From Nitrospira sp. (GTDB lineage: Bacteria; Nitrospirota; Nitrospiria; Nitrospirales; UBA8639): DNA of 64,000 nucleotides. Position 1 is the first letter of the stretch. Every line of letters begins with the position of its first letter. A program made the translations under genes and the position numbers. The notes beneath the pieces were generated by a model that worked only from the letters and a program-made list of their open reading frames with translations, ran no database searches and was not told the origin of the DNA. Positions 1 through 64,000 of this stretch are shown here, in pieces. The stretch covers positions 62,001-126,000 of the forward strand of contig WTGX01000001.1 of the NCBI GenBank assembly GCA_011523385.1, in the 5' to 3' direction.

Positions 1-2
1 CG

Positions 3-1016
3 CATGCGCTGAAAGAGGCGTACCGGGGGGTGGACGTTACCTGTCGCGTGGAGCACTTCGACGGCTGGATCGACCGGGCGACGCCGAAGGCTGCCGGTGT
101 GAATGAGTACGACCACACCCGAACGGTGAAAGATTATTACGACCTGTGCAACGAGTTCATGGTGTACAGTTGGGGCGAATCCCTGCACTTCGCTCCCCTC
201 ACTCCTCAGGAGAGCCTGGAGGACTCCAAACTCCGTCACCAGCGGCTGATGATCGACAAGCTGGAGTTGAAACCCGGCATGACGGTGGTCGATGTCGGTT
301 GTGGGATCGGCGGTCCGATGCGCCGGGTCGTCCGGGAGGCTGATGTTCGGGTTGTCGGGATCAACATCAATCAAATCCAGTTGGGCAGGGCGAAAAGGTT
401 GAACGCCGAGGCGGGGCTCGACCACATGGTCGATTACGAGTCGTGCAGCTTCATGAACATGAGCGCCATCAAGGATGACACGTTCGACCGGGGGTATGCC
501 ATCGAGTCAACGTGCCATGCGCCAGACAAGCAACGCGCGTTCGCGGAGATATTCCGTGTGCTGAAACCCGGAGCCCTGTTCTGGGGTCAGGATATGTGTC
601 TGACGGACAAGTACGATCCGAGCGACAGCCGGCACCGGACCATCAAGCGGGAACTCATGCGTGGCATTGCGCTGAAGGACATTGCGACGTTCGGGGAAGT
701 GAATCACGCGCTCGAAGCGGCGGGATTCCAGGTCATCGAGGGAATGGACCGGGACGTGAAGGAGGGGCCGTCCACACCTTGGTATCAACCCATGGAGATG
801 CGGCACGGGACGCTGGGTAACCTCTTGTGCAGGATTCCATGGGGACGAAAAGCGTTTATCGCGGGATCAAAGCTGGCCGAGGTGCTGCGGCTGTTTCCGA
901 GGGGCTCCGCGGAAGTCGTCCGCCTCATGGATCGGACCGCGGAGGCCTACGTCATGGGCGGCAAGGCGGGGATCTTCACGCCATTGTACTGTTTCCTGGC
1001 TCGCAAACCCCTTTAG
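3..1016 (+). CDS. Sterol C-24 methyltransferase (Erg6/SMT family), 5' end outside the window
   Basis: This protein would transfer a methyl group from SAM to C-24 of a sterol side chain. The match runs along its whole length to the fungal and plant SMT pattern: a sterol-binding segment WGESLHFAPL, the SAM motif VVDVGCGIGGPMR, the family signature YAIESTCHAPD, VLKPG, and a conserved tail GGKAGIFTPL..FLARKP. The frame is open to the window edge. A GTG at 30 is the first possible start inside, but the residues before it (ALKEAY) resemble the region preceding the Erg6 core, so I treat the gene as 5'-truncated by the window. It faces the P450 gene convergently. A general small-lipid methyltransferase (tocopherol type) is the alternative, but the C-terminal half fits SMT much better. 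Confidence 0.85.
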   Translation, partial: HALKEAYRGVDVTCRVEHFDGWIDRATPKAAGVNEYDHTRTVKDYYDLCNEFMVYSWGESLHFAPLTPQESLEDSKLRHQRLMIDKLELKPGMTVVDVGCGIGGPMRRVVREADVRVVGININQIQLGRAKRLNAEAGLDHMVDYESCSFMNMSAIKDDTFDRGYAIESTCHAPDKQRAFAEIFRVLKPGALFWGQDMCLTDKYDPSDSRHRTIKRELMRGIALKDIATFGEVNHALEAAGFQVIEGMDRDVKEGPSTPWYQPMEMRHGTLGNLLCRIPWGRKAFIAGSKLAEVLRLFPRGSAEVVRLMDRTAEAYVMGGKAGIFTPLYCFLARKPL

Positions 1017-1165
1017 GTTCTTTTCCCTGGGCTTTCGACGGTCCCGGGTGTTCGGGATATGGAAAAACCAAGCCTATAACGAGTGCCCGCGGTTGAATCA
1101 AACCGAAGTTTGCATGCTGATATTGTTCACCCGCTCCTTGCCCCGGTACCGGAGGCCAAGGCGCG

Positions 1166-3193
1166 TCAGACGTGCAGTTCGCGCCGCTGCTCGGCGATGT
1201 GGAACTTCAGCTTTTTGCTGGGTTTCATCGACGGAAGGGGATCGAACCGAAACTTGTAGTTTTCGGGGGACACCTCGATCGTGAAGTAATGCGCGACCAT
1301 CAGCACGTTGATGGCCAATTGCAGTTCCATCCACCGAGAGCCGAGACACGTGTGGGGGCCCAGTCCGAACGGGGCGTACCCGGGGCTGTGGTGCTCGTCG
1401 CGCGGCGGCAGATACCGGTCGATGTCAAACGTGAACGGGTCAGGAAAGACGTCTTTCATGTAATGCGGGGCAGTTTGGGCAATGTAGATGTTTGTTCCGA
1501 CCGGCAGTTCGTAGCCCTCGACCATGCACGCATTCATCATGGTTCGAATAGACATCGGGACGATCGGGTACATTCGCAAGCACTCCATGAGGAAGCGGTG
1601 CGTGACGTCAAGGGCGGATGGGGTGAAGTTCTCGTTATTCGGGTCGCCGCTGTCGAATAGGGCATCAGCTTCACTCTGGATTTTCGCATAAAGTTCCGGC
1701 TGGGACGCCATCGCGTACAACGCGAAGCTGAACGCGTCGCCCAAGTACACGCTGGCGATCAGTGCTGCTGTAAGCTGGAAGCGTAGCGTCGTCTCCGGCA
1801 CGAACTGCGGATCGCTCGCGTGCAGGTTCAGCCAGTCATCAGCAAGGGTCCGCGGGCAACCGGCCCGCTGTGCGGGTGTATAGACACTCTGGATCCGTCC
1901 CAGCAACGTGTCTACGGCTTTTGCCCGGCGTTTCATTGCCGGGGTTTTGAGCATGAATTTGGGGAGGACCTTCAAGATGTGAACTTTGAGCGCTCGTTCC
2001 TTGTACTTCGACAGATCGTCAAAGATATCCTGAGAATCAGTGCTGATAAAGAGCGGTGAGAGTTGCGCGTTGATCATAAGCCGGCACATGGTCGTCGCAG
2101 GATAGGTGTCTCCAACCGTCCAATGCGCCATGTGATTTCTGGCATAATGATAGAGTTGATCCAACTGCCCTTCCAGTCTTCGGCGGGAATACGCTGGCGA
2201 CATGGCCTTGCGAAGCCGGAAATGATCGCCCCCGTCCAAGGAAGGCATTACTCCGGACGCGCCGTAGACTTTCTCGAAGTCGGCAAAATAGTCCTTGGCT
2301 CTCAGGTACATGCGCCCTCGCTTATGCGCCCAGCGATTGGTCCGGGGGCTGGCCAGAAAAATCATGGGCTTGGCAAACGGCAGGCGGATCTCAAATACCG
2401 GTCCGTATTTTTGCGCAAGGTCCGCAAAGAGCGCGGGAATGTTGCCCGTGCGAACATGGGGATTGAGCAGCGCTTTTAACACCGAGACAGCCGGAATCTT
2501 CCTGGTCAGGGCGGAACGTCGAAGCAAGGGGCCGGCGAGGTTGTGGGCGACCGCATCGGCGATGGACCGGCCGATCACATCCATCTTGCAGATGAGTTGG
2601 ATGCGTGCTTCTGACTCGTCATCGAGTTGGAAGATAAAGCGAAAGACGTCGCACGTGTTGACGAGGCAAATCACGATAATGTCTCTCGGATCGGGAATCT
2701 CATTCATGAAGAGAGCCCGGCTGATCCGTGTTTTGATGAACTGACCTGCAGTGCCTTCTTGGGAGTTGCCGTATAGTTCCATCTGCCAGCCGGTATGAGC
2801 CAGCGTCCAGAACTCGCCGTCGTGATATTCCAGGATCTTCAGGTTAACCAGGCGATCCAGAGTCAAATCAATGACTGACTCCGCGCTGGGGGCAAGCCGT
2901 TCAATCCAGTACTGGGTACTCCGTTGACTTGATTCGCTTGCAATCTCTTTCAGAATGGGGTCCATGGCGGGGTCGCCCGTTTCTGTCGGGTCCACAAGGA
3001 ACAGGGAATCCATGTCCGTGTCGATCCGCGACAGGAGGGAGAGTTCCGCGAGCACTGCGCCGGCGACAGCGCAGTTCAAATCCCAGCCGGGTACCTGGTG
3101 AAAGTACCCGTTCTCCTCGTTGAGGAGCATCAGGATGAGCTCTTCGGGCAAATTGAGCGTCTGATTCGTCACGCCTTCATTCGTAACAGCCAT
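1166..3193 (-). CDS. GPP34 (GOLPH3-like) domain fused to cytochrome P450
   Basis: Two domains are visible in 675 residues. Residues about 12-225 follow the GPP34/GOLPH3 pattern: LPEELILMLLNEENG, GAVLAELSLLSRID, VDPTETGDP, a helical LTLDRLVNLKIL segment and DPRDIIVICLV. In eukaryotes this fold binds PI4P membranes; bacterial copies are unexplained. Residues about 235-675 are a P450: ExxR at 537-540 (ECLR), a PERF-like FTFDIDRYLP, and the haem loop FGLGPHTCLG with thiolate Cys616. The I-helix (residues 479-493) lacks the usual acid-Thr pair; Val482 and Tyr483 sit there instead. There is no N-terminal transmembrane anchor, so the GPP34 part may serve as the membrane tether. Co-location with an SMT, a flavin reductase and a desaturase suggests a sterol or isoprenoid substrate. 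The frame is continuous, with no sign of a sequencing join. Confidence 0.85.
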   Translation of the reverse strand: MAVTNEGVTNQTLNLPEELILMLLNEENGYFHQVPGWDLNCAVAGAVLAELSLLSRIDTDMDSLFLVDPTETGDPAMDPILKEIASESSQRSTQYWIERLAPSAESVIDLTLDRLVNLKILEYHDGEFWTLAHTGWQMELYGNSQEGTAGQFIKTRISRALFMNEIPDPRDIIVICLVNTCDVFRFIFQLDDESEARIQLICKMDVIGRSIADAVAHNLAGPLLRRSALTRKIPAVSVLKALLNPHVRTGNIPALFADLAQKYGPVFEIRLPFAKPMIFLASPRTNRWAHKRGRMYLRAKDYFADFEKVYGASGVMPSLDGGDHFRLRKAMSPAYSRRRLEGQLDQLYHYARNHMAHWTVGDTYPATTMCRLMINAQLSPLFISTDSQDIFDDLSKYKERALKVHILKVLPKFMLKTPAMKRRAKAVDTLLGRIQSVYTPAQRAGCPRTLADDWLNLHASDPQFVPETTLRFQLTAALIASVYLGDAFSFALYAMASQPELYAKIQSEADALFDSGDPNNENFTPSALDVTHRFLMECLRMYPIVPMSIRTMMNACMVEGYELPVGTNIYIAQTAPHYMKDVFPDPFTFDIDRYLPPRDEHHSPGYAPFGLGPHTCLGSRWMELQLAINVLMVAHYFTIEVSPENYKFRFDPLPSMKPSKKLKFHIAEQRRELHV

Positions 3194-3605
3194 CAGCCGT
3201 GGTCTCCCTGCATTACCTCGATACCATAAGGAAAGACAGGTATGTCTAGAGACTATAATGCTTCGACTTCAACAAGACAAATCTTATGCTGAGTTAAAAC
3301 AAGGCACAGATTCGGGTAAACGGTACTTAACGGGGCTGTGCGACAAAGAGTCATTTCGAGGGCGTCTATGACTAACTCGCTTCGCGGATGGTTGGTTATG
3401 GAACTCGTCCTGGAGGACCGCATCGACTCCGATCCGGAATCTCTCATCCTAGCCGACTTGAATGGGCAGGGTGCAGCAACTCTCCTTATAAAAGGTCAAA
3501 TAACAGGCGAATAGAATGAGATGACGAAAAACCGTTCACAGGAGACATAGATTGTCACTCCTGAAACGGCGCACTGACCTTGCGTAACGCCTGCTTCCCG
3601 GCATA
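3194..3605. other. 412-bp intergenic stretch with a possible 48-codon ORF
   Basis: No recognised gene lies here. On the plus strand an ATG at 3368 opens a frame to TAG at 3512-3514 (48 residues, beginning MTNSLRGWLV), with GAGGG seven bases upstream and mostly G/C third positions in its middle part. It matches no family I know and may be a remnant. The stretch also holds the upstream region of the P450 gene (start 3193). It is more AT-rich than the flanking genes. Confidence 0.3.
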
Positions 3606-4691
3606 TCAGGATAGCGGCTTGATTCTTTTCAGCATGGGCACCGCGTTGCCGATCATATCGTGCAGGACGTCCGTGAACAGGTAGCGATGAAGCTTGTTTC
3701 GGATGTTCCCCGTGCGGTCTCCACGCGATATGGCGTCGGCGCAAAGCCGGCCGGACAATATCGCGTTTGTTATTCCGTTGTATGCATCCAACTGCAAGAG
3801 GCCCGCCGAATCGCCGATCACGAAACAACTGCCATCATCGCTCGACATGGGGTGTTTTGCGAACATCCGAATTGAACCGCCTAACGTGGGGTGATTCTCG
3901 ACCTTGAAATTCTCAGGCAACTGTCCCTTCGACTTTAGGGAAAGCACAAATTCATCAAGCAGCATGTCAGCTTTCTTGATCTTTTGCTGCTTGGAGAGGA
4001 TGGCCGTACCCAGGTGAAGCCAGCCGTCACCCTCAATGTAAGTCCATCCGAACACCCCGGAATTCATGAAATTGAAATAACTGACGTAGGGTGGCCCACT
4101 GTATTCGCTTTCCAGTACCTCCACCTCGGTGAGAAACATTGTCGTATCCGGCCAGCTACCGGAGTTGCCGAAATACCGCCGGTAAACGGGACAGCAGGTA
4201 CCGGCAGCGCCAACAAGATACTCCGACGTATGAACTTGATTTCCGACTTGTACATGGTATCGACCGTCTTTGAAATCGATGTCGTGCGGTCGTATGGCGG
4301 TATTGTGCACCACACTCGCGCCTTCGAGCATTGCCAACGACAAAAGCCAGCCATCGAACTCATCACGATTGGGAAAATAGACATATCGATTTAATTTGCT
4401 GACGACGGCGCTCAACATACCCGTCAGTTCCTTGCCATTATTCAGAGTTTTGAACGTGGCTACGTTGGGCGATTTCATTGGATGCGGATAGCTACTGGGG
4501 GACAGTTCAAGTATTTTCCATGTATGGTCAAAGATGCCGGCGCTGGTCCGCTTTGCGGAGTATGGGGCAAACCGTTCTATCACCGCCACGTTCAGGCCGT
4601 GACGGGCGGAGAAACGGGCACAAGTGGCGCCGGCGGGGCCGCCACCAACGATCAAGACATCATAATGAAAACGCGAATTCGCATTTGCCAT
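3606..4691 (-). CDS. FAD-dependent oxidoreductase, geranylgeranyl reductase-like
   Basis: A flavoprotein of 361 residues. The N-terminal Rossmann motif VLIVGGGPAGATCARFSARH binds FAD. A second FAD loop near the C-terminus reads GDSAGLLQLDAYNGI, a variant of the GD(A/S)AG..P..G.GI motif of geranylgeranyl reductases and p-hydroxybenzoate hydroxylase-type enzymes. It has no NAD(P)-binding second Rossmann fold and no transmembrane segment. Such enzymes reduce isoprenoid C=C bonds or hydroxylate lipids. It lies 63 bp downstream of the desaturase gene on the same strand and upstream of the P450, so the three minus-strand genes may be co-transcribed. With a sterol methyltransferase nearby, reduction or epoxidation of a sterol or isoprenoid is plausible, but the substrate cannot be read from the sequence. 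Confidence 0.7.
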   Translation of the reverse strand: MANANSRFHYDVLIVGGGPAGATCARFSARHGLNVAVIERFAPYSAKRTSAGIFDHTWKILELSPSSYPHPMKSPNVATFKTLNNGKELTGMLSAVVSKLNRYVYFPNRDEFDGWLLSLAMLEGASVVHNTAIRPHDIDFKDGRYHVQVGNQVHTSEYLVGAAGTCCPVYRRYFGNSGSWPDTTMFLTEVEVLESEYSGPPYVSYFNFMNSGVFGWTYIEGDGWLHLGTAILSKQQKIKKADMLLDEFVLSLKSKGQLPENFKVENHPTLGGSIRMFAKHPMSSDDGSCFVIGDSAGLLQLDAYNGITNAILSGRLCADAISRGDRTGNIRNKLHRYLFTDVLHDMIGNAVPMLKRIKPLS

Positions 4692-4754
4692 GGGCTTCTT
4701 TTGTCAGCATTTTCCGAGAATCGCCGGACAGCAGGGACAGGTACTTCGACCAAA

Positions 4755-6164
4755 CTAATTGTGCGCAATTCCCAAATCTGGGTCGAAATTGTGGTGCGCC
4801 TGGTAGATATAGGCGCGGTTTTCGTTTTCACAAACGCCCCGTTTCACGAGCTCACGAACTCTTTCTCTCAGCCCGGGAAGATAGCGAAATTCATAGTCCT
4901 CGTAGCTCATTTCTCTGCGTTGTGCGCGGCGAGTAAAAAGCGCCACAAGTTCATCCCTGTCTAGCTCTCCGGAGAAGTCCACGTAGTACCGGTCAATCAA
5001 CCTGTCAATTCGGCCGAGTTGCAGCAGAATAGCGATCTCGATGATGGAGGTTCCCTTAAACACCGCACCGTGCCAGCGAGCCCATTCGCGCTCTTGGGAT
5101 GGTTGCAGTTCCGGCAATCGGTCGTGAGTGACGTTGGGGAAATAATGATGCGCCAGATGATCGTCCTCCCCGAAAGAGTCGTCGTCACCTTCCAGGATCG
5201 TGATGGCGGCCACGTGCTTGATATTCCGTCCAGCGTCGTCGTACTCCAGGAACCCGTGTTGCGCCAAAGTCACAAGCGCGAGGAAGGATGACATCACGAA
5301 GAGCGGTTGGAAATAGATGAGAAACAGGAACGCCATCGCTGATGCCGCGCCGGACCCCGTGGCGAGTAACAACGTGATGATTGCCGCCGGCACATACACC
5401 CAATAGATGAGCATGCCCCGACGTAGCGTGGCATACGCCCGTTGAATCGCCTGATGCGCGCCGCGCTGCCTGCGAAACTCGGAAAGACTACTGAAGCCGG
5501 TCATGTAGACAAAGAACCGCCATTGGTAGAGCAGTAGATCGCTGAATTTCGTCCGGTCGAGGTCCCACACATAAACCGGGTCTCCCTTGCCGCCGTTCAG
5601 ACGGTGATGGAGCAGAATATGAGACGTGGAAAAGATGTGTGGTACGATGCCGTACCACACACCGACACGGTTTTCGAAAATGTTTCCGATGTGCTTACTT
5701 ATCCACAGTCGGTACATGCGGCCTGCGGCAACGTGGCCTTCACGATGGGCAAAGGTCCAGGCGGTGCCCATGCCGCGGCAACCGAACCCCACCCATGCGA
5801 GGTAGTAGGCCGCCACGAGCCACCACGGCAACGCCCCGAACCTGATTTGCCAGCCGAAGACCGTACCGAGGGAAATCGCGGCTCCGCCCGTGAGGAATAT
5901 TGCCGTTGCGAAGTAGTCGACATGAACGGCCCGTCGATAGACGTACGTGGCCGCGAAGCGTCGTAACGCCGCGGAGCGGTCGAGCAGGGAGAAGATGGGC
6001 CGCACAATGCGATGCAGTCCCATGTGGAAGAGTCGGCCCTGGATGAAGATAGGTGCTGCCCAACACACTGCAAAATTCAACGTCAACAATGTGCCCAGGG
6101 CTTTCCGGATTGTAACGAGATAGCGGACGCGGTGGTCAAGCATACGGAGAGTGGCCGAAGTCAT
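4755..6164 (-). CDS. Membrane fatty acid desaturase-like di-iron oxygenase
   Basis: The 469-residue protein has several hydrophobic segments and the three histidine boxes of membrane-bound di-iron desaturases/hydroxylases: HREGH (HxxxH), HILLHH (HxxxHH) and HLAHH (HxxHH, within DDHLAHHYFP). A further His lies in AQHGFLEYDD. These ligate two irons used with O2 to desaturate or hydroxylate an acyl chain or lipid. The C-terminal 100 residues are charged and not part of the usual domain. It is the first gene of the minus-strand set desaturase, flavoprotein, P450. The substrate is unknown; fatty acid desaturation is the family default, while context raises the possibility of sterol or isoprenoid lipid modification. 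Confidence 0.75.
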   Translation of the reverse strand: MTSATLRMLDHRVRYLVTIRKALGTLLTLNFAVCWAAPIFIQGRLFHMGLHRIVRPIFSLLDRSAALRRFAATYVYRRAVHVDYFATAIFLTGGAAISLGTVFGWQIRFGALPWWLVAAYYLAWVGFGCRGMGTAWTFAHREGHVAAGRMYRLWISKHIGNIFENRVGVWYGIVPHIFSTSHILLHHRLNGGKGDPVYVWDLDRTKFSDLLLYQWRFFVYMTGFSSLSEFRRQRGAHQAIQRAYATLRRGMLIYWVYVPAAIITLLLATGSGAASAMAFLFLIYFQPLFVMSSFLALVTLAQHGFLEYDDAGRNIKHVAAITILEGDDDSFGEDDHLAHHYFPNVTHDRLPELQPSQEREWARWHGAVFKGTSIIEIAILLQLGRIDRLIDRYYVDFSGELDRDELVALFTRRAQRREMSYEDYEFRYLPGLRERVRELVKRGVCENENRAYIYQAHHNFDPDLGIAHN

Positions 6165-6561
6165 CGTCTGTAGCCCTTAATCGTTGTCTGCCGTAAGACA
6201 TCACGCCCACTTTGGATACCCATGGAAACAAATTCCTCCATGGAGGTCTCTGGTTGCAATCGGCGGATGAAGGAGGTGACGATAGGGTTTCAACCTGCCA
6301 CCTGTTCGAGATAACTGCTCTCCTGGGTTATAGTAAGAGGGGTATGACTTCTTCGGTTAGTCTCATCCGAGATCCTGTTGCAGGCATGATGTGGGAGCGT
6401 TTTGCTCCACGCGGCTTCCAATGGCGGGGCATCATCGTTCAGGTTGCCACGGCAGGAAGCCTGAAAAAATCATTATAGCTATACGTAGTGAGCGAGTCCA
6501 GTGTGATGGATCGAGGGTAGCGTTTCAGTTTGAAGCTTTCTTTTTTGGCACACAATACTAA
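6165..6561. other. 397-bp intergenic region between desaturase and pilin genes
   Basis: I see no convincing gene. It should carry divergent promoters for the desaturase (minus) and the pilin-like gene (plus). Two small dyads are visible: the perfect 12-bp palindrome CCTCCATGGAGG at 6235-6246 and a hairpin GTGGGAGC/GCTCCAC at 6391-6410. An 88-codon frame starting at 6212 lacks family likeness and I do not call it. Confidence 0.4.
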
Positions 6562-7896
6562 ATGGTCATGACAGATATGCTTCGGTGCTCAAGTCACCCG
6601 ATAATCGTCGATTTGCAAGTTAACCATACCGGAGGTTTTGCGCTTGTGGCGGTTCTGCTGCTGGTGGCCGTCGTGAGTCTCGTGACGGCAACGGTCTTGC
6701 AAACCACCTCGACGGAAATCCAGATCAGTGGGAACCACAAGGAGGCCGTTAAGGAATTCTATGCCGCCGAGGCCGGATTGGCGGAAGCCCGGTCGCGTTT
6801 GCGGAAGACTCTGGGGGCTGCAGCGGTCTTCATCCGGGACCCGGCGGTTCCGCCGGATCCATCGTGGACTGCCTACGTCCTGGAATCTGCGGAGTGGACG
6901 CCATCCTTCGATCCTGAATATGCTTCGCATGAGACCAACTTGGTTCCTGTTCCAAGTAATTTAACCAATACGGTGGTGCAGCCCAACAGTGTGCAGACGG
7001 AACTCCCCTATTGGGTAAAGATTCGGCATAAAACCGAATACGATGCAGAGCGGGCCGGGCATAAGCCAGCCACGCCTCATTACGTTGACCTTGACGGCAG
7101 CGCCGCTCGCCATAGCAAAAGCAACCGGGGTAACGTCGTCTATTTCGGATACCCCTCAACCACAAGTCGCGATCCGGTCTCCTTCACGACGAATTCACCC
7201 ACCACTTGGTTGCCCATCGAGAAACTGGTTGCTCGTGGGACCACTACGAGCGGTTCCGTGGTTCTGGAGGAGGAAGTGGTACACCCCCCAGGCCCGAACC
7301 AGCTTGGGGCGCTTCATGCATCCGGAGACGTCAGTCTCGCGGGCGCACCAGGTGCGATCAATGGCCATGACGCTTGTGGAGCGGTCGGAAGCTTGCCACC
7401 GGTCGTGTCTGGAGGAACCGTCACGAGTGCCCCGGCCATGCAATTCGACGGAAATCCCGCGAATCCCCGGCACAGTTCCCATGTGCCGACTCCTTCCGCT
7501 GCCCTTGTTGCACTGAAAACGGACGCAATGGCATTAAAAGCCGATCAAATCAATCAGCAATTGGGAACGGCGCCGGTCCCCATGATGTTTTTTGCGGAAG
7601 GCGGGTCCTTTGTGTCACCGCGAGGAATCCGAATACGGCAAACCAGAGGATTCGGCATTCTCCTGGTGGAAGGGAACGCCACGTTGGAAGGTGAGGTCCA
7701 CTGGGACGGCATGATCCTGGTGACCGGCACGTTGTTTCTCAACGGCCAGGGAAGTGGAATTGTGATTCGCGGAGGGGTTTGGGCCGGCCGGATCGACCAG
7801 ACGGGACCCTTGAGCGTCCACTACGATAGTTGTCGCCTGCAAGCCGCGCTGCTTGCCGTGCCGACTCGGGTCAGGACGTGGCGGGAAGTTTTCTGA
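6562..7896 (+). CDS. PilX-type minor pilin / pilus assembly protein
   Basis: After a short leader comes GFALVAVLLLVAVVSLVTATV, a type IV prepilin-like hydrophobic helix, followed by the PilX signature TEIQISGNHKEAVKEFYAAEAGLAEAR (residues about 27-75). PilX-type minor pilins prime or modulate type IV pili. The helix lacks the glutamate at position +5 of major pilins, as is usual for PilX. The remaining 360 residues are a Gly/Ser/Thr-rich, probably beta-rich secreted domain I do not recognise. No other pilus genes adjoin it, so it stands alone. The start is uncertain: no good ribosome binding site precedes ATG 6562, and ATGs at 6568 and 6577 are alternatives. Confidence 0.7.
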   Translation: MVMTDMLRCSSHPIIVDLQVNHTGGFALVAVLLLVAVVSLVTATVLQTTSTEIQISGNHKEAVKEFYAAEAGLAEARSRLRKTLGAAAVFIRDPAVPPDPSWTAYVLESAEWTPSFDPEYASHETNLVPVPSNLTNTVVQPNSVQTELPYWVKIRHKTEYDAERAGHKPATPHYVDLDGSAARHSKSNRGNVVYFGYPSTTSRDPVSFTTNSPTTWLPIEKLVARGTTTSGSVVLEEEVVHPPGPNQLGALHASGDVSLAGAPGAINGHDACGAVGSLPPVVSGGTVTSAPAMQFDGNPANPRHSSHVPTPSAALVALKTDAMALKADQINQQLGTAPVPMMFFAEGGSFVSPRGIRIRQTRGFGILLVEGNATLEGEVHWDGMILVTGTLFLNGQGSGIVIRGGVWAGRIDQTGPLSVHYDSCRLQAALLAVPTRVRTWREVF

Positions 7897-8001
7897 CGGT
7901 TTGGTCCGAACCGTGCTGCCAGCCGTTTGGAGTTCGGGACGGCACAGGGGCCGTCACCTACTGGGTCTTTCGTGACTCGCTGATATGGGCCTTTCGATTG
8001 A

Positions 8002-8030
8002 TTGCGGCTGGAGATCATTCTCTTTACAAT
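8002..8030 (+). promoter_or_regulatory. Candidate sigma70-type promoter of the acl operon
   Basis: TTGCGG at 8002-8007 and TACAAT at 8025-8030 are separated by 17 bp, giving a start about 50 bases before the aclB ATG at 8086. AGAGG about eight bases before the ATG is the ribosome binding site. Confidence 0.5.
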
Positions 8031-8085
8031 CATCGGTTTGATGTCCTGATCTCCGTTTATCATTCAGACTGACAGAGGTTGAATT

Positions 8086-9282
8086 ATGGCAAAAGTTCTT
8101 GAAGGCCCGGGAATGGGCTTGTTGAAAAAATGGGGGTTGCAAACCCCGAATTATGTCGTGGTCGGTTCTGCAGAGGAACTGGAGCAGTTGGCGCAGGCCA
8201 ATGATTGGTTGAACACGAGTTCGTTGGTGGTGAAGGCGCATGAGGCGTTGGGGTCGCGTTTTAAACTTGGTCTCGTGAAGGTGGGCCTGGATCTCAAGGG
8301 GGCCACGGCAGCCGCGAAAGAGATGCTTGGTCGAACAATCGGAACGTTGACGATTCGGGAAGTGATCGTGTCCGAAGCCGTGGACCATAGCGAGGAGTAT
8401 TACGTGGCCGTGAAATCGACACGTGACGGTGCGGACGTGATGGTCGCCAACTGTGGCGGGGTGGAGGTGGAATCCAATTGGGATCGCGTGAAACGGTGCT
8501 CCGTGTTCGTGGGAGATACTCCCGCCGACGCGGCCCTTGAGGCCCTCGCGAAAGAAGCCGGATTTTCCGGAGAGTTGATCCCCAAAGTGGCTGACTTCGC
8601 CAGGAAGCTGTTTCTGTGCTTCGACAATGAAGACGCGCAGTATTTGGAGATCAATCCGGTAGTGCGCAACGCGGCCGGCGAGTTGGTCGCGCTCGATGCC
8701 GTGACCCTGTTGGACGGTGACGCCAAGTTTCGTCATCCGGACTGGACGTTTCCGTTTGCCGCGGAATTCGGTCGAGCCTATACCGAGAATGAAGAAGAGG
8801 TCATGGCCGTGGATTCAAAGGTGAAAGGTTCCGTGAAGCTGATCGAAATTCCGGGCGGAGACACGGCGATGCTTCCGGCGGGCGGCGGGGCCAGCGTGTA
8901 TTACTCGGATGCGGTGGTGGCTCGAGGCGGCAAGTTGGCCAATTACGCCGAGTATTCGGGCGATCCTCCGGATTGGGCCGTTGAAGTCCTGACCGACAAG
9001 GTCTGTTCCCTTCCCGGCATCAAAAACATCATCGTGGGAGGAGCCATTGCCAATTTCACCGACGTCAAGAAGACGTTCGGCGGCATCATCAATGCGTTTC
9101 GTAAAGCCAAGGCTGAAGGGAAGCTGGACGGCGTGCGAATCTGGGTGCGACGGGGCGGGCCCAACGAAAAGCAGGGCCTGGCGGCCATGAACGCGTTGAA
9201 GGACGAAGGCTTTGAGATCGAAGTGTTTGATCGCCGGACCCCGTTGACGGACATCGTGGACATGGCTCTGGCCAAGAAATGA
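8086..9282 (+). CDS. aclB: ATP-citrate lyase, subunit AclB
   Basis: This is the smaller subunit of the heteromeric ATP-citrate lyase, the key enzyme of the reductive TCA cycle, which cleaves citrate with ATP and CoA to acetyl-CoA and oxaloacetate. At 398 residues it has exactly the length of the Chlorobium AclB. It has a succinyl-CoA synthetase beta-like ATP-grasp N-terminal part, including LVVKAHEALGSRFKLGLVK and the metal/ATP segment YLEINPVVRN, and a citrate-binding C-terminal part with VGGAIANFTD and WVRRGGPNEKQG. It starts the block aclB-aclA-acn-frdB-frdA-sucC-sucD. The ATG is preceded by AGAGG at good spacing and by a likely promoter. Confidence 0.95.
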   Translation: MAKVLEGPGMGLLKKWGLQTPNYVVVGSAEELEQLAQANDWLNTSSLVVKAHEALGSRFKLGLVKVGLDLKGATAAAKEMLGRTIGTLTIREVIVSEAVDHSEEYYVAVKSTRDGADVMVANCGGVEVESNWDRVKRCSVFVGDTPADAALEALAKEAGFSGELIPKVADFARKLFLCFDNEDAQYLEINPVVRNAAGELVALDAVTLLDGDAKFRHPDWTFPFAAEFGRAYTENEEEVMAVDSKVKGSVKLIEIPGGDTAMLPAGGGASVYYSDAVVARGGKLANYAEYSGDPPDWAVEVLTDKVCSLPGIKNIIVGGAIANFTDVKKTFGGIINAFRKAKAEGKLDGVRIWVRRGGPNEKQGLAAMNALKDEGFEIEVFDRRTPLTDIVDMALAKK

Positions 9283-9393
9283 TGAAGTTGCCAAGGAGCC
9301 GTTCGCATTCGTTGACGGAAGGGATGAACTGACTACACCAGAGGGCAAGACGGCAAAAGAGTTTTTTAACATATTGAGAGGCAGGAGAGTTCG

Positions 9394-11220
9394 ATGAGTA
9401 TTCTGGCAACGAAAGAGACGCATGTTGTGATCCAGGGCGGGGTGGCGGGAGTGAACGCGGCCCGGCGCATGGGTGAGTTCCGCCACATGATTCAGCAGCC
9501 TTTGAACGTTCCGGCGTTTGTGTATCCTCCTGATGCCGGGAAGACCAATGAAATCGTCTGTGGAAACCGGCTCCTCACGATTCCGGTGTACAAGACGGTT
9601 GCCGAGGCCACCGCGAACCACCCGGAAATCAATACCAGCCTGGTCTATATCGGTGCGGATCGCGCCTATGCCGGCGCCAAGGAAGCCTTGGACAATTCCG
9701 GCATTCAAGTGGTGTCCATGATCACGGAGGGTTTGCCTGAAAAAGATTCCAAATTGCTCGGGGCGCACGCGCGGAAACTCGGAAAAGTGTTCAACGGACC
9801 TTCATCCATCGGCGTCATGTCGGCCGGCGAATGCCGCTTGGGGGTGATCGGCGGAGCGTTTGACAACCTGGTGGCCTGCAAACTCTATCGCCCCGGCTCG
9901 TTCGGGGTGATCACGAAATCCGGTGGCCTGTCGAATGAAATCATCTGGATTTGCTCGCAGTTTGCCGACGGCATCACGACCGCCATCGGCATCGGTGGGG
10001 ACGCCTACCCGGGAACGGATTACGTGACGTACCTCGAAATGTTCGAAAACGATCCGCAAACCAAGGCCGTGGTCATTGTCGGCGAGATGGGCGGCGATCT
10101 GGAGGAACGGGCTGCGGAATGGTACGGCGCGAAGAAACGCCGGGTTAAGCTCTTGTCAGTGGTATCCGGTTTTTGCCAGGAAAGTCTGCCCAAGGGCATG
10201 AAATTCGGACATGCCGGAGCCAAGGAAGGTCTCCAGGGAGAAGGGTCTGCCCGGGCCAAGTCGGAAGCCCTGAAGAAGGCCGGGGCTCTCGTTCCGGAGA
10301 CCTTCGGTGCCTTGGGGCCGGCAATCAAGCAAACGTACGAAGAGTTGGTGAAGTCCGGCGAAGTCACGCCGATTCCCGAACTCAGTGAAGCGGAAAAGCC
10401 CAAGCTCCCCAAGACCGTGGAACAGGGCATGAAAGACGGCGACATCCTGGTCGCCCCCCTGATCAAGTCCACCATCAGCGACGACCGGGGCGACGAGCCC
10501 TTGTACGAAGGGTACCCGGCGTCCGAACTCATCAACAAAGGCTATGACATTCCTCATATCATCGGGCTCCTGTGGGACAAGCGGCTGGTCTCCAAGCAGG
10601 AGGCCGAAATCATCAGGCGGATCATCATCCTGTCGGCCGATCACGGCCCGTGCGTCAGCGGGGCGTTGACGACCATTATCGGGGCCTGTGCCGGCATCGG
10701 GTTGTCGCAAGCCGTCGCAGCCGGGTTGATCATGATCGGTCCGCGATTCGGCGGAGCCGTGACCGACGCGGGCCGGTACTTCAGCTATGCTATCGACAAC
10801 AACATGTCCGTGGACGAGTTTCTGTCGTACATGAAGAAAAACGTGGGTCCGGTGCCGGGAATCGGGCATCGGGTGAAGAGCCTGCGGAATCCCGATAAGC
10901 GCGTGAAGGAATTGGTGGGATACGTGAAGAGTTTGGACCTTGCCACCCCGCACTTGGACTTTGCCCTGGAAGTCGAAAAGATCACGGCGGCGAAAAAGGA
11001 CAACCTGATTTTGAACGTGGATGGGACCATGGCGGCCGTCCTCGTCGATCTCGGATTCCCGGTGGACAGTCTGAACGGGTTCTTTATCCTGGCCAGGACC
11101 ATCGGGCTGATCGGTCATTGGACCGATCAAAAACGTCAGGGCAGCCGGTTGATCCGGTTGTTCAATTATCTGGTGAACTACGCGGCACCCGCGCGTCGGG
11201 AAGTGCCGCCGCTCAAATAA
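9394..11220 (+). CDS. aclA: ATP-citrate lyase, subunit AclA
   Basis: The large catalytic subunit, 608 residues, equal to the Chlorobium subunit. Residues 1-300 are succinyl-CoA synthetase alpha-like and include the phospho-acceptor motif GHAGA, placing the active-site His at residue 273, where the phosphohistidine is expected. The C-terminal half is citrate-synthase-like (HGPCVSGALTT, GPRFGGAVTDA, GIGHRVKSLRNPD). Together with AclB it forms the complex that makes the reductive TCA cycle irreversible toward carbon fixation. It lies 111 bp after aclB, with GGAG upstream of the ATG. The ten bases AACATATTGA occur just before this gene and again before acn. Confidence 0.96.
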   Translation: MSILATKETHVVIQGGVAGVNAARRMGEFRHMIQQPLNVPAFVYPPDAGKTNEIVCGNRLLTIPVYKTVAEATANHPEINTSLVYIGADRAYAGAKEALDNSGIQVVSMITEGLPEKDSKLLGAHARKLGKVFNGPSSIGVMSAGECRLGVIGGAFDNLVACKLYRPGSFGVITKSGGLSNEIIWICSQFADGITTAIGIGGDAYPGTDYVTYLEMFENDPQTKAVVIVGEMGGDLEERAAEWYGAKKRRVKLLSVVSGFCQESLPKGMKFGHAGAKEGLQGEGSARAKSEALKKAGALVPETFGALGPAIKQTYEELVKSGEVTPIPELSEAEKPKLPKTVEQGMKDGDILVAPLIKSTISDDRGDEPLYEGYPASELINKGYDIPHIIGLLWDKRLVSKQEAEIIRRIIILSADHGPCVSGALTTIIGACAGIGLSQAVAAGLIMIGPRFGGAVTDAGRYFSYAIDNNMSVDEFLSYMKKNVGPVPGIGHRVKSLRNPDKRVKELVGYVKSLDLATPHLDFALEVEKITAAKKDNLILNVDGTMAAVLVDLGFPVDSLNGFFILARTIGLIGHWTDQKRQGSRLIRLFNYLVNYAAPARREVPPLK

Positions 11221-11301
11221 CGTATTGATAACATATTGACGGTTTCCATAGGCCCGGTCCGTAGAACGATCGGGGCTCGGAAGCCATGCGGAGAACGTCC
11301 T

Positions 11302-13551
11302 ATGTCGATCGAACTTGTTCAAACGTTGTATGACAAAATGCCGGCGGCCGTGGAAGCGGCGAGAAAACAATTCGGGCGTGGGTTGACCCTGGCCGAAAAA
11401 ATTCTGGTGTCCCATGCCGACAATCTTGAGACCCAGGTCTGGAATCGTGGTAAAGCCATGCTGGCGCTTCGTCCGGATCGCGTGGCCATGCAGGATGCCA
11501 CGGCCCAAATGGCCATGTTGCAGTTTATCCAGGCGGGCAAGAAAAAGGCCGCGGTGCCCAGCACCATACATTGCGACCATCTGATTCGGGCTGAAATGGG
11601 GTCGTCCAAGGATCTGCTGCGCGCCTGTGATGAAAACCGTGAAGTCTACAACTTCCTGGAATCGGCCGCGAAGAAATACGGCATCGGGTTCTGGAAACCC
11701 GGCGCGGGCATCATTCATCAGGTGGTCCTGGAGAATTACGCGTTCCCGGGCGGGTTGATTATCGGGACCGATTCCCACACGCCGAACGGCGGCGGGTTGG
11801 GCATGCTGGCGATCGGCGTCGGTGGCGCCGACGCGGGAGAAGTCATGGCCGGGTTGCCGTGGGAAGTGCTGCATCCCAAGCTGATCGGCGTCAAACTCAC
11901 CGGCAGGTTGAACGGCTGGGCTTCGCCCAAGGACGTGATCCTGTATATTTGCGGCAAACTGACGGTGAAAGGCGGCACCAACAAAATTGTCGAGTACTTC
12001 GGCCCGGGCGCGGAAACGATCAGTGCCACGGGCAAGGGCACGATTACCAACATGGGTGCGGAACTCGGGGCAACCACGTCGATTTTTCCCTTTGACCAAA
12101 AGATGGTGGACTATCTCACGATCACGGAGCGCAAAGCGATCGCCGACCTGGCGGAGGCCAACAAGTCGATGTTGGTGGCCGACCCTGAAGTGTATGAGTC
12201 GCCGGAAAAATATTTTGACGAGATCCTGGAAATCGACCTTTCGACCCTGGAGCCGCACGTCGTGGGTCCGCATTCCCCGGATTTGGCGCGGCCCATTTCC
12301 GCGTTGGAGGCCGAGGCCAAGGAGAAGGGATACCCCGTGGAGTTGAAGGCGACTTTGCTGGGCAGTTGCACGAACTCGTCGTATGAAGACATCAGCCGGG
12401 CCGCGCATATTGCCCGGCAAGGGCTGAAAGCCGGGTTGAAAGCCAGGACCGCGTTTCTGGTTTCGCCGGGCTCCGAACGGATCTTCCATACCATGAAGCG
12501 TGACGGCTTTTTGGAGACGTTCGAGGAGTTGGGTGCGACCGTGTTGGCGAACGCCTGCGGTCCGTGTATCGGGCAGTGGAAACGGGCCGATGGCGTCAAG
12601 GGCAAATCCGATTCGATCGTGAGTTCCTTTAACCGGAATTTCCCCGGTCGCAACGACGGGATCGCCGATACCCTGTCCTTCCTGGCGAGTCCGGAGTTGG
12701 TTGCGGCGTATGCCCTGACGGGCGACCTGGGATTCAATCCTTTGGAAGACACCATTTCCACCCCGGACGGCCAGCAATTGAAACTCGATCCGCCTCAGGG
12801 CGAAGAATTGCCGGTTCAAGGCTTTGCCAAGGGCGAAGAAGGATTCGTTTCTCCGGCAGAGAACGGCGAGGGGTTGGCCGTTGATCTGCCTCCCGACAGC
12901 GAGCGGCTGCAATTGTTGCAGCCCTTCCCCAAGTGGGACGGTAAAGATTTTGAAAAGTTGCCGTTGCTGATCAAGACCAAGGGGAAAACCACGACGGACC
13001 ATATTTCACCGGCCGGCCCCTGGCTCAAGTTTCGCGGACATTTGGACAAAATCAGCGACAACATGTTCCTGGGTGCCAACAATGCGTTTTCGGGTGAAGC
13101 GGGAAAAGGCAACAACGTGTTGACCGGGGAATCGGAACTCACCCTCGCGCAGATCGCCCGTGATTATAAGAGCAAGGGTATCGGGTCGTTCGTGGTCGGT
13201 GACGAGAATTACGGCGAAGGGAGCAGCCGGGAGCACGCGGCCATGTCCCCGCGTTTCCTGGGCGTGAAGGCCGTACTGACCAAAAGCTTTGCCCGCATCC
13301 ATGAAACGAATTTGAAGAAGCAGGGCATTCTACCCATGACGTTTGCGGACCCCGCGAATTACGATCAAATCGAACAGGACGATCGCGTCAGCGTGACGGG
13401 CCTCAACGAGTTGGCACCGGGGAAGCCGGTGTCCGTGACCATTCATAAGAAGGACGGCAAGGAGGTCACGATTCAGGCCAATCACAGCATGACGGAACAG
13501 CAGGTGAAGTGGTTCCAAGCCGGCTCGGCGTTGAATGCCCTGAATGCATGA
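11302..13551 (+). CDS. acn: Aconitate hydratase, mitochondrial-type
   Basis: Interconverts citrate and isocitrate via cis-aconitate. The 749 residues follow the mitochondrial aconitase layout: DSHTPNGGGLGMLAIGVGGADA, three cysteines for the [4Fe-4S] cluster in LLGSCTNSSYEDI and ANACGPCIGQW, and the swivelling C-terminal domain with FVVGDENYGEGSSREHAA. I use ATG 11302 because GGAGA lies seven bases upstream and the protein then starts like its relatives; a frame from 11236 would add 22 unlikely residues. It lies directly after aclA and presumably supplies citrate for cleavage in the reductive direction. Confidence 0.94.
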   Translation: MSIELVQTLYDKMPAAVEAARKQFGRGLTLAEKILVSHADNLETQVWNRGKAMLALRPDRVAMQDATAQMAMLQFIQAGKKKAAVPSTIHCDHLIRAEMGSSKDLLRACDENREVYNFLESAAKKYGIGFWKPGAGIIHQVVLENYAFPGGLIIGTDSHTPNGGGLGMLAIGVGGADAGEVMAGLPWEVLHPKLIGVKLTGRLNGWASPKDVILYICGKLTVKGGTNKIVEYFGPGAETISATGKGTITNMGAELGATTSIFPFDQKMVDYLTITERKAIADLAEANKSMLVADPEVYESPEKYFDEILEIDLSTLEPHVVGPHSPDLARPISALEAEAKEKGYPVELKATLLGSCTNSSYEDISRAAHIARQGLKAGLKARTAFLVSPGSERIFHTMKRDGFLETFEELGATVLANACGPCIGQWKRADGVKGKSDSIVSSFNRNFPGRNDGIADTLSFLASPELVAAYALTGDLGFNPLEDTISTPDGQQLKLDPPQGEELPVQGFAKGEEGFVSPAENGEGLAVDLPPDSERLQLLQPFPKWDGKDFEKLPLLIKTKGKTTTDHISPAGPWLKFRGHLDKISDNMFLGANNAFSGEAGKGNNVLTGESELTLAQIARDYKSKGIGSFVVGDENYGEGSSREHAAMSPRFLGVKAVLTKSFARIHETNLKKQGILPMTFADPANYDQIEQDDRVSVTGLNELAPGKPVSVTIHKKDGKEVTIQANHSMTEQQVKWFQAGSALNALNA

Positions 13552-13563
13552 ATGGATTTTCCT

Positions 13564-13591
13564 CCCCTTGCCCCTCCTTACAAAGGAGGGG
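13564..13591. repeat. SD/anti-SD palindrome repeat, copy 1
   Basis: CCCCTCCTTACAAAGGAGGGG (13571-13591, one base more than one arm pair plus loop) forms a near-perfect hairpin between acn and frdB, about 25 bp before the frdB ATG. One arm contains CTCCTT (complement of the Shine-Dalgarno), the other AAGGAGG. Related copies lie at 30940-31016, 45180-45216 and 59646-59680. Confidence 0.75.
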
Positions 13592-13615
13592 AACAGGTGA
13601 GTACAACAAACGGAC

Positions 13616-14335
13616 ATGGCGGGTTCATTCGATACGGAAAAAGCCGTGAGCCAGGAAGAGGCGCTCCAGCCTCAGATGGTCACGGTGGAGATCGCGGGGA
13701 AATCCTTCAAGGTTCCGGCTGGGATTACCTTGATGAAGGCTCTCTGGTATACCGGCCATGAAGTCACGCGGGGCGCCGGGTGTCTGGGCGGGTTTTGCGG
13801 AGCCTGTGCGACCTATTACCGGACCAAGGACGATCCGAAAGTGAAAACCTGCCTGGCGTGTTCCCATGCGGTGGAAGACGGCATGTCGTTTTCGTTCGCC
13901 CCGGCGTTTCCCGCGCGCAAGGCCACGTATGATCTGAATCAACTCGAAAATCCCAAGCAGGACCTGTTCACGTTGTATCCGGAAGCGCCCTTGTGCAGGA
14001 ACTGCAACGCGTGCACCGAGGCATGCCCTCAACAGATCGACGTGCGGGAAGGCGTATGGAAAGCCGTCTTCGGGGACTTCAAGGCGGTGTCGGAGACGTT
14101 TATGGACTGTGTGATGTGCGGCTTGTGCGTGCCGGTGTGCATTGCCGATATTGCGCCGAATCTGGTGGGGGTCTATGCCAGTCGAGCCTACGGCGTCCGG
14201 GAAATGGGAAAACCGCCCGGCCTCTTCGACCGGATTCAAGCCATTGCCGATGGACAGTACAACGACGACTGGGACCGCATCCTGAAGATGACCGATGATG
14301 AGTTACAGCAAACCTCGGCCACGATCAAGTCGTAG
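13616..14335 (+). CDS. Fumarate reductase/succinate dehydrogenase iron-sulfur subunit
   Basis: Electron-transfer subunit partnering the following flavoprotein. In 239 residues it has an N-terminal plant-ferredoxin fold with [2Fe-2S] ligands in CLGGFCGAC and CLAC, then two complete Cys4 motifs, CRNCNACTEACP and CVMCGLCVPVC, both suited to [4Fe-4S] clusters. Classical FrdB/SdhB usually has one [3Fe-4S] site, so the second complete motif is a difference. No membrane segment is present. Its partner and the surrounding reductive TCA genes indicate fumarate reduction to succinate, although succinate oxidation is also possible. The palindromic repeat sits just upstream, and the only strong SD-like sequence is rather far from the ATG (AGGTGAG). 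Confidence 0.85.
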   Translation: MAGSFDTEKAVSQEEALQPQMVTVEIAGKSFKVPAGITLMKALWYTGHEVTRGAGCLGGFCGACATYYRTKDDPKVKTCLACSHAVEDGMSFSFAPAFPARKATYDLNQLENPKQDLFTLYPEAPLCRNCNACTEACPQQIDVREGVWKAVFGDFKAVSETFMDCVMCGLCVPVCIADIAPNLVGVYASRAYGVREMGKPPGLFDRIQAIADGQYNDDWDRILKMTDDELQQTSATIKS

Positions 14336-14352
14336 GGGAGTGCGGCTGACAC

Positions 14353-15933
14353 GTGGATATCCAAGCTCTGCACGACGTGGTCCACAGCTCCCGTGACGCC
14401 AGGCGACAACAAACCCTGCCGAAACTCTCTCCGGCCGAGCGCGACACCCTGATTAAGAAGTTTCATCCCGATCATCGTGAAGCCGCCTACCGTCCCGTGG
14501 CCTTCGGCCCCAATGCCGGGGACTTGACGGTACGGGAACTCGCCTCCGTCCTGGAAGGCGATAGCGTGGTTGCGGGTGATCTCTCCCTGACGCCTCATTA
14601 CGAGGCCGATGTCCTCGTTGTGGGGGGCGGCGGTGCGGGGTGTGCCGCGGCGCTTCACGCGCATGGTCAGGGGGCCAAGGTGCTCCTGGCTACGAAGTTG
14701 CGCTTGGGGGATTCCAATTCGGTGATGGCGCAGGGCGGCATGCAGATTGCCGTGGCGCCCGATGATTCCCCTGTCCAGCATTTCCTGGATACCCTCAAGG
14801 GCGGTCACATGAAGAACGACCATGAGTTGCTCAAAACGATGGTCGAGGAAGGGCCGTCCATTGCGAAGTGGTTGTTGGAATTGGGCGTACTCTTCGATCG
14901 GGACCCCGACGGCAACCTCCACGTCAAAAAAGGCGGAGGCAGTACCAAGGCGAGGCTGCTCACCTGCTCGGATTACACCGGCCTCGAAATCATGCGGGTA
15001 CTCAAGGATGAGGTGCTCAACCAGAAAATCCAACTCCTGGAATTCGCCGCGGCCGTGGAACTGTTGAGTGACGAGCACGGCGCGTGCACCGGCGCGGTGT
15101 TCCAGGATCTGGACAACAAACGGTTTCTCGTGGTTGCCGCCAAAACCGTGATTTTGGCGACCGGCGGCATCGGGCGGTTGCACATTCAGGGTTTTCCCAC
15201 GAGCAATCATTACGGCGCCACGGGCGACGGTCTTGCCCTGGCCTATCGCATCGGGGCTCCGCTCGTCCAAATCGACACGTTTCAATATCATCCTTCCGGA
15301 GGGGTGTACCCGGAACAACTCGTCGGGCAGTTGGTCACCGAGGGGATACGTTCCGAAGGCGGGCACCTGGTCAATGGGAGGGGCGAACGATTCGTGAACG
15401 AGTTGGATACGCGCGACGTGGTGTCATCCTCCATTATTCGGGAATGCGAAGAAGGTCGCGGCGTTCGCATGCCGACCGGTCGCGTCGGCGTGTGGTTGGA
15501 TACCCCGTTGCTTGAGGTGGAGCATGGCGAAGGCACGCTGGACAAGCATTTCCCCGCCATGGTGCGCCAATATGCCCGGTACGGCGTCGATATCCGCAAA
15601 GACCCGGTCCTGATTTATCCGACGCTTCATTATCAGAACGGAGGAGTGAAGATCGACGTCAACGGCGAAACGTCCGTGAAGAACCTCTTCGTGGCCGGAG
15701 AGACTTCCGGTGGGTTGCACGGACGCAATCGTCTAATGGGCAATTCGTTGCTGGATTTGATGGTCTTCGGCAAACGATCGGGGCTGACGGTGGCGGAGCG
15801 CGTGCGAACCCTTTCTCAAGGCCGGTTGACGTTAAACCATTTGCAGCGGTTCCGGTCAGAAGCGAAAAAGCACAGGGTCACGAACCAGGTCACGTCGCCG
15901 GTCGTGTTGCCCGCCTATACCGAACAGCCGTAG
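14353..15933 (+). CDS. Fumarate reductase-type flavoprotein subunit
   Basis: FAD-binding catalytic subunit of the SdhA/FrdA/NadB superfamily, 526 residues. It shows the dinucleotide fold VLVVGGGGAGCAAALHA (about 87-103), VILATGGIGRL, the substrate-site FQYHPSGG, NGRGERFVNE, and the C-terminal FAD motif LHGRNRLMGNSLLDLMVFG, which is closer to FrdA/SdhA than to L-aspartate oxidase. The His that covalently links FAD in membrane SdhA/FrdA is Asn122 here (DSNSVMAQGG), so FAD is expected to be non-covalent. It is shorter than classical SdhA (about 590) and no anchor genes follow, which together suggest a soluble fumarate reductase. The start is GTG at 14353, 17 bases after the stop of the Fe-S subunit, with GGGAG between them. 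Confidence 0.85.
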   Translation: MDIQALHDVVHSSRDARRQQTLPKLSPAERDTLIKKFHPDHREAAYRPVAFGPNAGDLTVRELASVLEGDSVVAGDLSLTPHYEADVLVVGGGGAGCAAALHAHGQGAKVLLATKLRLGDSNSVMAQGGMQIAVAPDDSPVQHFLDTLKGGHMKNDHELLKTMVEEGPSIAKWLLELGVLFDRDPDGNLHVKKGGGSTKARLLTCSDYTGLEIMRVLKDEVLNQKIQLLEFAAAVELLSDEHGACTGAVFQDLDNKRFLVVAAKTVILATGGIGRLHIQGFPTSNHYGATGDGLALAYRIGAPLVQIDTFQYHPSGGVYPEQLVGQLVTEGIRSEGGHLVNGRGERFVNELDTRDVVSSSIIRECEEGRGVRMPTGRVGVWLDTPLLEVEHGEGTLDKHFPAMVRQYARYGVDIRKDPVLIYPTLHYQNGGVKIDVNGETSVKNLFVAGETSGGLHGRNRLMGNSLLDLMVFGKRSGLTVAERVRTLSQGRLTLNHLQRFRSEAKKHRVTNQVTSPVVLPAYTEQP

Positions 15934-16057
15934 CAGGATGTTGAAAAAACCCACCAGCTTTGTTCTCGCAGCGCTCGGAGGCTCAACGTACTCCAAACGT
16001 ACGCCTCGCCTTCTCGCTTGCTGCGGCCGCGCTGGACGGCTTTTTTGAACATCCTGC
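15933..16057. repeat. 125-bp inverted-repeat element (Nitrospira-type)
   Basis: The ends are GCAGGATGTTGAAAAAA on the left and TTTTTTGAACATCCTGC on the right, complementary in 16 of 17 positions. The interior has a second dyad around ACGTACTCCAAACGTACG and the GC-rich arms GCAGCGCTCGG / GCTGCGGCCGCGC. It has no coding capacity. From memory, elements of this build are abundant between genes in Nitrospira genomes. A fragment (ATGTTGAAAAAGGC) recurs at 23692-23705. It sits immediately after the frdA stop and may act as a transcription terminator. Confidence 0.8.
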
Positions 16058-16139
16058 CTTCAAGTGGTTTTGTAGAGTTTTATCGGTTTTCTGGCAAGAA
16101 GAGATCGCTGAGTCAGCCTTTTTCTTCAAGAGGAGAAGC

Positions 16140-17327
16140 ATGAACATTCATGAGTTTCAAGCGAAAGAGTTGTTTGCTCAATTCGGGGTGCCGGTGCCGC
16201 GCGGAAAGGCCATCAAGACGCCGCGAGCCGCTGAAAAGTGGACCGCGGCCCTGGATGCGCCGGTCTACGTGGTCAAGGCCCAAATCCACGCCGGGGGACG
16301 GGGGAAGGCCGGTGGCGTCAAAATCACCAAGCAACGCGAGGAGGTGCCGGTTTTGGCGAAAGCGCTCATCGGGAAAACCCTGGTGACGCATCAAACCGGG
16401 CCGAAAGGCAGAAAAGTCCGGCGCCTGTTGATTGAGGAAGGGGCGGGGATCGACAAGGAATTGTATTTGAGCCTGCTGGTGGACCGGGATAGCGGATGCC
16501 CCACGTTTCTGGCTAGTACCGAAGGGGGAATGGAAATCGAAGAGGTGGCGGAGAAGACTCCGGAGAAACTGTTCAGGGAAACCATCGATCCGGCCGTGGG
16601 GTTTCACCCGTATAATGGCCGGAACCTGGCCTTTGCCTTGGGGCTGCCTTCCCTGGAAAAAGCCGTGGTGACGCCCTTCATTCACATGCTCGGGAACCTG
16701 TATCGGCTGTTCATGGAAAAAAATGCGTCATTGGTCGAGATCAACCCCTTGGTGATTACCACGGACAAACAGCTCGTCGCCCTCGACGGGAAGGTTACCT
16801 TCGACGACAACGCGTTGTACAAGCATCAGGACGTCCAGGCGTTTCGCGACCTGCACGAGGAAGAACCGCTCGAAATCGAGGCGGGCGCCAATAACCTCAA
16901 TTACGTGAAACTGGATGGGGACATCGGATGCATGGTGAACGGAGCGGGGTTGGCCATGGCCACGATGGACGTGATCAAGTTGGCCGGCGCGGAACCCGCC
17001 AACTTTTTGGACGTGGGCGGAGGCGCCACCAAGGAAACTGTTGCGGCGGGGTTTCGCATTCTCCTCAAGGACAGAAAGGTCAAAGGCATTTTTATCAATA
17101 TTTTCGGTGGGATCGTCCGGTGTGAACGGATTGCCAACGGCGTGATCGAGGCCTCGAAAGAGGTCGGCATCACCCTGCCCGTGGTGGTTCGCCTTCAGGG
17201 CACCAACGCGGAGGAGGGGCGGAAGATTCTCCTCGAATCGGGGTTGAAGGTGGACGTGGCGACGGATCTCTGGGAAGCCGCGCAAAAGATCGTGGCCATG
17301 AAACGCAAGAAAAGAAAGAAAGGCTGA
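16140..17327 (+). CDS. sucC: Succinyl-CoA synthetase beta subunit
   Basis: With SucD it ligates succinate and CoA using ATP. The 395 residues begin [20 protein letters not shown], the standard SucC opening, and contain the ATP-grasp elements [24 protein letters not shown] and the CoA-ligase end [35 protein letters not shown] 16140 is chosen because AGGAGAAGC lies directly upstream and matches the family N-terminus; a longer frame from 15960 would run through the repeat element. In this cluster it follows fumarate reductase, giving fumarate to succinate to succinyl-CoA. The charged, Lys-rich tail (MKRKKRKKG) is a small oddity. Confidence 0.95.
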
Positions 17328-17395
17328 TTGATCGTTTGAACTCGCCAGTGGTCTCGCAAGAAAAATGGGAATCCTGCGTCTTTGTAGTTGTAGCC

Positions 17396-17497
17396 GCGCG
17401 ATCTTATCGCGCCTGCCGTTGGTGCCTCTTCAGGCGCCATGAGATGGCACCGCTACTTTTCTTAGAGACACTGGATTCCTGCTTTCGCAGGAATGAC
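17396..17497. repeat. Cluster of intergenic palindromes between sucC and sucD
   Basis: GCGCGATCTTATCGCGC at 17396-17412 is a hairpin. A second repeat at 17467-17497 has the arms ATTCCTGC and GCAGGAAT around TTTC; an almost identical unit recurs at 21923-21953. Both are typical non-coding extragenic repeats. Confidence 0.7.
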
Positions 17498-17551
17498 GCT
17501 TTGGGGTTTTGCTGGCTCTTTTCGTATCAAGAATGAGGAAAGGAAGAGCGC

Positions 17552-18424
17552 ATGAGCATTTTGGTGAATAAGGCAACACGGGTGGTCGTACAGGGGATTA
17601 CGGGGAAGGAAGGGTCATTCCACGCGACCCAGTGTCAGGCGTACGGTACCCAGATCGTCGCAGGAGTGACACCGGGAAAGGCCGGGCAGGACGTGGAAGG
17701 CATCCCGGTTTTTCACACGGTCCGCGATGCCGTGAAAGCAACCGAAGCCACCACGTCTCTGATTTTTGTGCCGCCTCCGTTTGCCGCCGATGCCATTCTC
17801 GAGGCGGCCAATGTGGGAATTTGGCTTGTGGTGTGCATTACGGAAGGGATACCCGTGAACGACATGGTCCGGGTGAAACGCGCCCTGACCAGTACGCAGA
17901 CCCGGCTCATCGGTCCCAATTGTCCCGGAATTATCACGGCCGACGAGTGCAAGATCGGCATTATGCCCGGGTTCATTCATAAAAAAGGAAAGGTTGGCGT
18001 GATCTCCCGCAGCGGCACCCTGACCTATGAAGCCGTCAACCAATTGACGAATTTAGGGCTTGGCGAGACGACTTGCGTGGGCATCGGAGGCGATCCCATC
18101 ATCGGCACGGGGTACATCGACCTGCTGCAAATGTTCGAGCACGACGAGGAGACGGAAGCCGTGGTCATGATCGGGGAGATCGGCGGCGACGCCGAGGAAA
18201 AAGCCGCCGAGTTCATCAAACGAGAAATGACGAAGCCGGTCATTGGGTTTATTGCCGGCATGACGGCCCCACCAGGCCGGCGCATGGGTCACGCCGGTGC
18301 GATTATCACCGGAGGCCAAGGCACGGCCAAAGAAAAAATCGCCGCCCTGGAAGCCGCCGGCGTGCAGGTCGTGCGCAATCCCGCGGAGATCGGGGAGACC
18401 GTCCAAGCCGCGCTCGGTTCTTAA
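17552..18424 (+). CDS. sucD: Succinyl-CoA synthetase alpha subunit
   Basis: The 290 residues start [24 protein letters not shown], with the CoA-binding Rossmann fold, [18 protein letters not shown], and the phosphohistidine loop [10 protein letters not shown], where the His relays phosphate between ATP and succinate. It forms the enzyme with SucC, from which it is separated by 224 bp of repeats. GAGGAAAGGAAGAGCGC precedes the ATG. In this context it runs toward succinyl-CoA in the reductive TCA cycle; downstream 2-oxoglutarate synthase genes are not in the window. Confidence 0.95.
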
Positions 18425-18465
18425 GCAGCACCGTTCAATCTTTGATACGAAAGTAACTCAATCCG

Positions 18466-18567
18466 TCATTCCCGACGTTAGTAATCGGGAATCCAGTGTC
18501 TTTTGTCTTCACGAACGAAGGAACAAGCAAAGACTCTGGATCAGTCCCCGACATTCTTAATCGGGGA
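18466..18567. repeat. Two copies of a CCCGAN(8-9)TCGGG intergenic repeat
   Basis: Copy one is at 18466-18500 (TCATTCCCGAC.. with TAATCGGGAATCCAG) and copy two at 18545-18567 (TCCCCGACATTCTTAATCGG and three more bases). A third, nearly identical to copy two, is at 58206-58228. They are extragenic hairpins, here filling most of the 451-bp gap between sucD and the AT-rich island. Confidence 0.75.
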
Positions 18568-18674
18568 TCCAGTTCATATTGTCGAGGATGACAGATGACA
18601 GGGGAGACGCCATTTTTATGTGTACAGACCGCAAGCCTGCATGCGGGATTCTTTGCCTGACAGAAGAGGGGCAC

Positions 18675-18869
18675 CTAAATGGAAGCAACCTTTTCGGATA
18701 GCCAGACCTTAATCAGTGACTGGTAAGGGACGTCCCTCTTGTTGGCCTCGGTCTTGATTTGCTCAAGCAAAGCAACCGGCAATCTCAGGGAAATCGGCTT
18801 GGTGGAAGGTTTGAGATTGAGAAAACGGACGCGTCGGGCCTTGCTTGAAACGTAGATACTTGAATAACG
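18675..18869 (-). pseudogene. Remnant of a CopG/BrnA-type ribbon-helix-helix antitoxin
   Basis: Read on the minus strand, the frame gives a peptide with the segment LNLKPSTKPISLRLPVALLE followed by QIKTEANKRDVPYQSLIKVW and a stop at 18675. This is the DNA-binding region of the BrnA/CopG antitoxin family, which normally has a 30-40 residue N-terminal lead with toxin contacts. Here the frame is blocked by a stop at 18870-18872, with no ATG, GTG or TTG before the conserved part. No toxin gene adjoins it. I read it as a 5'-truncated antitoxin. It is too short and start-less to be found by a simple gene search. Confidence 0.7.
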
Positions 18870-18876
18870 TTATGGT

Positions 18877-19944
18877 ATGGCGAGGATTTACAGGCAAGTG
18901 GGTTCTCTGACTCAGTTAATTGATGCGCTTGAACGAGAGGGGATAGGTGCCTTCAGAACGTTGGATGAAATTCGGTCGTTCCATCATAATTACGAAAGTT
19001 CTCTTAATCGTATCAGGGAAAGATGTCGAGAAATTCTGAGACAGGAAGTTGCTGATCTTGAGTCAAAATATAGAGAATTCTCCCGCAGACTTGATCAGAA
19101 AATTGAAAACAGGAGAACTTTGTTAACAAATGAATTGGAGGAACTGACAAGAACTCTTGCCAGAAACGAAAGACGGAACGTGTTGATGCGAATGTTTTTC
19201 TTTTTTCGGAAAAAGAGATTAACAAAGAGAAAGAAAATTTTAGAAAACTCTTTCGAGAATGAAGTGGAAAGACCTTTCAGGAAGGGATTTGCAAGGATTG
19301 ACAGTCTGAGGGCTGAAATCGAGGATCGAACAAATAACGCCGTACAATGGATAGAACGGTATTCAGCCAGAGATAGAGAAGAACAGAAAAGAATCCTTTC
19401 GGTTTTCAGGAGACACAAATACCTGTTTTACGGAGCCGAAGGGGAGGAAAGGGTGGCGCGGGAATTATCAAGACTTCCCGATACGTACACCGTCATCAAT
19501 GATTGCAGCTTGGAATTTTCTCAACCGGTATATGACAGAAGGAATGAGGACAAAATCTATTCAATACAGGTAGATCACGTTGTCGTCGGACCCACCGGTC
19601 TTTATTTGGTTGAAACGAAGAATTGGAGCAAGGCTTCAGTGGAAAACACGGAATTGTTTTCTCCAATCAGGCAATTGAAGAGGAGCAACTTTGCGATTTT
19701 TGTGTTACTGAATCAGGCCGTCGAGAGAGGGGATATCGATAATTTTTCCAACCACTGGGGGGACAGAAAAATATCTCCGAGAAAGATCCTCTGCTTAATA
19801 AATCACAGGCCGACTCAGGAATTTCAATATGTGAGGATACTGTCCGAAAATCAAATCACCCAGTATGTTGGAAATCAAAGACAGGTGTTTAGTCAAAGAG
19901 AAGTAGAATCTCTTGCTAAGTACTTACTCTCCCTGATTGCATGA
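18877..19944 (+). CDS. NERD-domain protein with long coiled coil
   Basis: The 355 residues fall into a charged coiled coil (about 40-180, rich in E/R/K with a short MFFFF patch near 105) and a C-terminal NERD domain (about 185-300): GAEGEERVARELSRLPD, VINDC, then QVDHVVVGPTGLYLVETKNW, which holds the D...ExK catalytic pattern of restriction-like nucleases. NERD proteins are thought to process DNA, and many occur in defence islands. The gene is visibly AT-rich and uses A/T-ending codons, unlike the genes on both sides, and follows a broken antitoxin, so horizontal acquisition is likely. No good SD precedes ATG 18877. Confidence 0.8.
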   Translation: MARIYRQVGSLTQLIDALEREGIGAFRTLDEIRSFHHNYESSLNRIRERCREILRQEVADLESKYREFSRRLDQKIENRRTLLTNELEELTRTLARNERRNVLMRMFFFFRKKRLTKRKKILENSFENEVERPFRKGFARIDSLRAEIEDRTNNAVQWIERYSARDREEQKRILSVFRRHKYLFYGAEGEERVARELSRLPDTYTVINDCSLEFSQPVYDRRNEDKIYSIQVDHVVVGPTGLYLVETKNWSKASVENTELFSPIRQLKRSNFAIFVLLNQAVERGDIDNFSNHWGDRKISPRKILCLINHRPTQEFQYVRILSENQITQYVGNQRQVFSQREVESLAKYLLSLIA

Positions 19945-20084
19945 AATCGGATCTGCCTCATTAGCTATCTATCGAGGTTGCTTGGAATCGGAAAAATGCC
20001 AAAGTGGAGGGGTTTTAACCCTGCCTTCGTTCATTGGATCGTGTCATAATTGAAGAGTTCTCGTGAAATAGAAGGTCGAATCGC

Positions 20085-21881
20085 GTGAAGTCAATCACAT
20101 GTGAAGAGCGGGTCCGCGCATTGCGTGGACAGTTGGCCCGGCAAGGGTTGTCTGGGTTCATCGTCCCCCATGCCGACGAGTATCAGAATGAGTATTTGCC
20201 GGCTTGTGCCGAGCGGTTGGCGTGGTTGACGGGGTTTACGGGTTCGGCAGGGACGGCAGTGGTATTGGCCGAACAGGCCGCTATCTTCGTGGACGGACGA
20301 TATACCCTGCAGGCCCGGGAGCAAGTCGACGTGCAGGTATTTACCTTCCGCCATCTCATCGACGAACCGGTGCATGCGTGGTTGTCCGGCGCTCTCCGGC
20401 CCGGCGATAAACTGGGATATGATCCGTGGCTGCATACGCTGCAAGAAGTCAGACAATTGCAAGAAGCCTGTTCCAGGGCCGGTGCCGCATTGACTCCATG
20501 TGAACCGAATCCCATTGACGCATTATGGGATGATCGCCCCGCGCCTCCCGCGGCCAAGGTGGTGCCGCATGACCTCGCCTATACGGGAAAGTCCTCGGAA
20601 GACAAACGACAGGAACTTGCCGCGAAATTGAAAAATGAGAATATCGGCGTAGCCGTCCTGACGGCTCCGGATTCCATTGCCTGGCTGTTGAACGTGCGCG
20701 GTGGCGACGTGGAGCATACGCCGTTACCCCTCGGCTTCGCCCTGCTGTATCAGGACGGCACGGCGGCGCTGTTTCTCGACCCGCCCAAGGTTTCCGATGC
20801 CTTGGCGCCGCACGTGAGACCGGCCGTGCGGATTCGTCCCGTCTCTGACTTTCACGAGACCTTGGAACAATTGGGGAAGACCGGGGAACGCGTGTTGTGC
20901 GACCCGAACCGCACGGCAAGTTGGATTCCTGAACGCCTGACTCTTTCCGGAGCCCAACTGATCGAAGAGGAAGACCCGTGCCTCTTGCCCAAGGCTTGCA
21001 AGAATGCGGTCGAGATCAACGGGGCCCGGGAGGCGCACAAAAGAGACGGGGCCGCGGTGTGTGAATTTCTGGCCTGGCTGAGCCGGGAAGCGCAGGCGGG
21101 ACAACTCTCCGAACGTGATGCCCAATCGTATCTTGATGCCTGTCGCCGCCGGCAGCCGCTCTGGCAGGACAGCAGCTTTCCGACAATTTCCGCAGCCGGC
21201 CCCAATGGGGCCATCGTGCATTACCGGGCGGCCGATGAGCAGTGTCGAAGTCTTGAGCCCGGCACGTTGTATCTGGTGGATTCAGGGGGCCAGTATTTGG
21301 ACGGCACGACCGACGTCACCAGAACGGTCGCCGTCGGGTCCGCGACACCCGAGCACCGGGACCGGTATACCCGGATCCTCAAAGGACATATTGCCCTCGC
21401 CACGGCCACCTTTCCCAAAGGAACCACAGGCGCACAGCTCGATACGCTGGCCCGGCGCCCGCTTTGGGAAGTGGGGTTGGATTACGATCACGGGACCGGG
21501 CACGGGGTCGGGAGTTACCTGGGCGTCCATGAAGGACCTCAGCGTATCTCGAAAGGCGGGCATACGGTCGCCTTGCAACCCGGAATGATCCTCTCAAACG
21601 AACCCGGGTATTATAAAAGCGGGGAATACGGGATCAGGTTGGAAAACCTCGTTGTCGTGATCCCCGCGACGATAGGCGGCGGGGGAGGACGGGAATGGTT
21701 CGCGTTCGAGACGATCACGCTCGTGCCGTTTGATGCCTCGCTGATCGACGCGACGTTATTGAATGCAACGGAGACGGAGTGGCTCAACACCTACCACGCC
21801 CGCGTGCGGGCGGTGATCGGGCCGCTGGTCGATTCGTCCACGGCCGCTTGGTTGGAGCAGGCGACGGAACGGATTTTCTAG
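20085..21881 (+). CDS. Xaa-Pro aminopeptidase (M24B), three-domain form
   Basis: Removes N-terminal residues linked to proline. At 598 residues it has the three-domain build of cytosolic/eukaryotic aminopeptidase P, longer than E. coli PepP (about 440). The C-terminal pita-bread domain shows the dimetal ligands: the two Asp in VDSGGQYLDGTTDVTRT, His in HGTGHGVGSYLGVHE, Glu in NEPGYY, and Glu in AFETITLVP. The N-terminal domains contain GFTGSAGTAVV and FVDGRYTLQAREQV, as in creatinase-like proteins. The start is GTG at 20085 with GAAGG upstream. It stands alone between an AT-rich island and a small unknown gene. Confidence 0.9.
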   Translation: MKSITCEERVRALRGQLARQGLSGFIVPHADEYQNEYLPACAERLAWLTGFTGSAGTAVVLAEQAAIFVDGRYTLQAREQVDVQVFTFRHLIDEPVHAWLSGALRPGDKLGYDPWLHTLQEVRQLQEACSRAGAALTPCEPNPIDALWDDRPAPPAAKVVPHDLAYTGKSSEDKRQELAAKLKNENIGVAVLTAPDSIAWLLNVRGGDVEHTPLPLGFALLYQDGTAALFLDPPKVSDALAPHVRPAVRIRPVSDFHETLEQLGKTGERVLCDPNRTASWIPERLTLSGAQLIEEEDPCLLPKACKNAVEINGAREAHKRDGAAVCEFLAWLSREAQAGQLSERDAQSYLDACRRRQPLWQDSSFPTISAAGPNGAIVHYRAADEQCRSLEPGTLYLVDSGGQYLDGTTDVTRTVAVGSATPEHRDRYTRILKGHIALATATFPKGTTGAQLDTLARRPLWEVGLDYDHGTGHGVGSYLGVHEGPQRISKGGHTVALQPGMILSNEPGYYKSGEYGIRLENLVVVIPATIGGGGGREWFAFETITLVPFDASLIDATLLNATETEWLNTYHARVRAVIGPLVDSSTAAWLEQATERIF

Positions 21882-21922
21882 GTTTCCTGGGTTTTTGCTT
21901 TTCCTTCGTTCCGGAGTCGAAA

Positions 21923-21953
21923 GACACTGGATTCCTGCTTCCGCAGGAATGAC
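21923..21953. repeat. ATTCCTGC-GCAGGAAT intergenic repeat, second copy
   Basis: GACACTGGATTCCTGCTTCC and the following GCAGGAATGAC repeat the unit at 17467-17497 with one base change in the loop. It lies 42 bp after the aminopeptidase stop and could act as a terminator-like hairpin. Confidence 0.7.
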
Positions 21954-22016
21954 AGATTCGGGTTATGTTCGTGTCAAGGCCAGAATGGGCAGGGTCAGGG
22001 AGAAATTCTCAACGAC

Positions 22017-22331
22017 ATGAGTCAAGCCATGACGGATGAACAGGTTGCCGAACGCATACACGCGCAATTGGGGGGCCAAAGCGGGGCCGTGGACGATGTG
22101 TTGGTCAAAGGGGACCTTCTGCAACTGCACGTCACCGAAGAGTTTTACCGGCGGCTGGCGGTTGATCGGGATCGTGGCAGAAAGATCGTGCTGATGTTGA
22201 TGCAGCAGATGAAGTCGCTAACGGGACGTCAGGACGTCACCGTGAGAGTGTACAGTCAAAATGAAAAGATGATCGAAGGCAAGGTCAAGGCGTTCGGGGG
22301 TGATAATGTCACGTACATGTTGGACTTGTAA
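22017..22331 (+). CDS. Conserved-looking small protein of unknown function
   Basis: A 104-residue soluble, charged protein I do not recognise. It has no signal peptide, transmembrane segment or cysteine. Its predicted layout is an N-terminal helix (TDEQVAERIHAQL), a strand-rich middle (DDVLVKGDLLQLHVTEEFYR) and a helix with many Met (KIVLMLMQQMKSL), ending in VRVYSQNEKMIEGKVKAFGG. GGGAGA is 20 bases upstream of the ATG, so initiation may be weak. It is 26 bp from the TraB-family gene on the same strand and probably co-transcribed with it. Confidence 0.65.
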   Translation: MSQAMTDEQVAERIHAQLGGQSGAVDDVLVKGDLLQLHVTEEFYRRLAVDRDRGRKIVLMLMQQMKSLTGRQDVTVRVYSQNEKMIEGKVKAFGGDNVTYMLDL

Positions 22332-22357
22332 GGTTCGAAGCCATTTGCGGTGTCACA

Positions 22358-23584
22358 ATGGAAGCCGATAACGGTCAGGAGTCCTTGCCGCCGTCGAAGG
22401 CCTCTCCCTGCATGGCCCGCTCTTCTCCCGAAGTACACGTCCTGGCCGTGCAAGACAAAACGATTATCCTGGTCGGGACGGTTCACGTGTCCCAAGAGTC
22501 CGCGGACCTGGTTCGCGCCGTCATTGAAGAGGAACGGCCGGATGCGGTCTGCGTGGAATTGGATTCCCGGCGGTACGAAGCCTTGTCCCAGCAGCAGAAA
22601 TGGGAGTCGTTCGACCTCAAGGAGGTGATCCGAAAAAAACAACTCAGTACCATGTTGGCCAACGTCCTGTTGGCCTCCTATCAAAAACGGCTTGGGGATC
22701 AGCTTGGCGTCCTGCCCGGCACCGAGATGCTGGAAGCCATCAATGTGGCCAAAAAGCACGACGTCCCCATTTTCCTCTGCGACCGGGACGTACGCGTTAC
22801 CATGCGACGGGCTTGGCGGTCCACTCCGTTCTTCAAAAAAAGCATGTTGGTCTCGTCGCTGCTGTTGAGCGTGTTCGACACCAAGCCCGTAAGCGAGGAG
22901 TCGTTGCAGGATTTGAAAAAACAGGACGTGCTGTCGGACATGATGCAGGAATTGGGCAGGGAAGTTCCCTCGTTGAAAACGGTCTTGATCGACGAGCGGG
23001 ACTCGTATCTGGCGGAGAAGACCTTGCAGGCCGAAGGCAAGACCATCGTCTCGGTGGTGGGAGCCGGACACGTGGAAGGCATTAAAGCCATTCTCCAAGG
23101 CGAACTGCGGGGCAACCTGGACGGCATGGACGTGATTCCGCCCGTGTCTCCGGTGTGGAAATGGGTGGGATGGGCTATCCCGGCCATTATCGTCGGTTCA
23201 ATCGCCTTGATCGGTTATCAGAAAGGGGCTGCGGCAGCCGGAGACAACGCCCTCTTCTGGATCGTGGCCAACGGCGTACCCAGTGGTTTGGGAGCATTAC
23301 TGGCCTGGGCTCATCCTTTCACGATTGTCGTGGCCGTGGCCGGCGCTCCGTTTACGAGCCTGACGCCGGTGATCGGCGTCGGATACGTCACGGCATTCGT
23401 CCAGGCCTATATGCAACCACCGATCGTGCGTGAATTTCAGACCGTAGCCGAAGACGTGGCCATTCCCCGGCGCTGGTGGCAAAGCCGCCTGCTACGGGTG
23501 TTCCTGGCCTTTTTGTTTCCCACCATCGGCAGCGTCATCGGCACGTGGGTCGGCGGCACGCGTATCGTGTCGAATTTGTTCTAG
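22358..23584 (+). CDS. TraB/PrgY (GumN-related) family membrane protein
   Basis: The N-terminal half (about 25-255) is a TraB domain: IILVGTVHVSQESADLVRAV with the conserved GT.H, ERPDAVCVELDSRR, and the second motif VVGAGHVEGIKAIL with the conserved GxxH. This fold has a proposed tiki/erythromycin-esterase-like metallo-active site; the founding members shut down peptide pheromones in enterococci. The C-terminal half has four or so transmembrane helices (WVGWAIPAIIVGSIALIGY, FTIVVAVAGAPF and others). Function in free-living bacteria is unknown. It follows the 104-residue protein at 26 bp. Confidence 0.85.
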   Translation: MEADNGQESLPPSKASPCMARSSPEVHVLAVQDKTIILVGTVHVSQESADLVRAVIEEERPDAVCVELDSRRYEALSQQQKWESFDLKEVIRKKQLSTMLANVLLASYQKRLGDQLGVLPGTEMLEAINVAKKHDVPIFLCDRDVRVTMRRAWRSTPFFKKSMLVSSLLLSVFDTKPVSEESLQDLKKQDVLSDMMQELGREVPSLKTVLIDERDSYLAEKTLQAEGKTIVSVVGAGHVEGIKAILQGELRGNLDGMDVIPPVSPVWKWVGWAIPAIIVGSIALIGYQKGAAAAGDNALFWIVANGVPSGLGALLAWAHPFTIVVAVAGAPFTSLTPVIGVGYVTAFVQAYMQPPIVREFQTVAEDVAIPRRWWQSRLLRVFLAFLFPTIGSVIGTWVGGTRIVSNLF

Positions 23585-23664
23585 TCCGGAGTTCTTCACC
23601 TGGTCTGAGCAAAATTGGGCAAGCGCCATCCTGATACGGCTTTCGAACGACGGCTCTTGTCTCG

Positions 23665-23844
23665 TCAGGAGGCAGGAGTTTTGCCGGAGGTATGTTGAAA
23701 AAGGCAGGATGGGCAGGTGTAATGGATGAATCGGCCGTCGGCCACGAGGCGTTTCGTCATGGCGACCCGGCACCAAGTGCATTGGCGGTCGGGAAGTTTG
23801 GTTTCCGACGGAAGGTCGGCTGAGGTTGGCGAAGACGTATCCAT
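23665..23844 (-). CDS. 59-residue zinc-ribbon protein
   Basis: On the minus strand ATG (23842-23844) opens a 59-codon frame ending at TGA (23665-23667). The peptide contains CTWCRVAMTKRLVADG then FIHYTCPSCLFQH, i.e. two CxxC knuckles 18 residues apart, the spacing of a treble-clef or zinc-ribbon fold. Codons are mostly G/C at position three. Its start is divergent from, and about 60 bp away from, the CobW-family gene, a family tied to zinc supply. No strong SD is visible. Small size explains why it is easily missed. Function is unknown: a zinc-dependent regulator or metal-responsive partner is a guess. Confidence 0.6.
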   Translation of the reverse strand: MDTSSPTSADLPSETKLPDRQCTWCRVAMTKRLVADGRFIHYTCPSCLFQHTSGKTPAS

Positions 23845-23903
23845 TCAGTCATTCTCGTCAAGCCCGGCTGTGGTTGTCAAACATTCAAAATCAGCAATCC
23901 AAA

Positions 23904-24863
23904 ATGATGTCGTCACAGGACAATCCCCCTTCATCACTGGAGCACAAGCAACCGGCAGGTGACGTGCCGGTCACCGGAAACAGCGTGCCGGCACTGGTTG
24001 TGTCCGGATTCCTGGGTGCCGGCAAAACTACGCTCGTTCGGCACCTGCTTGAAGACGCACAGGCGCAGGGGGTGCGGATGGCGGTGGTGTCGAACGAATT
24101 CGGTGAATTAGGCATCGATCAGGCCCTGCTGGGAAGCTTGGCCGAGCACAATTACGTCGAATTGGAAGGCGGATGCGTCTGTTGCAAATTGTCGGACGAA
24201 CTCGTGACAACGCTTCAACGGATCCGGGAAGAGGTACATCCTGACCGGGTCGTCGTCGAAACGTCCGGTGTGGCCCTGCCCTTTGACACGCTCCTGAATT
24301 TCTGGCGCGAACCCGTGTCCGAGTGGGTTGGCGAATGTCTTTCAGCGGTGGTGGTGAATGCCGAACAGGTTGCGGAAGAGCGTGACCTGGAAGGGACTTT
24401 TGAACAGCAGGTATCATCGGCCGACCTGCTGATACTGAACAAACTGGATCTCGTGCCGTCGGACCAACGTGAACAGGTTCAGGAACGGGTGCAGTGCCTG
24501 GCTCCGGGGACTCCCATCGTGCCGGCCGTTCATGCCCGCGTCAGCACGCCGGTGCTGTTTCCTCCGGATCCAGGGAACCAACCCAGGCAAGCCGCCAAGC
24601 CGCCGACACGTGAACCGCATACCCATGAGGCGTTTGAGGCGGAAGAATGCGTCATTGAGCAGGGTATCGACCCCGAGACGTTGATCCAACGGATTCAAGC
24701 ACGCCATGCCCTGCGAGCCAAAGGATTCGTACAGACATCCGATGGTCTTCGTCTTGTTCAGGGCGTCGGCCCGCGAGTCGATCTGGTCGAGCCTCCCATG
24801 AAGTCGCCGGAGCATCTCCTGGGCCGTCTAGTTCTCATCCGAAGAAGCGACTCCCAGCAGTAG
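23904..24863 (+). CDS. CobW/COG0523-family GTPase (metallochaperone)
   Basis: A G3E P-loop GTPase. It shows Walker A GFLGAGKTTLVRHLL, the metal-binding GGCVCCKLSDEL (CxCC) that in this family carries Zn or Co, Walker B-like VVETSGVALP, and the guanine-specificity NKLD. A His/Glu-containing linker REPHTHEAFEAEE could bind metal. The CobW C-terminal domain is short. The start is taken at ATG 23904 (ATGATG, second at 23907); a frame from 23826 would add residues antisense to the divergent zinc-ribbon gene. COG0523 proteins deliver zinc or cobalt to client enzymes; the client here is not evident, though this genome has B12-dependent NrdJ. Confidence 0.85.
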   Translation: MMSSQDNPPSSLEHKQPAGDVPVTGNSVPALVVSGFLGAGKTTLVRHLLEDAQAQGVRMAVVSNEFGELGIDQALLGSLAEHNYVELEGGCVCCKLSDELVTTLQRIREEVHPDRVVVETSGVALPFDTLLNFWREPVSEWVGECLSAVVVNAEQVAEERDLEGTFEQQVSSADLLILNKLDLVPSDQREQVQERVQCLAPGTPIVPAVHARVSTPVLFPPDPGNQPRQAAKPPTREPHTHEAFEAEECVIEQGIDPETLIQRIQARHALRAKGFVQTSDGLRLVQGVGPRVDLVEPPMKSPEHLLGRLVLIRRSDSQQ

Positions 24864-24893
24864 ACGGGCCGCTGGCTTTGTGGAGGCAGGGCT

Positions 24894-25544
24894 TTACGGT
24901 TGCTTCAGCAGGTTCGGGTAGTTCTTCTCAATTTCTTCATGAAGTCGAGGGTCGAGGCTGGCCTGGAAAAGCGTCCGGGCTTTTCCGAGGTACTCCAAGG
25001 ATACGTTTTTGGCCCCTTGCAGGTTGGCTTGTTGCAACACGGTCCCGGTCAGGGAGGCGTCTTGCAGGTTGGCTTCGGATAGGTCTGCGCCCGTGAGATC
25101 AGTTTCCCGCAGGTCAGCCATCTTCAGGTTGGCTTGCACCAATCTGCACCCCTGTAAATTTCCCCAAGGCAGTGAGGCGCGCGTCAGGTTGGCCTTGGTG
25201 AGATCCGCGCCTGCGAGATCCGCACGGATCAGGCCCGTTCCACTGAGGTCCACCATCACGAGCGTCGCGTTGGTAAGGGTTGCTTTGAGCAGGTTGGCTT
25301 CGATGACGTCCGCTTCCGTGAGATTGACTCCGGTCAGATCGGCTTCTTCCAGGTTGGCCCGGAGCAAGTAGGCGTCGGATAAATCCGCACCCGTCAGGTC
25401 GCACCTGGCAAAATCCATTCTCGTGAAATCATACCCCGACAGGTCGGCTTCCCGGAGGTCAGGTTGGACGGTGGGTTGGGTCCGTCGAAATTTGTTCCAG
25501 ACTTCCAGGCCCTGGAGTAACAGGTCAAGATGGTCTTGATTCAT
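24894..25544 (-). CDS. Pentapeptide-repeat protein
   Basis: The 216 residues consist mainly of tandem A(D/N)Lxx repeats from about residue 30 to 185 (for example READLSGYDFTRMDF, TGADLSDAYLLRANL), which fold as a right-handed quadrilateral beta-helix. An N-terminal helix (DHLDLLLQGLEVWNKF) and a C-terminal helical cap flank them. Family functions range from gyrase protection to unknown structural roles; nothing here narrows it. I start at ATG 25544 (MNQDHLDLLLQG) because the longer frame would translate an intergenic repeat (ATTGCTGATTTT... AAATCCACAAT). It is convergent with cobW. Confidence 0.85.
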   Translation of the reverse strand: MNQDHLDLLLQGLEVWNKFRRTQPTVQPDLREADLSGYDFTRMDFARCDLTGADLSDAYLLRANLEEADLTGVNLTEADVIEANLLKATLTNATLVMVDLSGTGLIRADLAGADLTKANLTRASLPWGNLQGCRLVQANLKMADLRETDLTGADLSEANLQDASLTGTVLQQANLQGAKNVSLEYLGKARTLFQASLDPRLHEEIEKNYPNLLKQP

Positions 25545-25637
25545 GAGGAATTGTGGATTGAGAATAGAGGATTTTTGATTGCTGATTTTGGATTGGAAAA
25601 AGTCAGCAATCCACAATCAAAAATCCACAATGTGCGT

Positions 25638-26501
25638 TCAGCGTTTCCGTCTCTTGAGAAATTGCAGAAATTCGGAGTCGGGGCTGAGCACCATGGTCGT
25701 GTCTTTGGAGAAGGTTTTCCGGTAGGCTTCCATGGAGCGCACGAATTCAAAGAATTGCGGGTCCTGGCGATAGGCATCGGCGTAAATCTTGTAGGCCTTG
25801 GCGTCACCTTCGCCGCGAATTTCCTGGGCGGTTTTGTAGGCATCGGCCAAGAGAATTTCCCGGTCCTTTTCGGCGTCCGACCGAATTTTCTGCGCTTCTT
25901 CCGCGCCTTCGGCCTTGTACTGTTTGGCGATCCGTTCCCGCTCGGCTTGCATCCGGTCGAACACGGCCTTGGCGTTCTGTTCGGGCAGGTCCGCGCGCTT
26001 GATGCGGACGTCCAGGACTTCCAGGCCGTATTTCGAGGCTTTTTCGTTGGCGCGTTTGGCCACCTCGGACATAATCAACAACCGGTTCGCGGAGACGATT
26101 TCCGAAAGCTCGTGCCGGCCCAGTTCCACGCGCAGTTCGGAATAGATGATGTCGTCCAGCCGTTGCAGTGCGCCGCGTTGCGTTTGGAACGCCTTGTAGA
26201 CCTCCAGGGGATCGACGATTTTCCACTTGGCGAAATTGTCGATCAGGATGGTCTTTTTGTCCTGGGTGATGACTTCGCGGGCGGGGACATCGTAATCCAG
26301 GAGTCGCTTGTCGAAATAACGGACTTCCTGGACAAAGGGCAGCTTGAACTTGAGCCCGGGCTCCGTCACGGTCCGCTTGGGTTTGCCGAGCTGAACCACG
26401 ATGGCTGTTTGGGTCAAATCCAGGATGAAGAACGGCGAGGCCCCCAACACGACCAGCAGGATCAGGACGCCGATGATGCCGACAAGCAGGTTTTGTTTCA
26501 T
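25638..26501 (-). CDS. hflC: HflC, FtsH protease modulator
   Basis: An SPFH/band-7 protein with one N-terminal transmembrane helix (LLVGIIGVLILLVVLGASPF) and a periplasmic SPFH domain (AIVVQLGKPKRTVTEPGLKFKLP..), followed by a long coiled coil (RMQAERERIAKQYKAEG, AYKTAQEIRGEGDAKA). With HflK it forms the large cage around FtsH in the inner membrane and controls its proteolysis. Its start codon overlaps the hflK stop by one base (TGATG), so translation is coupled. 287 residues is normal. Confidence 0.94.
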   Translation of the reverse strand: MKQNLLVGIIGVLILLVVLGASPFFILDLTQTAIVVQLGKPKRTVTEPGLKFKLPFVQEVRYFDKRLLDYDVPAREVITQDKKTILIDNFAKWKIVDPLEVYKAFQTQRGALQRLDDIIYSELRVELGRHELSEIVSANRLLIMSEVAKRANEKASKYGLEVLDVRIKRADLPEQNAKAVFDRMQAERERIAKQYKAEGAEEAQKIRSDAEKDREILLADAYKTAQEIRGEGDAKAYKIYADAYRQDPQFFEFVRSMEAYRKTFSKDTTMVLSPDSEFLQFLKRRKR

Positions 26502-27538
26502 CAGGGAGCGGTCTCCGCTTTTCTGCCCGGCAATTTTCGCAGCCGTTCCAGCGGCAGGTACGGCAACACGTTACCCGCGGCTTTTGAATCCAGAATGATC
26601 TTGTCGACCTTCGAGAGGACTTCTTCCATGGTTTCGATATACAGGCGCTTGCCGATGACACCTTTGGCTTTCTTGTATTCCTCCAGTGTTTGCAAGAAGT
26701 GGTTGGCTTCACCTTCCGCCCGCGCGATTCTGGCCTGGGCGTAGCCTTTGGCTTGATTGACGTCTTGGGCCGCTTGTCCCTTGGCTTTCGGAATGATGTC
26801 GTTCCGATACCCATGGGCCTGGTTGATCAGTTGCTCCCGTTCCTCCTTGGCGCTGGCGACGTCCTTAAAGAATTTGGCCACTTTCTGGGGCGGGTTCACG
26901 TCGAGCAATTGCACGGTGGCAATCTGGACGCCGCCCTGGTACTCATCGACGATGGTTTGCAGGAGTTCCTGCGTGGATTGCTGGATCGCGGCCTTGCCCA
27001 CGGTCAACGCTTCGTCGATTTTATTTTTGCCGATAATTTCCCGCATGGCGGCCTCAGCCGATTTGCGTATGGTTTCTTCGATATTGGCCACGTTGAACAG
27101 GTAGTCTTTGGCCTGGCTGATCTTGTATTGGACGATGAATTCCACGGAGAGAATGTTCATATCTCCGGTCAACATGAGGGCTTCCTGCGGGACGATTTGC
27201 GCCCGTCCCCGGGCATTGGTGCGAAATCCGACTTCGATCCGGTGCAGTTTTTGCACCTTCGGCGTGACCACGCTTTCAATAAAGGGGATCTTGAGGTGGG
27301 GACCCGGTTCGACGGTCCGAACCACGTCGCCGAACCGCTTGACGAGCCCTTCTTCATCGGGTTCGACTTTGAAGACCGATTGAGAGAGCACCAGGATGCC
27401 CGCCACGATCAGGACGATAGACTTCATTCCGCGAGTCGGCTTCATGCGCTGCCATTGTTCCTTGGCTTTATTGAGGACGTCGTCAAGCGGATCGGCTCCG
27501 CCTTGTTGACCCCATGGATCTCTTGGTTCCCAAGCCAT
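26501..27538 (-). CDS. hflK: HflK, FtsH protease modulator
   Basis: Partner of HflC, 345 residues. An N-terminal cytoplasmic segment with the HflK-typical start MAWEPRDPWGQQGG precedes a transmembrane helix (SIVLIVAGILVLSQSVF, about 45-61). The SPFH domain (VEPDEEGLVKRFGDVVRTVEPGPHLKIPF) and the coiled coil with QAAQDVNQAKGYAQARIARAEGEA follow. First gene of the pair hflK-hflC. A 7-bp inverted repeat lies 35-58 bp upstream of its start. Confidence 0.94.
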   Translation of the reverse strand: MAWEPRDPWGQQGGADPLDDVLNKAKEQWQRMKPTRGMKSIVLIVAGILVLSQSVFKVEPDEEGLVKRFGDVVRTVEPGPHLKIPFIESVVTPKVQKLHRIEVGFRTNARGRAQIVPQEALMLTGDMNILSVEFIVQYKISQAKDYLFNVANIEETIRKSAEAAMREIIGKNKIDEALTVGKAAIQQSTQELLQTIVDEYQGGVQIATVQLLDVNPPQKVAKFFKDVASAKEEREQLINQAHGYRNDIIPKAKGQAAQDVNQAKGYAQARIARAEGEANHFLQTLEEYKKAKGVIGKRLYIETMEEVLSKVDKIILDSKAAGNVLPYLPLERLRKLPGRKAETAP

Positions 27539-27571
27539 ATGGTTGTCTCAGTGATGAATGGAAACGAGTAC

Positions 27572-27596
27572 GTTAATGACTGTTCCCCACATTAAC
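27572..27596. promoter_or_regulatory. Inverted repeat upstream of hflK
   Basis: GTTAATG (27572-27578) and CATTAAC (27590-27596) are perfect complements with an 11-base spacer, in the upstream region of hflK. It could be an operator or a hairpin; nothing more can be said. Confidence 0.25.
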
Positions 27597-27722
27597 AGAA
27601 GCCTCGCGTATAAGCAACAAACAGCATATCGGCGAACCCGTACAAGGAGGTGAACGAAGTAAGCAGCGTCCGCCCCTCGATGTTCAGGGCCAGGCCAAAC
27701 ACGTCGAACATTTCCCGGGTCT

Positions 27723-29087
27723 TCAAAACAGGCCGATGGCGTGAAGGAGGACAATCGAAACGGCAATAGGGGCGATGACGCGGGTCGAGACTTGCCAGAT
27801 GAAATAGCCTGTTTCACTGTTCATGTTGAGTTCCTCGCGGCTCATGTGTTTGGACATCACCCAACCGGCAAAGATGGCCATGCAGATCGCGCCTAACGGC
27901 AGCATGAGATTCGAGGTGAGGAAGTCGAGGTGGTCGAAAAAGGTCATCCCCAGGACCGTGACGTCTGACCAGAGGTTGAATGAAAAGGCCGTGCCGAATC
28001 CCAAGAGCCACGTGGCGAGACCTGTCCGGAAAGCGGCTTGCCGACGGGTCACGTTGAACTTTTCGATCAGCATGGTCACCGTCGGTTCAACCAATGAAAT
28101 GGATGAGGTCCATGCCGCAATCAGGAGCAACACGAAAAAGAGTGTTCCGAAGAACGTTCCTCCGGTCATGTGGCCGAAGGCTACGGGAAGGGTTTCAAAA
28201 ATGAGACTGGGCCCGGCTCCGGGCGCGAGGTCATTCGCAAAGACAATGGGAAAAATCGCCATGCCTGCGACGAGGGCCACCAACGTATCGGCGACGGCGA
28301 CGGCCACGGAAGTACTGGCAATGGAAGTGCCCTTGGGCACGTAGGACCCATATATCATGATGGAGCCCATGCCCAGGCTCAACGTAAAAAACGCGTGACC
28401 CAGGGCCGTGAGCATGCTGGTGCCTGAAAAGTGGCTGAAGTCGGGTGTGAATAAAAAGGCGATCCCTTTCATGAAGTAACCGGTGGTCATGGCGTAGCCC
28501 ACGAGAACGAGTAACAGCACAACCAGCACCGGCATGAGATAGGTGACGGCTTTTTCCAATCCATTGCGTACCCCTCGGGCCACGATGAACATGGTGATGA
28601 GCATGAACGCCGTATGCCAACCCACCTGCACTAAGGGATTTCCAATAAAGTCTCCAAAGAGACTCGATGCTCCGTCTCCGCTGAGTCCCGAGAAATCACC
28701 GTTAACCGCATGGAGAATATACCCGATGGTCCATCCGCCGATAACGCTGTAATAGGAAAGGATCAATACGCTGGCAACGGTGCCGGACCATCCGATGATC
28801 TGCCAGCCTTGATTGGCGTTGGCTTCCGCAGCCAGAACACGCATGGTATTGACCGGCGTTCGTTTGCCGCGACGTCCGAGCATCACCTCCGTCATCATCA
28901 GCGGAATCCCCAAGGCCGCCACACAGAGGAGATAGACGAATACAAAGGCGCTACCCCCGTTTTCCCCTGTAATGTAGGGAAATTTCCAGATGTTCCCGAG
29001 ACCGACCGCGGAGCCGGTCGCCGCCATGATAAAGGCCAAGCGGGATGACCATTGGCCGTGGATGGGTTGTTTGTCGTGGGTGGGCAT
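27723..29087 (-). CDS. Sodium-dependent NSS-family transporter
   Basis: A 454-residue inner-membrane symporter with about 11-12 hydrophobic segments in the LeuT-type neurotransmitter:sodium symporter pattern. The unwound TM1 motif AATGSAVGLGNIWKFPYITGENGGSAF holds Na+ and substrate contacts, and MMTEVMLGRRGKR and the TM8-like STSVAVAVADTLVALVAG also fit. It likely imports an amino acid with Na+. It is divergent from the ThyX-like gene. Downstream a 39-codon frame (27592-27711, minus) could encode a small partner, but it does not resemble known small NSS subunits. Confidence 0.92.
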   Translation of the reverse strand: MPTHDKQPIHGQWSSRLAFIMAATGSAVGLGNIWKFPYITGENGGSAFVFVYLLCVAALGIPLMMTEVMLGRRGKRTPVNTMRVLAAEANANQGWQIIGWSGTVASVLILSYYSVIGGWTIGYILHAVNGDFSGLSGDGASSLFGDFIGNPLVQVGWHTAFMLITMFIVARGVRNGLEKAVTYLMPVLVVLLLVLVGYAMTTGYFMKGIAFLFTPDFSHFSGTSMLTALGHAFFTLSLGMGSIMIYGSYVPKGTSIASTSVAVAVADTLVALVAGMAIFPIVFANDLAPGAGPSLIFETLPVAFGHMTGGTFFGTLFFVLLLIAAWTSSISLVEPTVTMLIEKFNVTRRQAAFRTGLATWLLGFGTAFSFNLWSDVTVLGMTFFDHLDFLTSNLMLPLGAICMAIFAGWVMSKHMSREELNMNSETGYFIWQVSTRVIAPIAVSIVLLHAIGLF

Positions 29088-29144
29088 CGCCGTACTCTTT
29101 CGGTTGTTCCGGTGCGCCTTCAGGGGCCGGACGGAGCCTGCCTT

Positions 29145-29169
29145 GCCTGTCCTGAGCGAAGTCGAAGGA
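29145..29169. repeat. GTCCTGAGCGAAGTCGAAGGA-type extragenic repeat
   Basis: CCTGTCCTGAGCGAAGTCGA and the following AGGA match a sequence I know as a very common extragenic repeat in many bacterial genomes. It lies in the gap between the NSS transporter and the ThyX-like gene. Confidence 0.5.
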
Positions 29170-29288
29170 AGCGAAGCCGAAGGTGCCGGCCCGGATTTCT
29201 CGTTGGGGATGGAGTGTAGCCCGCCGCGCCCCGCGTTTCAAGAGTCTTTCGTGACGTTGTTGCGAAGAGGTGATGACCGCATGCCAAC

Positions 29289-29318
29289 TTGAGATTAGAT
29301 CGGTTGCCTGATTATAGT
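29289..29318 (+). promoter_or_regulatory. Candidate promoter before the ThyX-like gene
   Basis: TTGAGA (29289-29294) and TATAGT (29313-29318) are 18 bp apart. If real, transcription starts near 29325, and the ThyX-like protein would begin at the downstream GTG 29359 rather than at GTG 29317, which lies inside the -10 element. Confidence 0.4.
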
Positions 29319-30852
29319 GAGTGGCAGGCGGCATGAAGCCGTAGAGCCGAAGAAGAACGTGACCGACGAGCAGAAAAACAAACGCCGGGTGATCGTCCTT
29401 GCGCCGATGCCGCCCGAGAAAGCGGCCTATGCCCTGGCCCGGTACAGCCGTTCCCCGGATTCCATTGAAGACAGCTTGCGGTGGGTCCACGGGCACTCGT
29501 CCGAGAAGTTTTGGGAGCAGTTCTATTTTGCCTACGGGCATGCCTCGATCGCCGATCTGGGGCACGTGACCGTGTGCCTGGAAGGCATTTCCGAACTGGC
29601 GGCCATTCGTCTGGAAGATGAACCGTTGTGGGATGGACAGGCCAAGTCCAGCCGGTATCAGAACTTTGCCGTGTCCGGCTGTTACGTGCCGTCCACCATC
29701 CAGGATTCCGAACCCGAGGCGTTTTATCGCGGGATTCTCGGCAGCCTGTTCAATCTTTATCGCACGTTTCATGATCCCCTGCTGGAACATCTGGAACGGC
29801 ATTATCCCAGACCCGATGGCATGAGCGAGGCGAATTACGGCCGAACTTTGGCCGCGCGCGTGTACGATATTACCCGGTACCTGCTGCCCCTGGCCTCGAC
29901 GACGAACGTCGGGGAGGTGGTCAGTATCCGGACGCTGGAAAAACAAATCACCCGGTTCTTGTCGACGCAACTACCCGAACTCCAGGCCCTTGGCGAGGAG
30001 TTGCAGGAAGCCTGCGCCAAACCTCCTTCCAATGTGTGGGGAGAATTGGACGGAGAGACCGGCAAACCTGCGGAACCGCTGGCCCCGACGTTGGCTCGCC
30101 ACGCCAAGGCCAACGAGTACCAAACGGAGGTCTACCGGGATCTGTCCAGGCACGCCAAGAAGATCTTTCGCAAGGGGGGCTTGGATCAGCCGTCGGCCTG
30201 GGCCGGTCAAACGGTGCCGGTTGATCTCATCGAGCCGCATTCGCTGATGGACGAACTGGTCACGAGCGTGTTGTATCGCGTCAGCCAGGCGCCGTATCGC
30301 CGCATTCTGGAATTGGTGCGGGAATGGCCGGAGAAGGAAAAGCAGGAAACCCTTGAAGTGGCCTTACGCCATCGCGGGCCCTATGACGAATCGATCAAGG
30401 AGTTTCGATGCGGTTACCCCCTCATCTTCGACGTATTGATGGACATCGGCGGGTGGCGGGACCTCCACCGGCATCGACGGTGCCAGCAGATCCAACAGAA
30501 CTTTACCACCGTGCACGGTTATGAGACCCCGCCCCCGTTGTATGAGGCCAACCTGGACGGGGAATATCAAATGGCCATGGACGCGGTTCAACAGGATATC
30601 GAACGGTTGAGGGGCATGGATCAGGAAGCCTCGATCTACGCGATTCCCTTCGGGTTCAGGGTCCGGTGCGTCTTTAAAATGGACTATGCCCAGGCAGACT
30701 ATATGTGTCAGCTCCGGTCGGGAGTCAAAGGCCATTGGTCCTACCGCACGGTGGCCTGGGAAATGAAGAAACAAATCATGAAACAGTATCCTCATCTGGG
30801 CGGATTGATTGCCGCCACTCCGCCCGACGTCGAGGATACGCTGACGCGATGA
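29317..30852 (+). CDS. Double-length ThyX-like protein (FAD-dependent thymidylate synthase family)
   Basis: 511 residues, about twice a normal ThyX (220-270), apparently two ThyX folds in tandem. The first has FAYGHASIADLGHVTVCLEG and, where ThyX has its signature, a sequence ending AKSSRYQNF: the SxRY end is kept but the RHR start is missing. The second has DLHRHRRCQQIQQNF: RHR is kept but the catalytic Ser is absent. ThyX makes dTMP from dUMP with FAD, NADPH and methylene-THF, its active site being formed between subunits, so the two half-sites may complement each other. GTG 29317 is the longest start; GTG 29359 is plausible given the promoter. It could be the cell's thymidylate synthase or a paralogue with another job. 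Confidence 0.75.
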   Translation: MSGRRHEAVEPKKNVTDEQKNKRRVIVLAPMPPEKAAYALARYSRSPDSIEDSLRWVHGHSSEKFWEQFYFAYGHASIADLGHVTVCLEGISELAAIRLEDEPLWDGQAKSSRYQNFAVSGCYVPSTIQDSEPEAFYRGILGSLFNLYRTFHDPLLEHLERHYPRPDGMSEANYGRTLAARVYDITRYLLPLASTTNVGEVVSIRTLEKQITRFLSTQLPELQALGEELQEACAKPPSNVWGELDGETGKPAEPLAPTLARHAKANEYQTEVYRDLSRHAKKIFRKGGLDQPSAWAGQTVPVDLIEPHSLMDELVTSVLYRVSQAPYRRILELVREWPEKEKQETLEVALRHRGPYDESIKEFRCGYPLIFDVLMDIGGWRDLHRHRRCQQIQQNFTTVHGYETPPPLYEANLDGEYQMAMDAVQQDIERLRGMDQEASIYAIPFGFRVRCVFKMDYAQADYMCQLRSGVKGHWSYRTVAWEMKKQIMKQYPHLGGLIAATPPDVEDTLTR

Positions 30853-30939
30853 GCCGGGCAGAACCGGCCCGGTGCATTATGGTATGAAAAGAACCCACCC
30901 ATCTTCTCCTCTCTTTGCTCCTCCCTCTACCCCACCTGG

Positions 30940-31016
30940 CCTCCCCTTACAAAGGGGAGGCAAAGACGAGCATGACCCGCTATTTCCCCTCCTTTGTAAG
31001 GAAGGGCAAGGGGAGG
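30940..31016. repeat. SD/anti-SD palindrome repeat, two units in opposite orientation
   Basis: Unit one, CCTCCCCTTACAAAGGGGAG plus G, is at 30940-30960; unit two at 30986-31016 begins CCCCTCCTTTGTAAGGAAGG and ends GGGGAGG. Flanking CTCTACC (30925-30931) and GGTAGAG (31015-31021) are also complementary, so the whole 97 bp is a MITE-like inverted repeat. The GGGGAGG at its right end serves as the best Shine-Dalgarno for the next gene. Confidence 0.75.
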
Positions 31017-31025
31017 TAGAGTTGC

Positions 31026-32096
31026 ATGAGGGATTCCTGTCGTGATGCGAGCGATGAACGCGGGCCACGCATGAGCAAAGAACAGATCATCGAACAGGCC
31101 GTCCTCAGAGGGGATTGGGACGTGGTGCGCGACGCCGCAACGCACTGGTCGCAGGGTGAGACTGCCGGCCCAAGGGCGTTTTTTGCCTTGAACGTCGTGT
31201 ATCTGTTGAAGGGTGAGTTTGCCCTCGCGTGGAAGATGTACGCGAAGTCGTTACAGGAGGAGGCGGATATTGCGAACGTTCGCGAATGGGTTGATCGCCT
31301 GAGCAGGACGTATCCGGAAGAAGGCTTTGTGCATCTGATGCACGGGATGTTTCTGGCGCAATCCGGTCAATCGGAGCAATCGATCACCAGTTACCAAAAG
31401 GCAATCGAATTGGCCCCGGACTCGCCCTTTCCCCATTTTTTTCTGGCTCAGATTTATCAACGGATGGCCCAAACGGATAAGGCCATCAAGGCCTATCGCC
31501 AAGCCGTCAAATTGGATCCGGCCTATTTGGCCGCTCGGTTGAACCTGGGCGCGGCGTATCAGGAACACGGCCAGTTGGAAATGGCCATTCCCCAGTACCG
31601 GGAACTGATCAAACTCGCGCCCGGGGATGCCTTGGGTTACGTGAATCTGGCTTGCGCGTTGGCCGAACAGGGAAAGATCGACGCGGCCATTCGTGAATAT
31701 AAAACCGCGGTGCAGCTCAATCCTGAAGACTTTGAGGTGCACTATGCGCTGGCCGGGGTCTATGAACAAAAAGGGCGGCGTGACCTCGCCCTGCGGGAAT
31801 ATCAGGAAGCCTTGCGCATCAAGCCGGACTTCGGCCCGGCGGCAACGGAAATCGGATGGATGCTACTGGACAAGGGCCAGGTCGATGCGGCGCTCGATAG
31901 TTTCAGCGTGGCCATCAAGGCCGATCCCAACGACGCGCGGGCGACGTTTGGCGTGGGGCGAGTCTACGACCTCAAACGCAAACCCGAGATTGCGGGGGAT
32001 CATTATCAGCAAGCCTTGCAACTGGAAAAAGATCCTGCCAAGAAAACCGCCATCCTGAATTTCATCGACAAGATCGTAGGCGGCTATCACGACTGA
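31026..32096 (+). CDS. TPR-repeat protein
   Basis: A soluble protein of 356 residues made of about eight tetratricopeptide repeats from residue 80 onward (for example AITSYQKAIELAPDSPFPHF, AIKAYRQAVKLDPAYLAARL). TPRs form a superhelical protein-binding scaffold, and no catalytic domain is present. The partner is unknown. ATG 31026 is favoured by GGGGAGG ten bases upstream, which belongs to the adjacent repeat element; ATG 31071 (MSKEQIIEQ) looks better as a protein start but has a weak SD. It lies 78 bp before the zinc-ribbon coiled-coil gene on the same strand. Confidence 0.85.
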   Translation: MRDSCRDASDERGPRMSKEQIIEQAVLRGDWDVVRDAATHWSQGETAGPRAFFALNVVYLLKGEFALAWKMYAKSLQEEADIANVREWVDRLSRTYPEEGFVHLMHGMFLAQSGQSEQSITSYQKAIELAPDSPFPHFFLAQIYQRMAQTDKAIKAYRQAVKLDPAYLAARLNLGAAYQEHGQLEMAIPQYRELIKLAPGDALGYVNLACALAEQGKIDAAIREYKTAVQLNPEDFEVHYALAGVYEQKGRRDLALREYQEALRIKPDFGPAATEIGWMLLDKGQVDAALDSFSVAIKADPNDARATFGVGRVYDLKRKPEIAGDHYQQALQLEKDPAKKTAILNFIDKIVGGYHD

Positions 32097-32174
32097 CTTT
32101 GCTATTTGCAGGATAGATGCGGTAAGGTGTTCGATCATGACTGACTCAGTCCTTTCTCATGTGCAGAGGCGTTT

Positions 32175-32939
32175 TTGAATTTTCAACTTTCCCTCCTGGT
32201 ACAACTCCAGCAGCTTGACCTGAAGCTGCATGATCTCGAAAAACAACAACAACAGATTCCCGAACGGCTTCACGCGGCTCAATCACCGGTCGACGAGGCG
32301 CGGAAGCGCGCGGAAGGCCTGAAGACCCTGCTGGAGACTATTGCGGCGGAGCGACGTAGCGGTGAAGATGATTTGAGTGCGCATGAGAGTCACGTCCAGA
32401 AAATGCGCGGGCGGTTGAACGAGTTGAAAACGAACAAAGAGTATCAGGCCCATTTGTTTGAACTTGAACTGGCCAACAAGAAAAAGGATGGTCTGGAAGA
32501 ACGGGTCCTCCTGGCCATGGAGCGGGGGGAAGAGAAGCAGAAGGAATTGGACGAAGTCGAGAAACGGCTTCAGGAATTCATTCAAACCCTGGAACAGGAA
32601 AAGGGTGAACTGGAGGCCTTATCGGCGAAATTGGCTGATGAGGTCGCGCAAATCGAGCAAGCAAAGCAAGGCCTGATCGCTTCGCTGGAAAAACGGGTCC
32701 ATCATCGATACTCAATGCTCAAATCTTCCATGAAACTCGTGGTGGTAGCCACCGTCCAGGGTGAAACTTGCCAGGGGTGTCAATTACAAATTCCTCCCCA
32801 GCTAGTCGCCAGTGTGAAGCGGGCCGACGACCTGTTGACCTGTCCCTACTGTCATTGCATTTTGTATTATGAGGCCGCGCTCCATGAAACAGGTGTGGGC
32901 GCCGAAGAACCCGTGGCTCAAGAACAGATGGATGGATGA
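32175..32939 (+). CDS. C4-type zinc-ribbon coiled-coil protein (DUF164/CdsZ-like)
   Basis: 254 residues: a long antiparallel coiled coil (about 10-175, with LQQLDLKLHDLEKQQQQIPE and LNELKTNKEYQAHLFELE) followed by a zinc ribbon (about 200-235), CQGCQLQIPPQL ... CPYCHCIL. This is the conserved family often annotated as zf-RING_7 or CT398-like, found in most bacteria; relatives were linked to secretion-system and sigma-54 contacts, but the general function is unclear. The start is TTG at 32175 with AGAGG six bases upstream. rnpB follows 75 bp downstream. Confidence 0.85.
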   Translation: MNFQLSLLVQLQQLDLKLHDLEKQQQQIPERLHAAQSPVDEARKRAEGLKTLLETIAAERRSGEDDLSAHESHVQKMRGRLNELKTNKEYQAHLFELELANKKKDGLEERVLLAMERGEEKQKELDEVEKRLQEFIQTLEQEKGELEALSAKLADEVAQIEQAKQGLIASLEKRVHHRYSMLKSSMKLVVVATVQGETCQGCQLQIPPQLVASVKRADDLLTCPYCHCILYYEAALHETGVGAEEPVAQEQMDG

Positions 32940-32971
32940 GCGTTTCCTGAACGTTCTCTCCCGCCAGTCTC

Positions 32972-33000
32972 TTGTTTCCGACACAGGCATTGCGTATCAT
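32972..33000 (+). promoter_or_regulatory. Candidate rnpB promoter
   Basis: TTGTTT (32972-32977) and TATCAT (32995-33000) are 17 bp apart, placing the start close to 33007-33012, just before the RNase P RNA P1 stem. Confidence 0.5.
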
Positions 33001-33011
33001 GGTTTCCGGGT

Positions 33012-33460
33012 ATGAGGGCGTGGGTCAGGTGGCCGCTTGCCTGATTTCAGGTGAGAGGAAAGTCCGGACTCCACAGGGCAGGGTGCTGGGTAACGCCCAG
33101 GCGGAGTAATCCGACATGAGCGCCACAGAAAATAAACCGCCCCGGGGCCATCCTCGGATGGCCGGGGGTAAGGGTGAAATGGTGGGGTAAGAGCCCACCG
33201 CGTCCGCGGCGACGTGGATGGCAGGGTAAGCATCACCCGGAGCAAGACCAAATAGGAGGACGCGCCGAACGGCCTGCTTGGCTTTGCACGGCAAACGCCG
33301 TGTGCGAAGGTGAGTCGGGACGTTCGGGAGAGGCCGGTCCGGCCGAGGTTCTCGGGTAGGTCGCTGGAGGCTTATGGTAACATAAGCCGTAGAGACATGG
33401 TCACCGCCGTATGCACGCTCGATACGGAACAGAATCCGGCTTATCGACCCGCCCCCGTAC
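33012..33460 (+). ncRNA. rnpB: RNase P RNA (bacterial type A)
   Basis: The catalytic RNA that removes tRNA 5' leaders. The universally conserved GAGGAAAGTCCGGACTCC (33055-33072) near the 5' end and CAGAATCCGGCTTATCG (33430-33446) near the 3' end are present. The terminal P1 helix is formed by GGCGTGGGTC (about 33017-33026) and GACCCGCC (about 33447-33454). CACAGAAAATAAACCGC and GGTAAGGGTGAAA in the middle are also typical. The ends are estimated from P1 pairing. A tRNA-Glu gene lies about 145 bp downstream. Confidence 0.93.
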
Positions 33461-33547
33461 CTTTCTCATGCCAACGCGAGAATGTGTGGCCGGCATGCTT
33501 GCACGCCTCGAATGCATCATGGCACATTCGATCGTTGGGAAACCCGT

Positions 33548-33577
33548 TTGACTCGATCAGATCACCCCTGTTACCAT
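33548..33577 (+). promoter_or_regulatory. Candidate tRNA-Glu promoter
   Basis: TTGACT (33548-33553) and TACCAT (33572-33577) with an 18-bp spacer lie 26 bases before the tRNA, an expected distance. Confidence 0.45.
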
Positions 33578-33603
33578 GCATTCTTTCTGAGCATTCGTTT
33601 TCT

Positions 33604-33681
33604 GTCCCCATCGTCTAGTCTGGCCTAGGACGCCGGCCTTTCAAGCCGGCAACACGGGTTCAAATCCCGTTGGGGACGCCA
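33604..33681 (+). tRNA. tRNA-Glu (anticodon TTC)
   Basis: A full cloverleaf: acceptor GTCCCCA / TGGGGAC, anticodon stem GCCGG/CCGGC around the loop CTTTCAA (anticodon TTC, reading GAA/GAG), T-arm ACGGGTTCAAATCCCGT, discriminator G and encoded CCA. A hairpin terminator follows at once. Confidence 0.95.
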
Positions 33682-33690
33682 TTATAGAGT

Positions 33691-33722
33691 AGCCGCTGAA
33701 CCGTGTTTCAGCGGCTTTTTTT
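33691..33722 (+). terminator. Rho-independent terminator after tRNA-Glu
   Basis: AGCCGCTGAA (33691-33700) and TTCAGCGGCT (33707-33716) form a 10-bp stem followed by a T run (33715-33722). Confidence 0.85.
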
Positions 33723-33750
33723 GACGTGGAGTTGGGGACGGAGGAGCGTC

Positions 33751-34650
33751 ATGAAGCGGCACAAAAAGCGTGGAGCGTGGTTGACCGTGTTCATCGGACT
33801 GACGGGGATGGTCCTGGGATGGCACACGGCGGCGGCTGAATGGAAGTATGAGTCAACCGAACCTCCGATCGAATCCAAATTTGAGATGATCGAGGGAAAG
33901 GATGGGGCCCCGATGATCAAGATCCCCGAAGGGGAGTTTCTGATGGGGGCCAATGACGGGTCGAGGAATGAACGTCCGGAACATACGGTGTGGTTGGACA
34001 GTTATTATATCGATCAATTTGAAGTGACGATGGAACGATATCAGAAATTCCTCGATGAGACCAATCACGAGTTGCCTCCATTGTGGGACGACTATGCGGC
34101 CGTTGAAGAGGCGAAAGATCGTCCGGCCGTGGGCATGGCGTGGGACAGCGCGAAAGTCTACTGTGAATGGGTGGACAAGCGGCTGCCGACCGAAGCCGAA
34201 TGGGAGAAGGGCGCCCGGGGTACCGATGGGCGTCGCTACCCCTGGGGACACATGCAGCCGTTCGTCGATATTGCGCGGTATAACTTCGGCACGACCGGAT
34301 GGGTCAGCTACAAGGTGACATTGGCGCCCGTGAAGAGCGGAGTGACCGGCATGAGTATCCGTCATGGATTAAAGGAGGGGACGAAGAGTCCCTATGGGTT
34401 GTACCACATGGCGGGCAACGCGTCGGAATGGGTGGCGGATTGGTACGATCGGACGTATTACGAAGAGAGTCCGGAGAAGAATCCACCGGGACCAGCCGGG
34501 GGAGAACGGAAAGTCTATCGAGGCGGATCGTGGGAAGATCCGCCCAAATGGTTGAAAGTGACCGCCCGGCGAAGCGCCGAACCGAATTTCCCCATTGACG
34601 CGAACGACCTGACGATCGGGTTTCGTTGTGCGATGGACGTAAAGAAATAA
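33751..34650 (+). CDS. Exported FGE-sulfatase-fold protein (formylglycine-generating enzyme-like)
   Basis: A signal peptide (residues 1-31, KRHKKRGAWLTVFIGLTGMV ... AAAE) is followed by a full SUMF1/FGE-sulfatase domain: IPEGEFLMGAND, DQFEVTMERYQKFL, RLPTEAEWEKGARG, YPWG, LYHMAGNASEWVADW, YRGGSWEDP, TIGFRC. The pair of cysteines that formylglycine-generating enzymes use after the GGS(W/Y) motif is absent (EDPPKWLKVTARRS), so it is unlikely to oxidise sulfatases; similar domains serve as binding or structural modules in the periplasm. ATG 33751 follows GGAGGAGCGTC. It converges on nrdJ. Confidence 0.85.
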   Translation: MKRHKKRGAWLTVFIGLTGMVLGWHTAAAEWKYESTEPPIESKFEMIEGKDGAPMIKIPEGEFLMGANDGSRNERPEHTVWLDSYYIDQFEVTMERYQKFLDETNHELPPLWDDYAAVEEAKDRPAVGMAWDSAKVYCEWVDKRLPTEAEWEKGARGTDGRRYPWGHMQPFVDIARYNFGTTGWVSYKVTLAPVKSGVTGMSIRHGLKEGTKSPYGLYHMAGNASEWVADWYDRTYYEESPEKNPPGPAGGERKVYRGGSWEDPPKWLKVTARRSAEPNFPIDANDLTIGFRCAMDVKK

Positions 34651-34666
34651 ATCAGAGGTTCCTAAC

Positions 34667-37600
34667 CTACGAACACCCCGTAGTTTCACCGCAGTTTCTG
34701 CAAACCAGGCACATCCCGTTGCGGACTAATTTGAACTGTTTGCAATTGGGGCAGGGGTCGCCTTCAAACCCTTTCTGAAACGCCGTCTCTATCTCAGCGG
34801 CATAAGTCAGGGTTTCCCGTTTTAGCTCGATTTTGTGTGCGACTTTTCCATTTCCCTGGCCGTTTCCATTCCCAACGTCCCCTTGAATGCGTTGCCGCGC
34901 GGGAAACAATTCCGGATTGATGGCTGTCGTCGTGATGGTCCTGGGATCGGCCGGTTCATCATCCGTGCATTCGGGATCCTGTTTGACGGAATCCCCGCGC
35001 AGGTCATCCTGGTTGACCTGTGCGAGTTCTTTCTTATCCAGATAGGTAATGGCCAATTCACGGAAGATGTAGTCGATGATCGAGGTCGACATTTTGATCT
35101 GGTCATTGAGGTTGACCGGACCGTTGGGTTCGAAGCGGGTGAACAGGAAGGCCTCGACGAATTCTTCGAGCGGCACGCCGTGCTGGAGGCCTAAAGAAAT
35201 GGCGATGGCAAAACAGTTCATGAGGCTGCGAAATGCCGCCCCTTCCTTGTGCATGTCGAGAAAGATTTCTCCGAGCGTTCCATCCTCGTATTCACCGGTG
35301 CGGAGATAGATTTTGTGACCGCCGATCATGGCCTTTTGCGTATACCCCCCGCGTCGTGAGGGAAGCGGACGGCGTTTGGCGAGATACCGGACCAGGACCC
35401 GTTCCGTCACCTGCTGGGCCGCCTTCATGACGTCGTCATGACGTTCGGATTTTTCGGTCGGGTCCGTCGAGGCGTTCAAGGGTTGGCTCAGTTTGGACCC
35501 GTCCCGGTATAAAGCCACGGCCTTGAGCATCTGCTGCCATCCCATGAGGTACGCGTCTTCCGCGTCTCTGACGGTGGAATCCGAAGGCATGTTGATGGTC
35601 TTGCTGATGGCTCCACTGATGAACGGCTGGGCCGCGGCCATCATCCGGATGTGTGCCTGCGTGGAAATGAACCGTTTTCCGATGCGACCGCACCGGTTGG
35701 CGCAGTCGAAAATTGGAAGATGTTCGTCTTTGAGGTGGGGTGCCTTTTCCACCGTCATGGTCCCGCAGCAAAAATCATTGGCCGCGAGAATTTCTTCCTG
35801 GGTAAAGCCCAACGCATTGAGAATCGTGAACTGGGGATCGTTGAGTTGGTCGTCGGAGAAGCCGAGGACGTTCCGACAGAACTCCTCCCCCAACGTCCAT
35901 TTATTAAAGGCGAATTGAATTTCAAAGACCTCATCCAACGTCGCTTCCAGGCGATCAAGCACTTCCGGGGTAAACCCCTTGGCGCGGAGCGATTCGTGAT
36001 TCAAGAACGGAGCCTGTTTCAGGGTTCGGGTGCCCGTGGCATAAGTGATGATGTCGAGGATCTGCTCCTGGGAATAGCCCAGTCCCTTTAACGCCGGGGG
36101 CAGGCTTTGATTAATGATCTTGAAGTAACCGCCGCCGGCCAGTTTCTTGAATTTGACGAGCGCAAAGTCGGGCTCGATTCCCGTGGTATCACAGTCCATG
36201 ACCAATCCGATGGTGCCCGTGGGGGCGATTACCGTGGCCTGCGCGTTCCTGAAACCGTGGGCTTCACCCAATTCGATGGCGTGGTCCCAGGTCTCCTGCG
36301 CGGCCTGTGCCAGTGCTGCGGGAGCGGAAGCCTGGTCAATGCCGTTCGGCGTAATCGTCAGGCCTTCATAGTCGTCAGGTTTGGCCTGATAGGCCGCCCT
36401 TCGATGGTTTCGCATGATCCGCAGCATCGGCTCGCGGTTTTTCGCAAACCCGGGGAATGGGCCGAGTTCTGCCGCCATTTCCGCTGAAGTGGCATAGGCT
36501 TCGCCGGTCAGGATCGACGTCAGGGCGCCGCAGATCGCCAATGCCTCGGGAGAATCGTAGGCAATGCCCTTTCGCATGAGCAGGGATCCGAGGTTGGCAT
36601 AGCCCAGCCCCAACGTTCGAAAGTGAAAACTCTTCTCGGCAATGGGCCTGCTCGGGAATCCGGCCATGAGCACGCTGATTTCCAGGACGATCGTCCAGAG
36701 CCTGATGGCGTGTCGATACGCCGGGATGTCGAATTCACCGTCCGGCGTCATGAAGGCGCCCAGGTTCAGAGACGCCAGGTTGCACGCGGTATCATCCAGG
36801 AACATGTATTCGCTGCACGGATTGGAGGCGTTGATGCGCCCGTCCTCCGGGCACGTATGCCATTCATTGATCGTGGTATCGTATTGAATGCCCGGGTCGG
36901 CACACATCCAGGCCGCCCAACAGATGCGATCCCACAGATCCTTGGCTTTGAGCGTTTTGGCCACGGCTCCGTCTGTCCGGCGGGTGAGTTGCCACTCGCC
37001 GTCTTGCCGTAGCGCATCAAAAAATCCGTTGGGCACTCGAATGCTGTTGTTGGAGTTTTGCCCGGACACCGTTTGGTAGGCTTTGCTGTCCCAATTCGTA
37101 TCATATTCATGAAACATGAAATGGGTATAGCCTTCCTGGGCATAGGCAAAGACCCGTTGGATATAGGCCTCAGGCACGTTGGCCTGCCGAGCCGAGCGGA
37201 TGGCTTCCTTGAGCGGACGGTTGCGTTCGGGGTTGAGTTCAACCGTATCCGGATCATCGCCATTCTTTTGATGACAGGCTTTCAGGATGGCGTTCAACTG
37301 ACCGGCGCAGACCTTGGATCCGGTCACCATAGCGGCTACCTTCTGTTCTTCGATCACCTTCCAGTCGATGAACTCTTCGATATCGGGATGGTCCAGGTCC
37401 AGACACACCATTTTGGCGGCCCGCCGGGTGGTGCCGCCAGATTTGATCGCGCCCGCCGCCCGGTCTCCGATCCGGAGGAAGGACATCAGCCCGGAAGATT
37501 TTCCTCCGCCCGACAACGGCTCGTTTTCTCCTCTGAGCCTGGAAAAGTTGGTTCCGGTGCCCGACCCGTATTTGAACAAGCGGGCCTCGCGGACCCACAA

Positions 37601-38200
37601 GTCCATAATTCCCCCATCGTTGACGAGGTCGTCATCCACGGATTGGATGAAGCAGGCGTGGACTTGGGGGCGTTCGTAGGCGTTTTGGGACAGATTCAGT
37701 TTTTGGGTCTGGGGATCGACGAAAAAATGACCTTGCGAGGGACCGCTGATGCCGTAGGCATAATGCAGGCCCGTATTGAACCATTGCGGTGAATTGGGGG
37801 CCGCCATTTGTTTGGCCAGCATGTAACACAGCTCGGCATAAAAGGCCCGGGCGTCCTGCTCCGTGTCGAAATACCCATAGGTTTCGCCCCACTGCGTCCA
37901 GCAACCCGCCAAGCGATGAAACACCTGCCGGGCGTCACGCTCGCCGCCCGTGACCGGGTTTCCTTGCTCATCCTTGATGGGCTGGCCATCGGCATCGACC
38001 TGCGGCACTCCAGCTTTCCGGAAATACTTTTGGGCCAGAATGTCTACGGCCAGTTGAGACCACTGGTCCGGGACCTGAATGTCATCGAGCTGAAATACAA
38101 TGGAGCCGTCCGGATTTCTGATTTCCGAAGACCGGGTGGAAAACGGAATACCTTGGTATGGAGACTCTTCGGCTTGGGTGAAACGGCGTTCGATTTTCAC
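34667..38200 (-). CDS. nrdJ: Adenosylcobalamin-dependent (class II) ribonucleotide reductase
   Basis: Reduces ribonucleotides to deoxyribonucleotides with B12 in place of a tyrosyl radical and works with or without O2. The 1177 residues include the active-site N-C-E motif in [21 protein letters not shown], the redox cysteine region, [22 protein letters not shown], and a C-terminal extension with zinc-like knuckles [21 protein letters not shown]. It begins after a 400-bp AT-rich upstream region with NrdR- and DnaA-like sites. No classes I or III genes are in the window. The adenosylcobalamin requirement implies B12 synthesis or uptake by the cell. Confidence 0.96.
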
Positions 38201-38293
38201 CGTTTAACAACCTTCAAAGTTTAATTTATACCTTGTAGTTGGAATTTACTTGCTCAAGATGACACTATCCTTAGAGCCTGAATTGAGGTGTCA

Positions 38294-38345
38294 ATACTAA
38301 ATATTGTGCTTCTTGTTGTCAAGACTGGAATACAGTGTATAGCTT
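38294..38345 (-). promoter_or_regulatory. Candidate NrdR boxes upstream of nrdJ
   Basis: ATACTAAATATTGTGC (38294-38309) matches the NrdR consensus acaCwAtATaTwGtgt at all the strongly conserved positions. A second, weaker site ATACAGTGTATAGCTT (38330-38345) shares C4, T9-a-T and G13. They lie about 95-145 bp before the nrdJ start. The start-to-start spacing (36 bp) is larger than the usual 31-32, which lowers confidence. The whole 38201-38602 stretch contains no gene. Confidence 0.5.
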
Positions 38346-38397
38346 GAGAACAACTAAAACGCTTGAGATTCAGAAAGTTATAAGAAAACATTTTGTG

Positions 38398-38437
38398 TTA
38401 TGCACAGGCTGAGAAAGGCGTTTTCCAGTCATCCACA
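38398..38437. promoter_or_regulatory. DnaA boxes in the nrdJ upstream region
   Basis: TTATGCACA (38398-38406) is a perfect match to the DnaA consensus TTATNCACA, and TCATCCACA (38429-38437) differs from it at one base, 31 bp further along in the same orientation. DnaA sites upstream of ribonucleotide reductase operons are known in E. coli. An origin is unlikely, with no AT-rich unwinding tract or dnaA/dnaN nearby. Confidence 0.45.
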
Positions 38438-38602
38438 GGGTTCTTCCAGCTTGCGTGGCGATGACAAAGAGGACCTCTCTGGTCGTTGAATCTCGATTTT
38501 TGCCGGCATCCATACTATTCTACCCGTTGTACAAGGGGGACGGCACATCGACCCAGAATCACATCTGAACCTTGATTCATGATACAAAAGGAGGCGTAGC
38601 TC

Positions 38603-38893
38603 ATGTACGTGTGGAGCAAACGGATTGTCATCACCCTGTTGGTGACGTTTGGCGTCCTGCAAATGGTTTTTTGGAGCACTGCCACGGGTGACGGCACCAG
38701 TGCCCTCACCACGCGCGCGACGCACTGGCTGGGAATCAACTATTTCCTGCTGGTTGTGTGGGTATTTGTCTGGATATTCGATCAGGCGCGCGTCCGTGGG
38801 AAGAACGCGTGGGTCTGGTTGCTTCCTCTATTGGTTGCCCCGCTGCCTACCCTCATGGCATTCGTCCTGATCCTGCAGCGACGCCTGAAATAG
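38603..38893 (+). CDS. Small integral membrane protein of unknown function
   Basis: 96 residues with three hydrophobic helices (IVITLLVTFGVLQMVFW, YFLLVVWVFVWIFDQA, WLLPLLVAPLPTLMAFVLIL) and a positively charged end RRLK. An excellent SD (AAAGGAGG, eight bases before the ATG) shows it is translated. It resembles phospholipase-D nuclease-N/DUF-type small membrane proteins only loosely and I do not assign a family. It is convergent with the K+ transporter gene. Confidence 0.75.
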   Translation: MYVWSKRIVITLLVTFGVLQMVFWSTATGDGTSALTTRATHWLGINYFLLVVWVFVWIFDQARVRGKNAWVWLLPLLVAPLPTLMAFVLILQRRLK

Positions 38894-38904
38894 CCGGGGG
38901 ATGC

Positions 38905-40299
38905 TTATCCGATCATGACCCTGGATTCCGGGAACCGATACCGTGGGGTGGTGGTGGTGTAAACGGCGAACAGACCGATGAGGAGCGGCCCGAAACGGCC
39001 GATCAGCATCGAGGCGATGATCACCAGCTTGCCGAAGTCGGTGAACAGGGCGGAGAAGCTTCGCGCGTCCCCGTCTCCGAGGGACATGCCCACGATTCCC
39101 ATCGCCGACGTGACTTCGAACATGATGCTTAAAAATGGACGTTCTTCCGTAAAGGCGAGGACCAGCGTGAAGAGGGTGATGGCCGTGAACGCCAGGATCG
39201 CCAGGCAAAACGCGCGGACTACCAATTCCCGCGATATTCTCCTGTGAAAGATTTCAATGTCATGGCGGCGTCGAAGCACCGACCAGATCGTCACCCAGAT
39301 GATGGCAAAGGTCGTGGTCTTGATTCCTCCCGACATGCTGCCGGGTGAGCCGCCGATGGTCATCAGGAGCAGCAGGAAATACAGGGTGGCGTCGTTCATG
39401 GTACTGATATCCATGGTCGTAAACCCCGCGGTACGGGACATGGCATGAAAATGCGCCGTGGCAAGACGTTCGCCGAGGCTCAAGGGCTGAAACGTTTGCG
39501 GATTGTTCCACTCCAGGATGGTGATGCCCACGGTGCCCGACACGAGAACGATCAGGGTGACCACGATCACGAGTTTCGTATGCGTCTGGAGCCGGAAACG
39601 GTGGCCCTTGAAGTTGTCCCACACGTCCTGAAAGACAAGAAAACCGATACTTCCCAGAATGACCAGGACCGTGACGATCAGGTTTATGGAGAGGTCCGTT
39701 CGATAGGAAATCAGGCTGTCCGAGAACAGGGCGAATCCCGCGTTGTTGAAGGCTGATATCGAATGGAAGAGACCGGAGTAGAGGGCTTCCCCCCATGGCA
39801 TGTCTTGTGAAAAGCGTAAGGCGAGAAAGAGAAACCCCAATCCTTCCAACGCCACGGTAGCGATGGCCACGATTTTGACGTAGCGAATCGATCCGGCCAT
39901 GTCAAACGTGCTCAGCGTTTCAGCCAGCATCATCCGGTCCCGTAGGCCGATGCGATGTCCCAGGGCCAACAGGATGATCGTGGCCAGCAAGGCATAGCCC
40001 AGTCCGCCGATTTGAATGAGCAGCAAGATGATGAGTTGCCCGAAGGTGGTGAATTCATGCGGGGTGTCCATCACGATCAACCCGGTGACGCATACGGCCG
40101 AGGTCGCGGTAAACAAGGCGTCGATGAACCGCAATTCCACGCCGTCCGGGGTGGCGAACGGAAGCATGAGGAGGGCCGTGCCGATGAAAATCAGGGTCGC
40201 GGCGGCTAAAGCAACGACTTGGCCGGGTAACAGGCGAACGGACGCCAGCCGGCTGCGAAGGGAAGATGGTGCCGTGTGGGACCGTTCAAGAACTGGCAT
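38905..40299 (-). CDS. TrkH/KtrB-family potassium transporter
   Basis: Inner-membrane K+ uptake subunit, 464 residues, with four M1-P-M2 repeats. The four selectivity-filter segments are visible with their glycines: ATSAVCVTGL, SAFNNAGF, SRTAGFTT and SAMGIVGMSLG. Length and sequence fit KtrB better than E. coli TrkH. The cytoplasmic RCK partner (KtrA/TrkA) is not adjacent, which is unusual for a Ktr pair; it may be encoded elsewhere. Confidence 0.92.
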   Translation of the reverse strand: MPVLERSHTAPSSLRSRLASVRLLPGQVVALAAATLIFIGTALLMLPFATPDGVELRFIDALFTATSAVCVTGLIVMDTPHEFTTFGQLIILLLIQIGGLGYALLATIILLALGHRIGLRDRMMLAETLSTFDMAGSIRYVKIVAIATVALEGLGFLFLALRFSQDMPWGEALYSGLFHSISAFNNAGFALFSDSLISYRTDLSINLIVTVLVILGSIGFLVFQDVWDNFKGHRFRLQTHTKLVIVVTLIVLVSGTVGITILEWNNPQTFQPLSLGERLATAHFHAMSRTAGFTTMDISTMNDATLYFLLLLMTIGGSPGSMSGGIKTTTFAIIWVTIWSVLRRRHDIEIFHRRISRELVVRAFCLAILAFTAITLFTLVLAFTEERPFLSIMFEVTSAMGIVGMSLGDGDARSFSALFTDFGKLVIIASMLIGRFGPLLIGLFAVYTTTTPRYRFPESRVMIG

Positions 40300-40388
40300 G
40301 GGGACGGCTTTGGGTGAGTCTGAGAGCGGCTGTTCGCATCCGGGAGCGTGCCGCTATCCCCTGAAGGGCATGCGGAGGCCGGAAGCGT

Positions 40389-40799
40389 TCAGCAGCGTTG
40401 CCCGTTAAAAAGGCAGGGTTTGTAGCGGGTTGCGTCAAAATCAACGTCTTCTTTATAGACGAGTTCGTTCCCATTGACTCCATCCTGTTCGGGATCATTC
40501 CACATCGTGTGGTTCCACCAGTAAAACAGGGGATAGGGCTCGAGATAATACACGGGATTCCCATACACGCTTCTCTGGTGTTCCCAGACTTTTCTTCCGA
40601 CCACGTAATCGACTTCTTCCGTCCCCTTCAATGAATACAAAAACATGACCATGCTCGCCTCATGGTCATAAATCTCCTCCAGCCGGGTTTCTTCGTCAGG
40701 CTCGACGGGCAAGGTGGGCTGAGCCCCGCTCAAGCCCGGCAGCAAAAAAGCAAGCAGCAATGCGGGGAAGATCGGTGCAATCGGAAAGGGGTGGGTCAT
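40389..40799 (-). CDS. Small exported protein of unknown function
   Basis: A signal peptide (MTHPFPIAPIFPALLLAFLL, cleavage probably after SGA) is followed by a 115-residue Tyr/Trp-rich mature domain with segments FLYSLKGTEEVDYVV, GNPVYYLEPYPLFYWWNHTM and two cysteines near the C-terminus (CLFNGQRC) that could form a disulfide. I recognise no family. ATG 40799 with GAGGG five bases upstream is preferred over a TTG 12 bases earlier. Confidence 0.65.
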   Translation of the reverse strand: MTHPFPIAPIFPALLLAFLLPGLSGAQPTLPVEPDEETRLEEIYDHEASMVMFLYSLKGTEEVDYVVGRKVWEHQRSVYGNPVYYLEPYPLFYWWNHTMWNDPEQDGVNGNELVYKEDVDFDATRYKPCLFNGQRC

Positions 40800-40947
40800 A
40801 CGGTCCCTCAAGAAGAGAGGTCGAGCAGCCGTTCCTGTGGCTACTCCCGTTCATTGTACTCCTAACTATGCCCTTGGGCAATTCGTTTTTGTGATTGACG
40901 CTGAACTTGTCCTCATTCACCGGCTTCGACGCAGAAATTGTCAACGG

Positions 40948-40977
40948 TTGTGGGCGTGAGCGCGGGTTCTCTATAAT
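40948..40977 (+). promoter_or_regulatory. Candidate mtaB-miaB promoter
   Basis: A perfect -10 TATAAT at 40972-40977 with TTGTGG at 40948-40953, spacer 18 bp, lies 27 bases before the mtaB ATG at 41005. Confidence 0.55.
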
Positions 40978-41004
40978 GAGCTTCTCTAAACGAATCCGGG
41001 ATCC

Positions 41005-42381
41005 ATGAAGAAAAAAGTTGCGTTTTACACAGCCGGCTGCCGTCTCAATCAATCGGAGACCGCGGTCCTGACCGACCGGTTCACCAGAATGGGTTATCAA
41101 CGGGTGGCCTATGGAGAGCCGACCGACCTGCTCGTCCTGAATACGTGCAGCGTGACGGAGAACGCCGAGGCCGATTGCCGGCGGGTGATTCGCCGGACGT
41201 TGCGCCATTCGCCACAGGCGTTCGTTGCGGTGACGGGATGCTATGCGCAAACCGGCCTCAACACCTTGCAACACCTTCCCGGGGTGGATCTCGTGTTGGG
41301 CAACCAATACAAAATGTTGCTCCCGGACTATCTGAAAGAGATGACTCGGGGGCACAAGCTCTCAACCACCCTCGTCCGGCATTCCGGATCCATGAGCCGG
41401 GAAGATTTTGTTCAGGACGGGGTGGGGGAATATGCCACGACGCGAGCCAATCTGAAGATCCAGGACGGCTGCAATTTCATGTGTTCCTTTTGTCTGATCC
41501 CGTTTGCCCGGGGACGTGAGCGAAGCCGTCTAGCCGACGACGCAGTACGGGAGGCCGAACGCCTGGTGGAACGAGGACACCGGGAACTGGTCCTGACCGG
41601 CGTGAACATCGGGCGATTCGCGAATGGGTCCGGAGGGCTTCTCGACCTGATTCAGCGGTTGGAACGCATCCCCGGGTTGGCCCGCATCCGCATTTCTTCC
41701 ATCGAGCCGACGACCATCCCCGAAGCGCTCCTCGAGTATATGAGCACCTCAAGGAAGTTATGCCGGTTTTTCCACGTGCCCTTGCAGAGCGGGCATGACG
41801 GGATTCTGTCGGCGATGAACCGTCGTTACACCGTGAGCGAGTATCGGGTTTGGGTGGAAGACGTCGTGCAAAAGATCCCTGGCGTCTGCGTTGGCACCGA
41901 CGTGCTCGTCGGGTTTCCCGGAGAAACCGATCGCGAGTTTTCGGCGACCTACGACGTGGTCCGTGATCTGCCATTGGCTTATGCTCACGTGTTCAGCTAT
42001 TCCGCTCGACCGGGAACCCCGGCCGCCCGGTTGGACAATCCCGTGTCTTCGGCAGTGATCAAGACCCGGAGCCGGTTGCTTTCGCGGCTGTCTGCGACGA
42101 AACGGGCGCAGTTCTACCAGCAATTTCTCGACAGGGATTGCCTGGTGTTGTTTGAATCCATGGGCAAGGACGGTTTATGGACCGGCCTGACGGATAATTT
42201 TATCCGGGTGAGCGTGGCCGGTTCCGGCTCGTTGGCGAATCAGATACGGCGGGTCAGACTGACCGGGGTCATGGAACATGCGGCCTTGGGGAAATTGGCG
42301 GATGAGGAACCGCCACGGCACAGGCGGGTTCCGATTCCGGTGTTTCAATCTTTTGAAAGGGCAGTTACGGCACCCTCGTGA
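41005..42381 (+). CDS. mtaB: tRNA t6A37 methylthiotransferase MtaB
   Basis: Adds a methylthio group to C2 of t6A at position 37 of tRNAs reading ANN codons. It is a radical-SAM methylthiotransferase of 458 residues: an N-terminal UPF0004 domain with the cysteines TAGCRLNQSET, NTCSVTENA and GCYAQ, the radical SAM CxxxCxxC in CNFMCSFCLIP, and a C-terminal TRAM region. TAGCRLNQ is typical of MtaB, whereas MiaB has TFGCQMNEYD. It is followed at 28 bp by miaB, so the two related tRNA-modifying enzymes are paired in one operon. Confidence 0.92.
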   Translation: MKKKVAFYTAGCRLNQSETAVLTDRFTRMGYQRVAYGEPTDLLVLNTCSVTENAEADCRRVIRRTLRHSPQAFVAVTGCYAQTGLNTLQHLPGVDLVLGNQYKMLLPDYLKEMTRGHKLSTTLVRHSGSMSREDFVQDGVGEYATTRANLKIQDGCNFMCSFCLIPFARGRERSRLADDAVREAERLVERGHRELVLTGVNIGRFANGSGGLLDLIQRLERIPGLARIRISSIEPTTIPEALLEYMSTSRKLCRFFHVPLQSGHDGILSAMNRRYTVSEYRVWVEDVVQKIPGVCVGTDVLVGFPGETDREFSATYDVVRDLPLAYAHVFSYSARPGTPAARLDNPVSSAVIKTRSRLLSRLSATKRAQFYQQFLDRDCLVLFESMGKDGLWTGLTDNFIRVSVAGSGSLANQIRRVRLTGVMEHAALGKLADEEPPRHRRVPIPVFQSFERAVTAPS

Positions 42382-42409
42382 CGAAGTCCCGCCTGGAAGA
42401 AACTGCATA

Positions 42410-43750
42410 GTGAGTTCCCCAGTGTCCTATCGCGTCTACCTTCAAACGTTCGGCTGTCAGATGAATGAATATGACACCGAACTGGTACGGTCGCTGTTGA
42501 AAGACCGGGGGTTCGCGTTGACGTCCTTCCCCGAGCAGGCCGACGTGGTGCTGATGAATACCTGCGCGATCCGGGAAAACGCCCATAACCGGGTCTACGG
42601 CCATCTGGCCGAGTGGAAGGCGATGAAGCAATCTCGGGACGTGGTGGTCGGCGTCCTGGGGTGCATGGCCCAGAATCTCAAGAAGGAATTGATGGAGTCG
42701 CAACCCGTGATCGACGTGCTCGTTGGGCCGGATTCCTATCGGCAACTGCCGGACCTGCTGACGAAGGCCCTGGAACGCCGTGAACGGTCGATGGCCGTGG
42801 ATTTGTCGGAATACGAAACCTACGAAGCGATTCTTCCGGAGCGCATGCCCGGGGTCAACGCCTGGATCGCGATCATGCGGGGCTGTGACAATTTTTGCAG
42901 TTTCTGCGTGGTGCCCTATACCCGTGGGCGTGAGCGGTCCCGCCCAGCGCAGGGGATTCTCGAAGAAGCGCATGCCCTCGCGGCTCAAGGGTACAAGCAG
43001 GTCACGCTGTTGGGGCAGAACGTCAATTCGTATCAGAGCGAGGGCGTCACGTTTGCCAGGCTTCTGTCGGACGTGGCTGACGTGTCCGGGATTGAACGCG
43101 TCCGTTTCACGTCCCCGCACCCCAAGGATTTTCCGCCCGCCCTCATCGAGGTGGTGGCGCATCACCCGAACGTGTGCCGGCAGATTCATCTACCCCTCCA
43201 AGCGGGGAGCGACCGCATCCTGGACCTGATGGGACGGTCGTATACGAAAGCCGAATATCGCGCATTGGCGGACGAAATCCGGAAGCAGGGGGCCATTGCC
43301 CTCAGCACGGACGTCATCGCGGGGTTTTGCACCGAGACCGACGAGGAGTTTCTCGAGACCTATGAACTGGTGCGGGAGATCGAATTTCAATCGGCCTACG
43401 TGTTCAAGTACTCGGAACGAAAGAACACCATCGCCTATCGAAAATTTCCCAATGACGTGCCCGAAGCCGTCAAATCGGAGCGGGTCACGCGGTTGGTCGA
43501 ACTCCAGCGAACGATTTCCGCAGAGAAAAACCGGCAGTTGATCGGAACGGAAGTGGACGTGCTGGTGGAAGGCAACGCGAAAAAATCGTCCTGGCAATGG
43601 ATGGGACACACGGAAAGCAACGTGACCGTGGTCTGGGACAAGGACGCCGCCCCTCTCGCCCTCGGAGATCCGGTTGCGATCAGGGTTGAGGATGCCTCAG
43701 CCTCCACGCTCTTCGGGACCCCAGTTTTTTCACTCGCGCCCGTAGTCTGA
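42410..43750 (+). CDS. miaB: tRNA i6A37 methylthiotransferase MiaB
   Basis: Converts i6A to ms2i6A at position 37 of tRNAs reading UNN codons. In 446 residues it has TFGCQMNEYDTE, NTCAIRENA and GCMAQ (cluster-binding cysteines of the UPF0004 domain), radical SAM CDNFCSFCVVPYTRGRERS, and a C-terminal TRAM domain (TEVDVLVEGNAKKS). The start is GTG 42410 with GGAAG upstream; extension to 42278 would overlap mtaB and adds no family-like residues. Confidence 0.94.
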   Translation: MSSPVSYRVYLQTFGCQMNEYDTELVRSLLKDRGFALTSFPEQADVVLMNTCAIRENAHNRVYGHLAEWKAMKQSRDVVVGVLGCMAQNLKKELMESQPVIDVLVGPDSYRQLPDLLTKALERRERSMAVDLSEYETYEAILPERMPGVNAWIAIMRGCDNFCSFCVVPYTRGRERSRPAQGILEEAHALAAQGYKQVTLLGQNVNSYQSEGVTFARLLSDVADVSGIERVRFTSPHPKDFPPALIEVVAHHPNVCRQIHLPLQAGSDRILDLMGRSYTKAEYRALADEIRKQGAIALSTDVIAGFCTETDEEFLETYELVREIEFQSAYVFKYSERKNTIAYRKFPNDVPEAVKSERVTRLVELQRTISAEKNRQLIGTEVDVLVEGNAKKSSWQWMGHTESNVTVVWDKDAAPLALGDPVAIRVEDASASTLFGTPVFSLAPVV

Positions 43751-43872
43751 AATCATTCCGGCAGCCCGCATGAGGCAGGAACTTTCACTCGCACGGCCGA
43801 GTTGACCGGCTCCGCAAGGACTTGTATAAGATTGAGGCTTTCCGGTAACCACTACCATCAAACGGCCAGGAC

Positions 43873-43948
43873 GCGCCCGTAGCTCAATGGATAGAGCATT
43901 TGACTACGGATCAAAAGGTTAGAGGTTCGACTCCTCTCGGGCGCGCCA
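43873..43948 (+). tRNA. tRNA-Arg (anticodon ACG)
   Basis: Acceptor GCGCCCG / CGGGCGC, D-arm AGCTCAATGGATAGAGC, anticodon stem TTTGA/TCAAA around CTACGGA (anticodon ACG; the A would be edited to inosine to read CGU/CGC/CGA), T-arm GAGGTTCGACTCCTC, discriminator G and encoded CCA. Confidence 0.95.
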
Positions 43949-43950
43949 AT

Positions 43951-45036
43951 TCAGTAGCCCGCCTCGGTGTGAGCGGTGGGGTTGATCTGCCAGAGGCTCC
44001 AATCCACGGCTTCTCGAAGTTCCTGCATGAGTGGATCGTTTGAACGGTCGGTCCATGCCTTGAGGGCGAGTTGTTGCAGGGGTTCGACCGACTGGAAATC
44101 CGGCATTTTCCCGATGGCTCTCACGATTTCCGTCTGTACGCGAAGGTGGATGTCGGGTGCTTGCATCATGGCCAGGAGGGGAGGCAGGATCCCGACGTTG
44201 CCACTGTGGGCTCCGATTTCCCCAAGTGCTTCCGCTGCCGCGGCCTGAATGTCCACCGATGGATCGGATAAGAGATCTAACAGGGTCGGAATGGCCGGTT
44301 CGCCCATAAATCCCAAGGCCACCGTGGCGGGGGCGGCGAAGTCGGCCTCGGTTCGGATTTGTTGCAGGGCTTGCAGCATAATGTCGCCCGGCACGTGACC
44401 GGCGAGCGAGAGAATTTTGAACTTCGTGGCCTTGTCGGTTTTGGGACCGGTCAAAAAGGAAGAGAGCCGCTCGGCTTGTTTCCATTCCGCTGCCAGATCA
44501 AGCGGAAAATTGCTTTCCCGTAGCGCTTGGCCGAGGTGCTGCAATGCGAACTGACCCGCATCATCATGCCCGCCAGCTTTGGCCGCCTCCCACGCATTGT
44601 CGAAAGGAGTCCTGATTTCATACTGCCAAGGCCCCTTTTGGCCGTCGAAAAAGTAGCTTAACCGGCAAGCCGGCCCTTTCCAATTTCGAGAAGGTGCCCC
44701 CGATTGCTGGACCTCTCCATCGGATTTCCTGATTCCCGCCCATGGTTTTCGCTCATCGCACCGCACTTTCAGCACGACGTCATGCGGCTTGCTCTCAGCC
44801 GTGATGACCGTGAACCCGGTTGCGGTCAGCCGGTCGGCTGCCGCCCTCTCGATGAGGATCGGGTCGACCAAGCCCTTTTCCGTGAGCGCGACCGCTTTCA
44901 CGAAAATGGTCTCGACTCGTTGAAGCTGAGCCTTTTGCTGCGGGTTGAAAAGAATCCGTTCGGCGAAAATCCGGGGCGGAACGTACCAGGTTCCTAACAG
45001 GACGAGACTGATAAGCCAGGATAACGAGATGCGCAT
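43951..45036 (-). CDS. Exported HEAT-repeat protein
   Basis: A signal peptide (MRISLSWLISLVLLGTWYV..) precedes a mixed N-terminal domain and, from about residue 210, at least three HEAT/PBS-like repeats (for example VALGFMGEPAIPTLLDLLSD, AAAEALGEIGAHSGNVGILP, RVQTEIVRAIGKMPDFQ). HEAT repeats bind proteins. Function is unknown; it is probably periplasmic. ATG 45036 is chosen because a signal peptide starts there; an upstream frame to 45132 gives a Cys-rich lead with no function. The stop is only 3 bp from the tRNA-Arg CCA end, on the opposite strand. Confidence 0.75.
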   Translation of the reverse strand: MRISLSWLISLVLLGTWYVPPRIFAERILFNPQQKAQLQRVETIFVKAVALTEKGLVDPILIERAAADRLTATGFTVITAESKPHDVVLKVRCDERKPWAGIRKSDGEVQQSGAPSRNWKGPACRLSYFFDGQKGPWQYEIRTPFDNAWEAAKAGGHDDAGQFALQHLGQALRESNFPLDLAAEWKQAERLSSFLTGPKTDKATKFKILSLAGHVPGDIMLQALQQIRTEADFAAPATVALGFMGEPAIPTLLDLLSDPSVDIQAAAAEALGEIGAHSGNVGILPPLLAMMQAPDIHLRVQTEIVRAIGKMPDFQSVEPLQQLALKAWTDRSNDPLMQELREAVDWSLWQINPTAHTEAGY

Positions 45037-45147
45037 GCCAGGCGTGCTCCGTTTTGAGATACAGGACGAGTCGTTCCGACAGTCAGGACACGTGCATACC
45101 AAGAAGAATCGACGAAAAGCAAGGGAGGGCACACATTCCGAAAGGGA

Positions 45148-45867
45148 TTACCGCTGACGGTTTCGGGATTGAGCTTTGGTTCCTCTCTTTTGTAAGGAGA
45201 GGTCAGGTGGGGTAGAGGCCTTACGACGAGGTTTGACCGGGGATCGGTCGGTTCGCCTGGAGGCTTTGCGAATACCGGGGTTCAAGAGACTCGCCAGGGC
45301 CAGAGTGCATTCAAGTCGCGGATTGTCCCGGTCCAGAGCTTTATACAGATGGATTTCCATGATCCGATTGTCATTGAGGTTCATGGCTTCACAGAGGGAG
45401 TCTTGAGCGATTTTCAGCCCACCGTCGAGATCCCGTCGCAACAGTGTCGGAAAGTAAAAGTGGATGGTCAGTGTCAGGAAGTGTTCCTGGGCCTTCTGCA
45501 AAAAAGCGTGCCATTCGGTGGAAGAGGTGGCAGTCATGAGCAATTGACCGATTGTCCCTTTGTAGCGACGCCCCGTCGCCGACAACACGCGGCGCCCGTT
45601 GACCGTGGCATATTGCCGGTTGATGCTGGGCGGAATGGGCAGGGTCATCGATAGCTCGTCCTTGGTCAGGGAGAACCGCGTGGCATTCAGGGAGGCTTTG
45701 CCGGAAAGACGGGGCCACGTGGGTTTCTTGCGGGAACCCGAGGAAACGTCAATGGCGATGTTTCGTGAAAGTTGGCCGATGGAGACGCCGGTCAACCGGG
45801 CTGATCCGCCGCGGCTGTTTTTGAAAACGTATTGAGGAAGGCTTATCGGTCGATCCGATGAGGGCAC
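45148..45867 (-). CDS. RusA-like Holliday-junction resolvase, with long N-terminal lead
   Basis: The central domain (about 75-195) follows RusA: LPIPPSINRQYA, RRDLDGGLKIAQDSLCEAM, LNDNRIMEIHLYK, with the metal-binding aspartates in RRDLDGG and LNDNR. RusA cuts Holliday junctions and is usually phage-derived. Here about 70 extra residues precede it, with no family likeness; a downstream start such as the ATG near 45654 (MTLPIPPSINRQYA) is likely for the active core. The last 22 residues are encoded by a copy of the SD/anti-SD palindrome, so the C-terminus seems to have been re-formed by repeat insertion. No phage genes are near. Confidence 0.7.
   Translation of the reverse strand: MPSSDRPISLPQYVFKNSRGGSARLTGVSIGQLSRNIAIDVSSGSRKKPTWPRLSGKASLNATRFSLTKDELSMTLPIPPSINRQYATVNGRRVLSATGRRYKGTIGQLLMTATSSTEWHAFLQKAQEHFLTLTIHFYFPTLLRRDLDGGLKIAQDSLCEAMNLNDNRIMEIHLYKALDRDNPRLECTLALASLLNPGIRKASRRTDRSPVKPRRKASTPPDLSLQKRGTKAQSRNRQR
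45180..45216. repeat. SD/anti-SD palindrome repeat, copy inside the RusA-like gene end
   Basis: CCTCTCTTTTGTAAGGAGAGG (45182-45202) followed by TCAGGTGGGGTAGAGG matches the unit at 30986-31021 and 59646-59680 in build. It lies in the last codons of the RusA-like frame. Confidence 0.7.
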
Positions 45868-45933
45868 GGGAGCGACTCGCTGGGTTTGTGAAGAAATTCG
45901 TTTGGGCGTCGGGGACGCGGAATCACGGGGCAG

Positions 45934-46368
45934 CTAGAGAAGATTGTGCATTTTCCCGAGGTTTTCTTCCAATTGCTCATCCTGCTGCATGAGATAGCGA
46001 CGCCATTCGGAAGGATTCCAGATTTCCAACCGGTGAAACATGCCCACGACCACGATTTCCAGGTCGTCTTCAAGGGGGATGACTTTTCTCAGCCGTCCGG
46101 GGATGAGGACCCGGCCCGTCTTGTCGATTTCAGAAGACGCGGCTTCAGCCACGACGTAGTGCATGAAGAGCCGGCTTTGATCCTCGTCAAACGTCTCCTT
46201 GACGCGCGCAAGGACTTTTTCCCACTCTTGCACCGAATAGGCGGACAACGGAAGATCCTGCCCTTTGACGAAAATCACGCGGTCTCCCTCGACCTGCTCG
46301 CGCAAAGGGGTCGGGAAAATGAAGCGACCTTTCTCGTCGAGTTTACAGTGATATTGTCCGGCAAACAT
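45934..46368 (-). CDS. mraZ: MraZ transcriptional regulator
   Basis: 144 residues with two AbrB-like SpoVT modules typical of MraZ: FAGQYHCKLDEKGRFIFPTP and DKTGRVLIPGRLRKV. MraZ forms dodecameric rings and represses the dcw (division and cell wall) operon from TGGG repeats upstream of itself. Here it is not followed by rsmH/mraW or ftsL; the next gene is RusA-like. The start is ATG 46368 after AGGAAACGCATC. Confidence 0.92.
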   Translation of the reverse strand: MFAGQYHCKLDEKGRFIFPTPLREQVEGDRVIFVKGQDLPLSAYSVQEWEKVLARVKETFDEDQSRLFMHYVVAEAASSEIDKTGRVLIPGRLRKVIPLEDDLEIVVVGMFHRLEIWNPSEWRRYLMQQDEQLEENLGKMHNLL

Positions 46369-46477
46369 GATGCGTTTCCTTTTCAACAGTCGTGGGATCG
46401 ATATGCGCAGGCATCCTCAGGTATTTAGACTAGAGAAAACCATCTACAAAGTCAAGGGGTTCTTTTCTCGCGGCTCA

Positions 46478-47215
46478 CTATTCATGGGCGCTCATCCTGG
46501 CCAGGGTTTGAACGTAGACGGCCTCCGCACCGGCTTTTCTGAGCGCCTTGGCGCATTCATTGACCGTGGTACCCGTGGTGAACACGTCATCCACGAGCAG
46601 TGTGGTTTTGCCCTCAACCGCGGAAGGGGTCGCCACGGCAAAGCATCTCCGAAGATTCTTGAGCCGCTCCCTTCGCGTGAGAGACGTTTGGGGAGGGGTG
46701 GGCTTGGTCCGTCTGAGCACGTCGATGAGAACGGGAAGATTCCAGTGTCGGCCCAAGTGGTGGGCCAGAAGGAGCGCCTGATTGTATTCCCGTTCCCGCA
46801 GCCGGTCAGGGTGTAACGGGACGGCGATCAGGACATCGACGTTCGAGGGGATAGGGTGGGTTTGGGCGATCAGATGAGCCAAGACCGGGGCCAAGTGAGT
46901 TTTGCCCCGGTACTTCAATAGCCCGATGGCTTCCTTCAATGGGGATTGGTAGGCGTAAGGCGTCCAGGCCCGGTGATAAGCTGGCGGGTGTTTTCGACAG
47001 GGTCCGCACAGGTGTTCGGGACTATGAGCCAGCGCGTGCGGAGAAGGAAAGGGATGCGCACAGCGAGGGCAACCGGGCGAACGGATGGGCTCAATCCGGT
47101 TCCAGCAGCGTTGACAAAAAAAGGGAACAGGGTCGTCCTCCAGGGCCTTGTTGCATATCCGACAATTCATGGGAAACACCATGTGGAGGAATCGGCGAAG
47201 CAATCGGGCGGTCAT
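46478..47215 (-). CDS. ComF-family phosphoribosyltransferase-like protein
   Basis: A double zinc finger (CRICNKAL..CQRCW, CPRCA..CGPC) followed by a phosphoribosyltransferase fold with the PRPP loop VLLVDDVFTTGTT (VDDxxTTG), as in ComFC/GntX. ComFC acts in natural transformation and DNA-replication restart and may bind ssDNA or ADP-ribosyl derivatives. 245 residues is normal. It faces mraZ upstream on the same strand with 92 bp between. Confidence 0.9.
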   Translation of the reverse strand: MTARLLRRFLHMVFPMNCRICNKALEDDPVPFFCQRCWNRIEPIRSPGCPRCAHPFPSPHALAHSPEHLCGPCRKHPPAYHRAWTPYAYQSPLKEAIGLLKYRGKTHLAPVLAHLIAQTHPIPSNVDVLIAVPLHPDRLREREYNQALLLAHHLGRHWNLPVLIDVLRRTKPTPPQTSLTRRERLKNLRRCFAVATPSAVEGKTTLLVDDVFTTGTTVNECAKALRKAGAEAVYVQTLARMSAHE

Positions 47216-47229
47216 GTTTTTCCGACATC

Positions 47230-47250
47230 ACTCCCCCCTTGAGGGGGAGT
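47230..47250. repeat. Hairpin repeat between comF and the ABC gene
   Basis: ACTCCCCC (47230-47237) and GGGGGAGT (47243-47250) flank a 5-base loop; the tail runs on as GTCGGGGAGTCAAGGGCGCA with a further GC-rich dyad (CCGCCGGCGAACCGG). It lies between divergently transcribed genes. Confidence 0.55.
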
Positions 47251-47408
47251 CGGGGAGTCAAGGGCGCAGCCCGCCGGCGAACCGGTGGGGGGAGGAACCG
47301 GGGAACGAAGGGAACGTCTCTGCCGGTCCTCTATCCTGCGTATTGTTGGACCTTTCCATCATGTGCTATACGGAATCGTGATGACAAGGTCGCCGTCACA
47401 CGCTCACG

Positions 47409-48122
47409 GTGTCGAGAAAGGTCTTGGTGTCTACGATCGCCTTGGATCGCGTCTGCAAAGTCTATGAACGAGGCAGCGTCATGGTCTCCGTGCTTCGGGA
47501 CGCGGACCTTCACGTTGCCTCCGGAGAATTCTGTGTGATCATGGGCCCAAGCGGAAGCGGGAAAAGCACGCTTCTGAATCTGGTTGCGGGTCTCGATACC
47601 GTGACTTCGGGGGACATTCGTCTCGATGACCAACCCACGCACGGGTTTTCCGATGCGGAGTGGACCCGGTATCGACGGGAGATGATCGGCATGGTCTTTC
47701 AGGCGTTCCATCTGGTTCCCGGGTTGACGGCCGCCGAAAACGTCGGGTTGCCCTTACGGCTTCAGAAGACGTCGCCGGCAGTCATTCGAGAACGCGTTGC
47801 AGAGACGCTCGAGCGGGTGGGGGTTTCCCATCGGGCCGGGCACCGGCCCTGGGAATTATCCGGTGGAGAACAACAACGCGTGGCCTTGGCCCGCGCTCTC
47901 GTCCATCGACCGCGCATCCTGCTAGCGGACGAACCCACGGGCAATCTCGACTCCCGGACCGCCAAAGAGATCGTGGCGCTGATTCGGCGCGTATCCAAAG
48001 AAGCCTCCCAGACCGTGGTGTTCGTCACTCACTCGGAATCCGCCGCAAGGGTCGGGGATCACGTGTACGAACTGGAGGGCGGGCAATTGTCTCTAATGTC
48101 CCATGTCCCCGGAACGACGTGA
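47409..48122 (+). CDS. LolD/MacB-type ABC transporter ATP-binding protein
   Basis: A 237-residue ATPase. It has Walker [14 protein letters not shown]-loop [14 protein letters not shown], signature [19 protein letters not shown], Walker [13 protein letters not shown], and H-loop TH in VFVTHSES. This class powers LolCDE lipoprotein release, MacB and FtsX-like exporters. An FtsX-like permease (49488-52097) that needs such an ATPase lies 1.4 kb downstream beyond pyrD and luxR, so the pair probably works together. The start is GTG 47409 ([15 protein letters not shown]). The stop overlaps the pyrD start region (TGAGATG). Confidence 0.9.
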
Positions 48123-48123
48123 G

Positions 48124-49050
48124 ATGGATCTTTCGGCCACGATTGCCAACGTCCGTTTTCCAACCTGCCTGATGAATGCCTCGGGGGCCTTGTGCGTGAC
48201 CCGGGAAGAACTGGAAGCCTTGGGCCAGAGCCGGAGCGGGGCGATCGTGACCAAGTCCATGACGCCGGCGTTCCGGCAGGGCAACCCGGAGCCCCGGTAT
48301 TACAGCTTTCCCGGCGGCTCCATCAATTCCATGGGGCTTCCCAACCTCGGCTATCCGGCCTACGCCGACATCATTCCAACCCTTCACAAGTTCGGCAAAC
48401 CCGTGATCGCGAGTATTGCCGGGCTGAGTCCTCCGGATTTTCTCGAGGCGGCCCGGGCGATCACGGCCGTTTCACCCGATCTCATCGAAGTCAATCTCTC
48501 CTGCCCGAATATCCAAGGCAAACCGCAAATCGGCTATGACGTGGAGGCGTCGCGCTCGTTACTCCTGGCATTGAAGGACATCGTTACCGTGCCGATGGGC
48601 GTCAAGCTGCCTCCGTATTTCGATCCGGTGCACCATGAGGCCGTGGCCCGGATGTTACAGGACGTCGGAGTCGATTTCTTGTCGCTCATTAATTCCGTGG
48701 GCAACGGGCTGGTGGTCGATCCGGACGAGGAACGCGTGGTCATCAAGCCGAAAGGCGGATTCGGCGGCCTGGGCGGCACGATGATCAAGCCCGTGGCCCT
48801 GGCCAACGTTCGAGCGTTCTGGAAGTTGTTTGACGGCCGGGTGCCGATCATCGGGACAGGAGGCATCGTCTCGGGTACGGACGTGTTCGAACATATTCTA
48901 TGTGGAGCGTCCGCCGTGCAGATCGGAACGGCCCTCGTTGACGAAGGGGTCGGCGTGTTTGAACGGCTGGAAAAGGAACTCGGCGAACTCTTGCAACGGA
49001 AAGGCTACGCCTCTCTCTCGAGTTGTCGCGGCAGGTTGCAGGAACTCTGA
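48124..49050 (+). CDS. pyrD: Dihydroorotate dehydrogenase, class 1A (fumarate-type)
   Basis: Oxidises dihydroorotate to orotate in pyrimidine synthesis. The class 1A pattern is clear: MDLSATIANVRFPTCLMNASG at the start, VNLSCPNIQGKPQIGYD (catalytic Cys), GVKLPPYFD, VIKPKGGFGGLGG and the FMN-phosphate site GTGGIVSGTD ... CGASAVQIGTAL. Class 1A is a soluble homodimer using fumarate and is known mainly from Lactococcus relatives and trypanosomatids. At 308 residues it is the expected length. ATG 48124 gives that start, one base after the stop of the preceding ATPase gene, so translation is probably coupled. The separate PyrK subunit of class 1B is absent. Confidence 0.9.
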   Translation: MDLSATIANVRFPTCLMNASGALCVTREELEALGQSRSGAIVTKSMTPAFRQGNPEPRYYSFPGGSINSMGLPNLGYPAYADIIPTLHKFGKPVIASIAGLSPPDFLEAARAITAVSPDLIEVNLSCPNIQGKPQIGYDVEASRSLLLALKDIVTVPMGVKLPPYFDPVHHEAVARMLQDVGVDFLSLINSVGNGLVVDPDEERVVIKPKGGFGGLGGTMIKPVALANVRAFWKLFDGRVPIIGTGGIVSGTDVFEHILCGASAVQIGTALVDEGVGVFERLEKELGELLQRKGYASLSSCRGRLQEL

Positions 49051-49109
49051 GGCGGCCTTGGGAAAGACGGAAGCATGCCCGTCAGGCGGCCGGGGGAAGG
49101 AAAGTGAAT

Positions 49110-49400
49110 TCAGTGGGCTTTGCCGGTGGGGATGGCATTCTTCGGGATAAGCCGTAGGGTCATGGCTTGCCGGAGAAGTTGGGCCACGTTTCGCACGCGA
49201 AGTCGTCGCATCAGATTAAACCGGTGGACTTCAACCGTCCGGACGCTGATGTTCAACTTTTCGCCGATTTCCCGATTTGTGTGACCTTGGGCCACGAGAC
49301 GAAGAATTTCCTTTTGCCGGGCAGTCAGCGAGAGCACTTCGCCAAGTCTTTCCTTGGAATTGTTTTTGCTCTCTTGAGAAGCCGATTTGACTTTGGCCAT
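49110..49400 (-). CDS. Stand-alone LuxR/GerE helix-turn-helix regulator
   Basis: 96 residues, mostly a GerE DNA-binding domain: LTARQKEILRLVAQGHTNRE, IGEKLNISVRTVEVHRFNLMRRL. No receiver or ligand domain is attached, so activity cannot be controlled by phosphorylation in cis. A Lys/Ser-rich lead of 22 residues precedes the domain. It lies between pyrD and the permease, antisense to neither, and divergent from the permease gene, whose promoter it may regulate. Confidence 0.85.
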   Translation of the reverse strand: MAKVKSASQESKNNSKERLGEVLSLTARQKEILRLVAQGHTNREIGEKLNISVRTVEVHRFNLMRRLRVRNVAQLLRQAMTLRLIPKNAIPTGKAH

Positions 49401-49487
49401 AAGAGACTCGCATGTGCCTTTTGCACCGAAGTTCTTAATAGGAGTTTTTATACGTTACCACAACTGGATTTTAGGAGACAACATTTT

Positions 49488-52097
49488 TTGGAACGGATAT
49501 TCCTATTTGGCACACTGGCCTTCAAACATCTGACGAGCCGGCCGTTCAGAACCGCGCTCACCGTAGCCGGGGTCAGCGTCGGCGTAGCCGCCGCACTTGC
49601 CATCTACCTGGCGAATCAAACCGTCTTTGAGTCGTTTCGGCGAGCAGTCACCCGTGTCGTGGGAGAGGCCACGATTCATATCTCCGGGGCGGAACGTCGA
49701 ATCGACGAAACGTTGATCGAACGGATCCGCCAGCATCCAGATGTCCAAACAATTCATCCGTATGTTTCACAATCCGTCACACTCGAAACAGGTGACGGAG
49801 CCACCCGTGCCAGCATGGTGTGGGGATTGGACCTGTTGGAAGTACTCGGCAAGGAAACGGGCGTACGACAATCCTCCAGTGAGGAGGAATATTCGCTGGA
49901 CCCCCTGCTCAGCCCGGACGCGATCTTTGTGGACCGCGAGTTGGCGACCGGCTTGGGCGTGGCACGGGGTGATCCCGTGACGGTGCACGCGGGGCCGCAT
50001 CATTTCGAGGCGACCGTGAGCAGGGTGTTGACGTTTTCCAATGATGAACAACGATGGGATTCCATGGCCGTCATGGACATTGCCGCGGCCCAGGTGAACT
50101 TGAGACGGCTCAGGCAACTCGATGGGGTGGACCTGGTGACGTCCCCCGGCGCACCCGTGGACCGCGTGATCCAGGAACTGCAAGCGCAGTTGGGCCCGTC
50201 CGTTCTCGTCAGTCGTCCATCCCAGCGCGACGCGCAGGTGCAACGGATGCTGACTTCCTTTCAGTTGAACCTCACCACGCTCAGTATGGTCGGGCTCTTC
50301 GTCGGCACGTTCCTGGTCTACAACGCCGTGGGGTTTTCCGTGGTGCAATATCGACGGGAGATCGGGACCCTGCGGGCGATCGGCATGGCGCGGGGACACA
50401 TTGCCCTGTTGTTTCTGGGTGAAGCGATCATTGCCGGCACCGTGGGCGGAGGTTTGGGGGCCGTGCTCGGCAGCGGGTTGGCGTATTGGCTTGTCGGGCT
50501 CGAACGGGAAACGGTCTCCGAACTCTATGGCATTGCGACGATGGGAGACCTGCCGTTCACTCTGCCCGTGTTGCTAGGAGGATGCCTCCTGGGACTGGCG
50601 TTGTCCGTGGTCGGGGCCTTGGGCCCGTGCCTGGAAGCGAGCCGGACTGCCCCGGCGTTAGCCATCGCGCCAGGACAATATGAAACCACGCGGCATCATC
50701 ACGGCCGGTGGACCGTCCTGGCCGCGGGGGTCCTGGGCTTGGCCGGGCTGCTCTCCTTGCCCGGTCCGGTCAACGGTCTTCCCGTGTTTGGATATGCCGC
50801 GGCGTTTTGCGTCCTGCTGGGCTGCACGCTGCTCTCTCCACTGGGCATTCACCTGCTGAGCCTGGCGGCCTTGAAGATGCCTGCCTTCGACGGTCCGCGT
50901 CGGAGTTCGGGGCCAGGTATCACACCGGGCTCCATGACCCGCCTGGCCGTGGATCAGATTGCCAGGTCTTCGGGTCGAAACAGCGTGACGCTGTCGGCCT
51001 TTATGGTCGGCATTGCCATCGTCGTGGGCGTGGGCGTGATGATCGAGAGTTTCCGGGATACCGTGGAGCAATGGATCGACCAGACCCTCATGGCGGACCT
51101 GGTGGTGACCCCTCATGAGGAAGGGTTGAATGCCGACCCGCATGAGAACGTCTTTCGCATTTCACCGGAAATGGTTCAGCGTGCGAGGGCGGTGCCCGGA
51201 GTAGCAGCCGTGGATCCCTACCGTCAGGTCCGCATGCAGGTGGGTTCCACCCAAGCCTACGTTGCGGCGCGCGATCTGGCCCTTCACGCGGAACGGAGCC
51301 GCTACCTGTTCGTGGACGGCGATTCGTCCCGCCGGCTCCGTCAGGCCATTGAAGAACAGGGTGTGGTGGTTTCGGAAGTGTTGGCCCACCGGCTCGGGGT
51401 CAACGCGGGTGACGTGCTGTCGTTGCCGACCGGTGCCGGGCAGAAGGAGTTTCCCGTGATCGGCGTCTTTTACGATTATGCCACGGACGGCGGAAAGATC
51501 GTGCTGGACCGGTCGCTCTATGAACAATGGTGGGGTGATCGCACGGCAACGGTGTTGGCGGTGTACCTCGAGCCGAACGCCACGGCCCAGCGCGTGCGAG
51601 ACGACCTGAAAAAAGCGCTCGGTCCGCACCTGCCGGTGTCGATCATCAGCAACAAGGAACTCCGGGCCCACATTCTTGAAATTTTTGATCGGACCTTCCG
51701 GCTGACCTACGGGCTGGAAATCGTCACGGTGATCGTCGGCCTGCTGGGGATTATCAATACGCTCCTGACAACCGTGGTCGAGCGACAACGGGAGTTCGCC
51801 ACGTTTCGCGCGATAGGAGGCAGTCGCAGGCAAGTGCAGGGGTTGGTCGTGCGCGAATCGCTGTGTTTGGGTTTATTGGGGTTGTGCCTCGGGGTGCTGA
51901 GCGGGATCCTGCTCGCCACCTTGTTGATCAGCGTGATCAACAAACAGTCCTTCGGCTGGACCATTTACATGGCCGTTCCCTTCAAGACCATCCTGGAAGC
52001 CGTGCTTGTCGCGGGAATCACGGGACTGCTCGCCGGGTACCTTCCGGCCCGCTGGGCCACCGGCGGCACCATCGCCGACGGGTTACGGTACGAGTGA
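49488..52097 (+). CDS. FtsX-like ABC transporter permease, two FtsX domains
   Basis: An 869-residue inner-membrane permease of the MacB/FtsX superfamily: an N-terminal helix (FRTALTVAGVSVGVAAALAI), a MacB-like periplasmic domain, a TM triplet about 270-420, a second helix near 500 (NSVTLSAFMVGIAIVVGVGV), a second periplasmic domain, and a final TM triplet with EIVTVIVGLLGIINTLLTTV and RAIGGSRRQVQGLVVRE. Such permeases export lipoproteins or lipids with a LolD-like ATPase. I start at TTG 49488, with TAGGAG ten bases upstream; the longer frame to 49167 lies antisense to luxR. Its ATPase is 1.4 kb away, not adjacent. Confidence 0.85.
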   Translation: MERIFLFGTLAFKHLTSRPFRTALTVAGVSVGVAAALAIYLANQTVFESFRRAVTRVVGEATIHISGAERRIDETLIERIRQHPDVQTIHPYVSQSVTLETGDGATRASMVWGLDLLEVLGKETGVRQSSSEEEYSLDPLLSPDAIFVDRELATGLGVARGDPVTVHAGPHHFEATVSRVLTFSNDEQRWDSMAVMDIAAAQVNLRRLRQLDGVDLVTSPGAPVDRVIQELQAQLGPSVLVSRPSQRDAQVQRMLTSFQLNLTTLSMVGLFVGTFLVYNAVGFSVVQYRREIGTLRAIGMARGHIALLFLGEAIIAGTVGGGLGAVLGSGLAYWLVGLERETVSELYGIATMGDLPFTLPVLLGGCLLGLALSVVGALGPCLEASRTAPALAIAPGQYETTRHHHGRWTVLAAGVLGLAGLLSLPGPVNGLPVFGYAAAFCVLLGCTLLSPLGIHLLSLAALKMPAFDGPRRSSGPGITPGSMTRLAVDQIARSSGRNSVTLSAFMVGIAIVVGVGVMIESFRDTVEQWIDQTLMADLVVTPHEEGLNADPHENVFRISPEMVQRARAVPGVAAVDPYRQVRMQVGSTQAYVAARDLALHAERSRYLFVDGDSSRRLRQAIEEQGVVVSEVLAHRLGVNAGDVLSLPTGAGQKEFPVIGVFYDYATDGGKIVLDRSLYEQWWGDRTATVLAVYLEPNATAQRVRDDLKKALGPHLPVSIISNKELRAHILEIFDRTFRLTYGLEIVTVIVGLLGIINTLLTTVVERQREFATFRAIGGSRRQVQGLVVRESLCLGLLGLCLGVLSGILLATLLISVINKQSFGWTIYMAVPFKTILEAVLVAGITGLLAGYLPARWATGGTIADGLRYE

Positions 52098-52120
52098 AGC
52101 TTGAAAGCTGCCCCGCCCCT

Positions 52121-53131
52121 TCAACCGGCCTGGACAGGTGAGTCAGGCACGGCAGGATGGTTGCCCGCCCCTTCGAAGCCCATGTCTGCGAGCATCCGTT
52201 CGACTTCATGGGCGGGGTCGCCTGGGGTCGTCAGGTAGCCGTTGACGAACAGTGAGTCCGCCACGTACAGGGCCATGGGTTGCAGGGACCGGAGATTGAA
52301 CTCCCGTCCTCCCGCCGCGCGCAATTCTCTGCGAGGGTGTACAAAACGAAACAGGCAGAGAATTTTCAGGCACCGTTGCGGGGTGAGGTTTTTCGCGTCG
52401 GCCAGCGGGGTTCCCGGAATCGGATGCAGCATGTTCAACGGGATCGAGTCGGGGTTGAGGTCTTTCAGGGCAAGGGCCAGGTCTACGAGATCCTCGTCGG
52501 ACTCTCCCATGCCGACGATCCCGCCCGAACACAATTCCAGACCCGCGGCGCGCGCGTTGCGTAAGGTGGTCATCCGGTCCTGATACGTGTGGGTCGTGCA
52601 GATGGAGGAGTGATAGGCCTCGCTTGTGTTCAGGTTGTGGTTGATGCGATCCACTCCGGCGGCCTTGAGTCGTCTGGCCTGGGGTTCGGTGAGCAGTCCC
52701 AGGGAACAGCAGACCTGCATCGGCAGTTCCTGCTTGATCCGCTTTACCGCCGAGGCGATGTCGTCCACTTCTTTTTCGAGCGGACTTCGTCCGCTGATCA
52801 CCACGCAATACCGTTCTGCTTTGGCTTCATGGGCTCGGCGGGCGGCTTTGAGCATGTCCTCCGGTGACACCAACGCATAGCGGTCGATGGGAGCCGTGGA
52901 AATGCTGGATTGCGAACAATAATGGCAATCTTCCTGACAGGCGCCGCTCTTGGCGTTGAACAACATTTGGATGGTGACTTTTCGACCGAAATAGGCGTGA
53001 CGGATCGTATACGCGGCGTTGACCAGGGGTAAGAGTTGGGTGTCGTCGGTTTGGAGGAGTTCCAAGCCTTCTTCACGGCTGACCGAATGGCCTTGCAGCA
53101 CTTGTTCCGCGAGCACGTCGAATCGAGTCAT
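52121..53131 (-). CDS. bioB: Biotin synthase
   Basis: Inserts sulfur into dethiobiotin, the last step of biotin synthesis. A 336-residue radical SAM enzyme: CxxxCxxC in CQEDCHYCSQS, SGRSPLEKEVDD, CCSLGLLTEPQARRL, YHSSICTTHTYQDRM and GGIVGMGESDEDLVDL. The [2Fe-2S] ligands include Cys in the C-terminal barrel. Last gene of the minus-strand set starting at rplU. No other bio genes are in the window. Confidence 0.93.
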   Translation of the reverse strand: MTRFDVLAEQVLQGHSVSREEGLELLQTDDTQLLPLVNAAYTIRHAYFGRKVTIQMLFNAKSGACQEDCHYCSQSSISTAPIDRYALVSPEDMLKAARRAHEAKAERYCVVISGRSPLEKEVDDIASAVKRIKQELPMQVCCSLGLLTEPQARRLKAAGVDRINHNLNTSEAYHSSICTTHTYQDRMTTLRNARAAGLELCSGGIVGMGESDEDLVDLALALKDLNPDSIPLNMLHPIPGTPLADAKNLTPQRCLKILCLFRFVHPRRELRAAGGREFNLRSLQPMALYVADSLFVNGYLTTPGDPAHEVERMLADMGFEGAGNHPAVPDSPVQAG

Positions 53132-53164
53132 GCGCTTACTCCCTCGGCAATCAAAACTACGGTG

Positions 53165-53602
53165 TCAGCTTGCTTGATGCAGCATCTTCGGCGATTCGGG
53201 GGGCTGTGACAACAGAGACCTCAGGGCTTGCGAATCATATTCCGTTGACGGGATTTGCGGTGCGTCTCTCCACATGTTCTCGATACCGTAATAGACGCGG
53301 CTCTCTTCACGGAAAATATGCACGATGACGTCTTGATAATCGAGAAGGACCCAGTTCGCCGCGGTTTCTCCCTCTATTGCGCCGTGGTCTCCGAAGCGAT
53401 GAGCCATTTCCTGCCGGATGGCTTCGGCAATGGCTTTGACCTGCCGCCCTGAATTTCCGGAGCAAATGACAAAATAATCGGCAATCGAGGTGAGGTGTCC
53501 TATTTGCAGGACCATGACGTCGGAGGCTTTTTTATCGAGGGCGATACCTCCGATAACCAAGGCTTTAGATTTGGCGTCTGAAATAGGGCGGCTCCTTAAC
53601 AC
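53165..53602 (-). CDS. rsfS: Ribosomal silencing factor RsfS (iojap)
   Basis: Binds ribosomal protein uL14 and blocks joining of subunits when nutrients are short. 145 residues with the DUF143 core: DVMVLQIGHLTSIADYFVICSGNSG, EGETAANWVLLDYQDVIVHIF. The longest start is GTG 53602, overlapping the nadD stop. A strong SD, AAGGAG (minus strand 53597-53592), lies downstream of that GTG and exactly seven bases before an in-frame ATT (53584), so an AUU initiation codon is a serious alternative (then 139 residues). nadD precedes it, as in many bacteria. Confidence 0.9.
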   Translation of the reverse strand: MLRSRPISDAKSKALVIGGIALDKKASDVMVLQIGHLTSIADYFVICSGNSGRQVKAIAEAIRQEMAHRFGDHGAIEGETAANWVLLDYQDVIVHIFREESRVYYGIENMWRDAPQIPSTEYDSQALRSLLSQPPESPKMLHQAS

Positions 53603-54276
53603 GGGACGTACAAGTTGTGTTCGATTATATAAGAATGCACAGGGGGTGGCAACCAGTCCGTGACGTCCGCGCCCTTCCGGATTCGTTCTCGAACATCGGA
53701 CGATGATGCCTCGCAGGGGTCAATTCGCAGAAACGTGATCCTGGCCTGAGGGCCGATGGGGAGATCCAGGCGCTGTTGCCGGCCGTTATCCAAATGCTGT
53801 AGCTGCGCGGCCGGCAGGGGAGGCAACAGCCCCAGCGAGGCCGTCCGGGTAAAGGGAACGTGGGGCCGTGACAGCACCAGAAAGTTTGTCAAGGTCAACA
53901 GCGTTTCGGCCGATTTCCACCCGGCAATTTCGAGAAACGCATCCAGGCCGATGATGAACCAGAGTTCGTCCTTCACGGTTTCCCGAAGCGTTCGGATCGT
54001 GTCGATGGTATAGGAGGTCTCCGGCGCGTTGGCCTCCACGTCGGAAACCGTAAAACCCGCCAGTCCCGCGACGGCGCGTTGCACCATGCGCAATCGATGC
54101 CGGGCCGGGGTCAACGAGTCACGAGACTTGTGGGGCGGAGCGCCCGATGGAATGAAGATCACCCGGTCGAGGGACAATGCTCTTTGCGCCTGCCCGGCAA
54201 TCCATAGGTGGCAATTGTGAACCGGGTCGAACGTGCCGCCCAGCAAACCAATTCGTGTAAGGGGGGAGTCGCTCAC
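53596..54276 (-). CDS. nadD: Nicotinate-nucleotide adenylyltransferase
   Basis: Joins nicotinate mononucleotide and ATP into deamido-NAD. 226 residues with the nucleotidyltransferase HxxH-type start GLLGGTFDPVHNCHL and the C-terminal ISxTxxR-like SSSDVRERIRKG. The canonical GxH of the first motif reads HNCHL instead of HxGH. It overlaps the rsfS reading frame by a few bases and lies 32 bp after proB in the same operon. Confidence 0.92.
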   Translation of the reverse strand: MSDSPLTRIGLLGGTFDPVHNCHLWIAGQAQRALSLDRVIFIPSGAPPHKSRDSLTPARHRLRMVQRAVAGLAGFTVSDVEANAPETSYTIDTIRTLRETVKDELWFIIGLDAFLEIAGWKSAETLLTLTNFLVLSRPHVPFTRTASLGLLPPLPAAQLQHLDNGRQQRLDLPIGPQARITFLRIDPCEASSSDVRERIRKGADVTDWLPPPVHSYIIEHNLYVPC

Positions 54277-54308
54277 CGCGTCACGACGTAGGATCGGGAT
54301 TGGGGCGG

Positions 54309-55430
54309 TCAGACCAACAGCGCGAGGTTGTCCCGGTGGATAACTTCTTCATATTCGTGAGTGCCTGCCCCATGGGAAATCTCGTTGGTCCGGCGCCCCT
54401 TGATGTCGATGATGACGTCCGATGAAAAATTCACCAATCCTTTGGCAAACTCTTTGCCGTCCGTGTCCATGCAAGAGACGGGATCACCCGCCGCGAACGT
54501 ACCTTTCACGTCGACGATCCCGGAAGGCAACAGGCTTTTCCCTCGGGTGGTGAGCGCCGTGACGGCGCCGGCATCCAGCACGAGTTTTCCCTTTGCCCGG
54601 AGCGTATAGGCGATCCAATGTTTCCGGCTGGGGAGCTTCCGGCCTTGAGAAAAGAACAGGGTGCCGTGGCCTGAGCCGGCCAGGACGCTTGACAGCAGGT
54701 CCGGGGTTTCACCGTTGAGCAACAACGTGGGGACTCCGAATTGCCGGGCCAGTTTGGCCGCCTGGATTTTCGTGACCATGCCCCCACGGCTTTCCTGGCT
54801 CTGCGAGGTTTCCGCTCCTTGTTCGATCTCCGGAGTGATGTCCGTCACGTGCGAGATCAACGTGGCTTCCGGGTCGCGTCGAGGGTCCCGGGTGAACAGC
54901 CCGTCGACGTCAGAAAGAATAATGAACAGATCCGCATCGACCAGGTGGGCGACCTGTGCCGCGAGGGTGTCGTTGTCACCGAAACGAATCTCGTCCACCG
55001 AGACGGCGTCGTTTTCATTGACAATCGGAATGCTCTCCAGCTTGAGCAACGTCGTCAGCGTGTGCCGTGCATTGAGAAAACGCTTGCGATCGGCCAGGTC
55101 TTCATGGGTGAGCAAGACTTGGGCTATATGTTGTCCGGCTTCCTGAAAACAGGTTTCATAGGCGTGAATGAGATGGCTCTGTCCGGCCGAAGCCGCGGCT
55201 TGTTGCAAAGGCAGGGTTTGCGGATAGGACTTGAGGCCGAGTTTCCCGATGCCGGCCAGGATAGCCCCTGATGACACCAGGACGATTTCCCGTTGTTCCT
55301 GCTTGAGACGGGCGATTTCACCGGAGAGGCGTTGAATGTGGTCGAGCCGCAAGCCCGCCGGGGCAGCGAGGATGCTGCTGCCAATTTTTATGACGAGCCG
55401 TTTGGCGTATGAGACGATGAGGTCTCTCAT
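54309..55430 (-). CDS. proB: Glutamate 5-kinase
   Basis: First step of proline synthesis, phosphorylating the gamma-carboxylate of glutamate. 373 residues: an amino-acid kinase domain (RLVIKIGSS, SSGAILAGIGKLGL, SVDEIRFGDNDTLAAQVA, RGGMVTKIQAAKLARQFG) and a C-terminal PUA domain (GKLVLDAGAVTALTTRGKSL). ATG 55430 overlaps the obg stop by four bases (ATGA). An upstream extension to 55538 is unlikely because it would run within obg. proA is not in the window. Confidence 0.93.
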   Translation of the reverse strand: MRDLIVSYAKRLVIKIGSSILAAPAGLRLDHIQRLSGEIARLKQEQREIVLVSSGAILAGIGKLGLKSYPQTLPLQQAAASAGQSHLIHAYETCFQEAGQHIAQVLLTHEDLADRKRFLNARHTLTTLLKLESIPIVNENDAVSVDEIRFGDNDTLAAQVAHLVDADLFIILSDVDGLFTRDPRRDPEATLISHVTDITPEIEQGAETSQSQESRGGMVTKIQAAKLARQFGVPTLLLNGETPDLLSSVLAGSGHGTLFFSQGRKLPSRKHWIAYTLRAKGKLVLDAGAVTALTTRGKSLLPSGIVDVKGTFAAGDPVSCMDTDGKEFAKGLVNFSSDVIIDIKGRRTNEISHGAGTHEYEEVIHRDNLALLV

Positions 55431-56434
55431 GCCGCCTCGATTTCCTGAAGACGTTGAGCCATGAACGCACGTAGGGTGTCGAGCCCCTCGCGTGTGGCCG
55501 AGGAGATGGGAAAGAAGGTCATCTGTTGGACCCGGCAATAGCGCTCGATCTCCCGGCGGCGTTGCCCGTTGCCCTGGGTGTCGATTTTGGTTCCGACGAC
55601 GGCAAAGGCACGCTTCCCCAGGGTGCGATCGAAGGCGGACAACTCTTCCTGCAACACGCGCAACGTGTTCACGGGATCATCCGTGGTCCAGTCGGAAACA
55701 TCAATAAGATACAACAGGAAACGCGTCCGTTGAATATGCTTGAGAAATTGATGGCCCAGGCCCTTGCCCAGATGGGCACCTTGAATAAGGCCGGGAATGT
55801 CGGCCATGACGAAACTGTCGTATTCGCCCATGGGGACGACTCCCAAATGCGGTTGCAGGGTCGTGAAGGGATAGCCGGCAATTTCCGGTCGAGCGGCCGA
55901 GAGCGTGGAAATCAACGTGGACTTTCCGGCGTTGGGAAAGCCCACGAGTCCGACGTCGGCCAGGAGTTTCAGTTCCAGGTCGAGGTGCAATTCTTCACCG
56001 GGTGTCCCCTCTTCAAACGTCCGGGGCGCCCGGTTCGTGGAGGTGGCGAAGCGGGCGTTGCCTTTGCCGCCTTTTCCTCCCTTGGCCACGGTCACGTGCT
56101 GTTCGGGTGTCACCAGATCTGCCAGGAGTTCGTTGGTTTCCGCGCATCTGATGACGGTCCCGACCGGCACGGTGATCGTGACGTCGGCGCCGGTACGGCC
56201 ATGACGATTGGTTTTTTGCCCCGGCGCTCCGGATTCGGCCTCATAGTGGCGCCGGTACTTCAAGTCGAGTAACGTGGTGACGCGGGTCGATGCCGTGGCC
56301 ACGACGTTGCCTCCGTTCCCGCCGTCACCGCCGTCCGGGCCGCCATGGGGGACGAATTTTTCCCGCCGGAAACTGCAACCGCCGTTCCCGCCGTTGCCGG
56401 ACCGGACAAAAATTTTTGCGTGGTCGATAAACAT
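55427..56434 (-). CDS. obgE: Obg/CgtA GTPase
   Basis: Essential GTPase of 50S ribosome assembly and stress control. 335 residues: the glycine-rich Obg fold at the N-terminus (GNGGNGGCSFRREKFVPHGG, GGDGGNGGN) and the G domain with G1 GFPNAGKSTLISTLSAA, G3 DIPGLIQGA and G4 NKxD region (GTKIDTQGN, a TKxD variant). The short C-terminal OCT domain of some Obg proteins is absent. Order rplU-rpmA-obg is the common one. Confidence 0.95.
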   Translation of the reverse strand: MFIDHAKIFVRSGNGGNGGCSFRREKFVPHGGPDGGDGGNGGNVVATASTRVTTLLDLKYRRHYEAESGAPGQKTNRHGRTGADVTITVPVGTVIRCAETNELLADLVTPEQHVTVAKGGKGGKGNARFATSTNRAPRTFEEGTPGEELHLDLELKLLADVGLVGFPNAGKSTLISTLSAARPEIAGYPFTTLQPHLGVVPMGEYDSFVMADIPGLIQGAHLGKGLGHQFLKHIQRTRFLLYLIDVSDWTTDDPVNTLRVLQEELSAFDRTLGKRAFAVVGTKIDTQGNGQRRREIERYCRVQQMTFFPISSATREGLDTLRAFMAQRLQEIEAA

Positions 56435-56496
56435 GCGGCACCACGATTGTCATAGGAAGATGGGAAAGAAAGAGCCCGGGGAGGAAGATGGGTTGT

Positions 56497-56754
56497 TTAT
56501 GTTGAGGAGGGATACACGCTGATCTTGCGTCGCGCTTCGCCTCCCTCGATTTTCACGATTCCGGCCACTTTGGCAAAGAGGGTATGATCCCTGCCCATCC
56601 CGACGTTATAGCCGGGATGAAACTTGGTGCCTCGTTGGCGAATGAGAATGTTGCCGGGTTGAACCCGTTCGTCGGCGTATCGTTTGACTCCCAGATACTG
56701 AGGATTACTGTCGCGTCCGTTTCGAGATGAACCGCCACCTTTTTTATGTGCCAT
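56497..56754 (-). CDS. rpmA: 50S ribosomal protein L27
   Basis: 85 residues with the L27 start [20 protein letters not shown] and the basic motif [14 protein letters not shown]. It contacts the peptidyl transferase centre. It follows rplU by 14 bp. No N-terminal extension of the Firmicutes kind. Confidence 0.97.
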
Positions 56755-56768
56755 GACAGGTCCTTTTG

Positions 56769-57083
56769 CTAGCCCGTGACGATGTCATCGACGCGGAGTT
56801 GGGTGAATGATTGACGATGTCCGCGGGTTTTCCGGTAATTCTTCCGGCGTTTTTTCTTGAACACCGTGACCGACCGGGTTCGGCCGTTCCGAATCACCGT
56901 GGCTTGGACGTGTGCCCCTTCGATCACCGGTTGTCCGCGAAGGAGTTCCTCACCCGTTGAAATGAACCGGACGGGCTTCAACTCCAAGGTTTGGCCGACT
57001 TCGGCGTGCAGCGTTTCGACCTGAAGGACCGAACCACGTTCGACCCGGTATTGTTTTCCGCCGGTTTCCAAAATCGCGTACAT
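56769..57083 (-). CDS. rplU: 50S ribosomal protein L21
   Basis: 104 residues: [20 protein letters not shown], the canonical L21 N-terminus, and the C-terminal [20 protein letters not shown]. An AAGGATGACG SD-like sequence is upstream. First gene of the minus-strand operon rplU-rpmA-obgE-proB-nadD-rsfS-bioB. Confidence 0.97.
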
Positions 57084-57111
57084 GAGAACGTCATCCTTTC
57101 ATTGGCTGCAC

Positions 57112-57140
57112 ATGTATCATGCCCCGGAAAGGGGTGTCAA
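57112..57140 (-). promoter_or_regulatory. Candidate rplU operon promoter
   Basis: On the minus strand, a perfect TTGACA (57140-57135) is followed after 16-17 bp by GATACAT (57118-57112), a weak -10. It lies about 30 bp before the rplU start and back to back with the ilvE promoter. Confidence 0.4.
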
Positions 57141-57168
57141 GGCACGCAGGGCGGTCGAAGCAGCCGGA

Positions 57169-57197
57169 TTGACAGGCTGAGGCCACCTCGTTATAAG
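57169..57197 (+). promoter_or_regulatory. Sigma70-type promoter of ilvE
   Basis: TTGACA (57169-57174), a 17-bp spacer and TATAAG (57192-57197) form a near-consensus promoter, 56 bp before the ilvE ATG. Confidence 0.7.
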
Positions 57198-57252
57198 CTA
57201 AGAGTATGAGGACGCGTTTCCGGGAAGATAGTCGAGAGCAGAAAGGCCGGTC

Positions 57253-58167
57253 ATGGTGACGCCGAGTGAAAAAATCTGGATGGACGGAACTTTCGTGAAT
57301 TGGGAAGAAGCCTCCGTCCACGTGTTGACGCATTCTTTGCACTACGGCCTGGGAGCCTTCGAAGGCATTCGTTGCTATCGAGGGAAAACCGGATCGGTGA
57401 TTTTTCGCTTGCGCGAGCACGTGGACCGGCTGTTCGAATCGGCGCATATCGTGATGATGAACGTCCCGTACAGCCGCAAGGACGTGTTCGAGGCCATCGT
57501 GGAGACGGTTCGGATCAATAAGCTGGACTCCTGCTATATCCGTCCCTTGCTGTACGTGGGCTATGGGGAAATGGGGTTGTATCCCGGCAATAATCCCGTC
57601 AAGCTGGCGATTGCCGCCTGGCCGTGGGGCACCTATTTGGGAGAGGACGCCCTGGTGCATGGAATCCGGGCCAAGGTGTCATCGTTTACCCGCCACCACG
57701 TGAACGTCTCCATGACCCGCGCAAAAGTCTCCGGGTACTACGTGAATTCCATTTTAGCCAAGTGTGAGGCGAAAAGCGCGGGGTACGACGAGGCCATTCT
57801 CCTGGATACGGAGGGCTACGTAGCCGAGGGAACCGGAGAAAACGTGTTCATCGTGTCAAAGGGCGTGCTCAAGACCACTCCCCTGACTTCCATCCTGGAA
57901 GGGATCACTCGTCATTCCATCCTGGAGTTGGCCAAGGAGAAAAACATTCCAGTGGTGGAGGAACGGTTTACCCGTGATGCATTATACGTGGCCGAAGAAG
58001 TGTTCCTCACGGGAACAGCCGCCGAAGTGGCGCCGGTTCGGGAAATCGATGACCGACGGATCGGAACCGGAAAACGTGGCCCCGTCACGGATCTTCTGCA
58101 GAAAACCTTCTTTGACATCGTAAAGGGCGAAGACGATTCCCACGCCCAATGGCTGACGCCGGTGTAA
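57253..58167 (+). CDS. ilvE: Branched-chain amino acid aminotransferase
   Basis: PLP-dependent class IV aminotransferase, 304 residues, for leucine, isoleucine and valine. EKIWMDGTFVNWEEASVHV at the start, HSLHYGLGAFEGIRCY, the PLP lysine in RAKVSGYYVNS, and EGTGENVFIVSKG are present. ATG 57253 is preceded by AAAGG. Divergent from the rplU operon. Confidence 0.94.
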   Translation: MVTPSEKIWMDGTFVNWEEASVHVLTHSLHYGLGAFEGIRCYRGKTGSVIFRLREHVDRLFESAHIVMMNVPYSRKDVFEAIVETVRINKLDSCYIRPLLYVGYGEMGLYPGNNPVKLAIAAWPWGTYLGEDALVHGIRAKVSSFTRHHVNVSMTRAKVSGYYVNSILAKCEAKSAGYDEAILLDTEGYVAEGTGENVFIVSKGVLKTTPLTSILEGITRHSILELAKEKNIPVVEERFTRDALYVAEEVFLTGTAAEVAPVREIDDRRIGTGKRGPVTDLLQKTFFDIVKGEDDSHAQWLTPV

Positions 58168-58205
58168 GTCCCAGGGTTTGTCCCGACCCACTTTCCCTTC
58201 CGTCA

Positions 58206-58347
58206 TCCCCGACATTTTTAATCGGGGATCCAGCGGCTTTTGTTCTTCTGTCAATAAATTGTACGGTCGTTCTTTTTACGAACAGGGAAAAAGACAGAGC
58301 CCCTGGAGACCCCTCACCCCGGCCCTCTCCCTCAAGGGGCGAGGGAG
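58206..58347. repeat. Two types of extragenic repeats between ilvE and secG
   Basis: TCCCCGACATTTTTAATCGG plus GGA (58206-58228) repeats the unit at 18545-18567. CCCCTCACCCCGGCCCTCTC and following to 58347 is a second kind, with a partner at 59577-59600 (CCCTCACCCCAGCCCTCTCC). Confidence 0.7.
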
Positions 58348-58352
58348 TCAAA

Positions 58353-58736
58353 TTACTGCGGCGCGTGTTCGGAGTGTTCGTCGGGGGATTCAGAGGGGGC
58401 TTCCGATGCTTCCGGGGACGCTGATTCAGGAGCCGTGTCCGTGCTGTCCGGAGCGGAAGAAGTGGCTTCGTCTGACGTAGTGGGAACGTCAATCACCGAC
58501 GCGGCGTTTTCTTGTTTGGACAGTAACGCCAGTCCGAGGGAAGTCAGCATGAAAATAATGGCCGCAGCCACCGTGACTTTGCTGAGAAACGTTCCGGGAC
58601 CGCGACTGCCGAACACCGTTTGACTGGACCCGCCGAATGCCGCGCCGATTTCGGCTCCCTTCCCTGCCTGAAGCAGGATCGCGGCGATCATCAAAAAACA
58701 GACGGTGAGATGGAGAATGACGGCGGCAGTATACAT
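58353..58736 (-). CDS. secG: SecG protein translocase subunit
   Basis: Small SecYEG subunit with two transmembrane helices (VILHLTVCFLMIAAILLQAG and VTVAAAIIFMLTSLGLALLS) joined by the conserved GKGAEIGAAFGGSSQTVFGSRG loop. At 127 residues it is longer than usual because of an acidic Ser/Glu/Pro-rich tail of about 50 residues. It follows tpiA closely, an order common in bacteria. Confidence 0.93.
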   Translation of the reverse strand: MYTAAVILHLTVCFLMIAAILLQAGKGAEIGAAFGGSSQTVFGSRGPGTFLSKVTVAAAIIFMLTSLGLALLSKQENAASVIDVPTTSDEATSSAPDSTDTAPESASPEASEAPSESPDEHSEHAPQ

Positions 58737-58768
58737 GGATGTTTCCAGATTGTTATTTCGTAACGGAT

Positions 58769-59524
58769 TTAAGAGGCGATCCGACAGATCTTAGCAAAGC
58801 CTTCAGGATCAAGACAAGCTTTTCCGACCAGAGCCCCATTCACCTCACCCGATCCAAAAAGTTCAGGGGCATTTTCAGGGGCAACGCTTCCGCCATAGAG
58901 GATTCGCGTGGTGTCTGCGATGTGCGGCCGTTCCCTCTTCAGGATGGTGCGAAGAAAGGCATGCACTTCTTCTATTTGTGGGACGGTAGCGGCGTACCCG
59001 GTGCCGATGGCCCAAACCGGTTCATAGGCTATGGCGAGTCCGGTTATACGTTCGGCCGGCACATCGACTAACGCTCTCAGCATTTGTTTTTTGACCACGT
59101 CTTGAGTATGACCGGCCTGTCGTTCCTTCAGCGTTTCTCCCACGCAGAGAATGGGAACGAGGCCGTGCTGCAACGCGGCCTTCAGTTTTTTATTGACGTG
59201 GGCATCGGTTTCTCCCAGGAGTCGCCGGCGTTCCGAATGCCCGACGATGACCGATTGGCAGCCCACGTCTTTCAGCATGCGACCGGAAATCTCGCCCGTA
59301 TAGGCTCCTTCTTCTTCCCAGGACAGGTCTTGCGCGCCCAGTTTGAAGGGATCGCCGGCGCGGAGGATTTGCCGGATGCCGTCAAGAGCGGTAAACGGGG
59401 GCATGAGCAGGATTTCCGCACGGACGTCCTGCTCCAAGGCTTGCCGGAATCGATGGACAAATTCGACAGCCTCGGCCGTCGTCTTGTGCATCTTCCAATT
59501 GCCTGCGATGAGTCGGGGGTTCAC
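58769..59524 (-). CDS. tpiA: Triosephosphate isomerase
   Basis: Interconverts dihydroxyacetone phosphate and glyceraldehyde 3-phosphate. 251 residues with the catalytic residues visible: Lys in AGNWKMHK, His in VGHSERR, Glu in AYEPVWAIGTG, and the phosphate-binding YGGSVAPENA. Part of the gap-pgk-tpiA-secG set on the minus strand. Confidence 0.97.
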   Translation of the reverse strand: MNPRLIAGNWKMHKTTAEAVEFVHRFRQALEQDVRAEILLMPPFTALDGIRQILRAGDPFKLGAQDLSWEEEGAYTGEISGRMLKDVGCQSVIVGHSERRRLLGETDAHVNKKLKAALQHGLVPILCVGETLKERQAGHTQDVVKKQMLRALVDVPAERITGLAIAYEPVWAIGTGYAATVPQIEEVHAFLRTILKRERPHIADTTRILYGGSVAPENAPELFGSGEVNGALVGKACLDPEGFAKICRIAS

Positions 59525-59576
59525 GAACGCGGTGACCGTATCAGGATTCTATGTGTTCGGTCATTCGTTGACAATT

Positions 59577-59685
59577 TCCCCCTCACCCCAGCCCTCTCCC
59601 TATTTCCCGCTTAATGCGGGAAATGGGAGAGGGGGCTCTTTCGTTCCCCTCCTTTGTAAGGAGGGGGTAGGGGAGGTAGAGCCTG
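59577..59685. repeat. Repeats between tpiA and pgk
   Basis: A CCCTCACCCCAGCCCTCTCC-type repeat with an inner hairpin TTTCCCGCTTAATGCGGGAA (59603-59622), then the SD/anti-SD palindrome CCCCTCCTTTGTAAGGAGGG (59647-59666) with GGGGAGGTAGAG downstream. These break the gap-pgk-tpiA cluster and could reduce read-through from pgk into tpiA. Confidence 0.7.
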
Positions 59686-59705
59686 AGCCGAAGGAGCAGG
59701 ATCCA

Positions 59706-60899
59706 TTACCTGGCAGGCAGGGCCGCCAGCCCTGGCATGTTTCCTCCCTCCAACAAGGTGAGAGCCGCACCACCCCCCGTTGAAATAAACGACATGCTGT
59801 CGGTTTCGCCGGCGCGGTGGATGGCCAAGGCCGTCGAGCCGCCTCCGACGATGGTCAGGGCATAGGCATTGGCGACGGCATGGGCCATGGCTTGGGTGCC
59901 CCGGGCAAAGGCGTCTCGTTCAAACAGGCCCATCGGCCCGTTCCAGAGGATGGTTTTGGCATTTTCCACCGCCTCGGTAAAGAGTTTGACGGAGGCTGGC
60001 CCGATATCCAGTCCATACCATCCTTCGGGGATCTCCTGGATGGGAACGATTTTTGTTTCGGCGCCGAGGTCCAGGCTGGCCGCCACCACGCAATCCACCG
60101 GCAGATAAAATTTGATACCTTGCTCGACGGATCGTTCGTACACGCCTTTGGCGAAATCCAGCATCTCGTCTTCAACCAGGGACCGGCCGATTTCGAGGTT
60201 CATGGCTTTCAGGAACGTAAACGCCATACCGCCGCCGATCACGACCTTGTCAACTTTGCTTTCGAGGTTTTTGATAACTCCGATTTTTCCCGAGACCTTT
60301 GCGCCTCCCAAGAGGGCGACAAACGGGCGGACGGGACTTTCCACGGCCCCTTCGAGATACTCCACTTCACGTTTCATCAAATATCCGGCTGCGGACGCTT
60401 TGATGAATAAGGGAATACCCGCGGTGGAGGCGTGGGACCGGTGTGCGGTGCCGAACGCATCATTGATGAAGACGTCACCCAATGAAGCCAGTTCTGATGC
60501 GAACTCTTTGTCATTGGCTTCCTCTCCGGGATGAAACCGGACGTTTTCCAGCAAGAGGACGGTGCCGGGTTGCAGTTGGCTCGCGAGGTTTTTCACGAGC
60601 GGGCCGGCGCAGTCCGGGGCAAACGTCACGTCCTTCCCCAACAGGCGTTTCAGGCGTTTGGCCACCGGCGCGAGGCTGAGTTCCGGGCAGACCTCTCCGT
60701 TGGGACGTCCCAAGTGGGAACACAGAATCACGCTCCCGCCTTCGTCAACCACGTGATTGATGGTGGGAATCGCCGCGCGAATCCGGGAATCGTCCGTAAT
60801 TTTTCGGTCCTCATCGAGCGGAACGTTGAAGTCCACGCGGATAATGACCCGTTTCCCTTGCAGGTCGAGCTGATCAATGGTTTGTTTGGTGATATGCAC
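59706..60899 (-). CDS. pgk: Phosphoglycerate kinase
   Basis: 397 residues: VIIRVDFNVPLDEDRKITDD at the N-terminus (substrate Arg/Asp), SHLGRPNG, LLENVRFHPGEEAND, FINDAFGTAHRSHAS, the nucleotide site LGGAKVSGKIGVI and the C-terminal STGGGAALTLLEGGNMPG. Works in glycolysis or, in this autotroph, gluconeogenesis. It lies 54 bp after gap. Confidence 0.97.
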   Translation of the reverse strand: MHITKQTIDQLDLQGKRVIIRVDFNVPLDEDRKITDDSRIRAAIPTINHVVDEGGSVILCSHLGRPNGEVCPELSLAPVAKRLKRLLGKDVTFAPDCAGPLVKNLASQLQPGTVLLLENVRFHPGEEANDKEFASELASLGDVFINDAFGTAHRSHASTAGIPLFIKASAAGYLMKREVEYLEGAVESPVRPFVALLGGAKVSGKIGVIKNLESKVDKVVIGGGMAFTFLKAMNLEIGRSLVEDEMLDFAKGVYERSVEQGIKFYLPVDCVVAASLDLGAETKIVPIQEIPEGWYGLDIGPASVKLFTEAVENAKTILWNGPMGLFERDAFARGTQAMAHAVANAYALTIVGGGSTALAIHRAGETDSMSFISTGGGAALTLLEGGNMPGLAALPAR

Positions 60900-60953
60900 G
60901 ATACTTCCCTTCCTCCCGGCCCGGTGTGTTTCAGGAGGACGAAGCCTGAACGC

Positions 60954-61982
<1,029 letters not shown>

Positions 61983-62038
61983 CTAAAAATCCTTTGGGAG
62001 AGGGGAAGCTAAAATAATACTTATGGGAAGCGACGAAG

Positions 62039-63013
62039 TCAAATCTTCATGGCTTCCTTGACCTCTCCGAGCGTTTGACGGGAGATCTCGGACGCGCGTT
62101 CGCATCCGTCCCGGGCCACTTCGTCGAGTCGAGCGGGGTTGGCTTCGAGCGAGCCGCGAGCTTCCCAGATGGGCGACAGTTGCGCCACGACGCGGTCCGC
62201 CACGAATTTCTTACAGTCAATGCAGCCGATTGCAGCCGTGCGACATTCCCGGTTGATTTGCTCGATGACCGCGGGTTCGGAATACATCTTGTGGAATTCG
62301 AACACCGGACAAATCTCGGGGTTCCCCGGGTCGGTTCGTCTCACCCGGGCCGGGTCGGTGACCATGGTCTTGAGGGTTTGCCGGACCGTGGGTTCGGTGT
62401 CCGACAGGTTGATCGTATTCCGGTAACTCTTGCTCATTTTGCGACCGTCGGTGCCGACGACTTTGGGAAACTCCGTGAGCAGTTCCTGCGGTTCCACCAG
62501 CACGGGGGTATAGAGACTGTTGAACCGGCGGGCGATTTCGCGGGTCAGTTCCAGGTGGGGGAGTTGATCCTTGCCAACCGGCACGGCATTGGCTTTGTAA
62601 AGCAGGATGTCCGCAGCCTGCAGAACGGGATATCCCAAAAACCCATGCGTGGAGAGGTCACGTCCCTCCAGTTGTTCCTGCTTTTCCTTATACGTGGGGT
62701 TCCGTTCAAGCCACGAGACCGGGGTCAGCATCGAGAGGAGCAACTGCAACACGGCATGTTCCGGCACGTGCGATTGGATAAAGACCGTGGACCGTTCGGG
62801 GTCGATCCCCGCCGCGAGCCAGTCGATCAGCAATTCCCGGACGTAGGTCCTGACGTGACCGGTGTCTTCGTAATTGGTGGAAAGCGCGTGCCAGTCCGCC
62901 ACGAAGAAGAAACACGTATGGGTGTCCTGAAGCGTTTTCCAATTTGTGAGGGCTCCCAAATAATTTCCCAGATGCAGGCGCCCACTGGGCTGCATGCCGC
63001 TTAACACGCGCAT
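62039..63013 (-). CDS. trpS: Tryptophan-tRNA ligase
   Basis: Class I aminoacyl-tRNA synthetase of 324 residues: the HIGH-like GMQPSGRLHLGNYLGAL, the Trp-binding region, and KMSKS in DGRKMSKSYRN. ATG 63013. The downstream gap is 21 bp to the protease gene on the same strand; the 80-bp gap to gap holds nothing I recognise. Confidence 0.96.
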   Translation of the reverse strand: MRVLSGMQPSGRLHLGNYLGALTNWKTLQDTHTCFFFVADWHALSTNYEDTGHVRTYVRELLIDWLAAGIDPERSTVFIQSHVPEHAVLQLLLSMLTPVSWLERNPTYKEKQEQLEGRDLSTHGFLGYPVLQAADILLYKANAVPVGKDQLPHLELTREIARRFNSLYTPVLVEPQELLTEFPKVVGTDGRKMSKSYRNTINLSDTEPTVRQTLKTMVTDPARVRRTDPGNPEICPVFEFHKMYSEPAVIEQINRECRTAAIGCIDCKKFVADRVVAQLSPIWEARGSLEANPARLDEVARDGCERASEISRQTLGEVKEAMKI

Positions 63014-63034
63014 CGTTCACTCCTTCACAAGCAA

Positions 63035-63748
63035 TTACAATACCAGCCTTGAGAGAATACTGCCGGTCATGAATTGGAAGATCGTCCCGATAAAGCCGCT
63101 CACCACGTGAATCCGTGAATCAAAAAAAATCAGGCCGAGGATGATCAGCATGCCGTAGGGCTCCAGGCGGCTGAGCAGGACGGCCGGTTTGAGCGGCAAG
63201 CTGTTCGTCAGGATCCGGCCTCCGTCGAGCGGGGGAATCGGAAGCAGATTAAACGCAAAGAGCAAGGTATTGATGATGATCGAAAACAGGGCCATGGCGG
63301 TCAACGGCAACAGGAGCATACCCAACAGGTCGCTTCTGGGGGGCACGCCCGGCTGTGGGGGCCAATTCTCCTGCAGTGTGGGATCGATGCTGAGCAGGAC
63401 GTTCAACAGGATGCCACTCAGAATGGCCAGTATGAAGTTCATGGCCGGACCGGCTGCCGCCACGAGGGCCATGTCGCGCCGGGGGTTGCGCAATCGTCCC
63501 GGCGTCACGGGAACGGGTTTCGCCCAACCGAACAGGAAGCCTCCGGGCATCAACAGGCAGAGCAGGGGAACGATAATCGTGCCGAACCGGTCGATGTGGA
63601 CGAGTGGATTGAGCGTCAACCGGCCGTGCTCCCGGGCCGTGGCGTCTCCGTAATAATTGGCGACCCAACCGTGCGCATACTCATGCAGGACCACGGCCAG
63701 CATGAGCGGAAGGATCACATAGGACAGGGTATGGAAAAATTGGGCCAT
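63035..63748 (-). CDS. Site-2 protease family (M50) membrane metalloprotease
   Basis: 237 residues with several transmembrane helices, the zinc-binding HEYAH (LAVVLHEYAHGWVANYYGD) and, near the C-terminus, the third ligand motif NLLPIPPLDGGRIL. It belongs to the compact group of S2P proteases without PDZ domains, typical of trpS-linked homologues. Such enzymes cut membrane-embedded regulators. It forms an operon with trpS (21 bp gap). Confidence 0.9.
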   Translation of the reverse strand: MAQFFHTLSYVILPLMLAVVLHEYAHGWVANYYGDATAREHGRLTLNPLVHIDRFGTIIVPLLCLLMPGGFLFGWAKPVPVTPGRLRNPRRDMALVAAAGPAMNFILAILSGILLNVLLSIDPTLQENWPPQPGVPPRSDLLGMLLLPLTAMALFSIIINTLLFAFNLLPIPPLDGGRILTNSLPLKPAVLLSRLEPYGMLIILGLIFFDSRIHVVSGFIGTIFQFMTGSILSRLVL

Positions 63749-63764
63749 GAATGTTTAATTCCAC

Positions 63765-64000
63765 TCAATTCAATTGGACGAACCGACCATTCTGAATTTG
63801 GATCATATACACTTTACGAGTGAGGATGCCACCTTCATCGAATTTTTCCAAACCGCCCAGGGTGGGAAGATCATGCCGGACAAAGAGTTGGATGCGGACG
63901 TCAGGCCCCGTCGTGGCTCCGCGGTGGATCGTATCAAGGACCACGTGCATGGCATCGTAAGCCTGGACCGCAAAAATGGATGGATCAGACTGAAACCGTT
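63765..64000 (-). CDS. Periplasmic ligand-binding (LivJ-type) protein, C-terminal fragment
   Basis: Only the last 77 residues lie in the window, beginning near RFQSDPSIFAVQAYDAMHV and ending NGRFVQLN. SIFAVQAYDAMHVVLDTI and the following strands fit the C-terminal lobe of type I periplasmic binding proteins for branched-chain amino acids or amides. The gene continues beyond the right edge on the minus strand. It ends 16 bp before the site-2 protease start. Confidence 0.65.
   Translation of the reverse strand, partial: RFQSDPSIFAVQAYDAMHVVLDTIHRGATTGPDVRIQLFVRHDLPTLGGLEKFDEGGILTRKVYMIQIQNGRFVQLN

Follow-up and report, generated by a model that had tools for sequence, protein, structure and literature searches.

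A tandem ThyX protein of Nitrospirales with the conserved active-site residues divided between two fused Thy1 domains

A two-domain ThyX gene and its residue map

The window, by which we mean the whole stretch of 64,000 nucleotides of Nitrospira sp. DNA that was analysed, carries on its forward strand an open reading frame (29317-30852) that starts with GTG and encodes 511 amino acids comprising two Thy1/ThyX domains. The N-termini of orthologues align near residue 15 of this frame, and the in-frame GTG at 29359, 14 codons into the ORF, may therefore be the true start. Pfam detects Thy1 (PF02511) twice in the ORF, with a summed score of 87.6 bits; taken alone, the first and second halves score 38.8 and 52.5 bits, respectively, against a gathering cut-off of 24.8. 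The thyX equivalog model of NCBIfam, TIGR02170, gives 23.4 bits, below its curated cut-off of 87.9, so that a tandem ThyX may escape routine annotation.

The gene directly downstream (31026-32096, forward strand) encodes a TPR-repeat protein. In 75 of 80 Nitrospirales loci, a TPR gene follows the tandem thyX at a short distance, and a same-strand match is found in 76 of the 80. Further along, a large ORF on the reverse strand (34667-38200) resembles, by eye, a class II (vitamin B12) ribonucleotide reductase. A link between such a reductase and the tandem thyX is unsupported, a ribonucleotide reductase gene being present in the examined flank of 0 of 80 related loci.

The residue register of both halves was fixed by hhalign against 31 single ThyX sequences (L143-L172 and L083; a selection for the full motif was applied, and none of the 31 was dropped), which returned a probability of 98.9 for each half. 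MAFFT places a gap that shifts the RHR arginine in half 2 of the Nitrospirales proteins, and the register was taken from hhalign and from an alignment, A4, of 50 sequences that comprises 34 proteins of the Nitrospirales type, the window protein among them, and 16 viral-contig proteins, with 20-96% identity to the window protein. Canonical residue numbers are those of T. maritima ThyX (TM0449), anchored on motif spacing. The features are as follows, with fractions giving the number of A4 sequences that have the canonical residue at the position in question.

29317..30852, forward strand: tandem ThyX gene, 511 aa (497 aa from the probable start at 29359)
29317..30066, forward strand: half 1, Thy1 domain, residues 1-250; supplies the S30-, H53-, T55-, S88-, R90-, Y91-, R147- and R165-type residues
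29452..29454, forward strand: S46, S30 equivalent, flavin contact (49/50)
29539..29547, forward strand: H75-A-S77, equivalent to H53-x-T/S55, flavin/folate side (H 47/50, S 50/50)
29617..29625, forward strand: D101-E102-P103, the lost RHR of half 1 (0/50, 0/50, 2/50)
29647..29658, forward strand: S111-S-R113-Y114, equivalent to S88-x-R90-Y91, substrate recognition loop (50/50 at all three)
29875..29877, forward strand: R187, equivalent to R147, nucleotide contact (50/50)
29929..29931, forward strand: R205, R165 equivalent, FAD contact (45/50)
30067..30849, forward strand: half 2, Thy1 domain, residues 251-511; supplies R78-H79-R80 and R174
30469..30477, forward strand: R385-H386-R387, equivalent to R78-H79-R80 (50/50 at all three)
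30499..30510, forward strand: N395-F-T397-T398, the lost SxRY of half 2 (0/50 for the S88, R90 and Y91 residues)
30715..30717, forward strand: R467, equivalent to R174, which activates dUMP (50/50)

All of the dUMP-site residues R78, S88, R90, R147 and R174 are present in the protein, divided between its halves. We take T55, E58, N163 and R165, with their neighbours, to be the FAD-contact residues of ThyX. The T55-, E58- and R165-type contacts are kept in half 1, and N163 is replaced in both halves in Nitrospirales, by S203 in half 1 and D456 in half 2. The position of Q75 is occupied by R98 and D382, respectively. The initial annotation had counted a loss of FAD contacts from both halves among the findings that would speak against its reading; equivalents of S30, H53, T/S55 and R165, on the flavin/folate side, are retained in half 1.

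AlphaFold2, run on a single chain with the A4 alignment, produced a model with a pLDDT of 87.8 and a pTM of 0.86, which supersedes a weak model obtained with orthologues only (pLDDT 68.2). Half 1 superimposes on ThyX chains of the PDB, the best being 3gwc (VIA Z 12.1, rmsd 2.9, 198 aligned). Fold searches with the full model yielded ThyX matches at half 1 only, and the fold of half 2 is assigned from its hhalign probability. Compared with the BFVD model of the ThyX of Microcystis phage LMM01, the full model has TM values of 0.74/0.77 over 503 columns; both models thus show a like arrangement of the two domains, although they are partly dependent on each other, since close relatives of the LMM01 protein were included in A4.

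Conservation and distribution of the divided site

ThyX is a tetramer with active sites located between chains. Published structures of the ThyX family allow residues to be assigned to the subunits that contribute them. In crystal structures of PolB, F79, R82 and H83 come from one monomer and E94', S96', A97', R98' and R166' from its neighbour, whereas R86 and R193 are unprimed, that is, located on the same chain as F79, R82 and H83 (PMC5003785). Judging by constant numbering offsets, PolB R86, S96, R98, R166 and R193 would correspond to ThyX R78, S88, R90, R147 and R174. In a viral ThyX with a bound inhibitor, Gln75 and Arg182 are provided by monomer A, and Ser88 and Gln89 by monomer B (PMC3498832). 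Named catalytic roles are given for Ser88, Tyr91, Arg90 and R174 (PMC8316439); R78 faces flavin N1, and H53 is contributed by a third monomer (PMC11940539). The residues retained in the tandem protein divide along this subunit boundary, so that the two halves resemble the subunits that jointly form a single composite site. The initial annotation had proposed that a fused pair might rebuild a single site, and it is this coincidence with the boundary that lends the proposal support.

In an alignment of 56 sequences (A1: the window protein and 55 of 80 loci), the mapped site residues are invariant or nearly so. The more divergent A4 alignment retains only 17 invariant columns, S44, R45, S77, E89, S111, R113, Y114, R187, L190, P191, R385, H386, R387, P405, Y441, L466 and R467. 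At the positions of S88, R90, Y91 and R147, the canonical residue is present in 50 of 50 first halves each, and in 0, 0, 0 and 1 of the second halves, respectively. Conversely, R78, H79 and R80 are found in every second half and in 0, 0 and 2 of the 50 first halves. The division is sharp for these seven residues and blurred for R174, which is present in all 50 second halves and also in 35 first halves, namely in 34/34 Nitrospirales proteins, where it is R213, and in 1/16 viral ones. In Nitrospirales, both halves thus probably retain the residue, and there is no clean split at this position. H53 is conserved in 47/50 first halves as opposed to 7/50 second halves, and N163 in 12/50 and 5/50, respectively. 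Within Nitrospirales, the segment E100-D101-E102 of half 1 is invariant in A1.

A scan of 140 tandem rows (96 from Nitrospirales, with the window protein counted twice, 17 of the type II described below, 11 from phages or plasmids and 16 from viral contigs, with many near-copies among them) revealed RHRx7S in none, whereas SxR[YF] in the first part combined with RH(N)R in the second occurred in 140/140; part of the viral-contig rows had been found by seed patterns containing SxRY and is therefore not independent for half 1. Together with the alignment register, this bears out the initial observation that neither half has an intact RHRx7S, the first keeping SxRY only and the second RHR only. 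Chance alone would partition four linked blocks (SxRY, R147, RHR and R174) in this manner about 1 time in 8, which is weak statistically, and the case consequently rests on the invariance of the live site and the loss of the dead one across proteins of about 20-30% identity. Decay or a frameshift of a normal thyX as the origin of this pattern is rejected on account of the open frame and of the presence of this form in almost every sampled member of the order.

In a draw of 198 genomes from the phylum, the tandem gene is present in 55 of 56 members of the order; the exception, G040, is considered below. Thy1 is matched in 54 of 59 relatives, nearly always by two matches in one frame, with a single match in G020 and G045 and, in G035, two that lie on separate contigs. 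Locus L187, from the same class but not from the order, contains a frame of 560 amino acids with about 25-27% identity to the window protein, and the split is present there. Two loci titled Nitrospinota (L012 and L015) contain a gene of the Nitrospirales type at 73-76% identity, reflecting either mislabelled bins or gene transfer.

Nine plasmid and sixteen phage records outside the order are related to the window protein. In eleven of these 25 (L193-L203), the first part contains SxR[YF] and the second RH(N)R, with RHRx7S found nowhere (11/11), and sixteen proteins translated from viral contigs display the same split. The plasmid and phage proteins with the split share 20-34% identity with the window protein; the plasmid relatives are annotated as 'FAD-dependent thymidylate synthase', and in the type found on Bacillus/Paenibacillus plasmids and phages (L195, L197, L198 and L231-L241) RHNR replaces RHR in half 2. 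Of the further scans of viral contigs, that with the A1 query gave 0 confirmed stretches out of 82, that with a Tunturi_5 query found none and that with a BONAISHI query gave 0 of 2 confirmed. Other families of the phylum contain a second, more ThyX-like tandem family, type II, of 17 proteins (L173-L186 and L188-L190), in which half 1 has SEQVSQRY and R147 and half 2 a QDQRHR-type motif and R174, in 17/17 at the positions counted. In all, the split is present in 18/18 tandem loci L173-L190. As judged from these sequences, the tandem split-site ThyX is a widespread class and not a peculiarity of the window gene.

A tree was calculated from 10 single ThyX rows and 70 halves (80 rows in all); its long branches make the topology unsafe. 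First halves of the window type and of its phage and plasmid relatives form one group with a support of 99, and the corresponding second halves lie on one side of a branch with a support of 91. When type II is included, all second halves lie on one side of a branch with a support of 95.8, but the equivalent value for all first halves is only 27, and a topology constrained to unite both type II halves is not rejected (p-AU 0.33). The tree suits a single ancient fusion and subsequent complementary loss; in view of the long branches and of the p-AU value for type II, there may instead have been two fusions.

Thymidylate supply in the genome and the order

The genome from which the window derives (2.5 Mb in 38 contigs, with a computed completeness of 100%) was searched for other sources of thymidylate. 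Its sole Thy1 matches fall in ORF 29317-30852, one in each half, and no match to ThyA, thymidine kinase or DHFR was found, while control genomes were positive for each. Absence of DHFR is usual in organisms that only have ThyX. Across the order, ThyA scored above the cut-off in 0 of 146 genomes, with one sub-threshold match of 19.1 bits. The initial annotation had asked whether thyA or a normal thyX exists elsewhere in the genome, which would have spoken against a rebuilt site; these searches gave no ThyA above the cut-off and no second ThyX, and hence no hidden normal synthase, with thymidine kinase and DHFR likewise lacking a match. A tdk gene is normally present in bacteria that have neither ThyA nor ThyX (PMC1971073). 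With no ThyA, other ThyX, DHFR or thymidine kinase detected, the tandem ThyX is very probably the working thymidylate synthase of this genome.

Two kinds of exception were noted in related genomes. G040, a member of the same order that is 99% complete, has no Thy1 match, no tandem thyX and no listed ThyA, which points to either an assembly gap or another route to thymidylate. In three genomes (G203, G195 and G023), a single ThyX with an intact motif (L191, L192 and L083, respectively) accompanies the tandem gene; these single genes may be phage-borne or contamination. A third Thy1 match is otherwise not encountered: G023 is the only case among the 59 relatives, and G195 and G203 are the only ones among the 55 matching order members of the phylum draw.

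Proposed enzyme and relation to known systems

The protein would be a flavin-dependent thymidylate synthase made of a fused ThyX duplicate that acts as an obligate pseudo-heterodimer and rebuilds one site, a reading to which we assign a probability of roughly 0.85. The domains, the division of residues and its conservation, and the lack of another detectable synthase are shown by the analysis; the chemistry, stoichiometry and assembly are inferred as follows. Half 1 would form one neighbour of the substrate site, contributing the S88/R90/Y91 loop, R147, H53 and T/S55, and half 2 the other, with R78-H79-R80 holding FAD and the nucleotide and R174 activating dUMP. Each fused chain would thus offer one set of site residues, the second, pseudo-symmetric site being dead, and the composite site could be formed within or between fused chains. 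H53 is contributed by a third monomer in ThyX and is found chiefly in half 1 here. The third contributor should accordingly be half 1 of another fused chain, so that completing each site probably takes two such chains, and the likely assembly would be their dimer, containing two sites versus four in the homotetramer. The reaction is expected to be that of ThyX, converting dUMP and methylene-tetrahydrofolate, with FAD and NADPH, to dTMP. A new reaction, the other option raised in the initial annotation, is conceivable but not needed to account for the data; the protein appears to be a variant of a known enzyme.

A change of substrate or product nevertheless deserves consideration. The protein might use flavin to methylate or hydroxymethylate a different nucleotide, with dTMP made by an undetected route, and there is a precedent in the family, PolB, which prefers UMP and illustrates that ThyX-family enzymes are able to change substrate (PMC5003785). 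The pocket of the tandem protein also differs from that of canonical ThyX (Q75 to D/R, E86 to A and N163 to S/D). We consider this unlikely given that the residues to which named functions in dUMP methylation are ascribed are invariant, that the genome has no detected ThyA, second ThyX or thymidine kinase and that the gene is near-universal in the order, as would be expected for a housekeeping enzyme. Somewhat less probable still is that both pseudo-equivalent sites work, the second by means of substitute residues, the fusion then being a tethered tetramer. Such a second site would have an arginine at the R174 position, which both Nitrospirales halves possess, and might make use of the acidic E100-D101-E102 that is invariant in the order, but it would lack R78, H79, R80, S88, R90, Y91 and R147, and its residues vary among tandem lineages, unlike those of the first.

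The least probable alternative, to which we attach very little weight, is that the halves are decaying or structural pseudoenzymes in an organism that obtains thymidylate by uptake or through an unknown enzyme. The low scores of the window protein against ThyX models and the few related genomes that also have an intact single ThyX (L083, L191 and L192) could be read in this way. Decay would not, however, be expected to leave frames open and site residues invariant throughout an alignment of 56 sequences; the genome has no thymidine kinase, and a third Thy1 match is rare. A more speculative elaboration, doubtful but less so than any of these alternatives, is that tandem ThyX represents an ancient, unrecognised class, perhaps arising from two independent fusions of the same polarity, whose dead site was kept for a different function, for instance the sensing of a nucleotide, of folate or of the flavin state. 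Such a ThyX would combine a catalytic with a regulatory site, and the E100-D101-E102 of Nitrospirales would be the trace of the latter.

If the composite-site reading is correct, nearly all sampled members of the Nitrospira order rely on a synthase whose active site is shared out over two complementary half-enzymes fused in one chain, a design also found in phages and plasmids. The fused chain would allow the contribution of each ThyX subunit to be mutated separately, which the homotetramer does not. It would also explain why annotation by motif or cut-off can overlook the sole thymidylate synthase that such genomes possess, a point of relevance to lists of essential genes and drug targets.

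With ThyX as defined by PF02511, TIGR02170 and TM0449, the tandem protein shares that both halves are Thy1 domains, that the named catalytic and dUMP-binding residues are jointly present and that the genomic context, devoid of ThyA and DHFR, fits a ThyX-only organism. It differs in having two domains per chain, no RHRx7S, probably one site per two domains and a score far below the TIGR02170 cut-off. The protein is therefore inside the Thy1 superfamily and outside canonical single-domain ThyX, as it fails both the contiguous motif and the equivalog cut-off. Type II tandem ThyX has the same polarity as the window protein and a very different sequence. A named counterpart is the 'thymidylate synthase' of Microcystis phage LMM01 (PHROG 36506, 491 aa), a full-length tandem homologue matched with 116.9 bits over residues 35-492. 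It has STRY in half 1, RHR in half 2 and the same predicted two-domain shape, but is a phage gene product with about 28% identity to the window protein. Its annotation as thymidylate synthase makes no mention of the split, nor does the available part of PMC9927357, which deals with a relative of the LMM01 protein, and a literature search covering few subscription journals returned no published account of ThyX in tandem form or with a divided site. The protein family is already annotated as thymidylate synthase, and the split-site form would be an unrecognised variant.

An analogy from an unrelated enzyme and fold is provided by the monomeric dUTPase of herpesviruses, in which a duplicated subunit within one chain forms a single site from motifs that the homotrimer distributes over several chains (PMC8961515). 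The tandem ThyX would be a comparable natural case of an oligomer that has become a pseudo-oligomer.
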